NCBI GenBank assembly: GCA_900473915.1
Contig: UCNG01000010.1
Location: forward strand, 124,001 to 188,000
Direction: 5' to 3'
DNA: 64,000 bases
Source: Hyphomicrobiales bacterium
GTDB lineage: Bacteria; Pseudomonadota; Alphaproteobacteria; Rhizobiales; Rhizobiaceae
A model generated the notes under the pieces. That model searched no databases. It was not told the origin of the DNA and was given only the letters and a program-made list of their open reading frames with translations. The first letter of the stretch is position 1, and each line of letters starts with the position of its first letter. Position numbers and translations under genes: made by a program. This document shows, one piece after another, positions 1 through 64,000 of this stretch.

Positions 1-1196
1 TCGTAGAGATCCTTGTCCATGGCCTGGCCCGGATGAATCTTGTTCTTGATACCGTCAAGACCAGCCATCAGCAGGGCGGCGAAGCAAAGATATGGGTTCG
101 CAGCCGGATCAGGGAAGCGAACTTCAAGACGCTTGGACTTCGGCGAATTACCGAACGGAATACGGCAGGAAGCCGAACGGTTGCGAGCCGAATAGGCAAG
201 CAGAACCGGGGCTTCATAACCCGGAACCAGACGCTTGTAGGAGTTGGTCGACGGATTGGTAAAGGCGTTCACGGCCTTGGCGTGCTTGATGACGCCGCCG
301 ATGAAATAGAGGCAGTTTTCCGACAGGCCAGCATATTCGTTACCGGCGAAAGTCGGCTTGCCTTCCTTCCAGATCGAGAAGTGAACGTGCATCCCGGAGC
401 CGTTATCGCCGAAGATCGGCTTCGGCATGAAGGTTGCCGTTTTACCGTAAGCATTGGCGACTTGATGCACGACATACTTGAAAATCTGCATCTTGTCGGC
501 ATTGCGTACCAGCGTGTCGAATTTGACGCCAAGTTCGTGCTGGGCAGCGGCGACTTCGTGATGGTGCTTTTCGACCGTGACGCCCATTTCGGTGAGAACG
601 GTCAGCATTTCCGAGCGCATGTCCTGCGCGCTATCGATCGGCGGAACCGGGAAATAGCCACCCTTGACGCGTGGACGGTGACCGAGGTTGCCCGTTTCAT
701 AATCAGTGTCGTCATTCGACGGAAGTTCGGTCGAATCGAGCTTGAAACCGGTATTGTACGGGTCAGCCTTGTACTTCACGTCGTCAAAGACAAAGAATTC
801 GGCTTCCGGGCCGACATAGACGGTGTCGCCGATTCCGAGCGATTTCATGTAGGCTTCGGCCTTCTTTGCGGTCGTGCGCGGATCGCGGCCATAGGCTTCG
901 CCCGAAATGGGATCGAGAATGTCGCAAAGGATGACGAGGGTAGACTGAGCGAAGAACGGATCAATATGGGCCGTAGTTGGGTCCGGCATCAGAACCATGT
1001 CGGATTCATTGATTGCCTTCCAGCCGGCAATGGAAGAGCCGTCGAACATCACGCCGTCGACAAACATGTCTTCGTCAACGAGGCCGACATCCATCGTAAC
1101 GTGCTGCAGCTTACCCTTCGGATCGGTGAAGCGAAGGTCGACAAACTTGATGTCGTTGTCTTTGATTTGTTTGAGAATATCGTTGGCAGTCGTCAT
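1..1196 (-). CDS. glnA: Glutamine synthetase type I (partial, C-terminus beyond window edge)
   Basis: Makes glutamine from glutamate, ammonia and ATP in the cytoplasm; it is the main ammonium-assimilating enzyme. About 398 codons are present, of the roughly 469 usual for GSI-beta, and the C-terminal part (including the adenylylation-site region) lies left of position 1. Family signatures are readable: the beta-grasp start with [11 protein letters not shown], the catalytic stretch [10 protein letters not shown], the ATP-binding [15 protein letters not shown], and [10 protein letters not shown]. The start is the ATG read from 1196, followed by [10 protein letters not shown]. It lies 44 nt downstream of glnB on the same strand, so the two probably form a glnB-glnA operon, as is usual in rhizobia and brucellae. 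I see no internal promoter in the short gap. Identification is secure; only the missing end limits it. Confidence 0.97.
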
Positions 1197-1240
1197 TTTA
1201 ATTCCCTGTTTGCGCGACGATGGATTGTACGCAGGTCTTG

Positions 1241-1690
<450 letters not shown>

Positions 1691-1823
1691 TCATCCGCAG
1701 GCACAGTGGCACTATTAACAACGCTTGTGCAAGCTGCAGTCTGCAGGTCGGCAATGAAATAGGGTCTATTGCCGCAATGCAACTGGCTAAAAATTAGTCA
1801 TATTGCATCAAAACAGGGCAGGC

Positions 1824-1851
1824 TTGCATAAAGTCCGGTGCCGCGTATTTA
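1824..1851 (+). promoter_or_regulatory. Candidate housekeeping promoter of nnr
   Basis: TTGCAT (1824-1829) and TATTTA (1846-1851) are separated by 16 nt and lie 35 nt before the ATG at 1886. The fit to a sigma-70 promoter is moderate; no start-site data support it. Confidence 0.35.
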
Positions 1852-1885
1852 ATCATGGCCATTAGCTGTGTTGAAAAGGGACGCG

Positions 1886-3388
1886 ATGTACGAGTTGCTG
1901 ACACCGCAGGAAATGGCAGAAGCTGACCAATATGCCATCGAGAGTGGAATCAAGGATGGTTTCTCGCTGATGCTTGCAGCAGGACGTGCTGTCGCAGATG
2001 TGGCAGAACGGATGTTTCCGCGCAACGCACCTGTCGCCGTTCTGTGCGGGCCAGGCAATAATGGCGGCGATGGCTATATTGCGGCGCAGTTCCTTCTGGA
2101 GGCAGGTTTTGAAGTTGTATGCTTTACATCCGCTTCGCCTCGCAACGGTTCGGACGCCATGCGCGCATCACTTTTCTACAAGGGGCCTGTTTCCAATTTG
2201 GGTGAATTTTCAGCCGCGAGTTTTGGTGGCGTGATCGATGCCTTGTTCGGCGCAGGGTTGGCTCGCGGTATTCATGGAGCCGAAGCCGTGGCAATTGACG
2301 CTGTCAATGCATCGGACTTACCGATTGTGGCGGTTGATCTGCCTAGCGGCATATCCGGCGCAAGTGGAGAAATTCTGGGTACGGCAATCCGCGCGCGTGC
2401 AACGGTCACCTTCTTTCGTAAAAAGCCGGGGCATCTTTTGCAGCCGGGAAGGGCTCATTGCGGCGTTCTTCATGTCGCGGATATTGGTATTCCTGATCAC
2501 GTACTGACAAAGATCGAACCGTTTTTTTTTGAAAACACTCCTGAGCTCTGGGAAAGCGCTCTGCCAGTTTTAGGAGTCGAGGCATATAAATATAGTCGTG
2601 GCCATGCTGTGGTGTTTTCAGGTGGCGCCCATTCGACAGGCGCGGCGCGCCTGTCGGCTCTCGCCGCAGCTCGCATGGGTGCAGGGGCGGTAACACTTCT
2701 CTCCCCGCCTGATGCGATGGCGGTTAATGCCGCTCATCTCACCAGTATCATGGTTCGTGAAACGCGCGGTTTGAGAGATGTTCGTCAGTTTTGTGCGGAA
2801 CGCAAGGTCGCAGCAGCGGTTCTCGGCCCCGGTTATGGCAACCCCTTATTGGCGCGTGAGCATGCTCTGTATCTGGCGGGCGACGAACTGGAGGAATTTC
2901 ATGGTCTCGTGCTGGACGCTGACGGGGTCACGGCTTTTGAACAGAATCCAGCCGAGCTTTTTGACAAGCGCCAAGGATGCAGGACCGCGCTCGTATTGAC
3001 GCCGCATGAAGGAGAGTTCCGGCGGCTCTTTCCGGATATAGCAAGGAGCAACGGCTCGAAAGTTGACAAGGCCCGTGAGGCTGCAAAACGCGCCAATGCT
3101 GTCGTTATTTACAAGGGGCCCGATACTGTAATCGCGCATCCAGGTGAACTTGCGGTCATCAATGCCAATGGAACACCCTTGCTGGCGACAGCAGGATCAG
3201 GGGATGTTCTGGCTGGTATGGTGTGCGGCTTGCTTGCGCAGGGCATGCCCGTATTTGCGGCTGCCTGCGCCTCGGTATGGATGCACGCCGATGCTGCCCG
3301 ACGCTTCGGTCATGGCCTGATCGCCGAAGACTTGCCAGCTCAGCTACCTGCCGTCCTGTCGACGCTGGCCCGCGCAAGCCGAAATTAG
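1886..3388 (+). CDS. nnr: Bifunctional NAD(P)H-hydrate epimerase / ADP-dependent NAD(P)H-hydrate dehydratase
   Basis: Repairs the damaged cofactors NADHX and NADPHX: the N-terminal YjeF_N half epimerises the R and S hydrates and the C-terminal ribokinase-like half dehydrates the S form using ADP. In the 500-residue product, the epimerase half (about 1-215) has GPGNNGGDGYIAAQ and VDLPSGISG, and the kinase-like half (about 230-495) has LGPGYGN, LTPHEGEF and the nucleotide-binding GSGDVLAGM. The ATG at 1886 (MYELLTPQEM) is chosen over an upstream in-frame GTG at 1868 because AAAAGGGA is well placed before it. Its last codons overlap the stop of the convergent small gene at 3385. Length and domain order match the bacterial fusion form. 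Confidence 0.95.
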   Translation: MYELLTPQEMAEADQYAIESGIKDGFSLMLAAGRAVADVAERMFPRNAPVAVLCGPGNNGGDGYIAAQFLLEAGFEVVCFTSASPRNGSDAMRASLFYKGPVSNLGEFSAASFGGVIDALFGAGLARGIHGAEAVAIDAVNASDLPIVAVDLPSGISGASGEILGTAIRARATVTFFRKKPGHLLQPGRAHCGVLHVADIGIPDHVLTKIEPFFFENTPELWESALPVLGVEAYKYSRGHAVVFSGGAHSTGAARLSALAAARMGAGAVTLLSPPDAMAVNAAHLTSIMVRETRGLRDVRQFCAERKVAAAVLGPGYGNPLLAREHALYLAGDELEEFHGLVLDADGVTAFEQNPAELFDKRQGCRTALVLTPHEGEFRRLFPDIARSNGSKVDKAREAAKRANAVVIYKGPDTVIAHPGELAVINANGTPLLATAGSGDVLAGMVCGLLAQGMPVFAAACASVWMHADAARRFGHGLIAEDLPAQLPAVLSTLARASRN

Positions 3389-3645
3389 CGGCGGGACGTG
3401 CGACTATTCCCGGTGCCGACATCGACGGTTATGCCGCCCGAAATCGACACGTCGGTATTGCCGATACGAAAATTCTTCCAATCACCGTTCGGTTTCTGAT
3501 CTGGTTCCGGAGCAGGCGGCGGAGCGGCTACGATGGGCTTTTGGGGCTGGACTCCGGGCAGGCCCGGCGATCCGTCATTCGCAGACGCCGTTGATGTGAT
3601 GGCTAAAAGAACGATGCCAAATATTAGAAAATGCTTCGTAATCAT
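3385..3645 (-). CDS. Small exported proline-rich protein of unknown function
   Basis: An 86-residue protein with a clear Sec signal peptide: a lysine near the start, the hydrophobic stretch HFLIFGIVLLAIT, and a likely cleavage after TASA. The mature part is a proline-rich linker (APPPAPEPDQ) followed by GDWKNFRIGNTDVSISGGITVDVGTGN, which looks like a short beta segment. It starts 12 nt after the gph stop on the same strand, with GGGAG before the ATG, so it is probably co-transcribed with gph. I recognise no family. The signal peptide, ribosome binding site and operon position argue that it is a real gene. Confidence 0.65.
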   Translation of the reverse strand: MITKHFLIFGIVLLAITSTASANDGSPGLPGVQPQKPIVAAPPPAPEPDQKPNGDWKNFRIGNTDVSISGGITVDVGTGNSRTSRR

Positions 3646-3657
3646 TTATCATTCTCC

Positions 3658-4359
3658 CTATACGGGATCGGCAACCGCATCAATCAGTTGCCCAGCCATT
3701 TCGAGAGTGAACTCGTCGAAATGCGAGATAACACGGCTTGGATCGTAATGTTGGACAGGAAGGTCGGTATATCCGAAATCAACGGCAACAACGGGAATGC
3801 CAGCTGCCTTCGCTGTGTCGATGTCGGTTCGGCTATCGCCAACCATGATGGCCCGTTCGCGATTGCCGCCTGCGCGTGCGATGGTGTCAGTAAGGTGACG
3901 AGGATCGGGCTTACGGTAGGCGAAAGTGTCGGAGCCGCAAATTGCCGCAAACCGTCTCGCTTCACCCATTGAGGTCAGCAGCTTGACCGACAGGGATTCG
4001 AATTTGTTGGTGCAGACGGCCAGTTCGTAACCGTGTGCCGTGAAACGGTCCAATGCTTCCAGGACGCCGGGAAAGAAAGTCGAATGTCCCGGCATATGAT
4101 TGGCATAATGTTCGCGAAATTCTTCCACGAGATTATCGAGTTGGGCTTCGTCAGGCTGTTTCTGCTGGGCGGCAAAGGCACGCTCGATCATGACGCGTCC
4201 GCCTTGGCCGACGAATCTCCGCAACGATTCACGATCCGCTGTGTTCAGACCTGAGATGGCGAGGCAGTGGTTGAGGCTGTCGAGAAGGTCGGGTGCTGTA
4301 TCGACAAGAGTTCCGTCGAGATCAAAAACGATGATGGGCTTGGGATTAGCAGCAGACAT
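3658..4359 (-). CDS. gph: Phosphoglycolate phosphatase-like HAD hydrolase
   Basis: Dephosphorylates 2-phosphoglycolate, a product of DNA-end repair and oxygenase side reactions, in the cytoplasm. The 233-residue protein is a class IA HAD hydrolase: motif I VFDLDGTLVDT with the nucleophilic Asp, motif II near VCTNK, and motif IV MVGDSRTDIDTAKAAGI. Gph is the most likely assignment from length and the AGIPVVAVDFGYTD segment, but related HAD phosphatases with other substrates cannot be excluded by sequence alone. It is the first gene of a probable two-gene unit with the small exported protein, and is divergent from rpiA across 197 nt. Confidence 0.85.
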   Translation of the reverse strand: MSAANPKPIIVFDLDGTLVDTAPDLLDSLNHCLAISGLNTADRESLRRFVGQGGRVMIERAFAAQQKQPDEAQLDNLVEEFREHYANHMPGHSTFFPGVLEALDRFTAHGYELAVCTNKFESLSVKLLTSMGEARRFAAICGSDTFAYRKPDPRHLTDTIARAGGNRERAIMVGDSRTDIDTAKAAGIPVVAVDFGYTDLPVQHYDPSRVISHFDEFTLEMAGQLIDAVADPV

Positions 4360-4556
4360 TAGCTTCTCGTGTTTGAAGTAGGGACAAAGAAGTTCCTATC
4401 TGATTGTCGCCTCGGGCTCAACCTCGCGATCAGATTTGCTTAAAAGTCGAAATTCTGCGTCATAGTTCGATTAGGCGCTTTGTTGTGCCGCGCCCGCATG
4501 CTAGAGGCGAACCAGGTGACAATGAGAATCCGCAGGGGACCATCGGGAATTTGGGT

Positions 4557-5255
4557 ATGGACGAAGCTCGCAAGCTGAAAATCGCTGCCGCCGCAGAAGC
4601 TCTTACGCACGTCAAGGATGGAATGCGTCTGGGGATCGGTACAGGTTCAACGGCCGAGGAGTTCGTACGCCTGCTCGCCGAAAAGGTAAATAACGGCTTC
4701 AAGGTAATTGGAGTGCCCACTTCCGAACGCACCGCGAAACTTTGCGAGGAACTCGGGGTTCCGCTTACCACACTTGATGAAACGCCTCATCTTGATCTTA
4801 CCGTGGATGGTGCCGATGAAGTTGATGCCGATCTTTCACTCATCAAGGGCGGTGGCGGAGCTCTTCTTCGCGAAAAGATCGTGGCTGCTGCCTCTGACGC
4901 GATGATCGTTATTGCTGACAGTTCAAAGGTGGTTGAAACGCTTGGACGTTTTCCTTTGCCTGTGGAAGTCAATCGCTTCGGTCTCGGCGCAACGATGCGC
5001 GCGATTGAAGAAGCAGCTGCAAAGTGTGGTCTTGCAGGCCCGCTGGTGCTGCGTTTAAAAGATGGCTCACCCTTCATAACAGATGGTGGGCATTATATCG
5101 TGGATGCATCTTTTGGCCGCATTCCCGATCCAAAGACACTATCTGACGCTCTCTTCGCAATTCCAGGCGTTGTCGAGCACGGACTTTTCATCGGACTGGC
5201 GCGTGCGGCAGTGATTGCCGGCAACGACGGCATCCGCACCATGAACCGATCCTGA
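4557..5255 (+). CDS. rpiA: Ribose-5-phosphate isomerase A
   Basis: Interconverts ribose 5-phosphate and ribulose 5-phosphate in the pentose phosphate pathway. The 232-residue product has the RpiA signatures [19 protein letters not shown] and the phosphate-binding [14 protein letters not shown] with the catalytic lysine and glutamate. The frame is open upstream to 4404, but [12 protein letters not shown] at 4557 is the natural family start. The exported DUF2059 gene follows after 25 nt, so the two may share a transcript. Confidence 0.95.
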
Positions 5256-5280
5256 ACTGATTGAACGGAGTACTGACCAT

Positions 5281-5817
5281 ATGATCCCGGCAACTGGCTT
5301 TCGCCGTCTGATTGCACCGTTTTCCGCACTCGTACTGATGTCGGGCATTCATGCGGCATCTGCACAGGAAATCACTGAAGCTCATCTGGAAGCGGCCCGC
5401 GCTGCTATTTCCGCGATCAATGCTACCGAGCAGTTCGACGAAATTCTGCCGAATGCTGCCCGCGCACTAAAGGGTGAGCTGATCCAGAAAGATCCGAACC
5501 TGGAAGCCCTCATTACCAAGACGGTCGATGACAAGGCTCTTGCTCTCGCTTCGCGTCGTTCTGATCTCGAAACCGAATCCGCTCGCGCTTACGCGAAAGC
5601 CTTTTCGGAAGACGAATTGAAGGCTATCGCAGCGTTTTATACCTCGCCTGCGGGTAAGAAGCTTCTGTCGGAAGGCCCGATTGTGACGCGTGAAGTCGTG
5701 AAGGCCGCAAATATTTGGCAGAACGGCATCGCGCGCGATCTCGCAACCAGCGTGGCTGAAGTTCTGGCGGCACAGGCTGGCGCTGCTGCTGCTCCGGCGC
5801 AGCCCGCACAGCAGTAA
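5281..5817 (+). CDS. Exported DUF2059-family protein
   Basis: A 178-residue secreted or periplasmic protein. The signal peptide has a basic n-region (GFRRL), the core IAPFSALVLMSGI and a likely cleavage at ASAQ. The helical domain contains the DUF2059 signature FSEDELKAIAAFYTSPAGKKLL, ending in an Ala/Pro-rich tail. The family is common in alphaproteobacteria and its function is not established. It follows rpiA closely and is ended by a strong terminator, which suggests an rpiA-DUF2059 transcript. Confidence 0.85.
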   Translation: MIPATGFRRLIAPFSALVLMSGIHAASAQEITEAHLEAARAAISAINATEQFDEILPNAARALKGELIQKDPNLEALITKTVDDKALALASRRSDLETESARAYAKAFSEDELKAIAAFYTSPAGKKLLSEGPIVTREVVKAANIWQNGIARDLATSVAEVLAAQAGAAAAPAQPAQQ

Positions 5818-5840
5818 TTTCTGACGGTAACGCGGAATTT

Positions 5841-5875
5841 AAAAGCCCGGTCACTTGGCCGGGCTTTTTGTTTTG
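5841..5875 (+). terminator. Intrinsic terminator after the DUF2059 gene
   Basis: AAAAGCCCGG and CCGGGCTTTT form a GC-rich stem around a short loop, followed by TTTTTGTTTTG. It sits 24 nt after the stop at 5817 and before gor. Confidence 0.9.
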
Positions 5876-5914
5876 CCTACATATCGGCCAATGTAATATG
5901 GATTGGAGACTCCC

Positions 5915-7309
5915 ATGACCGGCTTCGACTATGATCTTTTTGTTATCGGCGGCGGTTCCGGCGGTGTCAGGGCTGGGCGCCTGGCCGGAGCGATGGGGAA
6001 AAAGGTCGGTCTTGCGGAAGAATACCGTATGGGCGGAACCTGCGTTATTCGTGGCTGCGTGCCCAAGAAGCTTTTCGTCTATGCTTCCCAGTTTCCGGAA
6101 CATTTTGAGGATGCAGCCGGTTACGGCTGGAAGGTTGGTGCTTCCGCATTCAACTGGAAAAAGCTGATAGATGCCAAGGATAAGGAGATCACCCGGCTGG
6201 AGGGCCTTTATACCAAAGGCCTTCAGAACTCGCATGTCGAGATTTTCGCCAGCCGTGCCGAACTGATTGATGAACATACGATCGAATTGAAGGCCGATGG
6301 TCGCCGGGTCACGGCAGACCAGATACTGATTGCGACGGGCGGTCACCCAAGCATGCCTGAAACCATGCCGGGGCATGAATATTGCATCAGTTCCAATGAA
6401 GCGTTTCATCTCACTGAACTGCCGAAGGCAATTGCGATCGCGGGTGGCGGGTATATCGCCGTTGAATTCGCGAACATATGCCACGGCCTCGGTGTCGAGA
6501 CGACACTGGTTTATCGCGGCCAGGAAATCCTCTCCCGTTTCGACCCTGACCTGCGCCATCTTTTGCATGAAACGATGGAGGCAAAGGGCATCCGCATCAT
6601 CTGCGGCGCAGTTTTCGAGAAGATCGAGAAGCAACCCGATGGCGATTTGAAAATTTCGCTAAACAATGGTGACACACTCGAAGTCGGCCAGGCAATGATG
6701 GCCATCGGGCGCAAGGCCAATACGACCGGTCTCGGACTTGAGAGAGCGGGCGTGGAGATGGATGAACTTGGTGCCATCCTTGTCGATGATTATTCGCGCA
6801 CCAATGTCGCGAATATCTGGGCGGTAGGCGATGTCACCAATCGAGTTCAACTGACGCCGGTAGCAATTCATGAAGCCATGTGCTTCCTGGAAACTGCTTT
6901 CAAGAACAATCCGACGAAGCCTGACCACGAACTGATTGCGACCGCCGTATTTTCGCAGCCAGAGATCGGCACGGTTGGTTTGCCGGAAGATGAGGCGGCG
7001 AAGAAGTATCCTGAAATCGAGGTTTACAGGGCGCTTTTCCGCCCGATGAAGAACACGCTTTCCGGCCGCAATGAAAAAATGCTCATGAAACTCATCGTCG
7101 ATGCGGCGAGCCGCCGGGTTGTCGGTGCCCATATCATGGGGCCGGATGCCGGAGAAATGGCCCAGCTGCTGGGTATTTCGCTCAAGGCTGGTGCCACCAA
7201 GGATGACTTCGATCGCACCATGGCCGTGCATCCGACGGCAGCCGAAGAGCTGGTCACGATGTACAAGCCGACCTATCGTGTCGTGAATGGTAAGAAAGTT
7301 GATGACTGA
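5915..7309 (+). CDS. gor: Glutathione-disulfide reductase
   Basis: An NADPH- and FAD-dependent enzyme that keeps glutathione reduced. The 464-residue product shows the FAD Rossmann motif GGGSGGVRAG, the redox-active disulfide GGTCVIRGCVPKK, the NADPH-binding GGGYIAVEFA, and the C-terminal HPTAAEELVT with the catalytic His-Glu pair. The start at 5915 (MTGFDYD) has GGAG 8 nt upstream; an earlier in-frame TTG at 5903 would overlap that site. It stands alone between terminator-bounded neighbours. Confidence 0.95.
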   Translation: MTGFDYDLFVIGGGSGGVRAGRLAGAMGKKVGLAEEYRMGGTCVIRGCVPKKLFVYASQFPEHFEDAAGYGWKVGASAFNWKKLIDAKDKEITRLEGLYTKGLQNSHVEIFASRAELIDEHTIELKADGRRVTADQILIATGGHPSMPETMPGHEYCISSNEAFHLTELPKAIAIAGGGYIAVEFANICHGLGVETTLVYRGQEILSRFDPDLRHLLHETMEAKGIRIICGAVFEKIEKQPDGDLKISLNNGDTLEVGQAMMAIGRKANTTGLGLERAGVEMDELGAILVDDYSRTNVANIWAVGDVTNRVQLTPVAIHEAMCFLETAFKNNPTKPDHELIATAVFSQPEIGTVGLPEDEAAKKYPEIEVYRALFRPMKNTLSGRNEKMLMKLIVDAASRRVVGAHIMGPDAGEMAQLLGISLKAGATKDDFDRTMAVHPTAAEELVTMYKPTYRVVNGKKVDD

Positions 7310-7517
7310 ATCTTTCGCAGCCAGTTTCTCCGGTTAACGAATATTGCTGGCATAAAATCTCAGCGTGCATTATATCAGCGCGACCACGCACGCCGGTTTT
7401 CCGGGGCAGGCTGTCATCTGTGTCAGATGCGGGTTGCCGCTCAAGGAATTCCGGCTTTCGTGTAAGGAGGATATAATCCGAGAGAAATCGAGCGGATAGA
7501 AGCAAACAGGTGCTCAA

Positions 7518-8897
7518 ATGACGAAGAACTGGACCCCGCATTCCTGGAGAAACAAACCGATCAAGCAAGTGCCGTTTTATCCAGACGCACAGGCTTTGAA
7601 CGACGTTGAGGCCCGTCTTCGTACCTATCCGCCGCTGGTTTTTGCAGGTGAGGCGCGCAAGCTGAAGCAGCAACTGGCCGAAGTGGCGGAAGGAAAGGCA
7701 TTTCTGCTCCAGGGTGGCGATTGCGCGGAGAGCTTCGCCGAACACGGCGCGGACAATATCCGCGACTTTTTCCGCGTGTTTCTTCAGATGGCTGTCGTAC
7801 TCACATTCGGTGCTTCAAAGCCGGTTGTGAAGGTCGGTCGTATTGCCGGTCAATTTGCCAAGCCACGCTCGTCGGATACGGAAACGCTGAACGGGGTGGA
7901 ACTGCCGTCCTACCGCGGTGACATCATCAACGGTATCGAGTTCGACGCGGCGTCGCGTATTCCGGATCCACAGCGTCAGGATATGGCATACCGCCAGTCG
8001 GCGGCGACGCTTAACCTGTTGCGCGCATTCGCTCAGGGCGGCTACGCCAATCTGGAGAACGTTCATCAGTGGATGCTCGGCTTTGTCGGCAAGAGCCCGC
8101 AGGCGGAACGCTATGCAGCTTTGGCGCAGCGTATCTCCGAGACCATGAACTTCATGCGTGCTATCGGAATTACGGCGGATAGCAATCACTCGCTACGCGA
8201 AACCGATTTCTACACCAGCCACGAAGCGCTGCTTCTTGGCTATGAAGAAGCGCTTACCCGCGTGGATTCGACCTCCGGTGATTGGTATGGCACGTCCGGC
8301 CATATGATCTGGATTGGTGATCGCACACGCCAGGCTGACCATGCGCATATTGAATATTGCCGGGGCATCAAGAACCCGCTGGGTCTCAAGTGCGGTCCGT
8401 CCTTGCAGCCGGATGATCTCATCCGCCTGATCGATCTGCTGAATCCGGAAAACGAAGCCGGGCGTCTGACATTGATTGCGCGCTTTGGCTACGACAAGGT
8501 TGGCGATCATCTGCCGCAGTTGATCCGTGCTGTCGAGAAGGAAGGTCGTAAGGTCGTATGGTCTTGCGATCCGATGCATGGCAACACGATTACCGCCGGT
8601 GGATACAAGACGCGTCCGTTCGACCGTATTCTCAAGGAAGTGGAGTCCTTTTTCGCGATCCATCGCGCCGAAGGTACGCATCCAGGCGGCATCCATGTTG
8701 AGATGACCGGCAAGAATGTGACCGAATGCACGGGCGGCGCGCGTGCGATCTCGGCAGAAGACCTGCATGATCGTTACCACACGCATTGCGATCCGCGTCT
8801 CAACGCGGATCAAGCGCTGGAACTGGCGTTCTTGCTGGCTGAACTGCTGAAGAAGGAACGCGACGCTGGTGTCGACAAGCAGGTCGTAAGCGCCTGA
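7518..8897 (+). CDS. Class II 3-deoxy-7-phosphoheptulonate (DAHP) synthase
   Basis: First enzyme of the shikimate pathway: condenses phosphoenolpyruvate and erythrose 4-phosphate. The 459-residue protein belongs to the plant-like (type II) family, shown by [26 protein letters not shown], the metal and phosphate-binding LKCGPS and the CDPMHGNT motif. The start [11 protein letters not shown] is typical of the group. The 208-nt leader region upstream contains an inverted repeat CATCTG-TGT-CAGATG (7415-7429) and an AGGAGG stretch near 7466, but I see no tryptophan- or phenylalanine-rich leader peptide. A strong terminator follows at 8923. Confidence 0.95.
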
Positions 8898-8922
8898 CCA
8901 GATTCGCATATAATGGAGCTTG

Positions 8923-8956
8923 CAGGGCGGGAGGCGATCCCGCCCTGTTGCTTTTC
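8923..8956 (+). terminator. Intrinsic terminator after DAHP synthase
   Basis: CAGGGCGGGA and TCCCGCCCTG form a perfect 10-bp stem with a 5-nt loop, followed by TTGCTTTTC. It begins 25 nt after the stop at 8897. Confidence 0.85.
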
Positions 8957-9106
8957 AGCAAAACTCACCTATTGATTGCGTTGGTGTGTCATACGTCCGA
9001 ACAGACGTATCAGGACGCTCTAACCTATTGAATCTACGCATCGTGTTTTCCAAAATCGAATCCGATCTGCGGGCTGATGACGTAACCAGTTTGATTGAGG
9101 GTAATG

Positions 9107-9457
9107 ATGCAGCGCATTTTCCTGGCTTTTCTCAACTCGATGCGGGCACTGAAATACCTCGCAGGACATGAAAAGGCAGTTCAACAGGAACTGGTGCTGC
9201 TTCTTCTATCACTTCCGGTGGCGTTCTTCTTCGCGCCGACCTGGCTTGCTTTCCTCTTGATGACCGGATCGATCCTGTTTCTCATCCTTGTGGAAGTGCT
9301 GAACACCGGTATTGAGGCGACATGTGATGCCGTCTCGCGGGATTTTCACAAGGAAATTCAGATTGCAAAGGACTGCGGATCGCTCGCCGTTCTTATTTCC
9401 ATCCTGTTCGTCGTCGCGGTCTGGGGCTATATTCTAGCCAGCACGTATCTCGCCTGA
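9107..9457 (+). CDS. dgkA: Diacylglycerol kinase DgkA
   Basis: An inner-membrane enzyme that phosphorylates diacylglycerol to phosphatidic acid, recycling DAG released by envelope glycan synthesis. The 116-residue protein has three hydrophobic helices and the DgkA core EVLNTGIEA...AKDCGSLAVL, which aligns with the E. coli active-site region. Two consecutive ATGs occur at 9104 and 9107; the second has TGAGG at better spacing. In this organism it could also consume DAG produced by the PlcP homologue encoded at 19.4 kb, although the genes are not linked. Confidence 0.93.
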   Translation: MQRIFLAFLNSMRALKYLAGHEKAVQQELVLLLLSLPVAFFFAPTWLAFLLMTGSILFLILVEVLNTGIEATCDAVSRDFHKEIQIAKDCGSLAVLISILFVVAVWGYILASTYLA

Positions 9458-9549
9458 CAAACAAAGTGGTCGACTGATTGCATCCGTTGCATTTGTTTGC
9501 GCAAGCGCGCTAAACCTTGAACATGTTAGCCTCTTACGAGAATCTTGCC

Positions 9550-11202
9550 ATGCTCCGTATTGCCGTTGCGCAGCTCAATCCCGTCATGGGCGATATCGCC
9601 GGAAACCTGGCCAAGGCACGCGCGGCGCGCGCTGAAGCCGCCAGGATGCAGGCCGATCTCATTTTGTTTACAGAACTGTTCATCTCCGGTTACCCACCGG
9701 AAGATCTGGTTTTAAAACCGTCCTTTCTTGCGGCGTGCGAAAAGGCCGTTCAGGAGCTCGCAAGTGATACCGCCGACGGCGGTCCAGGTGTTATCATCGG
9801 TACGCCCCTTAAGCGTGAGAGCGGACTGCATAACTCTATCGCGGTTCTGGACGCGGGGGAGGTGATTGCCGAACGGTTTAAGGTTGATCTGCCGAATTAT
9901 GGCGAGTTTGATGAGAAGCGCGTATTTGAGGCAGGTCCGATGCCGGGACCGATCAATTTCCGCGGTGTCCGCATCGGCATTCCCATCTGTGAAGATATTT
10001 GGGGCGATCTCGGTGTCGCCGAAACGCTGGCGGAGAGTGGAGCAGAAATTTTACTCGTGCCGAACGGTTCGCCCTATCACCGTGCGAAGATGGACCGACG
10101 GCATCAGGTTGTCCTGAAACAGGTAATCGAAACCGAACTGCCGATGGTTTATGCTAATCAGGTTGGCGGACAGGATGAACTGGTATTCGATGGCGGTTCG
10201 TTCGCGTTCAATGCCGACCGCTCGCTCTGTCTGCAAATGCCGCAGTTCGCGGAACAGATTTCGCTGACCATTTGGAACAAAGAGAATGATGGCTGGCGCT
10301 GCGAAGAAGGGGAGAAGGCCATTCTTCCAGAAGGGCTCGAAGCCGATTATTCAGCCTGCATGCTGGGCTTGCGTGACTATGTGAACAAGAACGGTTTCAA
10401 GGATGTCGTGCTCGGACTCTCGGGCGGCATTGATTCGGCAATCTGTGCGGCCTTGGGCGTCGACGCCTTGGGCAAGGACCGCGTTCGCTGCATCATGCTG
10501 CCTTACCGCTACACCTCCGACGAGTCGCTGAAAGATGCCGCTGACTGTGCAAAGGCGCTCGGTGTTCGATACGATATTGTTCCAATCGCCGCACCGGTTG
10601 AGGGCTTTCTTGAAGCGCTGCATCCGCTGTTTTCGGGAACCGAGAGTGGTGTTACCGAAGAAAACCTGCAGAGCCGTGCACGCGGAACCATTCTGATGGC
10701 GGTTTCGAACAAGTTCGGTTCGATGGTTGTCACTACAGGCAATAAGTCTGAAATGTCGGTGGGCTATGCGACGCTTTACGGCGACATGAATGGCGGGTTC
10801 AATCCGATCAAGGATGTCTACAAGATGCAAGTCTATGCGATGTCCGAATGGCGTAACAGCCATGTACCGAATGGCGCGCTTGGCCCATCGGGTGAAGTAA
10901 TCCCCCACAACATCATTTCCAAGGCTCCATCCGCTGAGCTGCGCGAAAACCAAACGGATCAGGACAGCTTGCCTCCCTATCCGGTTCTGGACGATATCCT
11001 TGAATGCCTCGTCGAAAATGAAATGAGCAACACCGAGATTGCTGCTCGCGGTTATCCGCTCGAAACGGTTCAACGGATAGAGCATCTGCTTTATCTGGCT
11101 GAATATAAGCGCCGACAATCGGCACCTGGTGTCAAAATTACCAAGAAGAATTTCGGACGCGATCGCCGCTACCCTATAACGAACCGCTTCCGCGACCGCT
11201 GA
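9550..11202 (+). CDS. nadE: Glutamine-dependent NAD(+) synthetase
   Basis: The last step of NAD biosynthesis: amidates nicotinate adenine dinucleotide using glutamine. The 550-residue protein joins a nitrilase-type glutaminase domain (about 1-265; catalytic Glu in [14 protein letters not shown], Lys in [11 protein letters not shown], Cys in [10 protein letters not shown]) to a synthetase domain with the ATP pyrophosphatase loop LSGGIDSA. The start [11 protein letters not shown] at 9550 is the conserved N-terminus; an ATG at 9523 would add nine residues and cannot be excluded, since neither has a strong ribosome site. gltX follows after 11 nt, suggesting a nadE-gltX transcript. Confidence 0.95.
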
Positions 11203-11213
11203 AAGACATTGAA

Positions 11214-12587
11214 ATGACCGTAATCGTTCGTTTTGCTCCGTCGCCGACGGGCTATATTCATATTGGCAACACGCGCACGGCGCTTTCAAATTGGCTTTTC
11301 GCTCAAAAAAATGGCGGCAAGTTCATACTGCGCTATGACGATACCGATGTTGAGCGATCCAGGGAAGAGTACGCACAGGCAATTGCCGTCGATCTCGATT
11401 GGCTCGGTGTCAAACCTGATCGTGTCGAATATCAATCGAAGCGTTTCGATGTTTATGCCAAGGCAGTGGAGAAGCTCAAACAGGCTGGCCTGCTCTATGC
11501 TTGTTATGAAACGGCTGAAGAACTGGAGCGGCGCCGCAAGTTGCGTCTCGCACGCCGGCTTCCGCCGGTATATGGCCGTGAAGGCTTAAAACTGACTGAC
11601 GAAGAGAAAGCAGCCTTTGAAGCCGAAGGGCGCAAGCCGCACTGGCGTTTCCTGCTACCCAATTTTGATGTCGATCCCTTTAACACCAAGCGTACCGAGG
11701 TACATTGGGACGATCTGGTTCGCGGCCCGCAAACTGTTGATCTGGCTTCAATGTCCGATCCGGTGCTGGTGCGTGAGGATGGCACATATCTCTATACCCT
11801 CCCGTCCGTGGTGGACGATATAGATCTCGGTGTTACGCATATTATTCGTGGCGATGACCATGTGACGAATACGGGTGTACAGATCGCAATTTTCGAAGCG
11901 TTAGGAGCCAAGGCGCCAGTTTTTGGGCACCATAATCTGCTGACGACGATTTCGGGCGAGGGGCTTTCAAAGCGAACCGGCGCTCTATCTGTCGGCTCAC
12001 TGCGCGAAGCAGGTTTTGAGCCTATGGCAGTCGCCTCACTGGCGATTCTGATCGGTACGTCGGAAAGTGTTTCGGCAGAACCCAATATGGCAAGTCTTGC
12101 CGAGCATTTTGATCTGGCCTCGATATCGAAGTCTTCGGCTAAATTTGATCCCGCAGAGTTGGATACGCTCAACCGCGCCCTGCTGCACGCGATGTCATTT
12201 TCAGAAGCCGAGCCGCGCCTGGCAGCCTTTGGCATTTCCGGCGACAAGGCCGAACCATTCTGGATGGCGGTACGGGGAAATCTCGAACGTTTCAAGGATG
12301 TGGTTCATTGGTGGTCTATCGTTGACGGTGAACTACCTGAAATGCCGGACCTGTCTGAAGAAGATCGTGCTTTCCTGCGCGAAGCATTCACCCTTCTGCC
12401 ACCTGCTCCTTGGGATCATCAAACCTGGAAAAGCTGGACGGAGGCAGTAAAGGCTGCAACGGGACGCAAGGGCAAGAACCTATTCATGCCCCTGCGGTTG
12501 GCGCTTACGGGGCAGGTGCATGGGCCGGAGCTGGCTGACCTGCTAGTGCTGATTGGTCCGGAAAGAAGTCTGAGCCGACGACCCTGA
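11214..12587 (+). CDS. gltX: Glutamyl-tRNA synthetase
   Basis: Charges tRNA-Glu. The 457-residue class I synthetase has the HIGH-type motif in [15 protein letters not shown] and a KMSKS-type GEGLSKRTG. This is the shorter of the two GltX forms usual in this group, so a second gltX probably lies elsewhere; whether this copy charges tRNA-Glu or tRNA-Gln is not decidable here. It starts 11 nt after nadE. Its last 83 nt overlap the antisense 3' end of the lipoprotein gene at 12505-13239. Confidence 0.95.
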
Positions 12588-13239
12588 CTTTTGTGTTTTC
12601 CGTATAAGGGCGCTCAACGGGTGGTGCCGACGTGACGGGGGCGACATAGGCCGGAGTGTTTGATGTTTGCACCGTTGAGGCGGGGATATAGTCAACCTTC
12701 TCGGCTTTGATGGGGGCCGGAATTTCATAGACAGGCAATGCTATGGCGCTGGCTATTTTGGCTTTGGGCCGGGTTATGGTTTTTGACTTCTGCTGCGGTA
12801 TAAGCACAGTTTTTGATCGCGGCTTCTTGGGAGTTACGATCCAAGAAGCGCGGCACGATTTGACATGCCTGGATGGCGACGGACGTCCAGCAAGCGCCAT
12901 ATTCAATTCGTGAACGCGCTCGCGTAGAGTTTGCGTTTCAGTTTTCAGTTTATCTGTTTTTGTGAGCAGTTTGGCGCACTGCGCTGATTTGACGGCTGGT
13001 GTAAACAGGCTTCCCATGCAGCGATCCTGAGTTGCAGTCGCTCTCAAACGAGAAAGACTGGCTTCCTTTTGGTCAAGAAGCGACTGGGTCGAGAGAAGAT
13101 GTTTCTTCAGTTGTTTCTGCTCGGCTGGCGTACACAAATCTCTGGGGGCTGTCGTCGTGCAGCCAGCCAGCGCTGCCGAGGCTATCAAAAGTACTGAATA
13201 AAACAGCTTTCTATTAGGACATAATGAAATAATAGACAT
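12505..13239 (-). CDS. Putative lipoprotein with coiled-coil and Pro/Ala-rich tail
   Basis: A 244-residue exported protein of no family I recognise. It has a lipoprotein signal ([11 protein letters not shown]), so the cysteine would be lipidated. After the anchor comes a helical region with [22 protein letters not shown] (coiled-coil-like), two widely spaced Cys, then a low-complexity Lys/Pro/Val-rich tail. The ATG at 13239 has GAGGT upstream; an in-frame ATG eight codons earlier lacks one. The region upstream carries a CtrA-type word and a perfect inverted repeat. Its 3' end runs antisense into gltX for 83 nt. Confidence 0.7.
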
Positions 13240-13286
13240 GATGACCTCGCAAGATATAACCATGTCATCATGTTTGAAAAATATAG

Positions 13287-13301
13287 TTAATTAAACATTA
13301 A
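13287..13301. promoter_or_regulatory. Candidate CtrA box (TTAA-N7-TTAA)
   Basis: TTAATTAAACATTAA gives TTAA repeats separated by exactly 7 nt, the consensus of the alphaproteobacterial cell-cycle regulator CtrA. It lies 48-62 nt before the lipoprotein start. The surrounding sequence is AT-rich, so a chance match is possible. Confidence 0.35.
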
Positions 13302-13330
13302 TGGCGAGTATATTTAAGTATACTCGCCAT
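13301..13330. repeat. Perfect 12-bp inverted repeat between maeB and the lipoprotein gene
   Basis: ATGGCGAGTATA (13301-13312) and TATACTCGCCAT (13319-13330) are exact reverse complements around the 6-nt loop TTTAAG. It lies 30 nt past the maeB stop and 62 nt before the lipoprotein start, both on the minus strand. There is no T-run, so it is either a rho-assisted end for maeB or an operator. Confidence 0.6.
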
Positions 13331-13359
13331 ATAATGTCATTATTTTAAATAAAGCTAAC

Positions 13360-15699
13360 TTAGATATTCTTAATAATTCGCTTGCTACGCAAGGTTTCTC
13401 CCGATTTTTGCAATGCTTCAACCACTGCCAGCGCAGTCATGTTGACGACGCCGCGCGAGGTAACGGAAGGAGTCAGAATGTGTGCCGGTCGTGCCGCACC
13501 GAGCAGAATCGGCCCCACGTGCAAAGCATCCGTTACCATTTTGACCACATTCAGCGTGATGTTTGCAGCGTCGAGGTTCGGGAAGACAAGAAGATTGGCC
13601 TCACCTTTCAGCCGCGAATTCGGGAATACGCGGTCGCGCAACGCTTGGGAGAGAGCAGAGTCTCCATGCATTTCACCATCGGATTCGAGTTCCGGTGCTT
13701 TCTCGGCGAGGATTGCGGCTGCTTCGCGCATTTTTTCTGCGCTGGCTGACTCTTTCGATCCGAAATTGGAATGCGATACCAAGGCCGCTTTTGGCTCAAT
13801 ACCGAAGCGGCTGATTTCCTTCGCGGCGAGAATTGCCATTTCGGCGACTTCGTTTGCGCTTGGTTCGACGTTGACATAAGTGTCTGTAAGGAAGAGGGCG
13901 CCACGCTGCGAGATCAGCAGGCTCAATGCAGAATAGTCCCGGATGCCTGGAACCTTTCCGATGATCTGGCGCACGACGCGGAGGTGGCGTTCGAACCGGC
14001 CTTCAAGGCCACAGATCATGGCGTCAGCTTCATCCCGCATAACGGCCAGAGCGGCAATTGCGGTCGAGTTTGTACGCACGATAGTACGCGCGGCTTCCGG
14101 TGTGACGCCCTGTCTGCCGGTATATGACAGATAAAGGTCGACATAGTCGCGATAACGCGGATCGTCTTCGGGATTGATGAGTTCGAAATCCGTTCCCGGA
14201 CGGATTTTCAAACCATAGCGACGCAGGCGTGTTTCGATGACCTGCGGGCGGCCTACGAGAATCGGTGCGGCAATCCGCTCCTCGATCACGACCTGAGCAG
14301 CACGCAGCACGCGCTCATCTTCACCGTCAGCATAAATAACGCGTTTCGGCTTTTCTTGAGCGCGAGCTGCAGCGAACACCGGCTTCATGATGAGACCGGA
14401 ACGGAAGACGAAACGATTCAGGCGGTCGAGATAGGCTTCCATGTCTTCGATCGGCCGCGTGGCCACGCCTGTTTCCATGGCGGCTTTCGCCACTGCCGGG
14501 GCGATGCGCAAAATAAGGCGCTGATCGAACGGCGAAGGTATGATGTAGTCCGGCCCGAAAGTGGGCGTATCGCCCGAATAGGCACGCGCGGCGACATCCG
14601 AAGGCTCTTCGCGGGCGAGAGCAGCGATGGCGCGTACAGCGGCCAGCTTCATTTCCTCGTTGATTGCTGTTGCTCCGACGTCGAGCGCGCCACGAAAGAT
14701 ATAAGGAAAGCACAGAACGTTGTTGACCTGGTTCGGATAATCCGAACGACCGGTACAAATCATGGCATCGGCGCGAGCCGCACGTGCCTCTTCCGGCATG
14801 ATTTCCGGTTTTGGATTGGCCAGCGCCATGATCAGCGGGTTTTCGGCCATTTGCTTCAGAAGTTCGGGCTTCAGAACACCCGCAGCGGAAAGGCCGAGGA
14901 AGACGTCAGCACCACCGATAACGTCGGCCAGAGTGCGGGCGTCCGTCTTCTGCGCGTAAACTTCCTTCCAGCGATCCATCAGCGTGTTACGGCCTTCGTA
15001 GACAACACCTTCGAGATCGCAGACCCAGATATTTTCGCGCTTTGCGCCGAGATTGACCAGAAGATTAAGGCAGGCAAGAGCCGCCGCACCTGCACCGGAG
15101 GTGACAATCTTGGCATCACTGATTTTCTTGCCGGCCAGTTCCAGTCCGTTCAGCACTGCGGAAGCAACAATAATCGCCGTGCCGTGCTGGTCGTCATGGA
15201 AGACAGGGATGTTCATTTTTGCGCGAAGCTGCTCTTCGACTTCGAAGCACTCAGGTGCCTTGATATCTTCGAGATTTATACCGCCGAAAGTTGGTTCCAA
15301 AGCGGCGACAACGTCGACAATGCGGTCGATTTCATGCGCATCAATTTCGATGTCGAACACGTCGATATCGGCGAATTTCTTAAAGAGAACAGCCTTTCCT
15401 TCCATCACCGGTTTGGAGGCAAGCGCACCGATATTGCCAAGGCCAAGAACTGCAGTGCCGTTAGACACGACGGCAACGAGATTGCCTCGCGCCGTGTATT
15501 CGGCGGCGGTTGCGGGGTCTTCGTGGATTGCGAGGCATGGCGCAGCGACGCCAGGCGAGTAGGCCAGCGCCAGATCTCGCTGGTTGCCAAGGGGCTTTGT
15601 CGCCTGAATTTCCAGCTTTCCGGGCTTCGGATAACGATGGAAGAACAGAGCTGCTTCATCGAAATCCGAACGGGAAGTGGAAGGTGTTTTCTTGGTCAT
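13360..15699 (-). CDS. maeB: NADP-dependent malic enzyme with C-terminal phosphotransacetylase-like domain
   Basis: Decarboxylates malate to pyruvate, generating NADPH and linking C4-dicarboxylate use to gluconeogenesis. The 779-residue protein is the long MaeB form: malic enzyme N-terminal domain ([33 protein letters not shown]), NAD(P)-binding domain ([12 protein letters not shown]), then from about residue 440 a PTA/PTB domain that in homologues is regulatory (acetyl-CoA) rather than catalytic. The ATG at 15699 ([21 protein letters not shown]) is chosen; the frame is open 32 codons further but those are not conserved-looking. It is a single gene by spacing. Confidence 0.95.
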
Positions 15700-15894
15700 G
15701 GTCGCATCGCTTTCCAAAATCTTTCGCGCAGGGCTGGAGCCATTTGCACGGGAGGGCGCGGATTCGCATACAGGTTGTGCATGACGCTTCCGCACACCGG
15801 GCCATTATTGTTCTTAGTCTATCGGCTCAAATCTCAGTAGGCCCGTTTTCGAGAATGAGTTTTTCCAAATTTGCAGTTCTATCGTTTGGTGCTG

Positions 15895-16674
15895 CTAAAA
15901 TGCACTCTGATAGGCGCCGCCATCGATAACGAGATTCTGCCCGGTAATGAACCCGGAATGTTCCGAGCAAAGGAAGGCGCAGGCCTGACCGAACTCTTTC
16001 GGCTGGCCTATCCGCTTGGCGGGAATTGTCGAGGCCCGCTTTGCGGCTTCTTCTTCCGGTGTTGTACCATTCTTCTGGGCCGAGAACGCAAAACCGTTGC
16101 GAAGACGATCTGTGTCGAACGCGCCGGGAAGGATGTTGTTGATGGTCACATTGGAGGCCGCGACTGTACGTGCGACGCCAGCAAGAAATGCAGTCAGGCC
16201 AGCGCGGGCACCGGAGGAGAGGTCAAGGCCGGGAATGGGAGCATATACCGATGTCGATGTGATGTTGACGATACGCCCAAATCGGCGTGCGACCATCCCG
16301 TCGATCACGGCTTTGATCAGCTCTATCGGCGTAACCATATTTTGTGTCACGCCTTGAAGAATGGCATCTCGATCAAGAAGGCGAAAATCCTTGAATGCCG
16401 GGCCGCCATTATTGTTCACGAGAATATCAGGTGCGGGGCAGGCGGACAGCAGTTCAGCCTGTCCTTCGGGGCTTGATATGTCTGCCGCGACCGCATCAAC
16501 CTTCACGCCAAACGTCTTGCGAATTGTATCCGCCGTTGCAGCGAGCGTTTCTTCATTTCGTCCATTCAGAACGAGATCGCATCCGGCTTCGGCGAGCGCC
16601 TCGGCACAAGCTCGTCCGAGCCCTTTACTGGAAGCGCACACAATTGCTTTTCGACCCTTCAGGCCCAAGTCCAC
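15895..16674 (-). CDS. Atypical short-chain dehydrogenase/reductase family protein
   Basis: A 259-residue SDR-fold protein, probably an NAD(P)-dependent oxidoreductase or a relative that has lost the chemistry. The nucleotide-binding loop is CASSKGLGRA instead of TGxxxGIG, and NNNGGP replaces the usual NNAG. The catalytic Ser is present in NITSTS, but the YxxxK pair is replaced by SSGAR, giving Ser and Arg. The same departure is known in a BKR-like SDR subgroup. The start is a GTG with GAGG 8 nt upstream. It is separated from maeB by about 195 nt. Substrate unknown. Confidence 0.85.
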   Translation of the reverse strand: MDLGLKGRKAIVCASSKGLGRACAEALAEAGCDLVLNGRNEETLAATADTIRKTFGVKVDAVAADISSPEGQAELLSACPAPDILVNNNGGPAFKDFRLLDRDAILQGVTQNMVTPIELIKAVIDGMVARRFGRIVNITSTSVYAPIPGLDLSSGARAGLTAFLAGVARTVAASNVTINNILPGAFDTDRLRNGFAFSAQKNGTTPEEEAAKRASTIPAKRIGQPKEFGQACAFLCSEHSGFITGQNLVIDGGAYQSAF

Positions 16675-16820
16675 GGCTCGATCCTCGCATTCTGTTCAAG
16701 TTTTAGAGACATGCCACCAAGCAAGCGGTCCAATCAACCAGATTCTGGTTTACAGGAGCATGTGTCCACCTTTTAGAACCAGAAGACGCAATATTCGCGA
16801 ACAATATTTGGTGAACGGCG

Positions 16821-17975
16821 TTATTCATGAGGTGGAGTGAATTCCGCTCTCGGTCGTATCAGTGATCCATTGTCCACCTGTTCCAGCGCGTGGGCAAGCC
16901 AACCTGCGATGCGCGCGAGCGCAAACAGAAGCAGTGGTGCCTCGGCTGGCAGTTCATATAGTTCAGTCACTGCGGCGAGCGCGAAATCAATATTCGGTTT
17001 CTCTCCCAGGATGTCCGCAGCGCTTCGTTCCAAATCACGATAGATGGCGGGCAATTCCAGTTGTTCCAGCAAAGCGGAAGCGCGAACGTCTCCTGTTTCC
17101 CGGTAAAGGGGATGACCGAACAAATGAATTTGCGTGCCTTGTCTGAGCTGGTCTTTGATGGCGGCTTCGGGACCTATTTCCCGAGCTTGGGCAACAATAG
17201 CTGCTGCGGCCGTGGCTGCTCTGCCATGTCTGGGGCCGATCAATGTTGATAATCCGGCCAGTGTTGCTGCAGACAATGGAGCGCCTGTGGAGGCGGCGAC
17301 GCGGGTTGCGAATGCCGACGCGTTGAGTTCGTGGTCTGCCAGAAGCACGAGAATACGTCGAATAATATCGCTTGCCTGCGGCTTTTGCCAGACAGAAGCA
17401 ATACGCTCATGCATGGGCATATCGGATATAGATACGCCAAGAGCAGTATTGTGGAACAATTGTAGCAGACCGAAAGCCTCTTGCTGCAGGATTGCTGCGG
17501 AACGTCCGGAACTGGGCAGGTCGTTCGCTGCTCGGACGGCAAAGGTGGTGAACAGGCGTTCCAACGGTGCAGAGCATGGCTGCTGTCGACATAGCGGCAT
17601 CTCTCCGCGGGCACCGCCGCTATTGTCGAAATTCATCTGCCATAGCAGGGCGGCCACTTGTTCCAACGTTGCCGTTTCCGACAGCTCAGCCGCATCGCAG
17701 CCGCGATAGAGCAAACGGCCATCAATAATGGTCGAAATGCCGGAGCGCATGATCGGAAGCCCCCAGCGAATAGTGTCAGCAGCAACAGTACTATCTCTAT
17801 TGCGACCCGGACGTCTGCCGGCCAGACGATGAACGTCTTCTGATCGATAGAGGCTGCGTCTGGGATCATCGGGCTGCGGCTTGGAACGGATGCGACCACG
17901 ACTGACATTGGCATAAAGCGTCTGAGGCTTTGTCTGAAGAATGGATAGCGCTTCTTCCGCTGTAAGCCAGTTCAT
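16821..17975 (-). CDS. Citrate synthase-like protein with N-terminal helix-turn-helix domain
   Basis: A 384-residue fusion. Residues 1-55 (LTAEEALSILQ, LYANVSRGRI, SEDVHRLAGRR) resemble an excisionase/MerR-type DNA-binding helix-turn-helix with its wing. The rest is a citrate synthase fold that keeps the three catalytic positions: His in DHELNASAF, His in FGHPLYRETGDVRA, Asp in KPNIDFAL. It could be a citrate or 2-methylcitrate synthase that also binds DNA, or a regulator that uses the enzyme fold as a sensor for oxaloacetate or an acyl-CoA. It is transcribed divergently from a second citrate-synthase-like gene, the typical layout of a regulator and its target. GGGAG precedes the ATG. Confidence 0.85.
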   Translation of the reverse strand: MNWLTAEEALSILQTKPQTLYANVSRGRIRSKPQPDDPRRSLYRSEDVHRLAGRRPGRNRDSTVAADTIRWGLPIMRSGISTIIDGRLLYRGCDAAELSETATLEQVAALLWQMNFDNSGGARGEMPLCRQQPCSAPLERLFTTFAVRAANDLPSSGRSAAILQQEAFGLLQLFHNTALGVSISDMPMHERIASVWQKPQASDIIRRILVLLADHELNASAFATRVAASTGAPLSAATLAGLSTLIGPRHGRAATAAAAIVAQAREIGPEAAIKDQLRQGTQIHLFGHPLYRETGDVRASALLEQLELPAIYRDLERSAADILGEKPNIDFALAAVTELYELPAEAPLLLFALARIAGWLAHALEQVDNGSLIRPRAEFTPPHE

Positions 17976-18062
17976 TATTGCTCCCTACATTGATCGATTT
18001 CATCAAGATTGACGTCAACTATACTTGGAGAGAATGTCGAAAGGCAAACAAGGAGAATTACT
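17976..18062. promoter_or_regulatory. Divergent promoter region with TTGACGTCAA palindrome
   Basis: This 87-bp gap separates the two citrate-synthase-like genes. At 18009-18018 it holds the perfect 10-bp palindrome TTGACGTCAA, which also supplies a -35-like TTGACG for the right-hand gene. Its position between divergent genes makes it a good candidate operator for the HTH-citrate synthase protein. Confidence 0.4.
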
Positions 18063-19157
18063 ATGAATAGCGGACTTGAAGACGTGATCGCTGCCGAAAC
18101 CGTGCTGTCAGACGTCGATGGGCTTGCAGGCAGGCTGGTTATTCGCGGTCGATCGCTGGACGATCTGGTTCCGCACAGCAGCGTCGAAGATGGAATAGAA
18201 CTTCTATGGGACGGTTTTTTTGAAGGCCTCCCCACAGGAGCAGAACTTCAGCAGGCTCTGGGCGAAGCCCGTTTGCAGGTATTTCATCATACCGATGCGC
18301 TTGACGATGCATTGATGGAAATGTCTCCAATAGAAGCGCTGCGCGCATTGATGGCGCGCATTCCAGATGAAGACGACGTGACCGCCGCTTTGCATCTGAT
18401 GGCCGCACCGGCGGTTTTCACAACAGCCATTCTGCGCGCCCACAAGGGACGGCGGCCTATCCGTCCTGATCCGACGCTTCCGCACAGTGCGGACATACTT
18501 CGCATGATGAATGCGGCAATGCCCGATGAAGCAGAAGTTGCCGGGCTGGATACTTACCTTGTGACAGTTTGCGATCATGGATTGAATGCGTCGACCTTCG
18601 CCGCCCGCGTCGTGGCATCGACACGGGCTGGCCTGACCTCGTCTCTGCTTGCTGCGATCAGCGCATTGAAGGGACCGCTCCACGGTGGTGCTCCGGGACC
18701 GGTACTCGATATGCTCGATGCCATCGGCAGGCCCGCGAACGCCGAATGGTGGCTTGAATCAGCAATTGCCGATGGGGAACGGCTGATGGGGTTCGGTCAT
18801 CGGGTTTATCGGGTACGTGATCCACGTGCCGATGCCCTGAAAGGTGCTTTGAAGCGTATCGAATCCCTTGGGCATGAACGTGGAAAACACCGGGTTGAAT
18901 TGGCTGAGGCAGTTGAGAAAGCTGCCATAGCAGTTCTCAAGCGCCACAAGCCGGATCGGCCCCTCGAAACCAATGTCGAGTTCTATACCGCTCTTTTGCT
19001 TGAGCAACTGGGTTTCCCGCGTGAGGCCTTCACGTGTGTCTTTGCCATGGGGAGAACCATGGGGTGGATAGCTCACTGCCGGGAGCAGGCTGCAACGAAC
19101 AAGCTCATTCGTCCGCAGTCGCGTTATGTTGGCCCAAAGGTCGAACTCGTTGCTTGA
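18063..19157 (+). CDS. Citrate synthase/methylcitrate synthase-like protein
   Basis: A 364-residue citrate synthase-family protein without the DNA-binding domain. It has the first catalytic His in CDHGLNASTFAARV and the second in MGFGHRVYRVRDPRA; at the third position, normally Asp in an NVDFY motif, it reads NVEFY, so the general base is Glu. It is shorter than the main TCA-cycle enzyme (about 430 residues). The ATG at 18063 has AAGGAG upstream, preferred over an in-frame codon at 18009 inside the promoter palindrome. It may form a functional unit with the divergent fusion protein. Substrate specificity (acetyl-CoA, propionyl-CoA or other) is open. Confidence 0.85.
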   Translation: MNSGLEDVIAAETVLSDVDGLAGRLVIRGRSLDDLVPHSSVEDGIELLWDGFFEGLPTGAELQQALGEARLQVFHHTDALDDALMEMSPIEALRALMARIPDEDDVTAALHLMAAPAVFTTAILRAHKGRRPIRPDPTLPHSADILRMMNAAMPDEAEVAGLDTYLVTVCDHGLNASTFAARVVASTRAGLTSSLLAAISALKGPLHGGAPGPVLDMLDAIGRPANAEWWLESAIADGERLMGFGHRVYRVRDPRADALKGALKRIESLGHERGKHRVELAEAVEKAAIAVLKRHKPDRPLETNVEFYTALLLEQLGFPREAFTCVFAMGRTMGWIAHCREQAATNKLIRPQSRYVGPKVELVA

Positions 19158-19285
19158 CGCATAGTCCACGAGACCAACACTTAGCTTTAGAAAGAACAGC
19201 CGGGAGCGCGGATTTGATTTATTCAGGTCGGCGCTCCTGGCGTATTCGAAGCTACGTGAAGTTGCTTTTCGCACTACAAAAACAG

Positions 19286-19303
19286 CTGTCATATCGCTGT
19301 GAC
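19286..19303 (+). promoter_or_regulatory. Pho box (PhoB-binding site) of the plcP-agt operon
   Basis: CTGTCAT (19286-19292), four spacer bases, and CTGTGAC (19297-19303) form the two direct 7-mer repeats of a PhoB box at the canonical 11-bp period, with one mismatch in 14. It lies 54 nt before the ATG of the metallophosphoesterase gene. It predicts induction by phosphate starvation. Confidence 0.85.
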
Positions 19304-19356
19304 AGGAATCGGGTTTTCTGCGCCCAGATCAGGTTGCCATTGAAGGGGACAACCAA

Positions 19357-20223
19357 ATGAGCGCAGATGCTCCGCAGGCCAGAAAACTCCGGACGCTTTT
19401 CATTTCGGATGTGCATCTCGGTTCAAAAGCAGCACAGGCCGAACTGCTTCTGGATTTTCTCCGTTATCATGACGCGGAGACAATCTATCTTGTGGGCGAT
19501 ATTGTTGATGGCTGGCGTCTCCGGCGCAATTGGCATTGGCCGCAAGAGCACAACGACGTGGTCCAGAAACTGCTTCGCAAAAGCCGCAAGGGCGCCAATA
19601 TCATCTACATCGCTGGCAATCATGACGAGTTTCTGCGGAATTTCCAAGGGACGCATTTCGGCGGCATCGAGGTGATGAACCGGGCGATTCATGAAACGGC
19701 GGACGGTCGAAAATTTTTGGTTATCCATGGTGATCAGTTCGATGTGGTTGTTCGTAATGCCCGCTTCATTGCCTATCTGGGCGACTGGGCATATGACACC
19801 GCCATTTGGATAAACACGATTATGAGCCGTGTCCGCTCGCTTTTTGGGTTGCGCTACTGGTCATTTTCGGCCTGGGCGAAATTTCGCGTCAAAAAGGCGG
19901 TCAATTTCATCGGCCAATTCGAGAATGTGGTTTCAGAGGAGGCGCAGCGTATCGGCGTCGATGGAGTAATCTGCGGCCATATCCACCACGCGACGATCGA
20001 AAGCATGAACGGCGTCGAATATATCAATACGGGCGACTGGGTGGAAAGCTGCACGGCTGTAATCGAACATTTTGATGGTCGAATGGAGTTGATCGGATGG
20101 ACGGAGCGTCGTGACCGCCGCCCAATGACAGGAAACGTCAACTCCGGCAGCGAAGAGTACGACGAGGCGCAGGTAATCCATCTTCCGCGTCCCGCTCGCG
20201 AATTGGCAAACTTCAGCCGATGA
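19357..20223 (+). CDS. plcP: PlcP-type metallophosphoesterase (phosphate-starvation phospholipase C)
   Basis: A 288-residue calcineurin-like phosphoesterase with all metal-ligand motifs: SDVHLGS, VGDIVDGW, AGNHDEF, VIHGDQFD and CGHIHHA. By fold it resembles LpxH (UDP-2,3-diacylglucosamine hydrolase) and would often be annotated so. Two things argue for PlcP, which removes the headgroup from membrane phospholipids to give diacylglycerol: a near-perfect Pho box 54 nt upstream and a 4-nt ATGA overlap with a GT4 lipid glycosyltransferase, the plcP-agt order known from rhizobia, Agrobacterium and marine bacteria. No signal peptide is seen, consistent with a cytoplasmic, membrane-associated enzyme. 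Confidence 0.85.
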   Translation: MSADAPQARKLRTLFISDVHLGSKAAQAELLLDFLRYHDAETIYLVGDIVDGWRLRRNWHWPQEHNDVVQKLLRKSRKGANIIYIAGNHDEFLRNFQGTHFGGIEVMNRAIHETADGRKFLVIHGDQFDVVVRNARFIAYLGDWAYDTAIWINTIMSRVRSLFGLRYWSFSAWAKFRVKKAVNFIGQFENVVSEEAQRIGVDGVICGHIHHATIESMNGVEYINTGDWVESCTAVIEHFDGRMELIGWTERRDRRPMTGNVNSGSEEYDEAQVIHLPRPARELANFSR

Positions 20224-21281
20224 AGAAAATCGTCATCGTCTCAGACGCCTGGCATCCACAAGTCAACGGCGTTGTGCGCACGCTGACGAAATGCCGTGAT
20301 TTGATGATCGACCGGGGATATGATGTCACGGTTATATCTCCGCTTGATTATAGATCAGTACCCTGTCCGACCTACCCGGAAATCCGGCTCGCCTTGACCG
20401 CGACAAGCGCGCTTAAACGCCGCTTGAAAGCCTTGCAACCCGATTATGTGCATATCGCAACCGAAGGCCCGCTTGGATTCATGGCACGGCGCGCTTGTGT
20501 GAAAATGGGCTGGTCGTTCACGACCAGTTTTCACACACGTTTTCCCGAATATCTGCGGGAGCGTTTTCCTGTCCCAACCAGATGGACTTACGCATTCCTG
20601 CGGCATTTCCATAACGCGGCCCAGCATACGCTGGTACCGACGCAGTCCATTCTGGACGATCTCAAGGCGCGTGGCTTTACGCAATTGACCCTTTGGACGC
20701 GCGGTGTCGATCAGACGCTGTTTTATCCTCGGCCTGAAGTGCAAAAGGACTTGCCACGGCCGGTGTTCCTCTGCGTGGGACGCGTCGCTGCGGAAAAGAA
20801 CCTGCCAGCGTTTCTGGAACTGGATCTCCCCGGCACGAAACTGATCGTAGGAGATGGTCCCTCCCTCAACGATCTTCGGACCAGGTTTCCCAAAGCGGTG
20901 TTTATTGGGAAACGCGAAGGGGAAGAGCTCGCCAAAACTTACGCTGCAGCCGACGTCTTTGTCTTTCCCAGCCGGACGGACACGTTCGGTCTTGTTTTGC
21001 TTGAAGCGATAGCTTCCGGTCTTCCCGTTGCAGCCTATCCCGTGCCCGGATCACGCGATGTTGTCGGAATAACTGGCGCAGGTGTTCTTTCGGAAAATCT
21101 TGGGGGGGCGTGTCTGGCGGCTCTGGAAATGGAGCCGTTCGAGCCAGCGCACGTGCTCCGCCAATTCACCTGGGATGTTTGTGCCGACATATTCGAAGGA
21201 GCTCTCGCTCCGATCAATGGAATCGCAAGCGAGAGTTATCGACGTTCTGATCAGCCCCAAATGGCAGCTTCCGGCGGATAA
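20220..21281 (+). CDS. agt: GT4 diacylglycerol glycosyltransferase (Agt-like)
   Basis: A 353-residue GT-B glycosyltransferase of family 4. The N-terminal half starts with VSDAWHPQVNGVVRTL and contains TTSFHTRFPEYLRERF; the C-terminal nucleotide-sugar half has GRVAAEKNLPAF, VGDGPSLNDL and SRTDTFGLVLLEAIASGLPV. It is translationally coupled to plcP through ATGA. In relatives, Agt uses DAG released by PlcP and UDP-glucose, UDP-galactose or UDP-glucuronate to make glycolipids that replace phospholipids when phosphate is scarce. The sugar donor cannot be read from sequence. The last 31 nt overlap the 3' end of the convergent epimerase gene. Confidence 0.85.
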   Translation: MKKIVIVSDAWHPQVNGVVRTLTKCRDLMIDRGYDVTVISPLDYRSVPCPTYPEIRLALTATSALKRRLKALQPDYVHIATEGPLGFMARRACVKMGWSFTTSFHTRFPEYLRERFPVPTRWTYAFLRHFHNAAQHTLVPTQSILDDLKARGFTQLTLWTRGVDQTLFYPRPEVQKDLPRPVFLCVGRVAAEKNLPAFLELDLPGTKLIVGDGPSLNDLRTRFPKAVFIGKREGEELAKTYAAADVFVFPSRTDTFGLVLLEAIASGLPVAAYPVPGSRDVVGITGAGVLSENLGGACLAALEMEPFEPAHVLRQFTWDVCADIFEGALAPINGIASESYRRSDQPQMAASGG

Positions 21282-22231
21282 ACCAGAGCGCCTTCGTAAC
21301 GCAGCCCAGGGTCGCGGTCATGGGCAAGCAGCAGGGGTCCATCAAGGTCGACCACGTCGGCTTTCTGGGCAAGCAGCACCGCAGGCGCCATGCCGAGCGA
21401 CGTCCCAACCATGCAGCCGACCATGATCTGAAGGCCGAGGTCGATTGCCTTGTCTCGCATGAGAAGACCTTCGGTCAGCCCGCCCGCTTTGTCGAGCTTG
21501 ATATTGACTGCATCATAGCGCTTGGCCAGTTCCTCAAGGCCAATCGACGTGTGAACGCTTTCATCAGCGCAGATAATGACAGGCCGTTCGATTTCACTGA
21601 GAATATGATCGTTATTTGCGGGAAGGGGCTGTTCGATAAGAACAACACCTGCGTCCGCTGCCGCACGCATGTTCAGGGCAATATTGTCGGCTGTCCAGCC
21701 CTCGTTCGCATCGATAATGATGCGGCTGTTCGGCGCCGCGCAGGTGACCGCGTGGATTTTTTCGATATCGTTCTCTCCGCCCATTTTCACTTTGATGAGA
21801 GGGTAATGAGCGACTTTCGCAGCCGATTCCGCCATTTCGGAAGGTGTGCCGAGCGAGACGGTGATTGCGGTTTCAAGCGGGCGGGTTGGTGTGCCCAGCA
21901 TCTCGGCAACACTTTTCCCCGTTTCCTTGGCTTCAAGGTCCCATAAAGCGCAATCGACCGCATTGCGGGCGGCACCTGCTGGCATCAGATTTTGAATATC
22001 CTGTCGGGTCGCGCCGTTCTCGATGGCTGAGCGGGCAGCCTCGATCTGTGCGCTCACGCTTTCGATGCTCTCGCCGTAGCGTGCATAGGGAACGCATTCG
22101 CCGCGTCCCTGATGGGTACCGTTGCCGATCACACACACAACAACGGCAGCTTCCGTCTTGGAGCCTCTGGAGATTGTGAATTTTCCGGCGATGGGATAGC
22201 GTTCGACAATGATATTCAAGGTATTGTGCAT
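21251..22231 (-). CDS. dgcA: Enolase-superfamily epimerase (DgcA / dipeptide epimerase type)
   Basis: A 326-residue muconate-lactonizing-subgroup enzyme. The catalytic lysine pair and metal ligands are visible: KxK in IKVKMG, Asp in IIIDANEGW, Glu in LIEQPLP, Asp in CADESV, and the second base Lys in VNIKLDKAGGL. Homologues are L-Ala-D/L-Glu epimerases of murein-peptide recycling or, in rhizobia, N-acetyl-D-glutamate racemase DgcA. The partner DgcN is not beside it, so both readings stay open. The frame is open to 22462 but MHNTLNIIVERYPIAGKF at 22231, with AGAGGG upstream, is the conserved start. It is divergent from mlaE by 60 nt. Confidence 0.85.
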   Translation of the reverse strand: MHNTLNIIVERYPIAGKFTISRGSKTEAAVVVCVIGNGTHQGRGECVPYARYGESIESVSAQIEAARSAIENGATRQDIQNLMPAGAARNAVDCALWDLEAKETGKSVAEMLGTPTRPLETAITVSLGTPSEMAESAAKVAHYPLIKVKMGGENDIEKIHAVTCAAPNSRIIIDANEGWTADNIALNMRAAADAGVVLIEQPLPANNDHILSEIERPVIICADESVHTSIGLEELAKRYDAVNIKLDKAGGLTEGLLMRDKAIDLGLQIMVGCMVGTSLGMAPAVLLAQKADVVDLDGPLLLAHDRDPGLRYEGALVYPPEAAIWG

Positions 22232-22291
22232 AGAGATGCCCTCTGGGACGCAGTATTTCGGTCGTTCAACGACTCGTATATGAGGTAGGCC

Positions 22292-23467
22292 ATGTTGACC
22301 GACACTGCCGACAAAGCAAGAGCTACCCATAATTCTGCGCCGAAGATTGATCTGGTGGAGGAGGATGGCGCGCGTCGTATCCAACTGAGTGGTCGCTGGG
22401 TGTCGCAAAGTGTCAATTTTGTCGACGACAGGATGCGCAATCTCGAGAAAACAGAAGGTCACAAAGCAACGATCATTGATGTTTCTGGCGTATCCAGTCT
22501 CGATACGGCAGGCGCTTGGCTGCTTGAACGCCTGCGGCAGCGCCTCGCCGCACGGAAAGTGGAAGTTGAGTTGGAAGGCGTACGACAGTCCTGGCTTCCT
22601 CTGATGGAGGAAGTGGGGCAGGCCGTCGAGCGCACCCTGGATATCCCACGCCAGAAGAAGCCGTTCTTCTTAATTTCATTTCTGGCCGCGCTTGGCGGCG
22701 GCGTTGTTTCCGTGGGTAGTGACTTCAAGATGGCGATGCACATTCTTGGGGCCACCATCCGCGGAGCTCAATTGAAATATGGGCGCGGTAGCGGCATTCC
22801 CTTCGCCGCGATTGTCACGCAGATGGATCGCATGGGCGTGGGTGCGATTCCCATCATCATCCTGATGTCGACGATTGTTGGAGCGATCATTGCCCAGCAG
22901 GGTGCGTTTCAGCTGCGTTATTTCGGCGCCGAGATCTTCGTTGTCGATCTGGTGGGCATTCTGGTCTTGCGTGAACTCGGAGTGCTTCTGACGGCTATTA
23001 TGATTGCCGGTCGTTCCGGCAGTGCGATCACGGCTGAAATCGGTTCCATGAAAATGCGCGAGGAAACCGATGCTCTCACCGTGATCGGTCTCAATCCGGT
23101 GGGCGTTCTGGTCTTTCCACGTCTTGTGGCGCTGGTTCTGATCCTGCCATTGCTTACCATCATTTCCGATCTCGCTGCGTTAATCGGGGCAGGCGGCGTC
23201 GCCTGGTTTTATTCCAATATTTCACCTGATGCTTTCATCAGCCGTTTGCACGATGCAGTCGCGTTGAACACTTACTTTGCAGGGCTTATCAAGGCTCCTT
23301 TCATGGCCATGATCATTGGGATTCTCGCTTCGGTAGAAGGCATGAAGGTAGGCGGAAGTGCGGAATCATTGGGCCGCCGCGTTACCGCTTCCGTTGTGAA
23401 GGCAATTTTCGTAGTTATTGTCGTGGATGGTTTGTTTGCCATGTTCTATGCGGCAATTGATTTTTAG
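22292..23467 (+). CDS. mlaE: MlaE-type lipid ABC transporter permease with N-terminal STAS domain
   Basis: The inner-membrane permease of the Mla pathway, which keeps phospholipids out of the outer leaflet of the outer membrane. In this 391-residue form an N-terminal STAS domain (about 15-110; DVSGVSSLDTAGAWLLERL) is fused to the MlaE permease (about 150-390; AAIVTQMDRMGVGAIPIIILMSTIVG). The fusion would replace the separate STAS protein MlaB of enterobacteria. It is the first gene of mlaE-mlaF-mlaD-lipoprotein, with GAGG before the ATG. Confidence 0.93.
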   Translation: MLTDTADKARATHNSAPKIDLVEEDGARRIQLSGRWVSQSVNFVDDRMRNLEKTEGHKATIIDVSGVSSLDTAGAWLLERLRQRLAARKVEVELEGVRQSWLPLMEEVGQAVERTLDIPRQKKPFFLISFLAALGGGVVSVGSDFKMAMHILGATIRGAQLKYGRGSGIPFAAIVTQMDRMGVGAIPIIILMSTIVGAIIAQQGAFQLRYFGAEIFVVDLVGILVLRELGVLLTAIMIAGRSGSAITAEIGSMKMREETDALTVIGLNPVGVLVFPRLVALVLILPLLTIISDLAALIGAGGVAWFYSNISPDAFISRLHDAVALNTYFAGLIKAPFMAMIIGILASVEGMKVGGSAESLGRRVTASVVKAIFVVIVVDGLFAMFYAAIDF

Positions 23468-23578
23468 ATATTGCTTATGCTCCTTGTTTTTAATGGGCTC
23501 TTTGAGACACAGTTGCACAGAAAATTGACCCTAAGATTGTGTTCGGCGGTTCAGTCGGAAGCCAAGCTCGGTTAAAGA

Positions 23579-24439
23579 ATGATTATGGAGAACGGCATCG
23601 ACCATCAGCTGCAACCGCAGGGCGAAGTTACTCAAACGGCCGTGCCGATGATCTCGGTGCGCGACGTGACGGTATCGTTCGGACGTCAAACGGTGCTCGA
23701 TAAGTTGTCTCTTGAGATTTACCGTGGTGAGGTCCTCGGTTTTATCGGCCCTTCGGGTTCGGGTAAATCTGTTCTGATGCGAACCATTCTTGGTCTCAAT
23801 AAAAAGCAGTCCGGCGAGATCGAGATTATAGGTCGCAATATCGATCAGTTGAATGAGCTGGAAAAGATGGCCATCGATATGCGTATGGGCGTTCTGTTCC
23901 AGCACGGAGCTTTGTTTTCCGCGTTGAATGTTCTTGAAAACATTCAGGTTCCGATGCGCGAATATCTCGACCTGTCGCCTAAGCTGATGGACGAACTGGC
24001 GCGATTGAAGATTGATTTGGTCGGCCTGAAGCCGGATACGGCAGAAAAATTTCCGTCCGAACTCTCCGGTGGCATGATCAAGCGCGCTGCGCTGGCACGT
24101 GCGCTGGCCTTGGACCCCGATATTCTTTTTCTTGATGAACCGACCTCGGGACTCGATCCGATCGGTGCAGCGGAGTTCGATGACCTGATCGCCAACCTGC
24201 GGGATACGATGGGGTTGACCGTCTATATGGTCACCCATGATCTCGATAGTCTTTTTGCGATTTGCGACCGGATCGCTGTTCTTGGAGGCAAGAAAGTGCT
24301 CGTCAGCGGCACCATTGAAGACATGCTGACGGTGGACGATCCGTGGGTTAAATCCTATTTTCGGGGCAAGCGGGCGCGCCAGATCGACCCGTCAGCGCCC
24401 ACGCGACGGCGGCCTGGCAGCCGCTTGCAGACTGGATAA
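23579..24439 (+). CDS. mlaF: MlaF-type ABC transporter ATP-binding protein
   Basis: The 286-residue ATPase that drives the Mla complex: Walker A GPSGSGKS, signature LSGGMIKRAALARAL, Walker B DPDILFLDEPTSGLD, and the switch His in MVTHD. The N-terminus has about 25 non-core residues; ATGs occur at 23579 and 23585. It lies 111 nt after mlaE and 3 nt before mlaD. The basic, proline-containing tail (about 262-286) is longer than in E. coli. Confidence 0.93.
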   Translation: MIMENGIDHQLQPQGEVTQTAVPMISVRDVTVSFGRQTVLDKLSLEIYRGEVLGFIGPSGSGKSVLMRTILGLNKKQSGEIEIIGRNIDQLNELEKMAIDMRMGVLFQHGALFSALNVLENIQVPMREYLDLSPKLMDELARLKIDLVGLKPDTAEKFPSELSGGMIKRAALARALALDPDILFLDEPTSGLDPIGAAEFDDLIANLRDTMGLTVYMVTHDLDSLFAICDRIAVLGGKKVLVSGTIEDMLTVDDPWVKSYFRGKRARQIDPSAPTRRRPGSRLQTG

Positions 24440-24442
24440 AAT

Positions 24443-25438
24443 ATGGAAACTAAAGCCAATTACGTACTGGTGGGTGTCTTCACGCTGATCGTCAGCCTCT
24501 TGGCTTTCGCTTTCGTGTTCTGGATCGCCCGTTTCGGAGAAGCACGCGATTCTCTGGAACTCGATGTTCGTATCCCAGGCTCCGTTACGGGTCTTTCAAT
24601 TGGAAGTCAGGTCCTGTTCAACGGCATCAAGGTTGGTGATGTTCGGGCGCTGCGTCTCGATCCCACCAATCCGGAAATGGTGATCGTAAAAACGCGGGTC
24701 AACGCGACAACACCCATTACTCGTTCGACCACGGCAACCCTTGGGTTTCAAGGGCTGACGGGGCTCGCTTATATCGAGCTGAAGGGCGGCCGCCTTGATG
24801 AACCCAATCTGCTGACAGAAGCCGAGAAGGGCGAAACGGTTGCCCGTATCGACGCCGATCCATCTTCAATCAACAATCTTCTCGCCACCGCGCAGGACAT
24901 TGCGGCGCGCGCAAATTCGGTACTCAGTCAGCTGGAAGGCTTCGTGAAAGATGCTCGCGGACCGCTGACGGATACGATCAATAATACGAAGACTTTCACT
25001 GACGCGCTGGCGAAGAACGCCAACATCGTTGAGGAGCTTGGCAAGAACACTGGGAATATCAATCAGATTGTCACGGATGCGAAGGACATGATGGCTCGTC
25101 TGAATGCCGCTTCCGGGCGCGTCGATGCTATCCTGGCAAAAACAGACAGGCTTCTGTCGAGTGACGATAAGGACGGCGTTGTCGCGCAGGCAAAGGCAAC
25201 ATTGGAGTCCATCCGCCAGACATCTGACAATCTCGATAAACGACTGGGTCCGATCGCGGACAATCTTCAGCGTTTCTCCGGGCAGGGTTTGCGTGATGTG
25301 CAATCCGTGGTGGTGGATAGCCGCCGGTCCATTCAACGTATAGAACAGGCAATTACCGATCTTGAGCGCAATCCTCAACGCCTCATTTTTGGTGGCAAGG
25401 GGAATGTACCCCAGTATGACGGGAGGACGCGTCATTGA
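24443..25438 (+). CDS. mlaD: MlaD-type MCE-domain protein
   Basis: A substrate-binding subunit anchored in the inner membrane: one N-terminal transmembrane helix (YVLVGVFTLIVSLLAFAFVFW), an MCE domain (about 40-120, with TGLSIGSQVLFNGIKVGDV and LGFQGLTGLAYIEL), then a long helical region predicted from heptad-like Asn/Leu/Ile spacing. At 331 residues it is longer than enterobacterial MlaD (about 180), as usual in alphaproteobacteria. Its stop overlaps the TTG start of the following lipoprotein gene. Confidence 0.93.
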   Translation: METKANYVLVGVFTLIVSLLAFAFVFWIARFGEARDSLELDVRIPGSVTGLSIGSQVLFNGIKVGDVRALRLDPTNPEMVIVKTRVNATTPITRSTTATLGFQGLTGLAYIELKGGRLDEPNLLTEAEKGETVARIDADPSSINNLLATAQDIAARANSVLSQLEGFVKDARGPLTDTINNTKTFTDALAKNANIVEELGKNTGNINQIVTDAKDMMARLNAASGRVDAILAKTDRLLSSDDKDGVVAQAKATLESIRQTSDNLDKRLGPIADNLQRFSGQGLRDVQSVVVDSRRSIQRIEQAITDLERNPQRLIFGGKGNVPQYDGRTRH

Positions 25439-26064
25439 TTTCCAAAGCCAGCTTTATTGACATGAAATCATATCGCACTCTTCGTCGTACAGCTTCAGCT
25501 TCTATCCTCCTCGGCATATTTCTTGCGGGTTGTGGGACAACAACGCCGCTCGATACTTTCAATCTCTCAGCACCGCAGCCCGGCGTGTCAGCGCCGAGCC
25601 GAAAGAATACGCAGTTGCTGGTTCCGACACCAAGCGCACTCAAGGCCCTTGATAGCGAGAATATCGTGGTAAGCTCTGCTCCGGGTTCCATTGAGTATCT
25701 GAAGGGTGCTCAATGGGGCGACAGGCTGACCAATATCGTGCAGTCACGTCTGGTACAGGCTTATGAGAATACCGGTGTGTTCGGCGGCATTGGCCGTCCA
25801 GGAGATGGGTTGGCAATCAATTATCAGATACTCACCGATCTGCGTATGTTCGGCATTCAGGCCTATGCCTCACCAAAGCTGGCAGTGGTCGAACTGGCCG
25901 TCAGGCTGATGAACGACAAGACTGGGGAGGTACGTGCGACCCGCGTGTTCCGGACAGCCATTCCTGTGAGCGGCGCGACAAACGCTGCCTATGTGAAGGC
26001 GCTTAATGCGGCTTTTGAACGGACTGCCAGCGAAATCGTGAGCTGGACGGTGGCGACGCTCTAA
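25435..26064 (+). CDS. ABC-type transport auxiliary lipoprotein
   Basis: A 209-residue lipoprotein of the ABC_trans_aux family, found with Mce/Mla operons and probably the outer-membrane-side partner. The lipobox is FLAGC. The core contains SSAPGSIEYLKGAQWGDRLTNIVQSRLVQAYENTG. The TTG at 25435 is used here because GGGAGG sits 8 nt upstream and it overlaps the mlaD stop; the ATG at 25462 lacks a ribosome site but would give a more ordinary signal peptide of 23 residues. It is the last gene of the operon, followed by a terminator. Confidence 0.9.
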   Translation: MISKASFIDMKSYRTLRRTASASILLGIFLAGCGTTTPLDTFNLSAPQPGVSAPSRKNTQLLVPTPSALKALDSENIVVSSAPGSIEYLKGAQWGDRLTNIVQSRLVQAYENTGVFGGIGRPGDGLAINYQILTDLRMFGIQAYASPKLAVVELAVRLMNDKTGEVRATRVFRTAIPVSGATNAAYVKALNAAFERTASEIVSWTVATL

Positions 26065-26085
26065 ACTGAGGCAAATGGAATGATG

Positions 26086-26116
26086 AAAGGTCGGTGTGTT
26101 TCGCCGGCCTTTTTTA
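26086..26116 (+). terminator. Intrinsic terminator of the mla operon
   Basis: AAAGGTCGGTG pairs with CGCCGGCCTTT, using two G-U pairs in RNA, around the loop TGTTT; TTTTTTATT follows. It begins 22 nt after the stop at 26064. Confidence 0.8.
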
Positions 26117-26260
26117 TTGGGCAGAATAAACCGTTTTGATCTCTGCGAGACAAACAAAACGCGACCCGAGGGCTGCGTCAGACTGCTGACAAATCTTCGA
26201 TAGCGGCAAATGATCTTAGACACACGGGTCGTGACAAATCCAAACCGCAGACCGGAATCA

Positions 26261-26302
26261 AAACCCCTCGATTTTTGACTGATGCCAAAAACGAGGGGTT
26301 TG
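26261..26302. terminator. Long hairpin between mla and the GPR-like gene (probable terminator)
   Basis: AAACCCCTCG...CGAGGGGTTT extends by TTTTTG/CAAAAA with one bulged base, giving about 16 paired bases around an 8-nt loop. A second hairpin, ACGCGGCC-CGAA-GGCCGCGT (26314-26333), lies next to it, just past the stop of the GPR-like gene at 26351. Together they most likely end the minus-strand transcript and may work in both directions. The rest of the gap from 26117 shows nothing else clear. Confidence 0.65.
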
Positions 26303-26350
26303 TAATCAATCTGACGCGGCCCGAAGGCCGCGTTTCTTTGAATTCAGCTC

Positions 26351-29300
26351 TCAGCGGAGGCGACCGCTTGCATGCGCAAGCATGGTGTAAACCTTGCCGG
26401 TATCCGACGTGAGATAGGTACGCGTCACCATGTTGTCACGGTCGTTGCGGGCCACATCTTCCAGCAAACGCTGGAAGTCATCCATGTAACGGTCAACCGC
26501 GCGGCGGAATTCACCATCCGTCTGATACTTGCGCTTGATATCGTCAAAGGTCTGCTGTCCCTTCAGCGTGTAGAGACGACGGGTAAAGACATTCCGTTCG
26601 CCACGGCGATAACGATCCCACAACTCTACCGAAGCTTCGTGATCGATCGCACGCGCAATATCGACAGAAAGCGAGTTCAGAGATTCTACAACATGGCTTG
26701 GCGAGCGGGGCGTTGCGGTCGGCTGAACCTTCGGCTGCGCCGCTTCTTCTTCTTCGCGGGATGCGCGGGCAAGAAGATCGGATACCCATCCACGTGGCTT
26801 TTCGGCCTGGGTAGTTGCCTGCGCAGGCTGAGCCTTCGGTGCCTCGAAGGTGCGCTGACGCACTGCAACATCTGCCGGTGCCTGAACAGGCGCCGGGCGA
26901 ACTGCTGCCGGTGCCGGACGCGAAACCGGACGGTCCGCACGGCTTTCACCGACATCCACCAGTCGGCCTGACTTGTTGACGATTTCCGCGAGTTCCTTGA
27001 GCGCGTTGATCTGTTCGCTCACGGCCTTGCGCATTGCTGTTGTCGTTTCCTTGGCTTCAGCAGGCATGTCGAGAACGCCGCGCTTCAGTTCGCCGCGGGT
27101 CGTGTTGAGTTCGTTGCGAATTTCGCTTGCGGTGCGGCGGATATCGTCGGTCGCAGCAGAGAACTTCTGTGCGGCCTGTTCCACGATTTCCGAAACGCTT
27201 TCGCGCATTTTCTCGGCAGACGTCCTTGTCTGGCCCTCGGCGCGCTGGAATGCGGACGTCACCAGTTCCTCGAAGGACTGCATCAGCTTTTCCACGCCTT
27301 CCGACTTCTCGACCAGACCGGATGCCAGTTTGTCGAGCGCCTGATGGCGATCTTCAAGCGTACTGACGAGGCCGTTCTGGGCCGTGTTGATCATGTCGGA
27401 AGCTGAGGAGAGAACCTTTCCATGCTCTTCGAAACGGTCGGCAATGTCTGCGATCTGCGACAGGGTGCTGTCGGAGAGTGCGCGCAACGTGCCGATATTG
27501 CTGTCGATCAGACCCGTGGAAGCCTGGAACATCTGCGCTGCACGATTCGTGTTCTCAACGAAGCTTGAAGTTGAGTCTACGAGACGACCGTCAATATCAG
27601 TGAGATTGCGCGTCGCGGCATCAATCAGCTTGCCCAGTTCGCCGTTCGACGCAGCAAGGCGGTCGATCAGCTCGCTGACATTATCGGAAAGACCCGTCTT
27701 GGCCTGCTGAACGGCGGCAATGGTTTCTGCCGTGCGGCTTGCAAGCGCGTTGACCAGAGCGGCATTTTCCGAGCGGAGCCTGTCGGTTGCGGCGTGGGTT
27801 GCTTCTTCAAGCTGTTGCGCCAGTCCGCGACCGCTGTCGGCAAGCCGCTGTACGAGCGGTTCTGCCGTATCGTTAAGGATTTTGGTGATTTCCTGCGAAC
27901 GGGCCGCGAGGACAGCATTGAGTTCGCGCGTGCGCTCTTCCAGCGTAACCGCCGTCGTATCGGTGACTTGGGCGATACGTGCCTCGACAGAACCCAGTTC
28001 CATCGTGATGCGCGAGCCAATGTCGCCCAGACGCGTTGCAATCGCATCGGCACGTTCCGCGAGGCGGGCTTCCGTGCCAGCGAGATTGTCGGCAACGCTG
28101 GCCGAGAAGGATTCGCTGTGACCTGCAAGCGTTTCGCTCGTCTTGGAAGCTGTATCCGCGATACGAGACTCGATGGTGCTGAGTTCACCGGTGAGGCGGC
28201 TTTCGATTGCCTCAAGACCGCTTGCGATGGCGCTGGCGCGTTCATTGAGGCGGGCTTCTGTGCCAGCCAGATTGTCAGCGACGCTGGCCGCAAAGGCTTC
28301 GCTATGACCGGCAAGCGTTTCGCTGGTTCTGCTCGCCGTGTTGGCAATACGGGCTTCGATCGAGCCAAGCTCGCCGGTGAGGCGGCTTTCGATCTCGCCG
28401 AGACGACCGGCAATCGCGTCGGCGCGGTCACCAAGGCGTGCTTCCGTGCCGGACAGGTTGTCGATCAGGCGGGCGCTGAATGCCTCGCCAAAACCGTCCA
28501 GAGCTTCGCCAGCCTTGGCGGCTTCAGCCGAAAGCGTGCTTGCTGCCTCGCCAATCTTCTCACGCAGCGTGCCTGCAACGACACCAGCACTTTGTTCGAG
28601 CGCCCGGCGGACATTGTCGACACCGATAGCGAGTGCCTTTTCCATCGTTTGCGTGCGCTCTTCGATAATGCCGGTCTGGCCTTCGAATGCACGGCTGATG
28701 GTTGAGCTGCTGTCAGCAATCGCATTGTGCAGATTGGACGTGCGCTGTTCAAGAATATCGCCGTGATTCTGCAGTGTCTGGCTGAGCGAGGCAGTGCTTT
28801 CACTCAGCGTTGCGCGGATTTCCGCTGCACGGGTTTCTATCGTGCGCTCATGACCGTCCAGAATGCCGGCGAGGGCATTGTTGTGATCGTTCAAGACGGT
28901 GTGGAGGCCGTTGGTGCGTTCTTCGACCTGGCGAACATGTTCACCCAGAGCGGCGACGAAGGCATCGCGACCGGCACCGATGGATTCGGTCATGCTGCTT
29001 GCGCGTTCGTCAAGAATGCGTGCAAGCGTCTCCTGGTTGTCGGCAATGAGTGCCTGCAATGCATTAACGCGTTCATCGAAAGTGCGCGCCAGAACTTCAC
29101 GATTTTCGTTGAAGTTATCGCGCATTGCGGCGGCGCGCTCATCCATCAGCTGAGCGAGCATGGCCTGATTGCCTGCGATGACCCCATGAAGTGCGGTCGC
29201 GCGCTCTTCCAAGGAGTTGGCGTGGTCTGCGAAGCTCGCATTGAGCAATGCGGAGTGACTTTCCATTGTCTGGCGGAGCGCGTTTGTCCGCTCTTCCAGA

Positions 29301-31201
29301 ATTGCCGCATGGTTATCGGCAACCGAATTGAGCGCCGATGCGCTGGCATTCACGGCATTTTCAATGTCGCTCGTGCGGGCGGCAAGCGTATCGGCATGGC
29401 CGCGGATAACAGCAGAAACACGCTCGGTCTCGCCTTCCAGCGAAGCAGCCAGAGTATCGCGGCTTTCGGCCAGCTTGCCTGCGAAAGCATCAGCCTTTTC
29501 GCCAAGAATGTTGCCGACGCTTTCACCGATGGACGTCAGGTCTTCGCCGATCTTTGTCTTGGTTTCATCGATCATCGCGCTCAAGGACGTGCGGCCGCTG
29601 GAGAAGGTCTCAGCGATTTCACGGGTGCGAGCGATGAGATTTTCGTTGATCTGACGCGAGCGGGTCTCAAGGGCAGCATTGAGTTTTTCAGTGCTGCTGT
29701 CGAGGGCATGTGCACGGGCTTCGAACTCGGACAGAAGCGAGCGGCCACGTTCGGAGAGCGTGCTTTCGAGATTGGCGAGGCGGGTGTCGAATTCGCCGAC
29801 CATGGATTGGGTTGCATTGCCAAGCAGGCTGGCGATGCCAGTCGTACGCTCGTCAAGAGCTTCTGCGAGACGATCGGATACCGTGCGCGACTGTTCATCA
29901 AGCGTCGCGATCCGCGTATCGAGCAGATTCGCGAAAGCTTCGCCCGATGTCGTGATGCGCGAGCCGATGTCGCCCGTGCGGGTCTCGATGGCTTCGGCAA
30001 TGGCACCGCCGCTTTCATTGATGCTGCCGATCAGGCGTTCGCCCGATTCGGTGAGCAGGGTGCTCAACTGCTGCGAAGCCGACAGAACATTGTCGCGGAT
30101 GATGTTGGAAGCGCTCGAAAGCTCTTCCTTCAGCTGTTCATGTGCTCCGGAGATGGACGAGCGCACACGCTCGGCGTGGCTGACCACGGCTTCGCGTTCG
30201 TTGCCCAGATCGCTGACGAGCGAACGAATGCGAACCTCGTTGTCGCTATAGGCGCGCTCAAGCTGGTTGACTTCCGATTGAACGAGCGTTTCCAGCTCGA
30301 CTGCTCGCGCCAGGGTGCGCTCGATGCCTTCGTTCATGGCAGCGACTTCGCGGCGCACGGCTTGGCCAAGCGTCGAAACACGGTCGCCGGATACAGCTTC
30401 CGGCTGGAGCAGGCGCATGGCTGCTTCCGACATGCTGCGCGCGGCCATATGCATTTCCTGCGCACGCTTAACGAGTTGCGCGAAACCCCAGAACATGGCA
30501 ACCGGAAGAGCTACACCCGCAACCACACCGAGACCAGCAGGCGAGGTGAAGAAGTCCTTCGTGGCCTGCAGGCTCGAAAAGACATCAGGATTGATGGCCT
30601 TGCTCAGAGCAACGCCGCCAGCAGCCCAGAGCACGCTAATCGCGGTCGTGGTCCAGAACAGCTTCGACGAGTTTTCCGTCACGCGGCGTGGAGCTGCGAT
30701 GATTGCTTTTTCACTGCGGGAATCGTCGTTTGCAGGCGTGAAGGTAGAGGAGGCGACATTGGCAGCGGTCGCAATAGGCGCAGCGGAAACAGGCTTGCTG
30801 ACAGGTTCTGGCGCTGGCGTTGCGGCCTTGGAGGTATTGGCAGGCTTGTGCTGAGTATTGGCCGTTGCTTGCGCAATAGGTCCGGCGGCTTTCACAACAG
30901 GCGGAACTGGCGGTGCTGCAGGCGTCGCTATTACCGAGGCAGTGGTGATGGTGGCCACTTTCGCAGCCGCTTCCACTGGCGAAACAGCGGCCGGTTCGGC
31001 CGTTTTCGTCTTCTGCTCGGCAACCAGCTCTTCAGCCGCGCGCGAAATCTGCTCTTCCAGATCATCGACGGAGAAGCCTTCATCGAACGCACTCAAGTCC
31101 ATGTCGATATCAAGATCATCGCCGAAATCGATGTCGAGCGCTTGTTCCAGTGCCTTTTCAACCTCAAGGTCGAGCTTCTGTGCCTTGGATTTGGAAGCCA
31201 T
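26351..31201 (-). CDS. GPR/RgsE-like polar growth ring protein (giant coiled-coil, apolipoprotein-like)
   Basis: A 1616-residue protein. The N-terminus is acidic (about 20-55), followed by an Ala/Pro/Thr-rich linker (to about 175), two predicted transmembrane helices (about 181-200 and 221-243), and then about 1150 residues of continuous amphipathic helix. Between about residues 600 and 830 the helix has a 22-residue period (DERxxALxxLIxDNQExLARxL), as in apolipoproteins A-I/A-IV, and at 905-1090 a 62-residue unit is repeated three times. A conserved globular-looking C-terminus follows a basic proline-rich linker (about 1440-1510). This architecture matches GPR of Agrobacterium and RgsE of Sinorhizobium, large proteins that form a ring at the growing pole of Hyphomicrobiales. 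No enzymatic domain is seen. GAGG precedes the ATG. Confidence 0.85.
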   Translation of the reverse strand: MASKSKAQKLDLEVEKALEQALDIDFGDDLDIDMDLSAFDEGFSVDDLEEQISRAAEELVAEQKTKTAEPAAVSPVEAAAKVATITTASVIATPAAPPVPPVVKAAGPIAQATANTQHKPANTSKAATPAPEPVSKPVSAAPIATAANVASSTFTPANDDSRSEKAIIAAPRRVTENSSKLFWTTTAISVLWAAGGVALSKAINPDVFSSLQATKDFFTSPAGLGVVAGVALPVAMFWGFAQLVKRAQEMHMAARSMSEAAMRLLQPEAVSGDRVSTLGQAVRREVAAMNEGIERTLARAVELETLVQSEVNQLERAYSDNEVRIRSLVSDLGNEREAVVSHAERVRSSISGAHEQLKEELSSASNIIRDNVLSASQQLSTLLTESGERLIGSINESGGAIAEAIETRTGDIGSRITTSGEAFANLLDTRIATLDEQSRTVSDRLAEALDERTTGIASLLGNATQSMVGEFDTRLANLESTLSERGRSLLSEFEARAHALDSSTEKLNAALETRSRQINENLIARTREIAETFSSGRTSLSAMIDETKTKIGEDLTSIGESVGNILGEKADAFAGKLAESRDTLAASLEGETERVSAVIRGHADTLAARTSDIENAVNASASALNSVADNHAAILEERTNALRQTMESHSALLNASFADHANSLEERATALHGVIAGNQAMLAQLMDERAAAMRDNFNENREVLARTFDERVNALQALIADNQETLARILDERASSMTESIGAGRDAFVAALGEHVRQVEERTNGLHTVLNDHNNALAGILDGHERTIETRAAEIRATLSESTASLSQTLQNHGDILEQRTSNLHNAIADSSSTISRAFEGQTGIIEERTQTMEKALAIGVDNVRRALEQSAGVVAGTLREKIGEAASTLSAEAAKAGEALDGFGEAFSARLIDNLSGTEARLGDRADAIAGRLGEIESRLTGELGSIEARIANTASRTSETLAGHSEAFAASVADNLAGTEARLNERASAIASGLEAIESRLTGELSTIESRIADTASKTSETLAGHSESFSASVADNLAGTEARLAERADAIATRLGDIGSRITMELGSVEARIAQVTDTTAVTLEERTRELNAVLAARSQEITKILNDTAEPLVQRLADSGRGLAQQLEEATHAATDRLRSENAALVNALASRTAETIAAVQQAKTGLSDNVSELIDRLAASNGELGKLIDAATRNLTDIDGRLVDSTSSFVENTNRAAQMFQASTGLIDSNIGTLRALSDSTLSQIADIADRFEEHGKVLSSASDMINTAQNGLVSTLEDRHQALDKLASGLVEKSEGVEKLMQSFEELVTSAFQRAEGQTRTSAEKMRESVSEIVEQAAQKFSAATDDIRRTASEIRNELNTTRGELKRGVLDMPAEAKETTTAMRKAVSEQINALKELAEIVNKSGRLVDVGESRADRPVSRPAPAAVRPAPVQAPADVAVRQRTFEAPKAQPAQATTQAEKPRGWVSDLLARASREEEEAAQPKVQPTATPRSPSHVVESLNSLSVDIARAIDHEASVELWDRYRRGERNVFTRRLYTLKGQQTFDDIKRKYQTDGEFRRAVDRYMDDFQRLLEDVARNDRDNMVTRTYLTSDTGKVYTMLAHASGRLR
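27932..28489 (-). repeat. Three tandem 186-bp (62-residue) repeats inside the GPR-like gene
   Basis: Residues 905-966, 967-1028 and 1029-1090 each run from an S/G-E-x-F start through DNLAGTEARL, IESRLTGEL and ETLAGH-type ends. The first two copies are close in sequence and the third diverges at its end. The in-frame repeat length suggests duplication of a helical module. Confidence 0.8.
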
Positions 31202-32151
<950 letters not shown>

Positions 32152-32152
<1 letters not shown>

Positions 32153-32251
32153 TGCATGTCTCCCAAAAGTGGGAACCGATTTTGGGACATGCATGAAAAC
32201 AAAAACTTAAAGCGCGTCATATGCGTAAGATAAAATGCAACGCGCTTTAAG
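32152..32251. repeat. Composite palindromic intergenic repeat (about 100 bp)
   Basis: Two hairpins in tandem. The first is ATGCATGTC-t-CCCAAAA paired with TTTTGGGACATGCAT (32152-32194, one bulge). The second is a perfect 12-bp pair, CTTAAAGCGCGT (32206-32217) and ACGCGCTTTAAG (32240-32251). The form resembles the short dispersed palindromic repeats of Brucella. It starts on the last base of the ferredoxin stop codon, so it could also end that transcript. A degenerate relative of the first half is at 39705-39731. Confidence 0.7.
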
Positions 32252-32345
32252 CCCAAAGAAAAGGTGATAGGTTGGGCGTTGAACCGCAGATCGACGTTGC
32301 AATTGTCGGTGCTGCGGACCTATCGCACATAATTTCAGGCCCGTT

Positions 32346-32966
32346 CTATTTGGATGCCTGCTGGGCGCGTTCAAGGCGGTAAGTCAACAAACGCGTGAAA
32401 CGATTTTCGAAATTGATCGTTTCGACCCGGTCAAACTGCTGCTGCTGCTTGTCATGCGCCTCCATGAGACGCGCGGTCACTTTATCTATGTCGGCCCGCA
32501 AAACCGCACAATCCGGGCGAGTACGCAAACCGCGTATTTTTCGTTCCATCTCGCTTGCGAAGCTGCGTGCGATGACGATATGGCTTTCTTCGTGACGGCG
32601 AATATCCTGCAACAGCGTATCCCAGATCAAAGCCAATTCCGGCGTTGCCTTGCGACGTTGTTTCCAGCGGGGCAGGGATACCTTCGCGTGAACATTTACA
32701 TAGACATCCTGCACCTTGCACGCCGTTCCTGGCGCGCGACCATAGCGCACTTTGGCATCGAAACGGATTTCGGCAGCACCCGGATGATGTTGACCAGTTT
32801 TTTTTAGGAAAGGCCCGTTACGGGAAAGAGCCTTGTCGAGGTCGGCTGCTGTTTTACCGCTCACGGTATAATAGTTGAATTTGCGAAAAATCGCTGCTGC
32901 TTCTGCCTGCGGGGTCAAGAGAGAAAGAATTGCACTGAGAGCCAGAACCTTCTTCTTTAAATTCAT
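32346..32966 (-). CDS. Exported DUF922-family putative zinc protease
   Basis: A 206-residue protein with a signal peptide (KKKVLALSAILSLLTPQAEA) and a zincin-type motif HEESH in the middle (RHEESHIVIARSF), with conserved Cys at CKVQ and CAVL. DUF922 proteins are predicted secreted Zn-dependent proteases; activity is inferred only. The ATG at 32966 (MNLKKKVLAL) gives a proper signal peptide; an upstream in-frame start would add 22 residues in front of it. The gene is divergent from folP. Confidence 0.85.
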   Translation of the reverse strand: MNLKKKVLALSAILSLLTPQAEAAAIFRKFNYYTVSGKTAADLDKALSRNGPFLKKTGQHHPGAAEIRFDAKVRYGRAPGTACKVQDVYVNVHAKVSLPRWKQRRKATPELALIWDTLLQDIRRHEESHIVIARSFASEMERKIRGLRTRPDCAVLRADIDKVTARLMEAHDKQQQQFDRVETINFENRFTRLLTYRLERAQQASK

Positions 32967-33072
32967 GTCCTGACACCTCTTTCTAAAACCGGTAAGAAAT
33001 TCGCTTTTTTCTGCCGCGAGCATGGCATGCAATCGTCAAGAGAACTATAACGCCTCCGACAAAATGACTTTA

Positions 33073-33096
33073 GGCGAGGTTGGTTGCAACCTCGCC
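33073..33096. repeat. Perfect 10-bp hairpin upstream of folP
   Basis: GGCGAGGTTG and CAACCTCGCC flank a GTTG loop. It lies 42 nt before the preferred folP start at 33138. There is no T-run. It could be an operator, a leader structure or the end of an unseen transcript. Confidence 0.5.
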
Positions 33097-33137
33097 ACGA
33101 TCTAATGCCCGAAGAATTGGCACAGGAACATTTCGCT

Positions 33138-33986
33138 ATGACGAAAGAATGGCATCTTGCTCACGGACGAAGTCTCCGATTAGGCGACAAGTCAGTGATC
33201 ATGGGCATATTGAATGTCACGCCAGATTCTTTTTCTGATGGCGGCCATCATAACGATCTGGAGAAGGCCGTTGAAGCGGCGGGGCAGATGCTCGCTGATG
33301 GCGCGACAATCATCGATGTGGGAGGGGAATCGACCCGCCCCGGAGCTGCTGCCGTTGATGCCGAAACGGAAATCTCTCGTGTCGTTCCTGTCATCGAGGC
33401 GTTGGCAAAGAAATACGATTGCATCATTTCCGTCGATACTTACCGCGCGGCGACCGCGCAGGCTGCTGTCAATGCCGGAGCACATATCGTCAATGACGTC
33501 TGGGGACTCCAGCGTGAACCGGAAATTGCTCATGTGGCCAAAAAGACCGGCGCAGGATTGGTCATCATGCACACCAGCAGGGACCGGCTGGTTCTCGCCG
33601 ATGTAATCGAAGATCAGTTCTCGTTCCTGAATATTTCGCTGGACATAGCGCGCAAGGCCGGCATCGACCCGTCCCATATCGTGCTCGATCCCGGTTTCGG
33701 TTTCGGCAAGAACAAGGATGAGGATGTTGCGCTGTTGGCCAGAGCGGATGAACTACAGAAAATCGAATTTCCGTTGCTGGTCGGCACATCGCGCAAACGT
33801 TTCATCGGCGGCATGACCGGCAGGGAAAATCCACTCGACCGTGACATAGGAACAGCGGCAACGTCGGTCGCATTGCGTTTGGCCGGTGCCGACATCTTCC
33901 GTGTTCACAATGTCGCTTTTAATAGAGATGCACTTGCCGTTGCAGATGATATCCTGCAATCCCGACGCAGTGAAAACAGAAAGTGA
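33138..33986 (+). CDS. folP: Dihydropteroate synthase
   Basis: Joins p-aminobenzoate to the pterin pyrophosphate; the target of sulfonamides. The 282-residue TIM-barrel has the two family signatures MGILNVTPDSFSDGG and the pterin-site DVGGESTRPGA, plus GTSRKRF near the end. The ATG at 33138 (MTKEWHLAHGRSL) has AGGA upstream; an ATG at 33105 would add 11 residues and lacks a site. It heads the operon folP-folB-folK, with folB 4 nt after its stop. Confidence 0.95.
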   Translation: MTKEWHLAHGRSLRLGDKSVIMGILNVTPDSFSDGGHHNDLEKAVEAAGQMLADGATIIDVGGESTRPGAAAVDAETEISRVVPVIEALAKKYDCIISVDTYRAATAQAAVNAGAHIVNDVWGLQREPEIAHVAKKTGAGLVIMHTSRDRLVLADVIEDQFSFLNISLDIARKAGIDPSHIVLDPGFGFGKNKDEDVALLARADELQKIEFPLLVGTSRKRFIGGMTGRENPLDRDIGTAATSVALRLAGADIFRVHNVAFNRDALAVADDILQSRRSENRK

Positions 33987-33990
33987 AGCC

Positions 33991-34350
33991 GTGTACACGA
34001 TCCGAATGATGAATTGCGCATTTTTCGCGCACCACGGCGTTTTCGATGAAGAGCACAAGCTGGGACAGCGCTTTTACGTCGACGCCATTCTGGATGTCGA
34101 TCCGGGAAACGCGCTGGAAAATGACGATATCGAGGGAACCGTACATTACGGTATCGCTTTCGCCGTCATTCAGGATATCGTCACAGGCCGTCAGCGCTAT
34201 TTGATCGAGACGCTGGCTCTTGATGTCGCCAAGGCACTGGCTGCCCGGTTCCCGCAGGTAAAGCGCGCTGAAATTACTGTGCGCAAGCCGAACGCACCGG
34301 TTCCGGGTGTGCTGGATCATGTTGAAGTGACCGTGGTTTATCCGCAGTGA
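33991..34350 (+). CDS. folB: Dihydroneopterin aldolase
   Basis: Converts dihydroneopterin to hydroxymethyldihydropterin. The 119-residue T-fold protein has the family's ANHGVF-type start (FFAHHGVFDEEHKLGQRFYVDA), the catalytic Glu22-type position in EEHKLGQ, and the C-terminal KPNAPVPGVLDHVEVTV. The likely start is the GTG at 33991 (VYTIRMMNCAFF); ATGs at 34006 and 34009 are alternatives. It overlaps folK by 4 nt (GTGA). Confidence 0.93.
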   Translation: MYTIRMMNCAFFAHHGVFDEEHKLGQRFYVDAILDVDPGNALENDDIEGTVHYGIAFAVIQDIVTGRQRYLIETLALDVAKALAARFPQVKRAEITVRKPNAPVPGVLDHVEVTVVYPQ

Positions 34351-34877
34351 CCACAGACAGACATTATCGCGCCTGGCTGGGGCTCGGCGGAAATATCGAC
34401 GATCCGGTTGCTTCGATGGGTAAGGCCCTGCGCATCCTGAACGAACGAGCAGACACGAATATCGTCGCAGTTTCGCCGGTTTATCGCACGCCGCCATGGG
34501 GAAAGACGGACCAGGCGTGGTTTCACAATGCCTGCGCTGAAATCGAAACTGCGTTGCAGCCTTTGGATCTGATTGCGATCTGCCTCGACGTTGAGCGTTC
34601 CTTAAAGCGCGTCAGGCTCGAGCGATGGGGGCCACGCATTATCGATATCGACATATTGGCAATGCAGGACGATGCCGGACAAGCCATTAACATGGCAGAC
34701 GCCAAGCTTGAGTTACCGCATCCGCGCATGCACGAACGGGCTTTCGTTCTGGTGCCTTTGAACGATATTGCACCGAGCCTTGAAATTGCGGGCCAGTCTG
34801 TTGCAGCCTGGAAAGCGAGGATCGAGCAATCCGGAATAGAAAAAGCCCGCACGGATGCGGGCTGGTGGCACGAATAG
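34347..34877 (+). CDS. folK: 2-amino-4-hydroxy-6-hydroxymethyldihydropteridine pyrophosphokinase
   Basis: Pyrophosphorylates the pterin before FolP acts, so folP, folB and folK encode three consecutive-pathway enzymes. The 176-residue protein has LGLGGNIDDPVASM at the start, SPVYRTPPWGKTDQAWFHNAC, and the signature RWGPRIIDIDI. The start is a GTG inside the folB stop (GTGA), a standard coupled arrangement. Its 3' end carries, on the opposite strand, the terminator of the convergent gene at 34886. Confidence 0.95.
   Translation: MTTDRHYRAWLGLGGNIDDPVASMGKALRILNERADTNIVAVSPVYRTPPWGKTDQAWFHNACAEIETALQPLDLIAICLDVERSLKRVRLERWGPRIIDIDILAMQDDAGQAINMADAKLELPHPRMHERAFVLVPLNDIAPSLEIAGQSVAAWKARIEQSGIEKARTDAGWWHE
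34833..34863 (-). terminator. Terminator of the 34886-35419 gene, embedded in the folK coding sequence
   Basis: On the minus strand AGCCCGC-ATCCGT-GCGGGCT is followed directly by TTTTCTATTCC. It begins 22 nt after the minus-strand stop at 34886. The same bases code for the last residues of FolK on the plus strand. Confidence 0.75.
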
Positions 34878-34885
34878 ACTTCTTG

Positions 34886-35419
34886 TCAGTTCTTGGCGAT
34901 GCTGCCGACAGCGATATTATCGACGCGCTTGAGATTCATGCCGATGACGGGAACCAGTTCCTTGTCGACGCGAACGGAAACCGTCACATTCATCGTGTTC
35001 GGATCGGAGATGCGCGCGAGCATTGCGCCATTGAGCTGCTTGCGGTTCAGGCCGAAAACCACCTTGTTGCCGCTGACAGACCCAGATGTAACGTCGAGCC
35101 CTTTGCCTTCCGCGCCATCATTGAACTTGCCGGAATAAGCCGAACCAACACGCGTTACAGTAGCTTTCATTGGCTGCGAGAAGACGCCGACGCGGCAAGT
35201 GCCGTCCAGTGTCATTCCGATGTTTTCATCCGGTGTCGAGCCAGCAAGATTGCAGACAAACTTCGTGCCCTTGTATTTTCCAGCGACGATTTCACCCGGA
35301 CCTGACCATTGGCCTTCGATCGATTGAAAAAACTGCTTGTCCTTGTCGGCGGCCAGAACCGGCGCGGCGGAAAATGACACGGGCAGCAGCGTCAGGCAGG
35401 CGGCGATGCAATTCTTCAT
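34886..35419 (-). CDS. Exported conserved protein of unknown function
   Basis: A 177-residue protein with a signal peptide (CIAACLTLLPVSFSAAPVLA) and a beta-rich mature domain: GQWSGPGEIVAGKYKGTKFVC, one Cys pair (CNLAG, CRVG) that could form a disulfide, and SGSVSGNKVVFGLNRKQL. The composition suggests a periplasmic beta-barrel or sandwich of the kind common in rhizobia; I do not recognise a named family. It is convergent with folK. Confidence 0.75.
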   Translation of the reverse strand: MKNCIAACLTLLPVSFSAAPVLAADKDKQFFQSIEGQWSGPGEIVAGKYKGTKFVCNLAGSTPDENIGMTLDGTCRVGVFSQPMKATVTRVGSAYSGKFNDGAEGKGLDVTSGSVSGNKVVFGLNRKQLNGAMLARISDPNTMNVTVSVRVDKELVPVIGMNLKRVDNIAVGSIAKN

Positions 35420-35665
35420 ATTCAGCTCTGTCCCGGATTCACGACCTCAATCGGACGTCATTCCTAATCGTTGTTTTTCAGCATGTCACGACCAAAAGCC
35501 GGTCGTGCCTCGCAAACTGTCGGAAATTCCGACGCTGCCATAAGCCGGTCGATGGGGAAGGGCACGATTAGGAGAGTGTGCCGATACACCGGATCGCTCG
35601 ATTCTAGCGCAGATTTCTATCTGTCCATAATCGTCGCGAATGGTTAATGCTTCGGAAAGATGGCG

Positions 35666-36748
35666 CTATTTTCCAGAATGCTTTTTATCGGTCCGTTCGC
35701 CGCTTAATCTTGCAAGATCACCGATAAAGTCGCCGATGCCAGGGCGTTTTTCCGCATTGAACGGAAATGGGCGCACGACATCCATCGCCGCTATTCCGAT
35801 ACGGGCGGTCATGAGACCGTTGACGACGCCTTCGCCCAGCTTGGCAGAAAGCCGGGAGGCGAGGCCATGACCGACAAGCTGTTGTATAACGCTGTCGCCC
35901 ATGGCCAGCGTTCCCGTCACGGCCAGATGAGCGATGACCCGGCGGGCTAGTTTCACGAAGCCAAGCGTGCCGGGGCGCCCGCCATAGAGTTGCGAGAGCC
36001 GGCGGATCAGTCGCGCCGATTCGAAAATGACATAGCCAATGTCGACCAATGCACGCGGGCTGATTGCGGTGACGATTGAAACACGTTTTGAGGCATTCAG
36101 AATAAGCGCGCGCGCCTCGCGGTCGAGGGGGCGGAGAATTTCCGTTTCGGCGAGCTGGATCAAGTTCCGCCCATCAATAATATCGTCGGTCAGGCCATCC
36201 AGAAGCTGTCGTCCGCGCGCAGTTTCCGGCAAGCCCGCCGCAATCGAGCGCAGCGCATCCACGGCTTTTCTGGCTGCTGCCATATCGTCACGTTCCGCCG
36301 CATCTGCCGCATTTTTACGAAGATGCTGCACGGAAGCGAGACGACGGAGCGCAAATAATTCGCGAACGACGATAGCAATAAAGGCGGCGAGCGCGATCAT
36401 AGCGACACCCAAGGCCGTCCAGCCGAGCCAGTCCGCGCGGGAAAACAGCGCCCGGATAAGGTCTTCGGTCCAGATGCCGACAGCGAATGAAACAAGGATG
36501 CCGAGTGCCCCGAAAAGTATTGTGCCGAGCGACCAGCCCTTGCGTTCAGGCACTTCTAATGACGGATCGAGAATTTCCAGTTCCGCGGCTTCCTCATCAC
36601 TCAATGCAAAGACATCCGGTTGTGACACTACCGCGTCAAGGTCGCGCACTGCACGAGGACGGCGAGGTGTTTCTTCCACTGCTTCAGGGCGGGCCGAAGG
36701 CTGGTTTACCGCAAAGGATACTGGTTTGCGCGGCGTCTTATCAGTCAT
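35666..36748 (-). CDS. YcjF/UPF0283-family membrane protein
   Basis: A 360-residue inner-membrane protein: a proline/arginine-rich cytosolic N-terminus, two adjacent transmembrane helices (about 75-95 and 108-130: SLGTILFGALGILVSFAVGI and LGWTALGVAMIALAAFIAIVV), then an alpha-helical domain with the TIGR01620 features (SPRALVDIGYVIFESARLIRRLS, GGRPGTLGFVKLARRV). It overlaps ycjX by 4 nt (ATGA). The pair is widely conserved in proteobacteria and associated with envelope stress, but the mechanism is unknown. Confidence 0.9.
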   Translation of the reverse strand: MTDKTPRKPVSFAVNQPSARPEAVEETPRRPRAVRDLDAVVSQPDVFALSDEEAAELEILDPSLEVPERKGWSLGTILFGALGILVSFAVGIWTEDLIRALFSRADWLGWTALGVAMIALAAFIAIVVRELFALRRLASVQHLRKNAADAAERDDMAAARKAVDALRSIAAGLPETARGRQLLDGLTDDIIDGRNLIQLAETEILRPLDREARALILNASKRVSIVTAISPRALVDIGYVIFESARLIRRLSQLYGGRPGTLGFVKLARRVIAHLAVTGTLAMGDSVIQQLVGHGLASRLSAKLGEGVVNGLMTARIGIAAMDVVRPFPFNAEKRPGIGDFIGDLARLSGERTDKKHSGK

Positions 36749-38205
36749 GCGAGACGGTCCCCAATCAGAAACTGCAAGGCGCGATCCAGCCTTATATGCG
36801 GAAGGGAAAGCGTTATGCCTTCGGCCGTACGCTCAAGCCGGGGCGGACGAAAACGCACGAAGCGAATAGTCGGCTCGTTTTCAGCAAAGGACTGCTCGAA
36901 GATTGCATTGGGATTTTTTGGCAAGTCACCGGGAAATATGGCGGTTTCACTTTCACCATCGAATAGCTGGCCGTCGATCTTTTCGCCTTTCAGCGGCGTG
37001 CCGACGATGACAGGTAGGGTCTCCTTGCCCTGCGTCACCGTTGCCTCGCGGGTGGCGCGTACTGCCGCCATGGCCAGAACATCAATATCCGCGCCGGAAA
37101 AATCGGCACGTTCGATGGCTCGTTCCACCAGTCGTCGCACGATAGCTTGCAGACGGTCGTGACTTTCATGATGCAAGTGGTCGGCTTTGGTTGCGGCGAC
37201 AAGAATACGCCCGATCCGGCGCTGGATCAGGCCAGTCAGCAGGTTCGAACGGCCGGGCCGGAAGCAGGACAGAATATCGGTAAGGGCGCGTTCCAGGTCG
37301 GCAACAACTGCGCCGCCCGCATTCATCGCCTGCATGGCATCGATAAGCACGATTTGCCGGTCGAGCCGCGCAATATGTTCGCGAAAAAACGGCTTGATGA
37401 CATAGGTTTTATAGGCTTCGTAGCGCCGTTCCATCATGGCGCCCAAGGAACCCGGCTTCAGATCGTCGGGTTTCAGGTCTGGAAGTGGAGCAAATGTCAG
37501 GGCAGGCGAGCCCTCAAGGTCGCCCGGCATCAGGAAACGCCCGGGCGGCAAGGTGGATAGTGCACGCTCATCAGCTTTGCCTGCACGTAAGTAAGCTGTG
37601 AAGCTTCTGGCAAGGCGCTGTGCAGTCAGTTCATCTGCTTTTTCAGACGCTTTGACGAGGGAAGCTTCAGCGATCCATTCCTGAGCCAGATCCTTGTGCG
37701 TCGGCTCGTGAGCCAGAGCAAAGGAGTCCGCACTGAATTCGGCATAGGATTTGCCAAGCAGGGGCAGGTCGAGCAGCCACTCGCCGGGATAGTCGACAAT
37801 ATCGACCGAGAGTTTGCCGGGCGACAACCATCGTCCCCAGGCGGAGGCGGATTCATATTCGATAGTCAGGCGCAATTGCGAAATTGCACGAGTGGAGTCT
37901 GGCCAGATGCGCTCATCGATCAATGCCGACAGATGCTCTTCATATTGAAAGCGAGGGACCGCATCGTCCGGCTGCGGTTCGAGCAGTGCACGCGAAATGC
38001 GGCCTGATTTATAGGCTTCGAACATCGGGAGCCTGCCGCCGTGCAGCATATTATGGACGAGGGCTGTGATGAAAACCGTCTTTCCCGCGCGAGACAATCC
38101 AGTGACGCCAAGCCGCAATGACGGAGATAGAAGTCCGGTCGCACGATCTGCCAGCGTATCCAGTGCGATCTTTGCTTCGTCGCCAATACTCGTCAGCTTA
38201 GCCAA
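36745..38205 (-). CDS. YcjX-family P-loop GTPase-like protein
   Basis: A 486-residue dynamin-like or GTPase-related protein. Walker A is GLSRAGKT, the switch/Walker B region is DIVDYPGEWLLDLPLL, and the base-recognition-like motif is VAATKADHL. The family is always linked to YcjF and is thought to act with it at the membrane. It is the first gene of the pair and its ATGA overlap suggests coupled translation. The function is not established. Confidence 0.9.
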   Translation of the reverse strand: MAKLTSIGDEAKIALDTLADRATGLLSPSLRLGVTGLSRAGKTVFITALVHNMLHGGRLPMFEAYKSGRISRALLEPQPDDAVPRFQYEEHLSALIDERIWPDSTRAISQLRLTIEYESASAWGRWLSPGKLSVDIVDYPGEWLLDLPLLGKSYAEFSADSFALAHEPTHKDLAQEWIAEASLVKASEKADELTAQRLARSFTAYLRAGKADERALSTLPPGRFLMPGDLEGSPALTFAPLPDLKPDDLKPGSLGAMMERRYEAYKTYVIKPFFREHIARLDRQIVLIDAMQAMNAGGAVVADLERALTDILSCFRPGRSNLLTGLIQRRIGRILVAATKADHLHHESHDRLQAIVRRLVERAIERADFSGADIDVLAMAAVRATREATVTQGKETLPVIVGTPLKGEKIDGQLFDGESETAIFPGDLPKNPNAIFEQSFAENEPTIRFVRFRPPRLERTAEGITLSLPHIRLDRALQFLIGDRLA

Positions 38206-38297
38206 TTATCCCTCGCCGAATTCGGTGCTCTGTCAGCGCTATAGATAGGGGCGAGCCGGCCGTCTTGGCAAGGAAGGTCACTGCACTTACGGAAAAT

Positions 38298-38798
38298 CTA
38301 TTGGGGCAGGATGAAGCTTTCGAGATAGCCTGTGCCGCGCTCAAGCTCACCCAACGACGTGGGGAATGTGATATTCGCCAGTGCTGCTGTTGGAAAACCT
38401 GCGCTAAGTTTCAGAAGACCGTCCTTGTTGCCATCGCTACACAGGGCGAGTGCGAGATCTTCAATGCTGGGATTGTGCCCGACGAGCAGGAGGGTGGGCA
38501 CATCGCCATATCTGCGTATTGATTGCATATAGTCGGCCGCCCCGCCGCTATAGATCGCGTCATCAATGATGGGTTCCGCCTCGATCTTCAGTCGTTCCAT
38601 GATGCCGTAAGCAGTTTCTCTGGTCCGACGCGAACCGGAAAGAACAACCATATCAGGATAGAGGCCGACAGACTTCATAGTCCTTGCAAGCCGGTCGAGT
38701 GATGTTTTTCCTTCCTCATCCAGCGGGCGGTCGAAATCCTTCATTCCAGGTTTTGCCCACATGGCTCTGGCATGCCTTAGGAGAAGCAAACGACTCAT
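38298..38798 (-). CDS. SixA-type histidine phosphatase
   Basis: A 166-residue phosphoglycerate-mutase-superfamily protein with the RHG-type motif LLRHARAMW at the start, a second catalytic His in LLLVGHNPSIEDLA, and the Arg in SGSRRTRETA. SixA proteins dephosphorylate phosphohistidine on HPt domains or NPr. Here a partner could be the nitrogen-PTS or a phosphorelay such as CckA-ChpT, but that is only a possibility. It is transcribed alone, 92 nt upstream of ycjX on the same strand. Confidence 0.88.
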   Translation of the reverse strand: MSRLLLLRHARAMWAKPGMKDFDRPLDEEGKTSLDRLARTMKSVGLYPDMVVLSGSRRTRETAYGIMERLKIEAEPIIDDAIYSGGAADYMQSIRRYGDVPTLLLVGHNPSIEDLALALCSDGNKDGLLKLSAGFPTAALANITFPTSLGELERGTGYLESFILPQ

Positions 38799-39187
38799 CT
38801 GTAACGTTCCAATTTGTGTGATTGCGAATTTTCTTGCCGCATTTTGAGCGCAAATGGGCGCTGTTGGCGTTCATTCTCGCGATTTTTTGATGTCTGTCAG
38901 CAATATTCACAGCCTCGGTCTGCCTAATTGTTGGGCGGGCCATGCGTCCTAAGGTTGATGTTCGTTTCGTCTGGAATTTATATGCGGTTTGCCTGTAATT
39001 GTTTGAAGTCATTTCCAAAGTCTAACCAATGAATTTTCCCGGAGAATTTTGAATTGCTTAATTTTCATGCAAAATCATACAAAACTGATGCACTAAAAAG
39101 TAGTGAGATACGCTTGTTTGATGTTGTGTCCTTGTTGCTATGGAACTATATAACCGCTCGCGTCTCCTAGATGTGGGGTGATTCAGA
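38799..39187. other. 389-bp AT-rich gap between sixA and dksA
   Basis: Divergent upstream region. The right half (39040-39170) is distinctly AT-rich and probably holds the dksA promoter (for example around TTGCTATGGAACTATATAAC), but I cannot assign -35/-10 boxes with confidence. No coding frame in it is credible. Confidence 0.4.
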
Positions 39188-39604
39188 ATGAGTGAATTGA
39201 TCGACCTTGACTATAGGCCCACTGAAGACGAGCCGTTCATGAATGAGCGGCAGAAGTCTTACTTTCGCGCGAAACTGATCGCGTGGAAGAATGATATTCT
39301 GCGAGAAGCGCGCGAAACGCTTGAGGCGCTACAGCAGGAAAATGCCAACCATCCCGACCTGGCGGACAGGGCATCCTCCGAAACGGATCGGGCAATTGAG
39401 CTACGAGCTCGCGACAGACAGCGCAAATTGATATCCAAAATTGACGCAGCCTTGAGCCGCATCGATGAAGGAACATATGGCTTCTGCGAGGAAACGGGAG
39501 AACCTATCAGCTTGAAGCGGCTTGATGCGCGTCCGATCGCTACGCTTTCCATCGAAGCGCAGGAGCGTCATGAGCGTCGTGAGAAAGTCTATCGCGACGA
39601 TTAG
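39188..39604 (+). CDS. dksA: DksA-type RNA polymerase-binding protein, cysteine-poor
   Basis: A 138-residue transcription factor that enters the RNA polymerase secondary channel and works with ppGpp. A long helical hairpin (about 25-92) is followed by the zinc-finger fold YGFCEETGEPISLKRLDARP. Of the four positions that are Cys in E. coli DksA only Cys100 is present; the others are Thr103, Ser121 and Ala124, so zinc binding is not expected. This non-zinc form is usual in rhizobia and brucellae. The coiled-coil tip has acidic residues (NHPDLADRAS), but with Leu-Ala between the two Asp rather than the classic DxxDxA. It is followed by a degenerate repeat and a bidirectional terminator. Confidence 0.9.
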   Translation: MSELIDLDYRPTEDEPFMNERQKSYFRAKLIAWKNDILREARETLEALQQENANHPDLADRASSETDRAIELRARDRQRKLISKIDAALSRIDEGTYGFCEETGEPISLKRLDARPIATLSIEAQERHERREKVYRDD

Positions 39605-39704
39605 AGCCTTAAGGCTGTATCCTTGCATCTTACCTTTCAAGAATCGGATCTGATTTTTGGGTAGATGCGGCTGGGGCGTTTCCGGTTAAAACAGAATAGT
39701 TGGA

Positions 39705-39731
39705 AACCGGTTCCCATTTTTGAGGACATGC
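39705..39731 (-). repeat. Degenerate copy of the GCATGTC palindromic repeat
   Basis: On the minus strand it begins GCATGTCCTCAAAAATGGG and continues with AACCGGTT. It matches the left arm and centre of the element at 32152-32194 with few changes. The right arm is eroded. Confidence 0.6.
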
Positions 39732-39758
39732 TCCAGTTTCGAGACGGTTTAAAAAATT

Positions 39759-39787
39759 TAGGCTGCGGTTTCCGCAGCCTATTTTCT
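39759..39787. terminator. Bidirectional terminator between dksA and the FliO-domain gene
   Basis: TAGGCTGCGG and CCGCAGCCTA pair perfectly around TTT. TTTTCTT follows on the plus strand, and AATTTTTT on the minus strand. It lies between two convergent stops (39604 and 39817). Confidence 0.9.
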
Positions 39788-39816
39788 TAGTATCGAGATA
39801 AGCTTTAACGGAAACA

Positions 39817-41094
39817 TCAGTTTCTGCGAATTTCATCCTTGGTCAATTCACCGAGAAGCTTTTCCATTTCATCCTCGATATCATTCCCGGTTCTCTCTTC
39901 AGCAGCGTCATCCGCTGCGGAAATATCAAGCGAACTGAGAAGCTCATTTTCGAAGAATTCAGTATCGAACGAAGCCTCTTCCTTGGTGGTCTCGTTGGTA
40001 GTGCTCTGTGATCGGATGTCTGCAGTGATTGCGTCATGCAATGCGTCGCCGAGATCGAGCAGATCGTCGTCTGCCGTTTCTGTCGAGGCAGCCTCTGGTT
40101 CCAATGATGCGGGGGCTGCCACCGCAATTTCCGGCTCGATCCGCTGGGGTTCGGCGGGGGGAGTGAAGGCTGGCGTGGCAGTCGAGGAGACTGTCGGGCC
40201 CGTTACGTCGAGCGTTGGGGATTTGTCGGCAACAGTCGTTTCGCGTTCTGGAATGATGCTGCCGAGATTTGCAGAAGCGACCGAAGCCGTCGTTGCAACG
40301 CTGGCTGCGGCGGTGGCCGTGCCCGATGAGGTTGAGCTCAGAACGCCGCGGGAAACCTGGCTCAACGGATAAGCAGGATGGGCGCGGGTTGATTGCGGTT
40401 GGGATTGTGCGGGGCGGGGCGGTAATACCGTCCGTGGCTGCGGCGGATAGTTCGGTGCCGGGCGCGGTTGTGGACGCGGCTGGACCGTTTGGCTGGATTT
40501 CGGCTCTGCAGCTGGCCGCGGCGGGACAGGTGCGGTGGGTGCCTGCGGAGTAGCACGAACAGGCGAAGCGGCTTGCTGCACGGGCGCTTCCGGCTGTGCT
40601 TCAGGCTTGCGATAAACCGGCGTTTCGATTGCCGAAGTCAGCTGGATTGCTTCATCATTCCCTTCAGCCTGTGGTGTGTGCAGCGAAAGAGCAGGGCGCT
40701 CCGCCTTTTCGTTCGTCAGGGTTGCCTCATGCTGCTTGAAGCGCTCGATGTGTTCGGGCTCTATACGTGAGGTCTGGATGCGGACATGGGCGCGCGATTC
40801 CATGATGATGTTTTGTTCGACCACCACATCGGTGGGGCCGCCAATAAGCAGAAGGTGTTCCACATCATCACGACGGATCAGAACAAGCTTGCGCTTGCTG
40901 TCGACTGCTGCGGCGTCCATCACCGAAAGACGCGGCTGGCGCGTGCGCCCGTTAGCGACGAAAGTTCCCCGGCTGAAACGACGAATGATACTGAGAACAA
41001 CGAAAATTCCGCCAAGAATGATCGCAAATATCAGGACGAAGCCAACAATATTAGCCGTGCTCTCTCCAACGATGCCGGTGAGCCATTCCTTCAT
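39817..41094 (-). CDS. FliO/MopB-domain membrane protein with long disordered tail
   Basis: A 425-residue protein. One transmembrane helix near the N-terminus (ANIVGFVLIFAIILGGIFVVL) is followed by a small FliO-like beta domain (about 50-100: LSVMDAAAVDSKRKLVLIRRDDVEHLLLI, then GGPTDVVVEQN), then about 280 residues of Pro/Gln/Ala/Thr-rich low complexity and an acidic C-terminus (about 340-425). True FliO is about 100-150 residues and lies in a flagellar operon; none is here. The gene is divergent from cckA by 418 nt. It may be a membrane scaffold that reuses the FliO fold, and I would not call it flagellar without more evidence. Confidence 0.75.
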   Translation of the reverse strand: MKEWLTGIVGESTANIVGFVLIFAIILGGIFVVLSIIRRFSRGTFVANGRTRQPRLSVMDAAAVDSKRKLVLIRRDDVEHLLLIGGPTDVVVEQNIIMESRAHVRIQTSRIEPEHIERFKQHEATLTNEKAERPALSLHTPQAEGNDEAIQLTSAIETPVYRKPEAQPEAPVQQAASPVRATPQAPTAPVPPRPAAEPKSSQTVQPRPQPRPAPNYPPQPRTVLPPRPAQSQPQSTRAHPAYPLSQVSRGVLSSTSSGTATAAASVATTASVASANLGSIIPERETTVADKSPTLDVTGPTVSSTATPAFTPPAEPQRIEPEIAVAAPASLEPEAASTETADDDLLDLGDALHDAITADIRSQSTTNETTKEEASFDTEFFENELLSSLDISAADDAAEERTGNDIEDEMEKLLGELTKDEIRRN

Positions 41095-41512
41095 GCGGAT
41101 ACCCTCTTATACAATAAACGAAAAACTTGCGATGAGCGGAGACTGCGTTTCCCCTACACTCCGCGTCATCACGTGGCTGGTACAGTAGTTGAATTTTTCT
41201 GGCTTGGGAATGTTTGTTCGAATTGCGGGAAATATATGATCCCCAGGCAAAACAGTGCAAAAAAGTCCAATTTGGGCTGTTTCGGTGCACCAATGCTTGT
41301 GCTGCTCGCCAATTAAAGCATTCTGCGAATCGGATATACCCAGACATATTGGCTGAGCCGCGCCACGCGGCAGCTGAATTGCGCAGAAAAGCGCATTCGA
41401 GAAAATCGGATATGCGGATGATTGAAATGACGTCCTGGCTGATCGAAAAAACAAATGGCGTGCAGCAGCCATTTGATACCCAGCCACGCAACATGAAAGG
41501 GCAACTGGCTTG
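41095..41512. other. 418-bp gap between the FliO-domain gene and cckA
   Basis: Divergent upstream region. It holds a direct repeat AATCGGATAT at 41328 and 41404 and short open frames with no good ribosome site. No promoter stands out and no RNA gene is visible. Confidence 0.4.
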
Positions 41513-44086
41513 ATGTCGCGACAGACGGACAACGCCTATCCGAAACCCCTTGTAATGCCAAAGCGCAACCGCAGCGGAGCCCTTCTACTGCTGATCGTCG
41601 GCGTCCTCCTGACTGTCGCAGCAATCGCCTATTTTCTGTTTCGCGATCAAGTTGGAGATGGATTTGCCCTTGTCCTTATGGGCATTCTGTCCATGGTTGG
41701 CGTCTTTTATCTCTTCGGCGCGGCAACAGGCCTGATCCAGTTCAGCCAGAAGAACGGCGAGCAGGATCTCGCTCATTCCTTCATGGATTCGCAGCCGGAA
41801 GGAACAGTTATTTCCGATGCGCGGGGGCAGATCGTTTACGCCAATCAGGCTTATGCGGTGATGACCGGCGTTGCGAATGCGGAAGGCGTTCGCTCGCTCG
41901 ATAATGTGCTGACGGCAGAACCGGCAGCATCGGATGCCATTTATCGCCTGACCAATGCAGTCCGCGATGGCCTGTCGGCACAGGAAGAAGTGCGCCTTTC
42001 CGGCGGTCTTTCCCGAGAAGGACATGGTTCGCTGGCACCGGTCTGGTATCGCATCAAGGCGCGCCCCATCGAGGCGGGACAGGAGTTTAAAAGTCCGCTC
42101 GTCGCCTGGCAGATTGCGGATATTTCCGACGAGCGTGCGGAGCAGGAGCGTTTCTTTCAGGAACTTCAGGAAGCCATCAATCATCTGGACCACGCGCCAG
42201 CCGGCTTTTTCTCCGCTGATCCTTCGGGCCGGATCATCTACCTCAATGCGACGCTTGCCGAATGGCTTGGCGTTGATCTGACCCAGTTCACGCCCGGATC
42301 ACTGACGCTCAACGATATCGTGGCGGGCAGTGGAATGGCGCTCATCAAGGCGGTGAAAGCCGAACCGGGCACGAGCCGCAACACGGTCATCGATCTCGAC
42401 CTCATCAAGCGCAACGGACAGAGCCTCGCCGTTCGCTTCTATCACCGTGTTCAGGCCGCACGCGATGGTACACGCGGGACGAGCCGCACCATCGTTCTGG
42501 ATCGTGCGGAGGGTGAAGATTCGTCAATGGCGCTGCGCTCTGCCGAAGTGCGCTTCACGCGATTCTTCAATTCGGCTCCGATGGCCATCGCGGCAGTTGA
42601 TGCGGGCGGGCATATTTTGCGCACCAATGCACGCTTCCTCGATATTTTCGCGCCCGTTGTCGATCGCGATGCGATTGACGGCAATGCGAAACTTGAAATC
42701 GTTGTGCATGAACGCGACCGCGAAACTTTCAACAGGGCGCTGGCTGCCGCCTTTGCAGGGCAAGCCAGCATTTCCCCCGTCGATACGGTGTTGCCGGGCA
42801 ATGAAGAGCGGCACATCCGCTTTTATATGAGCCCCGTTACCGACCTGGGCGGCGAGCGCGCCGAAGAGGCAGCGATTATCTCCGCCGTAGAGACGACCGA
42901 GCAGAAAGCTCTCGAAAACCAGATGGCGCAAAGCCAGAAGATGCAGGCTGTCGGCCAGCTCGCAGGCGGTATTGCGCATGACTTCAACAATGTCCTGACT
43001 GCGATCATCATGTCGTCGGACCTGCTGCTGACCAATCATCGTGCGTCCGATCCGTCTTTCCCGGACATCATGAACATTAAGCAGAACGCCAACCGCGCCG
43101 CCTCTCTTGTGCGCCAGTTGCTGGCGTTCTCGCGCCGTCAGACGTTGCGTCCGGAAGTCCTCGACCTGACTGACGTTCTGGCCGATCTGCGCATGCTTCT
43201 CGCGCGCCTGGTGGGCAAGGATATCGAGCTGAAGATCGATCACGGACGCGATCTGTGGCCGGTCAAGGCCGATCTCGGACAGTTCGAACAGGTTGCCGTC
43301 AATCTGGCGGTCAACGCGCGCGATGCCATGCCGGAGGGCGGTGAAATCACGCTTCGTACCCGCAATGTGCCGATGCAGGAAGCTGCAAAGCTTCAATATC
43401 GCGATCTGCCGGAAGCGGATTATGTTGTGTTTGAAGTCGAAGACACCGGCACAGGCATACCCGCAGACGTGCTTGAAAAGATTTTTGAGCCATTCTTCAC
43501 GACGAAGGAAGTAGGCAAGGGCACAGGCCTCGGTCTGTCGATGGTCTATGGTATCATCAAGCAGACCGGCGGCTTCATCTATTGTGATTCCGAAGTCGGA
43601 AAAGGCACGACCTTCAAGATATTCCTGCCGCGCCTCATCGAGGAAAAGCGCGCCGACGATGCGCCTGTCGTCGTGAAGGAAAAGAAGGTCGAGAAAGCAA
43701 CCGATCTTTCCGGTTCCGCAACAGTGCTTCTTGTGGAAGACGAGGATGCAGTCCGCATGGGCGGGGTACGTGCGCTCCAGTCGCGGGGTTACACGGTCCA
43801 CGAAGCGGCTTCCGGCGTCGAAGCGCTTGAGGTGATGGCTGAACTTGGCGGCGAGGTCGATATTGTTGTGTCGGATGTGGTCATGCCCGAAATGGATGGC
43901 CCGACGCTTCTACGCGAGTTGCGCAAGACGCATCCGGACATCAAGTTCATTTTCGTGTCGGGCTATGCGGAGGACGCCTTTGCACGCAATCTTCCAGCCG
44001 ATGCAAAATTCGGATTCCTGCCGAAGCCGTTTTCGCTCAAACAGTTGGCCACTACAGTTAAGGAAATGCTGGAGAAGCAGGATTAA
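41513..44086 (+). CDS. cckA: Cell-cycle hybrid histidine kinase CckA
   Basis: The bifunctional kinase/phosphatase that controls CtrA and CpdR through ChpT. In the 857-residue protein two transmembrane helices lie at about 22-43 and 51-72, followed by PAS-type domains (about 95-460), the HisKA domain with His489 in [11 protein letters not shown], the HATPase domain ([27 protein letters not shown]) and a C-terminal receiver with Asp788 in [12 protein letters not shown]. Length, domain order and the H-box are those of CckA in Brucella and Caulobacter. The ATG at 41513 is chosen; a TTG one codon earlier is in frame. An essential regulator in relatives. Confidence 0.93.
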
Positions 44087-44110
44087 TGCTTCGACGAGGC
44101 TTCGATCATA

Positions 44111-45331
44111 ATGCCTGAGGGCAATATTGCTATTCTCGGCGGCGGCCCGTCTGGCCTGATGGCCGCCGAAAGACTGTCGGTGCGGGGATACCGTGTGACG
44201 GTGTACGAGCAGATGCCCACGATTGGCCGCAAGTTCCTGCTTGCGGGCAAATCTGGTCTCAATATTACGCATTCGGAGTGTTTTGCGGCTTTCGCAAAGC
44301 GCTTCGGCGCCAGTAGCGATCGGCTCCTTCCAGCATTGACTGTTTTCGGTCCGACGGAATTGCGAGCCTGGGCCGATGGTTTGGGTGCTGATACTTTTGT
44401 GGGGTCATCCGGTCGCGTTTTTCCCAAAGCAATGAAGGCGTCGCCGCTTCTGCGGGGCTGGGGGAAACGTCTTGAAGAACAGGGCGTTCGGATACTCAAA
44501 CGGCATCGCTGGGTTGGTTTCAAGGGCAACGACCTTCTGATCGATACCCCGGATGGCGTTGAGGCGATTGCATGTGACGCCGCGCTTTTTGCTTTTGGCG
44601 GTGGAAGCTGGCCGAAGCTCGGCTCGAATGGACACTGGATCGACGAGTTTCGACGCAAATCAATAGACATCGCGCCTTTCCGCCCCGCCAATTGCGGGTT
44701 TGATGTTGCCTGGAGCGATTTCTTTGCTGAACGCTTTGCCGGGGAGCCAGTGAAGTCCGTTACCGCGACATCCGATGCAGGTACGATACAGGGCGAGTTT
44801 GTCATTACGCGCGGTGGAATCGAAGGAAGCCTCGTTTATGCGCATTCCGCAGCACTGCGCGACAGCTTGGAAGAAAACGGGAGGGTGTCTTTAACGCTCG
44901 ATCTTGTTCCAGGGCGAAGCCTCGAGCGACTGGAAAACGATATTGCCCGGCAGGATGCGAAGCTCAGCCTTGGTAATCTCTTGCGCAAGAGCGCTGGCCT
45001 GACAGGTGTGAAAGCCGCCCTCGTGACGGAATTCACGCGTAACAAAAATCCAAAAGAGCTGGCCCGTGCGATCAAAGCGCTTTCGGTGCCGCTTCTTCGT
45101 CCGCGCCCGCTTAGTGAGGCGATTTCATCGGCAGGTGGTATTCGCTGGCACGAAATCGACGAAAATTACATGCTTCCAAAGCTTCCCGGCATCTTCGTCG
45201 CCGGTGAAATGATTGATTGGGAAGCTCCGACGGGCGGTTATCTGCTGACAGCCTGTTTCGCGATGGGGCGCGCTGCAGCCGATGGAATTGATGCATGGAT
45301 CAAGGCCGGAAATACGCGTGGCCCGAGTTAA
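44111..45331 (+). CDS. HI0933-family FAD-dependent oxidoreductase
   Basis: A 406-residue flavoprotein. The FAD motif AILGGGPSGLMAAERL is at the N-terminus, with KFLLAGKSGLNITHSE, the characteristic HI0933/TIGR03862 segment, and a C-terminal GGYLLTACFAMGRAAADG. The reaction is unknown for this family. It lies 24 nt after cckA, so co-transcription is likely, though no functional link to the cell cycle is evident. Confidence 0.88.
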   Translation: MPEGNIAILGGGPSGLMAAERLSVRGYRVTVYEQMPTIGRKFLLAGKSGLNITHSECFAAFAKRFGASSDRLLPALTVFGPTELRAWADGLGADTFVGSSGRVFPKAMKASPLLRGWGKRLEEQGVRILKRHRWVGFKGNDLLIDTPDGVEAIACDAALFAFGGGSWPKLGSNGHWIDEFRRKSIDIAPFRPANCGFDVAWSDFFAERFAGEPVKSVTATSDAGTIQGEFVITRGGIEGSLVYAHSAALRDSLEENGRVSLTLDLVPGRSLERLENDIARQDAKLSLGNLLRKSAGLTGVKAALVTEFTRNKNPKELARAIKALSVPLLRPRPLSEAISSAGGIRWHEIDENYMLPKLPGIFVAGEMIDWEAPTGGYLLTACFAMGRAAADGIDAWIKAGNTRGPS

Positions 45332-45404
45332 GTCAACGCGATCTTGACCGGCCGCAGGCTAATGGCATTGAATGCATGTCGTCCGGGAAGGGAAAACGCG
45401 CGCG

Positions 45405-46529
45405 ATGTCAGACACGCAGTCCGACAATCAACAAGCTGGTGAGCTCCATGTCAAAGTCGCCCGCAAGGTCGACATCGTGGTTATTGGAGCAGGGCAGGCC
45501 GGGCTTTCTTCGGCCTATCATCTGAACAAGCTCGGGCTGGACGGCGAGCGGCAATTCGTGGTTCTCGATAAGGCTCCAGGACCGGGCGGAGCATGGCAGT
45601 TTCGCTGGCCATCGCTGACGCTCAGAACCGCGAATGCCATTCACGATCTCCCCGGCATGAAGTTGGAGGACGTTGTCGAACCAACCAATGGCGAGGTGCG
45701 GGCATCGGTCGCCGTCCCGCAATATTATCGCGCATATGAGGAAGCGTTCGATCTTCCTGTGCACCGGCCCGTCAATGTCAAGGTCGTTTGCGATCGCGGC
45801 GAACGGCTTCGCGTGGAAACGGATCAGGGCAACTATTCCGCACGGGGGATCATCAACGCAACAGGCACCTGGGAATCCCCTTACATCCCATCTTATCCGG
45901 GTGCAGAGCTGTTCAAGGGACAACAGCTTCACACGCGCGATTATCAGTCGGCGGACGTCTTCAAGGGCAAACGTGTTCTGGTTGTTGGCGCGGGTATTTC
46001 TGCTGTGCAGCTTCTGGATGAGATATCGCGCGTGACTGAAACCGTGTGGGTTACACGCAAAGAGCCCGCTTTCCGTGAGGGACCATTTACACCGGAACTC
46101 GGTCGTGCCGCCGTCGCCTTGGTTGAAGAGCGTGTGCGTCGAGGTCTGCCGCCGGGATCAGTTGTTTCGGTAACAGGTCTGCCGTTGACGCCCGCAATCG
46201 AAGCGGCCCGCGCTCGCGGCGTGCTGAACCGGCTGCCGATGTTCAACGAAATCACCGAAACGGGCGTTCGTTGGGAAGATGGAACCGAACAATCCTTCGA
46301 CGTGATTTTGTGGTGCACTGGATTTCGCAGTTCGCTGGATCATCTGGCGCCGTTGCAGTTGCGCAATCTTGAAGGCGGGATTCTCATGACCGGACGTCTG
46401 GCGACACAGGTGGCTGCCGATCCCCGGGTTCATCTGGTTGGCTATGGTCCGTCAGCTTCGACCATCGGAGCAAACCGGGCCGGTGGCGCTGCTGCCCGGG
46501 AATTGGCAAGCTATCTTGGCTTGGTATGA
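45405..46529 (+). CDS. FAD/NAD(P)-binding flavin monooxygenase-like protein
   Basis: A 374-residue two-dinucleotide-binding flavoprotein. The FAD motif is VIGAGQAGLSSAYHL and the NAD(P) motif is VVGAGISAVQLLDEI; between them lies GPGGAWQFRWPSLTLRT, and near the end WCTGFRSSLDHL, both as in the CzcO/YpdA-like and FMO-related group. Substrate unknown. MSDTQSDNQQ at 45405 has GAAGGGA upstream and is preferred to an ATG at 45372. The next gene begins 31 nt downstream. Confidence 0.85.
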   Translation: MSDTQSDNQQAGELHVKVARKVDIVVIGAGQAGLSSAYHLNKLGLDGERQFVVLDKAPGPGGAWQFRWPSLTLRTANAIHDLPGMKLEDVVEPTNGEVRASVAVPQYYRAYEEAFDLPVHRPVNVKVVCDRGERLRVETDQGNYSARGIINATGTWESPYIPSYPGAELFKGQQLHTRDYQSADVFKGKRVLVVGAGISAVQLLDEISRVTETVWVTRKEPAFREGPFTPELGRAAVALVEERVRRGLPPGSVVSVTGLPLTPAIEAARARGVLNRLPMFNEITETGVRWEDGTEQSFDVILWCTGFRSSLDHLAPLQLRNLEGGILMTGRLATQVAADPRVHLVGYGPSASTIGANRAGGAAARELASYLGLV

Positions 46530-46560
46530 TCTGATGCAACGATTATGTGCGAGGGGCGGC

Positions 46561-47892
46561 ATGAAGCGCATCTTGAAGTTTGTCGGTGGTCTTCTGTTTG
46601 CCATCGTGTTGGTTGCAATGCTCTGGCTTTCGATTCGACCGCCTGAATTGTTGCGCGTCGGCACCGGCTACGCCGCCAAGATCATCTGTTCGAATGTTTT
46701 CATTGCTGGCCGGGATGCCGAGACCGTACTGGCAGACGATGTCCAGGCGCCGGGGCATCCGCTGCTGCGATTTTTGAATGTTTCCGTCGACAAGAATAGC
46801 AACAGCGTGACGGTGCGGATTTTCGGCTTTTTCGCACCGAGCACCGCTACCTATCGGCAGGCACTTGGATGCGCGAATATTCAGCAGGATGACTTGCGGC
46901 CAGAACTTCCAACCGGGCCGCAAGTGCCCGCGGAACCACTCCAAGTTCAGGCCGATCCGGCAGTGCAGGCCGTGATCGAGGATCAGGCTCTGGCTGGCCC
47001 CGGCATGCGGGCGATAGCTGTTATCCGCGATGGCAAACTGATCGCCGAGAATTATGGCGCGGGCTTTAGTGCCGATACGCCTTTGCTCGGCTGGTCAATG
47101 ACCAAATCCGTCATGGCGACACTGATCGGCATGCGCATTGCCGAAGGACGTATGGCGATGGATAGTACCGGCCTGCTGTCGGAATGGAAAAGCGATGATC
47201 GGGCAAAGATCTCGCTTGCCAATCTGATGGCGATGACCAGCGGCCTGCGCTTCGACGAAGACTATGGCACTGTGGCAGATGTCACGCGCATGCTCTATCT
47301 GGAGCCGGATATGGCCGGCTTTGCTGCATCCTTGCCGCTGGAGGCAACGCCTGGCACGAAGTTCAACTATTCAAGCGGAACAGCCAACATCTTGTCAAAG
47401 CTCTTCATGGATAGTTTCGACAGCCGTGAAGAAGCTCTCATTTATCTGCGGCTGGCGCTTTTCGGCCCGCTAGGGATGCGCAGTACCATTCTGGAGGCGG
47501 ATCAAACCGGTATTTTTGCCGGTTCCTCCTATATGTACGCGACGGCGCGTGATTGGGCTCGCTTTGGCGCGTTTCTCGCGGATGACGGAAAGCTCTACGG
47601 AAGACAGGTTCTGCCTGTCGACTATGTTTCGTTCATGCGGAAGCCCACGCCAGAGTCGGAAGGGCGTTATGGTTCGGCGCAGGTCTGGTTGCAGATCGGC
47701 GGTGTGAAAGCAGGTGAGAACGGTATTCCGGAAGATGCATTCTGGATGTCCGGGCATGACGGGCAAAGTGTCATGGTCGTTCCTTCGATGCATCTTGCGG
47801 TGGTTCGTCTCGGCCTGACGCCATCACGGTCAGGCTACAACGTTCAAAAGCTGAACGCCAAGATTATTGAGGCTGTCCAACAGGGGCGTTGA
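46561..47892 (+). CDS. Membrane-anchored serine hydrolase (class C beta-lactamase fold)
   Basis: A 443-residue protein with an N-terminal membrane anchor (FVGGLLFAIVLVAMLWLSI) and a periplasmic serine beta-lactamase-like domain: the SxxK nucleophile in WSMTKSVMATLIG, the Tyr-x-Ser/Asn motif in FNYSSGTANIL, and SGHDGQS in place of the KTG box. Relatives include 6-aminohexanoate-dimer hydrolases and esterases, so it is more probably an esterase or peptidase than a penicillinase. GAGGGGC precedes the ATG. Its 3' end overlaps the convergent mscS stop by 29 nt. Confidence 0.85.
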   Translation: MKRILKFVGGLLFAIVLVAMLWLSIRPPELLRVGTGYAAKIICSNVFIAGRDAETVLADDVQAPGHPLLRFLNVSVDKNSNSVTVRIFGFFAPSTATYRQALGCANIQQDDLRPELPTGPQVPAEPLQVQADPAVQAVIEDQALAGPGMRAIAVIRDGKLIAENYGAGFSADTPLLGWSMTKSVMATLIGMRIAEGRMAMDSTGLLSEWKSDDRAKISLANLMAMTSGLRFDEDYGTVADVTRMLYLEPDMAGFAASLPLEATPGTKFNYSSGTANILSKLFMDSFDSREEALIYLRLALFGPLGMRSTILEADQTGIFAGSSYMYATARDWARFGAFLADDGKLYGRQVLPVDYVSFMRKPTPESEGRYGSAQVWLQIGGVKAGENGIPEDAFWMSGHDGQSVMVVPSMHLAVVRLGLTPSRSGYNVQKLNAKIIEAVQQGR

Positions 47893-49099
47893 TCGTCAGT
47901 TTGCGGAAATCATTGCCGCTCGGATTCTGGAACGCGCTAAGGCCAAATTCCGGCATCACCGCATAGAGGTGATCGAAAATATCTGACTGGATCTGCTCGA
48001 AGGACGCCCAGACAGTTGTGTTCGTGAAACAGTAAATTTCGAGCGGCAATCCGTCGGGCGTCGGGTCCATCTGACGCACGAGTAGGGTCATTGCCTTGTG
48101 CACGCCGGGATGATTGCGCAGGTAGTTTTCCACATAGGCGCGGAACGTGCCGATGTTGGTCACCTGCCGTCGATTGACAGGATTCTTGGCGCGATCGCCA
48201 AGCCTTTCGTTCCATTCGGCGATTTCCCTTGCTTTCTTCGGCAGGTAATCGGCGAGCCAGTCGACCGAAGCGAGTTTTGTCTGTTCCTCATCCGACAGAA
48301 AGCGGATCGTATTCTGATCGATGTAAAGCGCGCGCTTGATCCGTCGCCCGCCGGATTCCTGCATGCCGCGATAATTCTTCATCGGTTCGGTGATGAGCTT
48401 CCGGATCGGAATGGTGGTGATCGTCTTGTCGAAATTCTGCACCTTGACGGTATAGAGCGCAATCTCCGTAACGTCGCCATTGGCGTCGAGGTTTTTCATT
48501 TCGATCCAGTCGCCGACACGAACCATGTTGGACGAAGCGATCTGCATACTGGCGACGAGCGAAAGCAACGTATCCTGGAAAACGAGGATCAGCACTGCCG
48601 CCATGGCGCCAACGCCTGAAAGAAGGATAACTGGGGATTTGTCCAGCAATGTCGCAATGATAAGTACCGTCGCGACTATATAGACCGCCAGCTTGGCGAC
48701 CTGAATATAGCCCTTCATGGGGCGGAATCGCGCCTCCGGGCGACGGTGATAGAGCGTATCGACAAGCCCGAACACCGAATTAATCGCGAGTGCCAGCGTC
48801 AATATGATGAAGGCTATCGCGACATTTCGAATGACGGTGATGACGCCTTCCGGCAGCCCCGGCACAGCCATGATCCCGGATGAAATGATCAAAGCGGGGA
48901 CAATATTGGCAAGCCGGCTGATGACACCATGCTTTTTAAGCTCTTCGTCCTGTCCGAAAGATGTTTTCTGGACAATACGATCCAGAAGTTTCAACAGGAT
49001 GGCTTTGATGAGAAAATTTGCAATAAATGCTGAAAGGAATAATCCGCCGAGAGCAGCAAGCGTTTCCGCCCAAGGATAAGCGATCAGGAATTCCGACAA
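47864..49099 (-). CDS. MscS-family mechanosensitive ion channel (YbdG-like)
   Basis: A 411-residue inner-membrane protein with about four to five transmembrane helices, the pore helix GAMAAVLILVFQDTLLSLVASMQI, and the beta domain start VRVGDWIEM. The long C-terminal region (NPVNRRQVTNIGTFRAYVENYL, YCFTN) is that of the YbdG/miniconductance group, which opens under hypo-osmotic stress. The start is TTG at 49099 with GGGAAAG upstream; no better ATG exists nearby. Confidence 0.88.
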   Translation of the reverse strand: MSEFLIAYPWAETLAALGGLFLSAFIANFLIKAILLKLLDRIVQKTSFGQDEELKKHGVISRLANIVPALIISSGIMAVPGLPEGVITVIRNVAIAFIILTLALAINSVFGLVDTLYHRRPEARFRPMKGYIQVAKLAVYIVATVLIIATLLDKSPVILLSGVGAMAAVLILVFQDTLLSLVASMQIASSNMVRVGDWIEMKNLDANGDVTEIALYTVKVQNFDKTITTIPIRKLITEPMKNYRGMQESGGRRIKRALYIDQNTIRFLSDEEQTKLASVDWLADYLPKKAREIAEWNERLGDRAKNPVNRRQVTNIGTFRAYVENYLRNHPGVHKAMTLLVRQMDPTPDGLPLEIYCFTNTTVWASFEQIQSDIFDHLYAVMPEFGLSAFQNPSGNDFRKLTINAPVGQPQ

Positions 49100-49195
49100 T
49101 ATTCTTTCCCGTTAAATGGTTTGATATGGACTTTTATTGTTGCGTAGCGTGGTTGCGTGCTGAATTCAACCATAGGGATGCGTTTTGCTCACGCG

Positions 49196-49219
49196 AAAAC
49201 CCCGGCTGGAGCGCCGGGG
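49196..49219 (-). terminator. Terminator after the PRC-barrel gene
   Basis: CCCCGGC and GCCGGGG form a 7-bp stem with a 6-nt loop; on the minus strand TTTTCGCG follows. It begins 41 nt past the stop at 49260. Confidence 0.75.
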
Positions 49220-49259
49220 ATTTGGGTTTTAGCCTGTTATGGCGGAATTTGTCGGCTTC

Positions 49260-49856
49260 TTACTGTGCAGGCGGTGGTGATGCTGGTGCGGGCGTTGTGC
49301 CATTTGCAGGCGCCTCCGTGGCCGGAGCGTTCGTCTCGGTTGCAGCAGACGGGTCGGCTACGCCATCAGCAAAAAACTTCGAACGGTCAAAGGCCGGTGC
49401 GTCATTCAATTGCTGCTTGTTGGCCTTGATGACCAACCATGTTTTTCCGTCACTGCGCGTGGCGAGTTGAAGTTGGTCAGGGCTGACCGCCACATCTTTT
49501 TCACCGACGCCAAGGAAACCGCCTACACCGATGACAGCTGCTTCGATCTGCCCATCAGGGCTGGCGATCAGGTCATTCAGCTTGCCGACCGATTGGGCGT
49601 CCGGTGCATCGCTTTCATAGACGCTTTGCCCGATGAATGAGGAGACAAGGAGTTGGCCTTCCTTGGGTTCCACAAAGCCAACCTTGCCGGTTTCTCCGGT
49701 CATAGGCTTGCCGAACATGTCCTTAGATGAAACCGGCATGTCTTGCGTGGTTGCAGGGGCTTCCGCCGGAGCAGGCGAAGGAGCTGTTGTTTGGGCGAGA
49801 GCCGATCCCCCAATCAGCAATGCACAGGTCGTTGTCAGAAGTGTAGTTTTGAACAT
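49260..49856 (-). CDS. Exported PRC-barrel domain protein
   Basis: A 198-residue secreted protein: signal peptide (TTLLTTTCALLIGGSALAQ), a Pro/Ala-rich linker, a PRC-barrel domain (about 60-140; FIGQSVYESDAPDAQSVGKL, IGVGGFLGVGEKDVAV), and an Ala/Pro/Thr-rich tail. PRC-barrel proteins of this exported type occur widely in rhizobia and bind unknown ligands. The second ATG (49856) is chosen because AAGGAG lies 6 nt before it, whereas the first abuts the site. Confidence 0.85.
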   Translation of the reverse strand: MFKTTLLTTTCALLIGGSALAQTTAPSPAPAEAPATTQDMPVSSKDMFGKPMTGETGKVGFVEPKEGQLLVSSFIGQSVYESDAPDAQSVGKLNDLIASPDGQIEAAVIGVGGFLGVGEKDVAVSPDQLQLATRSDGKTWLVIKANKQQLNDAPAFDRSKFFADGVADPSAATETNAPATEAPANGTTPAPASPPPAQ

Positions 49857-49991
49857 AACCATCTCCTTGATACGTTCCGGTTACATTATCCGAACGCTGA
49901 AATAGTCACTTCGTTCCAAAATTCATTCCAATTCAGTGGCCGTTACAGTTCTGATTATGGGGGAAGATCTTTCCTCTACTACCATTTGGCA

Positions 49992-50019
49992 AACCAAAAG
50001 CCCGCGCGAGGCGGGCTTT
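49992..50019 (-). terminator. Terminator after nrdJ
   Basis: AAAGCCCGC and GCGGGCTTT pair around GCGAG. On the minus strand the stem is followed by TGGTTTG, with TTTT already in the stem end. It begins 33 nt past the nrdJ stop at 50052. Confidence 0.8.
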
Positions 50020-50051
50020 CAGCATTGCTGGTTTTACCGGCGATTGAGGTT

Positions 50052-53000
50052 TTAGCTGCAGCCGCTCGTTGCGCCGCAGGTGTCGCACTTCAGGCAAGTG
50101 CCGTTACGCACCATGGTGAAGTTCTGGCACTCGGTGCAGCTGTCGCCCGTATAGCCCTGCATCATTGACTTGATGCGGCGGTCGGCTTCCAGCTTCTTGG
50201 CGGCACTGGCGGTTTCGGCGCGGGCCGAAGCGGCGTCTGCGGCAGCCTTGTCCGAGAACAGTTCGGTTGCCGATGCGCTCTCCTGCTGTTGCGCCGGTGC
50301 AGGCTGTTCCTCAAACTCACGCTTGAAGGCCGTTGCGCCATCCGTGACCAGGCCGATTGTTGCCGGGCGATTGCCCGCCGGAGCGGATGATTTCAAGGTG
50401 GTGACGTTGGAAGCCTGCGGCGCAGAGCTCGTCGATCCTTTGGCTTCGTTAGACGAGTTCGTCACCAGAGTAGGCTTGTAACCGCGCGTCCACCCGGTGG
50501 AAACCAGATTGGTCTTGCCTTCCTTGATGCCCTTGCCGAGCGCCGTATTGCCGAAATCGCTGGTGTCGACATGGGCGAGGTCGTTGCGACCGAGATAGGA
50601 CACAGCCAGTTCGCGGAAGACATAATCGATGATCGACGTCGCGGTCTTGATGGCATCGTTGCCGATAACCATGCCGGCCGGTTCGAATTTCGTGAAGGTG
50701 AAAGCCTCCACATATTCTTCCAGCGGCACGCCATATTGCAGGCCGAGCGATACGGCAATGGCGAAGTTGTTCATCATTGCGCGGAAGGCGGCACCTTCCT
50801 TGTGCATGTCGATGAAGATTTCGCCGAGGCGCCCGTCACCAAATTCGCCCGTGCGCAGATAGACCTTGTGTCCGCCGACGACTGCCTTCTGGGTATAACC
50901 CTGACGGCGGTTCGGAAGCTTCTCACGTTCATGGACGATCTTCTCGACAACCTTCTCAACGATGCGTTCGGTAACCTGAACAGCACGAGCGGCTGCCGGT
51001 GCTTCAATCAGCGCCTCGATGGCATCGTCTTCGTCCTCATCATCTGCAATCAGAGATGCATTGAGTGGCTGGGACAGCTTCGAACCATCGCGATAAAGCG
51101 CGTTAGCCTTAAGTGCCAGTTTCCAGGACAGCATATATGCGTCCTTGCAGTCCTCGACGGTCGCATCGTTGGGCATGTTGATCGTCTTGGAGATTGCGCC
51201 GGAAATGAAAGGCTGGGCAGCAGCCATCATACGGATATGGCTATCCACCGACAGGTAACGCTTGCCGATCTTGCCGCATGGGTTGGCGCAATCGAATACG
51301 GCGTAATGCTCTTCCTTCAGGAACGGTGCGCCTTCCAGCGTCATCGCGCCGCAAACATGGATATTGGCGGCTTCGATTTCCTTGCGGGTGAAGCCCAGGG
51401 CAGGCAGCATTTCGAAGGAGAAATCGTTGAGCTGCTCATCCGTGAACTTCAGCACGTCCTTGCAGAAATCTTCGCCCAGTGTCCACTTGTTGAAAGCGAA
51501 CTTGATGTCGAAGGCGCTCTTGAGTGCGGCATTCAGTGCTTCGATTTTTTCATCGGTGAAGCCCTTGGACTTCAACGACGACGGATTGACGCTCGGTGCC
51601 TGATTGATATTGCCATGACCGACAGCATAAGCTTCGATTTCGGCGATCTGGCTTTCCGAGTATCCGAGCGTGCGCAGCGCTTCCGGCACGGCGCGATTGA
51701 TGATCTTGAAATAGCCGCCGCCAGCAAGCTTCTTGAATTTCACCAGAGCGAAGTCCGGTTCGATGCCGGTTGTGTCGCAATCCATGACGAGGCCGATCGT
51801 GCCGGTTGGCGCGATAACTGTTGCCTGTGCATTGCGGTAGCCATGTTTTTCGCCGAGTTCCAGCGCCTTGTCCCAGGCCGCACGGGCATGGAGGATCATA
51901 TCCTGATCCGGGCAATCTTCGGCAATCAGCGCGACCGGGTTGACAGCAAGGCCTTCATAACCCTGCGTTTCACCATGGGCGGCGCGGCGATGGTTGCGGA
52001 TAACGCGCAGCATGTGCTGGGTGTTCGGCTCATAGCTCGGGAAGGTTCCGAGTTCCTTCGCCATTTCGGCGGAGGTGGCATAGGCCACGCCGGTCATGAT
52101 CGCTGTCAGCGCGCCGCAAATAGCGCGACCTTCGTCGGAGTCATAAGGAATGCCGGAAGTCATCAGCAGGCCGCCGATATTGGCGTAGCCGAGGCCGAGC
52201 GTGCGGTATTCATATGAGAGGCGGGCGATTTCCTTCGACGGGAACTGCGCCATCATCACCGAGATTTCGAGAACGATGGTCCACAGGCGCGCCGTGTGCT
52301 CGTAAGCCGCAATGTCGAACGAACCGTCCTTGTTCCGATAGGTGAGCAGGTTGATCGACGCCAGATTGCAGGCCGTATCGTCAAGGAACATATATTCCGA
52401 GCACGGATTGGAGGCGCGGATCGGACCAGCCGTCGGGCAGGTGTGCCAGTCGTTCATGGTCGTGTTGTAATGCAGGCCCGGATCGGCGGAAGCCCATGCG
52501 GCATAGCCGATCTTTTCCCACAGGTCGCGCGCCTTCAGCGTCTTCATGACGCGACCGTCGCGACGCGCCGTCAGGTTCCAGTCGCCATCGTTTTCCACAG
52601 CGCGCAGGAATTCATCCTTGAGCGAAACGGAGTTATTCGAATTCTGGCCCGAAACCGTGAGATAGGCTTCCGAATCCCAATCCGTGTCGTAGGTCTTGAA
52701 CTGAATGTCAGTATAGCCCTGACGCGCAAACTGGATCACGCGCTTCACGTAGTTTTCAGGAACCTGGTTCTTCTTCGCGGCCTTGATCTCGCGCTTCAGG
52801 GCAGGGTTCTTAGCCGGGTCGAAGCAATCGTCCCGAGTCGCTTCAGAGCCGGCTTCGCAGTTGACGCAAGCTTTCATGATCGCGGTCAGATGCTGCTTGA
52901 CGATTTTTGAACCGGTGACGAGCGAAGCGACCTTCTGCTCTTCCTTCACCTTCCAGTCGATATATTCCTCGATATCCGGATGGTCGATGTCCACGACCAC

Positions 53001-53840
53001 CATCTTGGCGGCGCGGCGCGTCGTGCCACCGGACTTGATCGCGCCCGCAGCGCGGTCGCCGATCTTGAGGAAGCTCATAAGGCCGGAAGACTTGCCGCCG
53101 CCAGAAAGCTTTTCGCCTTCGCCGCGCAGATAGGAGAAGTTGGAGCCCGTGCCCGAACCGTATTTGAACAGTCGCGCTTCACGCACCCACAGGTCCATGA
53201 TGCCGCCTTCATTGACGAGATCGTCGCCAACCGACTGGATGAAGCAGGCATGCGGCTGCGGATGTTCGTAAGCGGACTTGGACTTGGTCAGCTTGCCGGT
53301 CTGCCAGTCGACATAGAAATGGCCCTGGCCGGGACCATCGATGCCGTAGGCCCAATGCAGGCCGGTGTTGAACCATTGTGGGCTGTTCGGTGCCACGCGC
53401 TGCGTTGCAAGCATATAGGCAAGCTCGTCACGGAAGGCGAGGGCGTCTTCCTCCGCATCGAAATAGCCGCCCTTCCAGCCCCAGTAGGTCCAGGTGCCAG
53501 CGAGACGGTCGAACACCTGGCAGGCATCCATTTCGGAGCCATAGCGTTCGCCTTCTGGCAGCTTGGAGAGCGCGTCCTCGTCGGCGACGGAGCGCCAGAG
53601 CCATGAGGGAACGTCGTTCTCTTCGACTTTTTTCAGCTGCGCGGGGACGCCAGCCTTGCGGAAATACTTCTGTGCGAGAATATCAGCGGCTACCTGGCTG
53701 AACTGCGCAGGTACATTGATGTTTTCAAGGCGGAACACAACGGACCCATCGGGATTCTTGATCTCGCTGGTCGCAGTCCGGAACGCGATGTCCGCATAGG
53801 CCGACTGATTCTCTTTCGTGAAACGGCGTTCGATCTTCAT
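50052..53840 (-). CDS. nrdJ: Adenosylcobalamin-dependent (class II) ribonucleotide reductase
   Basis: Makes deoxyribonucleotides with B12 instead of a tyrosyl radical or iron; works with or without oxygen. The 1262-residue protein is the long alphaproteobacterial form. Core motifs include [21 protein letters not shown], the Cys-containing GGTTRRAAK and the ATPTGTIG-like [20 protein letters not shown]. The C-terminus has a CxxC-x-CxxC zinc-ribbon-like tail ([21 protein letters not shown]) that should accept electrons from thioredoxin. The start is the ATG at 53840 ([12 protein letters not shown]), with GGGACAG upstream. Long upstream region with possible NrdR boxes. Confidence 0.96.
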
Positions 53841-54071
53841 CTGTCCCATCCAAACGTTCTATATATAGTAGCTCTAGTGACGGTTTTCAGCCACGGCCTG
53901 TCTGTATCGCGTCTCTGTCAAAACAGCTCCTCTACGGGGAGGAGCGCCTTGTTGGGGAGAAAACTCCCAGAAATCCGCTTCCGCCTCATCGGAACTCGTG
54001 AAAAAGGGCCTCAGGAAGCTTGCTCGCAACCTTGCTGGCACTATCACGATCACAAATCAGCAGAACGAGAG

Positions 54072-54118
54072 ATACCTTATCTTGTAACCAGCATGAGCGC
54101 AAATACTAAATCTAGTGT
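54072..54118 (-). promoter_or_regulatory. Candidate pair of NrdR boxes
   Basis: ATACTAAATCTAGTGT (54103-54118) keeps every strongly conserved position of the NrdR palindrome. ATACCTTATCTTGTAA (54072-54087) is a weaker match. Their centres are exactly 31 bp apart, the spacing typical for NrdR. They lie 230-280 nt upstream of nrdJ. Confidence 0.45.
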
Positions 54119-54394
54119 TAATGCAGTTTTTGCTCGATGCTGCATCAGCTTCCTCAGAGAAGAATGCACCCAGAATTTGGGCGCAAAAAAGCACCGAGCG
54201 AAAACCGCGCTTTCAAAGCGCAACGCCCGTTCGATACTCAACTTGACCGAAAAAAAGACCGGCAGATTACAACGCCCGATCACGCTACTTACGCAACGAT
54301 AGCATCATAAAAAACGACTCGGCTGTGAGCGTCAAGCAATGGTTTGCGATAACGCTCCGGCATCTAGATATTGTGCGTAACAGGTTGGGGCAAA

Positions 54395-54403
54395 TGTGGA
54401 TAA
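54395..54403 (-). promoter_or_regulatory. Single DnaA-box word
   Basis: TTATCCACA on the minus strand is a perfect match to the DnaA box. It is isolated, so a chromosome origin is not indicated; regulation of nrdJ by DnaA is a possibility only. Confidence 0.35.
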
Positions 54404-54576
54404 CGGGGAGAAGCGACGCTTTTATGAACCAAGCCGACTATATGATTCAAAGGAAGAGCCGCTTGCTATCAGCGCTATCTGCAACAAGTCCGGCGGCTTG
54501 CCGTGTTCGGTGAGGAATTCCCTGCGAAAGCGCCCATATGTGAAATATGTCGCCAGCGAGGCCAGCTAGGAGCGGC

Positions 54577-55065
54577 TTATTCGGCGGCGGCAGCGATGCC
54601 CGAATCACCAAACTGATTCAATATCTGCTTCAATTCAGTCTCTTCGACGCGCTTTGCTGCTTCTTGCGGAGAAACCCACTCGCAGATGCGCTGATCCCGT
54701 TCGGGCCAGTCTTTTTCCTGGCTGGTGAACTGCACAGCAAATACAGCTGCCGTGAACTGATTTATCCGTTCTGGCGGAAGGTCCGTCTTGCAGTAGCAGA
54801 AACTGCCGATTGGCTCGAGAGAGACTTCGCCGCGAATACCAGCTTCTTCATAGGCTTCACGGAGCGCTGTCTCAGCGAGCGTCCGGCCAACTTGCGGCCA
54901 GCCCTTGGGTATGATCCAGCGGCCTGTACCGCGGCTCGTGATGACGAGAACCTTGAGAGCTCCCATGTCGCGACGATGAACAAGTGCTGCAACCTGCTGC
55001 AAACGGCCTGAAGGCGTAAGAATACGCTTTTCGGTTGCAATCAGTTGTTTTACCTGCGATTTCAC
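54577..55065 (-). CDS. Nudix hydrolase with altered Nudix box
   Basis: A 162-residue protein of the diphosphoinositol/nucleotide-type Nudix group. The Nudix box reads GWPQVGRTLAETALREAYEEAG; the REAYEEAG part with the metal-binding glutamates is intact, but the first Glu of the consensus (G-x5-E) is Arg. It would cleave a nucleoside-diphosphate-linked substrate; which one is unknown. The GTG at 55065 has GAGGGG 8 nt upstream; an earlier TTG at 55155 in the same frame is possible. Gene is monocistronic. Confidence 0.83.
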   Translation of the reverse strand: MKSQVKQLIATEKRILTPSGRLQQVAALVHRRDMGALKVLVITSRGTGRWIIPKGWPQVGRTLAETALREAYEEAGIRGEVSLEPIGSFCYCKTDLPPERINQFTAAVFAVQFTSQEKDWPERDQRICEWVSPQEAAKRVEETELKQILNQFGDSGIAAAAE

Positions 55066-55264
55066 CGCGAAAATCCCCTCTTTTCTTACAGCATGATCCG
55101 ATTCGTCAAAATAACAACTGATTAGTTCGGCAACGGACCTTTGAAAATTTTTCAAAAAATCTTTTATTTTAAAGGCATTACTGAAATTGCGCGGTGGGTC
55201 GGCGACCCTGGAAAGGCAGTGTGCCCTCTATCTGCGTTATTTGAAGGCACTTTCTATAAGGTGC

Positions 55265-55291
55265 GATTGCGGCGGAAATATCGCCGCAATC
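55265..55291. repeat. Perfect 10-bp inverted repeat
   Basis: GATTGCGGCG (55265-55274) and CGCCGCAATC (55282-55291) flank GAAATAT; allowing one mismatch the pairing extends to 13 bp. It is not followed by a T-run. Confidence 0.5.
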
Positions 55292-55337
55292 ACATTCGTT
55301 TATTTTCGTTTCGCAGCGTTCCGATACGACACGCATG

Positions 55338-55367
55338 AAAGCCGCCGGTTCCAACGGAAGCGGCTTC
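55338..55367 (-). terminator. Probable terminator after gpt
   Basis: On the minus strand AAGCCGC, an inner TTCC-GTT-GGAA hairpin, and GCGGCTT form a stem followed by TCATG. The T-run is short, so efficiency is uncertain. It begins 33 nt past the gpt stop. Confidence 0.5.
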
Positions 55368-55399
55368 GAAAAGGTTTAAAGCATCGGTTCGCTTGGGTT

Positions 55400-55897
55400 C
55401 TAGCCGCGCTTTCCGCCTGCAATCGGTTCCTGATATGTGAAGCCCATGTCCCACGGGAAGTAAATCCACGTGTCCTGCGATACTTCCGTTACAAAAGTAT
55501 CGATCAGGGGGCGGCCTTTCGGCTTGGCGTAGACCGTTGCAAAATGGGCCTTCGGCATCATTTCGCGCACAATGGCTGCGGTCTTGCCGGTGTCGGTCAG
55601 ATCGTCAACGACGATGACGCCTTCGCCGCCATTTTCCAGAAGCGTTTCGCTCACGCCCTTGAGAATCTGCATGTCGCCCTGCGACGTGTAGTCGTGGTAA
55701 GAGGCGATGCAAACGGTTTCGATGAGGCGAATGCCGAGCTCGCGGCAAACGATGGCCGCCGGAACGAGACCGCCGCGTGTGATCGCGACAATGGCGTGCC
55801 AATCGCGATTCATGCCGGCAATCCGCCAAGCGAGGGCGCGGGCATCGCGGTGGAACTGATCCCAGGAAACGGGAAAGGCTTTATCTGGCAAGGACAT
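55400..55897 (-). CDS. gpt: Xanthine phosphoribosyltransferase
   Basis: Salvages xanthine and guanine by attaching phosphoribose. The 165-residue type I phosphoribosyltransferase has the PRPP-binding motif [14 protein letters not shown] and ends in [14 protein letters not shown] as in Gpt of this group. The ATG at 55897 ([24 protein letters not shown]) is the family start; the frame extends 26 codons further without homology. Confidence 0.93.
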
Positions 55898-56178
55898 CGA
55901 AACGCTCCGTGGAACGATCCGGAGTTTGTGCTCCGGACCTTTAAAAACCAAAAATGCGCTATGACGGGTTGCCAAGCGCTGTAACTGTCAGGATCTGCAG
56001 CTCTTCTTCATCCGCACCCATTCCGGTGGGCGGCGGGAGAGGAAAAGGCTCTCCACCCGGCACAGTCAGCGCCGGGTGATGCTGATAACCGCAAAAATGG
56101 TGTTCTTGCAAGCGTGTCGTGTCATCAGACGCCAGTTGTCGGCTGCTTGCCGGATCAAACTGGCTTTAGTCGTGGCTT

Positions 56179-57024
56179 TTAACGCGAGAAAAGCGTGAGA
56201 ATGGGTAATTCGTTCAGCATGGATCGCGTCACGCCGCCAAAAACCAATTCGCGCAGCCGGGAGTGGCTGTAGGCTCCCATGACAAGAAGGTCAGCGCGTG
56301 CGGAAATGATATGTTCCCGCAATGCGTCCTGCGCATAGCGTCCGTTGGATGCGATTGCGGCCGGCGTTATGTTAATGCCATGTCGCGAAATCGACTCCGC
56401 GATATCGTCGCTCGCCAAAGCCTGATTCTCGCCTTCGATTTCCGGCGGATCTACCCAGACGATTTCCGTTCTGTCCGCATGCTTCATTAAAGGGAGGGCA
56501 TCAAATGCCGCGCGGGCTGCTTCACGCTTGCCGTTAAAGGCGACCACGATGTGATCGAGCGAAACCATCGGCAGAACCGGCGCATAGGGAACAAGAATAA
56601 CCGGGCAGCTGGAATTGAAAACAATCGTATCTGCTGTTTCGTCATTTGTGGCTGGATCGTCGGGATCAGGCTGACCGGCGACCAGCAATTCCGCTCCCAG
56701 ACACGCGGTGAGTACGCCATCAGCAGCCGTGCCGGTTTCAGAACGGGTAATACGGTATTCGCAATTGATGCCCTGACGGCGCATTTCCTCTTCAAAAATG
56801 CGTTTCAGCTTTTCGGAAAGTTCTTTGTGCTGCTTGTCATGCAGCTCGAACATTCCGGGATCGATGAAGCCGTTCGGGTCGGCGTAAACGATGGGTGAAG
56901 GAATGGAGTAAAGCCCGATGACGTGAATATCGGGCACTTTCTGCTTCAAAAGTCCAACGGCAGACATGACCCGCTTCAACTCGGATTCACTGCGAGAATA
57001 GGCAACCACCGTCTTGTAGGACAT
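56179..57024 (-). CDS. Tandem universal stress protein (UspA) family
   Basis: A 281-residue protein with two UspA-like domains (about 1-148 and 150-281). The C-terminal one has the ATP-binding GAYSHSRLRELVFGGVTRSML; the first is degenerate. Members are induced by starvation or oxidative stress. The start MSYKTVVAYSRSESE at 57024 is clear. The 281-bp space to gpt contains an 8-bp hairpin CACCCGGC/GCCGGGTG at 56054-56078 but no other gene. Confidence 0.88.
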   Translation of the reverse strand: MSYKTVVAYSRSESELKRVMSAVGLLKQKVPDIHVIGLYSIPSPIVYADPNGFIDPGMFELHDKQHKELSEKLKRIFEEEMRRQGINCEYRITRSETGTAADGVLTACLGAELLVAGQPDPDDPATNDETADTIVFNSSCPVILVPYAPVLPMVSLDHIVVAFNGKREAARAAFDALPLMKHADRTEIVWVDPPEIEGENQALASDDIAESISRHGINITPAAIASNGRYAQDALREHIISARADLLVMGAYSHSRLRELVFGGVTRSMLNELPILTLFSR

Positions 57025-57102
57025 GACCGAACTCCTTCCGGCTGTGTGTTTTTATTTTAGCATAGAATGCAACGAGTTGCGCGGGTAAAAGGTTGCAGAG
57101 GA

Positions 57103-57861
57103 TTAAGCTGCCCCCTCAGTCTCCAGCGATGCGATCATTTTCTCGATGGCCTGGATCGCCATATCTATTTTTTGCGGATCACTCCCGCGGACGACCAGCT
57201 CCGTGCTGAAGCGCCCGTTCTCGAATTTCGGATAGGAACCGATGATGGTTTCCGGGTTTTCCTTCTGGATTTCGGTCAAGGGAGCGCCGATGACACCTTC
57301 GCCAAAAGGACAATGGACCGATCTCGACAGAAGCTTGCGACCGGTCTTCAATGTAGGCAGCACATTGTCGAGCATCGCCTGAAAAACGGATGGCACGCCG
57401 GCCATCACATACACATTGCCGATATGAAAACCGGGGGCGGCGGAGATAGGGTTCGCTATATGCTCCGAGCCTTGCGGCATACGTGCCATACGCTTGCGTG
57501 AGTCCGTGAACTCCAGCCCGCGTTTCGCATAATTGTCGCCAAGCAACTTCATGGCTTTTGCGTCGTAGATGCACGGCACGCCAAAGGCGGCAGACACCGC
57601 GTCGGCGGTGATGTCATCATGGGTCGGGCCAATCCCGCCAGACGTGAAGACATAGTCATAGTGTGGCCGCAGCGCGTTAAGTGCGGTTACGATGGCGATC
57701 TCTTCGTCCGGAACAATCCGCACTTCCTTAAGATCAATGCCTGCTGCAGTCAGGACATCAGCAAGATGCCCGATATTCTTGTCCTTGGTGCGCCCTGAGA
57801 GAAGCTCGTCGCCAATTGCCAGCATGGCTGCCTTGACGGTTTGCTGCGGATTGTCGGTCAT
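57103..57861 (-). CDS. CinA-like molybdopterin-binding domain protein
   Basis: A 252-residue protein of the competence/damage-inducible A N-terminal (MoaB/Mog fold) family: AIGDELLSGRTKDKN, FTSGGIGPTHDDIT and MAGVPSVFQAML are the diagnostic segments. The C-terminal amidase half of full CinA is absent, as in the eukaryotic FAD-synthase-like and many alphaproteobacterial forms. Probable role in nucleotide or molybdopterin metabolism; not assignable further. It lies 78 nt upstream of the universal stress gene on the same strand. Confidence 0.88.
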   Translation of the reverse strand: MTDNPQQTVKAAMLAIGDELLSGRTKDKNIGHLADVLTAAGIDLKEVRIVPDEEIAIVTALNALRPHYDYVFTSGGIGPTHDDITADAVSAAFGVPCIYDAKAMKLLGDNYAKRGLEFTDSRKRMARMPQGSEHIANPISAAPGFHIGNVYVMAGVPSVFQAMLDNVLPTLKTGRKLLSRSVHCPFGEGVIGAPLTEIQKENPETIIGSYPKFENGRFSTELVVRGSDPQKIDMAIQAIEKMIASLETEGAA

Positions 57862-58030
57862 ATTCAGACTCCATTTCTGGCATCAGTTAAGCGCCAGCAA
57901 GACAAGGCTGCAACTGCTTTATTTCGGCATTTCATTCGTTTGGGAGAAGTTGCGCCTTTCCAAAAAGGGACGCTCCCCTAATTGAGACTGTCGAGGTTGG
58001 GCCTCACAAAACGGGATATGGAGACGTCAC

Positions 58031-58630
58031 ATGGTTAAGGTGCTGGTGCTATATTATTCGGCCTACGGCCATATGGAGAAAATGGCCAAGGCTGCGGCAG
58101 AAGGGGCGCGGGAAGGCGGCGCGGACGTTACTCTCAAGCGTGTGCCCGAACTGGTTCCGCCTGATGTCGCGAAGGCGTCGCACTATAAGGTGGATCAGGA
58201 TGCCCCCATCGCCACGCCAGCTGAACTGGCGGATTACGATGCGATCATCATTGGCACCGCAACTCGCTATGGGATGATGGCGGCCCAGATGAAGAATTTT
58301 CTCGACCAGACTGGCGGGCTTTGGGCTAAGGGGGCCCTTATCAACAAGGTTGGATCGGTGATGGTATCAACAGCGACGCAACACGGTGGCGCAGAACTGG
58401 CACTGATTTCCACACAATGGCAGATGCAGCATCACGGCATGATCATCGTTCCGCTTTCCTATGCCTATCAGGGGCAGATGGGCAACGATGTGGTGCGTGG
58501 CGGCGCGCCCTATGGGATGACAACTACTGCCGATGGCGACGGTTCGCGCCAGCCGTCGGAACAGGAACTCGACGGTGCCCGGTTCCAGGGAAAACGTGTT
58601 GCCGAAATTACTGCGAAATTGCACGGCTGA
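58031..58630 (+). CDS. wrbA: NAD(P)H:quinone oxidoreductase WrbA
   Basis: A 199-residue flavodoxin-like FMN protein that reduces quinones by two electrons, protecting against redox cycling. Typical segments are [36 protein letters not shown] and [10 protein letters not shown], with [21 protein letters not shown] near the end. Single gene, with a terminator 20 nt downstream. Confidence 0.95.
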
Positions 58631-58649
58631 TGGAATCAGCGCCAACCAA

Positions 58650-58673
58650 AAGCCGCCGGTAAAACGGCGGCTT
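58650..58673 (+). terminator. Hairpin terminator after wrbA
   Basis: AAGCCGCCG and CGGCGGCTT pair perfectly around GTAAAA. The following bases are only moderately T-rich (ACTTATG). It starts 20 nt after the wrbA stop. Confidence 0.7.
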
Positions 58674-58690
58674 ACTTATGCGGAAATCGG

Positions 58691-58776
58691 TGGTGCGGTC
58701 GGCGGGACTTGAACCCGCAAGCCTAAAAGGCGACGGATTTTAAGTCCGTTGCGTATACCAATTTCGCCACGACCGC
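58691..58776 (-). tRNA. tRNA-Leu (anticodon UAA)
   Basis: Read on the minus strand: acceptor stem GCGGTCG pairs with CGACCGC, D-loop with TGGTATA, anticodon stem/loop GGACTTAAAATCC giving UAA, a long variable arm (CGCCTTTTAGGCT) as in class II leucine tRNAs, the T-loop GGGTTCAAGTCCC, and an encoded CCA end. All 86 nt are present, so it should be functional. Confidence 0.97.
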
Positions 58777-58975
58777 AGCAATTGCCATTGTCTATGTCAT
58801 GATTTGCATCACGAATTCAAGCCGCAAAGCCTGCTAACATCAACAGTTAGCATTGCTGAATATATGCGCACTCCAATTCGTTGATTTAGCAACCTGGCGC
58901 CCTTCAACCTTGTCTGCGTTGTCAAAGCCATGTAGCGGTGGTCAAAATCCAGTTGGAAATGCAGAAAGTCGAATA

Positions 58976-60232
58976 ATGACCGCCTTTGTCAAATCCGTAT
59001 CCGAGGCCGAAAAGGCAATGCGTGCGCTGTTTCCCGAAACGCCGCTGCAACTCAACGACTATCTGTCGCGGAAATACGGCGCGGAGATTTGGCTCAAACG
59101 CGAAGACCTGACGCCCGTCCGCTCCTACAAGATACGCGGCGCCTTCAATTTCATTTCCAAGGCCGTCGAAACGACCGACAAGAATGCGGTGTTTGTATGC
59201 GCTTCCGCAGGCAATCATGCACAGGGCTTTGCATTCGTCTGCCGTCATTTCGGTCGCAAGGGCGTGGTTTTCATGCCGGTGACGACACCGCAGCAGAAAA
59301 TTGACAAAACGCGCGCTTTTGGCGGCGAGTTTATCGAAATCAGGCTGGTGGGCGATATTTTTGACGTTTGCTATGCCGCCTCGCAGGAATTTGCCGCAAG
59401 CCATAAGGGCGTGATGGTGCCGCCTTTCGATCATCCCGGCATCGTCGAAGGACAGGCAACGGTAGCGCTGGAAATCGAACGGCAATTGCCTGACGACAGG
59501 AAGCCTGATTTTATCCTGTTGCCTGTTGGGGGCGGGGGACTTTCCGGCGGCGTCACGCACTATGTTTCCGATCTCGGCTGGAAGACGAGTTTCCGCTTTA
59601 TCGAGCCACAGGGCGCGGCGAGCCTGAAAGGAAGCCTTGAAGCGGGCAAGCGTATCAAGCTCGCTCAGGTCGATACGTTCGTCGATGGCGCGGCTGTTGC
59701 CGAGATCGGCAAGGAAAACTTCAAGCTGCTCAAAGGGTTTGATCCGAAAACTGTCATAACAGTTCCGGAAAACCGGCTTTGTGCGACGATCATCGAGATG
59801 CTGAACATTGAGGGCGTGGTGCTTGAACCCGCCGGCGCACTCGGCATCGATGCGCTTAAGGATTTCAAGAAGAGCGATATAAAGGGCAAGCGGATCGTCA
59901 TTGTTGTTTCGGGCGGCAATTTCGATTTCGAGCGCCTGCCCGATGTGCGCGAGCGTGCGCTTCGTTTCGAAGGACTGAAGAAATATTTCATCTTCCGCTT
60001 TCCGCAGAGGCCTGGCGCGCTTCGTTCGTTCCTCGATCTTCTGGGGCCCGAGGATGATATTGCGCGTTTCGAATATCTGAAGAAATCCGCGCGCAATTTC
60101 GGCTCGGTACTGATCGGTATCGAAACGAAGAACGCGTCGAACTTCAAGCTTCTGGAAAAGAAGTTCGCCGAAGCGGGTTGGGCCTATCAGGACATTACGG
60201 ACAATCAGGTGCTTGCTGACTTCATCATCTGA
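58976..60232 (+). CDS. ilvA: Threonine ammonia-lyase (biosynthetic)
   Basis: Deaminates threonine to 2-oxobutyrate, the entry to isoleucine synthesis. The 418-residue PLP enzyme has its Schiff-base lysine in PVRSYKIRGAFNF, the glycine-rich phosphate cradle VGGGGLSGG, and a single C-terminal ACT-like regulatory domain (about 335-418; FRFPQRPGALRSFLDLLG), i.e. the short form with one regulatory domain. MTAFVKSVSEAEKAM at 58976 is the start; codons upstream belong to the tRNA-side intergenic region. A hairpin at 60303 follows. Confidence 0.94.
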   Translation: MTAFVKSVSEAEKAMRALFPETPLQLNDYLSRKYGAEIWLKREDLTPVRSYKIRGAFNFISKAVETTDKNAVFVCASAGNHAQGFAFVCRHFGRKGVVFMPVTTPQQKIDKTRAFGGEFIEIRLVGDIFDVCYAASQEFAASHKGVMVPPFDHPGIVEGQATVALEIERQLPDDRKPDFILLPVGGGGLSGGVTHYVSDLGWKTSFRFIEPQGAASLKGSLEAGKRIKLAQVDTFVDGAAVAEIGKENFKLLKGFDPKTVITVPENRLCATIIEMLNIEGVVLEPAGALGIDALKDFKKSDIKGKRIVIVVSGGNFDFERLPDVRERALRFEGLKKYFIFRFPQRPGALRSFLDLLGPEDDIARFEYLKKSARNFGSVLIGIETKNASNFKLLEKKFAEAGWAYQDITDNQVLADFII

Positions 60233-60302
60233 TTTTGGTGGCTTAAGTAAAATCAGTTGCTTTTTCGGTGAAAACACCCCATATGCCGCGTCAGGCGCAT
60301 GG

Positions 60303-60323
60303 GCCGACGTGTTCGTCGGCTTT
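60303..60323 (+). terminator. Possible terminator after ilvA
   Basis: GCCGACG-TGTT-CGTCGGC is a perfect 7-bp stem with a 4-nt loop followed by TTTCCC. The T-run is short. It lies 70 nt past the ilvA stop in a 283-bp gap that otherwise shows only a weak CCCGA/TCGGG hairpin near 60383. Confidence 0.5.
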
Positions 60324-60515
60324 CCCGGCATTGGACTTGTTGCGTCTCGCCTCTGTTTTTCGGAATGGTCCGAAGGCGGGGAGACCCGAGAAATGTTCGG
60401 GCACGGCAGCGCAAGTCGCCAGGAGATTAAAAGTTTCGGCGTCCCGTCGTTATCATTGAACAGATAGAGTTCGGCAAGTTGCGCTTGACCGGCATTGGAT
60501 GTGGACCATGACAGC

Positions 60516-61907
60516 ATGGTGCCACTGAGAGAGATTGAATTGACAAAAGAAATTACGGGCGGTTTTGCCGCCCTTGGCGTTACCGGCATTTTGCTCAAGG
60601 GCGTCGAAGCCGCTGGCATGACCGAACCGAAGCCGATCCAGTTGCAGGCGATCCCGCACCAGCTTGAAGGCCGCGATATTCTCGGTATCGCCCAGACGGG
60701 CTCCGGCAAGACGGCCGCTTTCAGCCTGCCTATCCTGCAAAAGATCATCGGCCTCGGCGACAAGCGCCGCCCGAAGACTGCGCGCGCGCTGATCCTGGCC
60801 CCAACGCGTGAACTCGCCGTGCAAATCGAGCAGACGATCCGCAATGTTTCCAAACACGCGCATATCTCGACGGCGCTTGTTCTTGGCGGCGTTTCCAAGC
60901 TTTCGCAGATCAAGCGTATTGCACCGGGCATCGACGTTCTGATCGCTACGCCGGGTCGTCTCACCGATCTGATGCGTGACGGTCTGGTAGACCTTTCGCA
61001 GACGCGCTGGCTCGTCCTCGATGAAGCCGACCGCATGCTGGACATGGGCTTCATCAACGATGTGAAACGCATTGCGAAGGCAACGCATGCCGATCGTCAG
61101 ACAGCACTGTTTTCGGCCACCATGCCGAAGGAAATCGCATCGCTGGCCGGGAGCCTGCTGCGCGATCCCGTCCGCGTCGAAGTTGCCCCGCAGGGAACGA
61201 CGGCTGCTGAAATCACGCAGGTCGTGCACCCCGTGCATACCAAGGAGAAGCGTCGTCTTCTTTCTGCGCTGCTCGGCGATAAGGCCATGCGTTCGGTCAT
61301 CGTTTTTACGCGCACGAAGCATGGCGCCGATGCGGTTGTCCGCCATCTGGAGCGCGATGGATATGAAGTCGCCGCCATCCACGGCAACAAGTCGCAGAAT
61401 GCCCGTCAGCGTGCGCTGAATGGTTTTCGTGATGGATCGCTGCGGATTTTGATCGCAACAGATATTGCTGCACGCGGTATCGACGTGCCGGGTATCAGCC
61501 ATGTCGTGAACTACGATCTGCCGGACGAGCCGGAAACCTACGTTCATCGCATCGGTCGTACTGGCCGCAATGGAGCCAGCGGCGCTTCGATCACGCTCTA
61601 TGATCCAGCGGCGGAAGAATCCAAGCTGAGGGCGGTTGAGCGTGTGACGCGCAGCAAGCTTCCGATCAAGGATGCACCGGTGGAACTCGCACCGGCTCCG
61701 GCACCCCGCGCGGCTGCTCCAGGCGAACGCCCGCAGAAGACCCATCGCAAAGGTGCGACACCGCCGAAGCCGCGCCGCGCAGCCCCAAAGGCAGCCGATC
61801 ATCGTGCAGGTGGTCATGCAACCGGCGAAGCCGCTCCGAAAGCAAAGCGTCCGTTCCGCCGCAAGCGCCGCAATGCCAACGGCAATGGCGGTCAGCGCGC
61901 GGCATAA
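60516..61907 (+). CDS. DEAD-box RNA helicase
   Basis: A 463-residue ATP-dependent RNA helicase of the RhlE/CsdA-like type. All motifs are present in order: Q motif with PKPIQLQAI, Walker A AQTGSGKTAAF, PTRELA, VLDEADRMLD, SAT, and HRIGRTGR. A basic Ala/Pro/Lys/Arg-rich tail (about 390-463) should bind RNA. The start is uncertain: ATG 60516 (MVPLREIELTKEI) and TTG 60540 with GAGAGAG upstream are both possible. A strong terminator follows at 61932. Confidence 0.92.
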   Translation: MVPLREIELTKEITGGFAALGVTGILLKGVEAAGMTEPKPIQLQAIPHQLEGRDILGIAQTGSGKTAAFSLPILQKIIGLGDKRRPKTARALILAPTRELAVQIEQTIRNVSKHAHISTALVLGGVSKLSQIKRIAPGIDVLIATPGRLTDLMRDGLVDLSQTRWLVLDEADRMLDMGFINDVKRIAKATHADRQTALFSATMPKEIASLAGSLLRDPVRVEVAPQGTTAAEITQVVHPVHTKEKRRLLSALLGDKAMRSVIVFTRTKHGADAVVRHLERDGYEVAAIHGNKSQNARQRALNGFRDGSLRILIATDIAARGIDVPGISHVVNYDLPDEPETYVHRIGRTGRNGASGASITLYDPAAEESKLRAVERVTRSKLPIKDAPVELAPAPAPRAAAPGERPQKTHRKGATPPKPRRAAPKAADHRAGGHATGEAAPKAKRPFRRKRRNANGNGGQRAA

Positions 61908-61931
61908 CTCCGGTTCTCAAACATTTTTCCA

Positions 61932-61960
61932 AAAAGCCGCCCATTTCGGGCGGCTTTTCT
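61932..61960 (+). terminator. Intrinsic terminator after the DEAD-box helicase
   Basis: AAAAGCCGCCC and GGGCGGCTTTT form an 11-bp perfect stem around ATTTC, then CTATTT. It starts 24 nt past the stop at 61907. Confidence 0.9.
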
Positions 61961-62079
61961 ATTTATGATCCGGAAACGGGTTTTGCTTTGCGTATTGGCG
62001 GGGAAAAATATTCCCTGCTTGCTTGAAGGGCAGGGCTGTTCCTCATAGTTTCCTCTGCGAAACAAGAAGGACGGATGCC

Positions 62080-63108
62080 ATGTTCCAATCGGTGCTCGAC
62101 GCTATCGGCAATACGCCATTGATCCACTTGAAAAAGGCTTCCGAACTGAGCGGCTGCGCCATTTACGGCAAGGCCGAGTTTCTCAACCCCGGCCAGTCTG
62201 TGAAGGACCGAGCCGCGCTCTACATTATTCGCGATGCGGAAAGGCGCGGCCTCCTGAAACCCGGCGGCGTCATCGTTGAAGGTACGGCCGGCAATACCGG
62301 CATTGGCCTCACCATGGTCGCGAAAGCGCTTGGCTATCGCACCGTCATCGTTATTCCCGAAACGCAGAGCCAGGAAAAGAAGGACGCCTTGCGTCTGCTT
62401 GGCGCCGAACTGATCGAAGTTCCGGCTGCGCCCTATCGTAACCCGAACAATTATGTGCGCCTTTCCGGACGGCTGGCCGAGCAACTCGCCAAAAGCGAGC
62501 CGAATGGTGCCGTGTGGGCCAACCAGTTCGATAATCCGATCAATCGGCAAGCCCATGTCGAAACCACCGCACAGGAAATCTGGCGCGATACCAATGGAAA
62601 GGTCGATGGTTTTGTCGCAGCGGTCGGGTCGGGAGGAACGCTTGTCGGTACGGCGTTCGGCCTGAAGGATCGTAAAGCCGATATCAAAATCGCACTTGCC
62701 GATCCGTATGGAGCCGCACTCCATTCCTTCTACACGACAGGCGAACTGAAAGCCGAGGGCGACTCGATTACCGAAGGCATAGGGCAGGGGCGCATCACCG
62801 CCAATCTTGAGGGGTTCACCCCCGATTTTTCCTATCGCCTTTCCGATGCGGAGGCGCTCGATATCGTATTCGATCTCGTGGAAAATGAAGGGCTTTGCCT
62901 CGGCGGATCGTCGGGCATCAACATTGCAGGCGCAATCCGGCTTGCAAAAGATCTCGGACCGGGCCACACAATTGTAACGGTGCTTTGCGACTATGGTAAT
63001 CGCTATCAGTCCAAGCTGTTCAATCCTGCTTTCCTGCGCGGCAAGAGCCTGCCCGTGCCCGGATGGCTGGAGAGGAAAACCGAGATAGACATACCGTTCG
63101 AGGGATAA
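62080..63108 (+). CDS. cysK: Cysteine synthase A (O-acetylserine sulfhydrylase)
   Basis: Makes cysteine from O-acetylserine and sulfide. The 342-residue PLP enzyme has its catalytic lysine in NPGQSVKDRAAL, the phosphate-binding GSGGTLVGT, and VEGTAGNTGIGLTMVAKALG. The start MFQSVLDAIGNTPLIHL has GAAGGA upstream. alaX begins 2 nt after its stop and sseA follows, which suggests a cysteine-centred operon. Confidence 0.93.
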   Translation: MFQSVLDAIGNTPLIHLKKASELSGCAIYGKAEFLNPGQSVKDRAALYIIRDAERRGLLKPGGVIVEGTAGNTGIGLTMVAKALGYRTVIVIPETQSQEKKDALRLLGAELIEVPAAPYRNPNNYVRLSGRLAEQLAKSEPNGAVWANQFDNPINRQAHVETTAQEIWRDTNGKVDGFVAAVGSGGTLVGTAFGLKDRKADIKIALADPYGAALHSFYTTGELKAEGDSITEGIGQGRITANLEGFTPDFSYRLSDAEALDIVFDLVENEGLCLGGSSGINIAGAIRLAKDLGPGHTIVTVLCDYGNRYQSKLFNPAFLRGKSLPVPGWLERKTEIDIPFEG

Positions 63109-63110
63109 TC

Positions 63111-63854
63111 ATGGCATACGAGACCGAAGCGCTTTTCCGCGAAGATTCCTATCTTTCAACGGCGGAGGGCACGGTGCTCGCCATTACCGAAAGCGGCGGG
63201 ATTATTCTCGACCAAACCAATTTCTATGCCACCTCCGGCGGCCAGCCAGGGGATATAGGCTTTTTCGAACGCGCTGACGGCTCTCGCATCGAGATTGCGA
63301 CCACTGTTACCGGCGAAAACAAAAATGAAATCATTCACGTTCCGGCAGAAGGGCAGGCTTCGCCTGCAGTCGGCGAAAAACTGGTCCTGCATGTCGACTG
63401 GCCGCGCCGCTACAAGCTGATGCGCATGCATACGGCCTGTCACCTGCTGTCCGTCGTCTGCCCGTTCCCGATTACCGGCGCTGCTGTCGGTGAGGATGAA
63501 AGCCGCGTTGATTTCGATCTTCCCGATCCGACCTACACCAAGGAATTCGTGACCGAAAAACTCATGGAGCGGGTGAACGCCAATGACGCGGTTGCCATTC
63601 GCTGGATCAGCGATGAAGAGTTCCTTGCAAATCCGGATATCGTGAAATCAAAGAATGTGCGTCCGCCGGTGGGCCTTGGTCGTATACGCCTTGTTCTCAT
63701 CGGTGAAAACGGCGCGGTAGATTCGCAACCTTGCGGCGGCACGCACGTTTCCGAGACGCAGGAAGTGGGTGAAATCCACATCGGCAAGATCGAAAAAAAG
63801 GGCAAGGAAAACCGCCGTTTCCGCATTCGTTTCGGCGCTTTGCCGGAATCTTGA
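63111..63854 (+). CDS. AlaX-type alanyl-tRNA editing protein
   Basis: A 247-residue freestanding editing protein, related to the editing and C-Ala parts of alanyl-tRNA synthetase, that hydrolyses mischarged Ser- or Gly-tRNA-Ala. The zinc ligands are in HTACHLL and the distal QPCGGTHVSETQEVG. Unlike short AlaX-S, it has the N-terminal extension (about 1-95; LDQTNFYATSGGQPGDIG). It lies between cysK and sseA with 2- and 20-nt gaps, so it is probably co-transcribed with them. Confidence 0.9.
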   Translation: MAYETEALFREDSYLSTAEGTVLAITESGGIILDQTNFYATSGGQPGDIGFFERADGSRIEIATTVTGENKNEIIHVPAEGQASPAVGEKLVLHVDWPRRYKLMRMHTACHLLSVVCPFPITGAAVGEDESRVDFDLPDPTYTKEFVTEKLMERVNANDAVAIRWISDEEFLANPDIVKSKNVRPPVGLGRIRLVLIGENGAVDSQPCGGTHVSETQEVGEIHIGKIEKKGKENRRFRIRFGALPES

Positions 63855-63874
63855 GCCATATGGGAGTGATTGTC

Positions 63875-64000
63875 ATGGCTGAGAAGAGCGCTTTCGTCGT
63901 TTCACGCGACTGGTTGAAAGAACGGCTCGATAATCCGGGCATCGCGATTGTCGATGCATCCTGGTATCTTCCCGCGGCTGGGCGCAATGGCGAGGGCGAA
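63875..64000 (+). CDS. sseA: 3-mercaptopyruvate/thiosulfate sulfurtransferase, N-terminal fragment
   Basis: The first 42 codons only; the gene runs off the right edge. VVSRDWLKERLDNPGIAIVDASWYLP is the N-terminal rhodanese domain start of SseA-type mercaptopyruvate sulfurtransferases. The ATG at 63875 has GGGAG 8 nt upstream; an ATG at 63860 in the same frame is less likely. It is the third gene of the cysK-alaX-sseA group. The catalytic Cys lies outside the window. Confidence 0.8.
   Translation, partial: MAEKSAFVVSRDWLKERLDNPGIAIVDASWYLPAAGRNGEGE

What the first reader, a model, noticed from the sequence alone, without database searches (positions are those of the whole stretch)
19286..21281. 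Pho box in front of a coupled metallophosphoesterase-glycosyltransferase pair: a predicted PlcP-Agt phosphate-starvation lipid switch
Seen: CTGTCAT-N4-CTGTGAC 54 nt before the first ATG, a phosphoesterase with LpxH-like motifs, and an ATGA overlap with a GT4 glycosyltransferase. Known: in Sinorhizobium, Agrobacterium, Mesorhizobium and some marine bacteria PlcP turns phospholipids into DAG and Agt turns DAG into glycolipids under PhoB control. Inferred: this organism can replace phospholipid by glycolipid when starved of phosphate, and the gene is likely to be mislabelled as lpxH in automatic annotation.
Basis: partly seen in the sequence, partly recalled or inferred. Interest (0 to 1): 0.75.

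Follow-up and report, generated by a model that had tools for sequence, protein, structure and literature searches.

The report
Phosphate-starvation lipid-swap gene pair
Two coupled genes behind a predicted phosphate-starvation switch very probably let this bacterium, likely a relative of Brucella and Ochrobactrum, break down phospholipids and put sugar lipids in their place when phosphate runs out; the pathway is already known from other bacteria, so this is a well-supported but ordinary example.

Summary
A Pho box (CTGTCAT-N4-CTGTGAC, 19286-19303) lies 53 nt before a 288-aa metallophosphoesterase, which overlaps a 353-aa GT4 glycosyltransferase by ATGA. The box ranks first of 127,966 positions in the window with a matrix from plcP sites of other genera, and recurs in 30 of 30 upstream regions read of the closest genus.

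The first protein is PlcP, not LpxH. It groups with S. meliloti PlcP, apart from six LpxH, scores 49 bits against an LpxH cut-off of 190, and the 35 genomes held of that genus have LpxI in 35 and an above-cut-off LpxH in none. The second is an Agt-type synthase, 50% identical to a P. aeruginosa Agt1 copy, with the residues found essential in SAR11 Agt.

Best reading: a PhoB-controlled plcP-agt operon making glucosyl- and/or glucuronosyl-diacylglycerol, a known pathway. New here is its presence in 34 of 35 genomes of a Brucella/Ochrobactrum-like genus (name inferred) and absence from one 3.3-Mb genome, where dgcA abuts maeB. The adjoining Mpc-type lipid transporter is interesting, unproven. No expression or lipid data exist.

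The parts
19286..19303 (+). Pho box (predicted PhoB site) CTGTCATATCGCTGTGAC, 53 nt before the plcP ATG
19304..19356 (+). Leader between Pho box and ATG, largely conserved in the genus; GGGGA ribosome-binding-like stretch shortly before the ATG (by eye)
19357..20223 (+). plcP: calcineurin-like phosphoesterase, predicted phospholipase C-type enzyme giving diacylglycerol; residues D18, H20, D48, N88, H89, H124, H208, H210 fit the metal-site motifs of this superfamily (motifs recalled)
20220..21281 (+). agt: GT4 glycosyltransferase, predicted diacylglycerol glucosyl/glucuronosyl transferase, overlapping plcP by ATGA
21251..22462 (-). dgcA-like racemase/dipeptide epimerase, convergent with agt; neighbour, not part of the operon
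22292..26064 (+). mlaE (MlaB-like N-terminus), mlaF, mlaD (331 aa) and ABC_trans_aux lipoprotein: Mpc/Mla-type lipid transporter, neighbour without a Pho box of its own

Best explanation
A two-gene operon of the known PlcP-Agt lipid-remodelling pathway. When phosphate is scarce, PhoB binds the box at 19286-19303 and turns on plcP and the translationally coupled agt. PlcP cuts the head group off membrane phospholipids, giving diacylglycerol and a phospho-alcohol whose phosphate is reused. Agt adds glucose and/or glucuronic acid from a UDP-sugar to the diacylglycerol, so a sugar lipid replaces the lost phospholipid. Shown here: the box, its conservation, the operon anatomy, the family placement of both proteins and conserved catalytic residues. 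Inferred from characterised relatives: PhoB binding, enzyme activities, sugar identity, the physiological swap.
For: PlcP: 64% identity to S. meliloti PlcP; a tree of 42 proteins puts it in a 15-row set with S. meliloti PlcP (100/96) and splits all PlcP-like rows from six LpxH (100/99). LpxH model TIGR01854: window 49 bits, S. meliloti PlcP 39, P. aeruginosa PlcP 44, E. coli LpxH 389, cut-off 190. LpxI in 35 of 35 genomes, above-cut-off LpxH in 0 of 35. Agt: 50% to a P. aeruginosa pair's GT that fits PA3218/Agt1, which makes MGDG in E. coli (PMC8528852 passages); both UDP-sugar motifs and the 14 residues reported for SAR11 GTcp (mapped by motif context) conserved. Regulation. Coupling. Conservation: plcP 34 of 35 and agt 34 of 35 in the genus, both missing in the same genome; agt directly after plcP in 42 of 80 named relatives.
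Against: No expression, binding or lipid data. The bare consensus word is not rare in 64 kb. The genus upstream regions are related, so conservation is partly descent, and the leader is conserved too. The second half-site is CTGTGAC, not CTGTCAT. In seven plasmid-collection relatives only 1 of 7 has a site with 3 or fewer mismatches; the S. meliloti and P. aeruginosa copies have 4. In 38 of 80 named relatives agt was not found directly after plcP (2 of the 80 have under 1,200 nt of room), so the pair is not obligatory. Glucose versus glucuronate cannot be told from sequence.
Confidence: 0.9

Rival explanations
1. The phosphoesterase is a divergent LpxH (or backup LpxH) for lipid A and the glycosyltransferase an envelope sugar transferase.
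For: LpxH is the best NCBIfam match, the 5 PDB sequences found at E 0.001 are LpxH, and public annotation of relatives says so.
Against: 49 bits against a cut-off of 190, and PlcPs of S. meliloti and P. aeruginosa score about the same; outside the LpxH clade; LpxI in 35 of 35 genomes, also in the one without plcP; Pho box in front.
Confidence: 0.03
2. PlcP-Agt is right, but the DAG goes mainly elsewhere (betaine or other lipids) and the GT acts on another acceptor such as a sphingolipid or phosphatidylglycerol.
For: A. tumefaciens Pgt, another GT, takes DAG or ceramide (PMC3972451 passage; GT21 by PMC8231724 passage); the best NCBIfam match of the GT is a GlcN-phosphatidylglycerol synthase, far below its cut-off (75.9 of 480).
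Against: Agt-type motifs and the GTcp residues conserved, including the R and W of the docked DAG site; nearer to plcP-linked GTs than to the PA0842-like Agt2; coupled to plcP.
Confidence: 0.06
3. The Pho box is a chance word and the operon is constitutive or controlled by something else.
For: 0.37 such words expected per 64 kb; conservation also covers the leader.
Against: Rank 1 of 127,966 by a plcP-site matrix, 30 of 30 genus regions with 25 of 30 at 52-55 nt, 4 of 5,000 shuffles of the intergenic region.
Confidence: 0.04

Closest known systems
P. aeruginosa PlcP-Agt1 operon (PA3219-PA3218, PMC8528852, passages read)
   Same: Gene order, four-base gene overlap in the record read (L007), PlcP 53% and GT 50% identical; the paper reports a Pho box with the same consensus
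   Different: P. aeruginosa has a second GT, Agt2 (PA0842); the window protein is 37.5% to an Agt2-like copy. An Agt2 was not sought as such in this genus; matches there other than agt and its pieces are 28-48% over part of the protein
S. meliloti PlcP (that L001 holds the characterised protein is recalled)
   Same: 64% identity; same neighbours maeB, dgcA, mlaE
   Different: An MFS transporter instead of agt follows; weaker consensus match, 4 mismatches
Methylosinus trichosporium plcP-agt (PMC9239053, passages read)
   Same: plcP directly followed by agt; the plcP-agt deletion makes no GADG
   Different: Its own sequence not compared here; a Methylocystis relative (L057) was
A. tumefaciens Agt (Atu2297) and SAR11 GTcp (PMC3972451, PMC8231724, passages read)
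   Same: GT4 MGlc-DAG and GlcA-DAG synthases; motifs GRVAxEKN and FPSxTDTFG present in the window protein
   Different: Direct alignment not made: their sequences were not at hand
Rhizobiales Pgt (GT21)
   Same: Phosphate-starvation glycolipids
   Different: Other GT family; a distant PlcP-like/'ceramide glucosyltransferase' pair exists in Pannonibacter and Fuscovulum

Membership tests
PlcP | Calcineurin-like phosphoesterase with intact metal-site motifs | tested here: met
   which residues bind metal is recalled
PlcP | Groups with characterised PlcP, outside LpxH | tested here: met
   100/99 for the split, with a long-branch warning for some LpxH and distant rows
PlcP | Hydrolyses phospholipid to DAG | not testable with these tools
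   no assay
LpxH | Score above TIGR01854 cut-off | tested here: not met
   49.2 of 190.35 bits; genus 0 of 35
LpxH | Only lipid A UDP-diacylglucosamine hydrolase in the genome | tested here: not met
   LpxI in 35 of 35 genomes of the closest genus; the window's own genome is not held
Agt (GT4 DAG glycosyltransferase) | GT4 domains, UDP-sugar motifs and the 14 residues reported for GTcp | tested here: met
   positions mapped by motif context, not by alignment to GTcp
Agt (GT4 DAG glycosyltransferase) | Nearer to plcP-linked Agt proteins (Agt1 type) than to Agt2 | tested here: met
   50.0% against 37.5% identity; in the tree deep forks are weak and the Agt2-like row is on a very long branch
Agt (GT4 DAG glycosyltransferase) | Makes MGDG or GADG | not testable with these tools
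   no assay
Pho regulon | Conserved Pho box upstream of the operon | tested here: met
Pho regulon | PhoB-dependent induction at low phosphate | not testable with these tools
   no expression data

The most novel reading that the evidence does not exclude
The maeB/plcP/agt/dgcA/mpcEFDA neighbourhood is a working phospholipid-recycling module: the Mpc (Mla-Pqi-like) transporter brings outer-membrane phospholipid back to the inner membrane, where PlcP and Agt convert it to sugar lipid under phosphate starvation. Against it: mlaE has no Pho box in the window, and the conserved order also includes genes with no evident link.
Probability: 0.08. Interest if true: 0.6.

Novelty: new member of a known kind. 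Interest (0 to 1): 0.3.

Why it matters
It adds a Brucella/Ochrobactrum-like genus to the bacteria predicted to swap phospholipid for sugar lipid. It also shows how automatic annotation hides PlcP under the lpxH name: in the 35 genomes held of this genus LpxI is always there and no above-cut-off LpxH is. One genome of the genus lacks the whole pair, which gives a natural comparison. Three searches of the open library for PlcP, glycolipid or non-phosphorus lipids together with Brucella or Ochrobactrum (15 of 17 papers listed, 15 of 282, 13 of 13) listed no paper whose title reports it; passages of two Brucella/Ochrobactrum lipid papers (PMC2691993, PMC3017556) did not show it either. That is not proof that none exists.

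Tried and rejected
Rejected: LpxH reading; a claim that classical Brucella lost the pair. The genome without it (G307) is 3.3 Mb, but its second lumazine synthase visibly differs from the PDB sequences 1t13/1di0 shown (recalled as Brucella abortus), so I do not equate them; classical Brucella was not tested. Breaks in plcP/agt of G306 and in agt of G301 are not treated as biology, because mlaE and LpxI are broken or cut there too. G192 has one TGA inside plcP; left as seen. Inference only: Brucella/Ochrobactrum-like, from the lumazine synthase of a genome of the closest genus (142 of 157 residues equal to 1t13 by my count) and the 331-aa MpcD-like protein. The rhizobial PhoB matrix paper (recalled) was sought and not listed, so I built a matrix from plcP upstream regions. 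The trees use hand-picked rows: 24 plcP relatives out of 80 named and 55 unnamed plcP loci held, and 27 GT rows. No structure prediction was run; it would hardly separate PlcP from LpxH better than the tree.

Full report
What is there. The coordinates are right. A citrate-synthase-like gene ends at 19157; the Pho-box-like direct repeat is at 19286-19303; plcP starts at 19357 after a GGGGA stretch; agt starts at 20220 inside the last codons of plcP and ends at 21281, running 31 bases into the convergent dgcA-like gene.

Is the Pho box more than chance? As a bare word, no: 0.37 sites with two or fewer mismatches are expected in 64 kb. By place and conservation, yes. In the 199-nt intergenic region only 4 of 5,000 dinucleotide shuffles do as well. 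Best site within 250 nt on either strand: of 78 named relatives whose upstream region could be read (80 given), 33 have three or fewer mismatches, against about 1% of letter-shuffled copies. Control upstream regions gave 1 of 33 (dgcA) and 0 of 41 (mlaF); maeB (8 of 27) and SDR (3 of 17) can share the intergenic region with plcP. In the genus 21 of 29 have three or fewer; controls there gave 5 of 5 (SDR, shared region), 1 of 8 (maeB), 0 of 10 (citB) and 0 of 2 (citA). Of seven plcP records from the plasmid collection only 1 of 7 reaches it (all). A matrix from 67 sites outside the genus, chosen by consensus match, ranks the window site first of 127,966. In the genus, 30 of 30 upstream regions hold the motif (window plus 29), 25 of them 52-55 nt before the ATG and 5 at 64-84. 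The half-sites are far more constant than the spacer, though the leader after the box is also well conserved.

What the first protein is. Its best named matches are LpxH models, but at 49 bits where the cut-off is 190. S. meliloti and P. aeruginosa PlcP score 39 and 44 against the same model, E. coli LpxH 389. A tree of 42 proteins splits LpxH (six proteins, plus one Bacteroides protein annotated so) from everything PlcP-like with 100/99 support; the window sits in a 15-row set with S. meliloti PlcP, 100/96. The program warns of long branches (Bacteroides, Pannonibacter, Acinetobacter, Parabacteroides, Teredinibacter), whose places are unsure; the window and S. meliloti rows are short. In the 35 genomes held of the closest genus, PlcP matches in 34, LpxI in 35, and above-cut-off LpxH in none. 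Lipid A therefore should not need this gene. In a wider family sample PlcP matches in 237 of 297 genomes.

What the second protein is. It is a GT4 enzyme. The passages read of PMC8231724 list 15 mutated positions of SAR11 GTcp; the 14 other than the dimer residue Leu56 have the same residue here, as do both UDP-sugar motifs. I mapped them by motif context because the GTcp sequence was not at hand. The protein is 50% identical to the GT of a P. aeruginosa plcP pair and 37.5% to a copy beside plcR that fits PA0842/Agt2. I equate those records with PA3219-PA3218 and PA0842 from their neighbours and from recall. Agt1 makes MGDG and Agt2 GADG in E. coli, while A. tumefaciens Agt and GTcp make both (PMC8528852, PMC3972451, PMC8231724; passages). 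I therefore predict MGDG and/or GADG without choosing. In the GT tree the window groups with Phyllobacterium and Paramesorhizobium Agt (100/100); deeper forks are weak and the Agt2-like row is on a very long branch.

Neighbourhood. Of 80 named loci, agt directly follows plcP (same strand, within 500 nt, 45% identity or more) in 42; of 74 with full flank, 38 have an Mla-type transporter within about 6 kb downstream; 11 have both, 28 agt only, 27 mla only, 8 neither. S. meliloti has an MFS transporter where the window has agt. The transporter beside the window's operon has the anatomy of Brucella abortus MpcEFDA: a MlaB-like start in the permease, a 331-aa MCE protein and an auxiliary lipoprotein (PMC12436622 passages). 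mlaE has no Pho box in the window (best site 6 mismatches), so a functional link to PlcP-Agt stays speculation.

The exception. One genome of the genus (G307, 3.3 Mb) has neither gene. There dgcA lies 119 nt from maeB, and no plcP, agt, SDR or citA match is found in the 19 kb read. LpxI is retained. The two genes leaving together fits a pair that works together, though one deletion of neighbours would do the same.

Limits. The claim is a family-based prediction with a strong regulatory footprint.

Noticed in passing
window 22292-26064: mlaE/mlaF/mlaD/ABC_trans_aux set with the anatomy of Brucella abortus mpcEFDA (MlaB-like N-terminus on the permease, 331-aa MCE protein).
   Followed up: partly
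window 16821-17975 and 18009-19157: Two divergent citrate-synthase-like genes; the first has an extra N-terminal stretch that looks like a helix-turn-helix (by eye; Pfam reports only citrate synthase). Such a pair lies beside plcP in several relatives (for example L091, L131-L138, L097) and not in others (for example L093, L140-L144).
   Followed up: partly
L171 (G307), about 11134-11254: dgcA and maeB adjacent, the SDR/citrate synthase/plcP/agt block absent in a 3.3-Mb genome.
   Followed up: partly
L001 4588-5811: In S. meliloti an MFS_1_like transporter occupies the slot after plcP that agt holds in the window.
   Followed up: partly
L008 1369-3410; L184 1111-3077: A divergent PlcP-like family (31-36% identity) directly followed by 'ceramide glucosyltransferase', also labelled as the LpxH product.
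   Followed up: no
L094 (G192): One in-frame TGA inside plcP of an otherwise normal plcP-agt locus; sequencing error or real loss not told apart.
   Followed up: no
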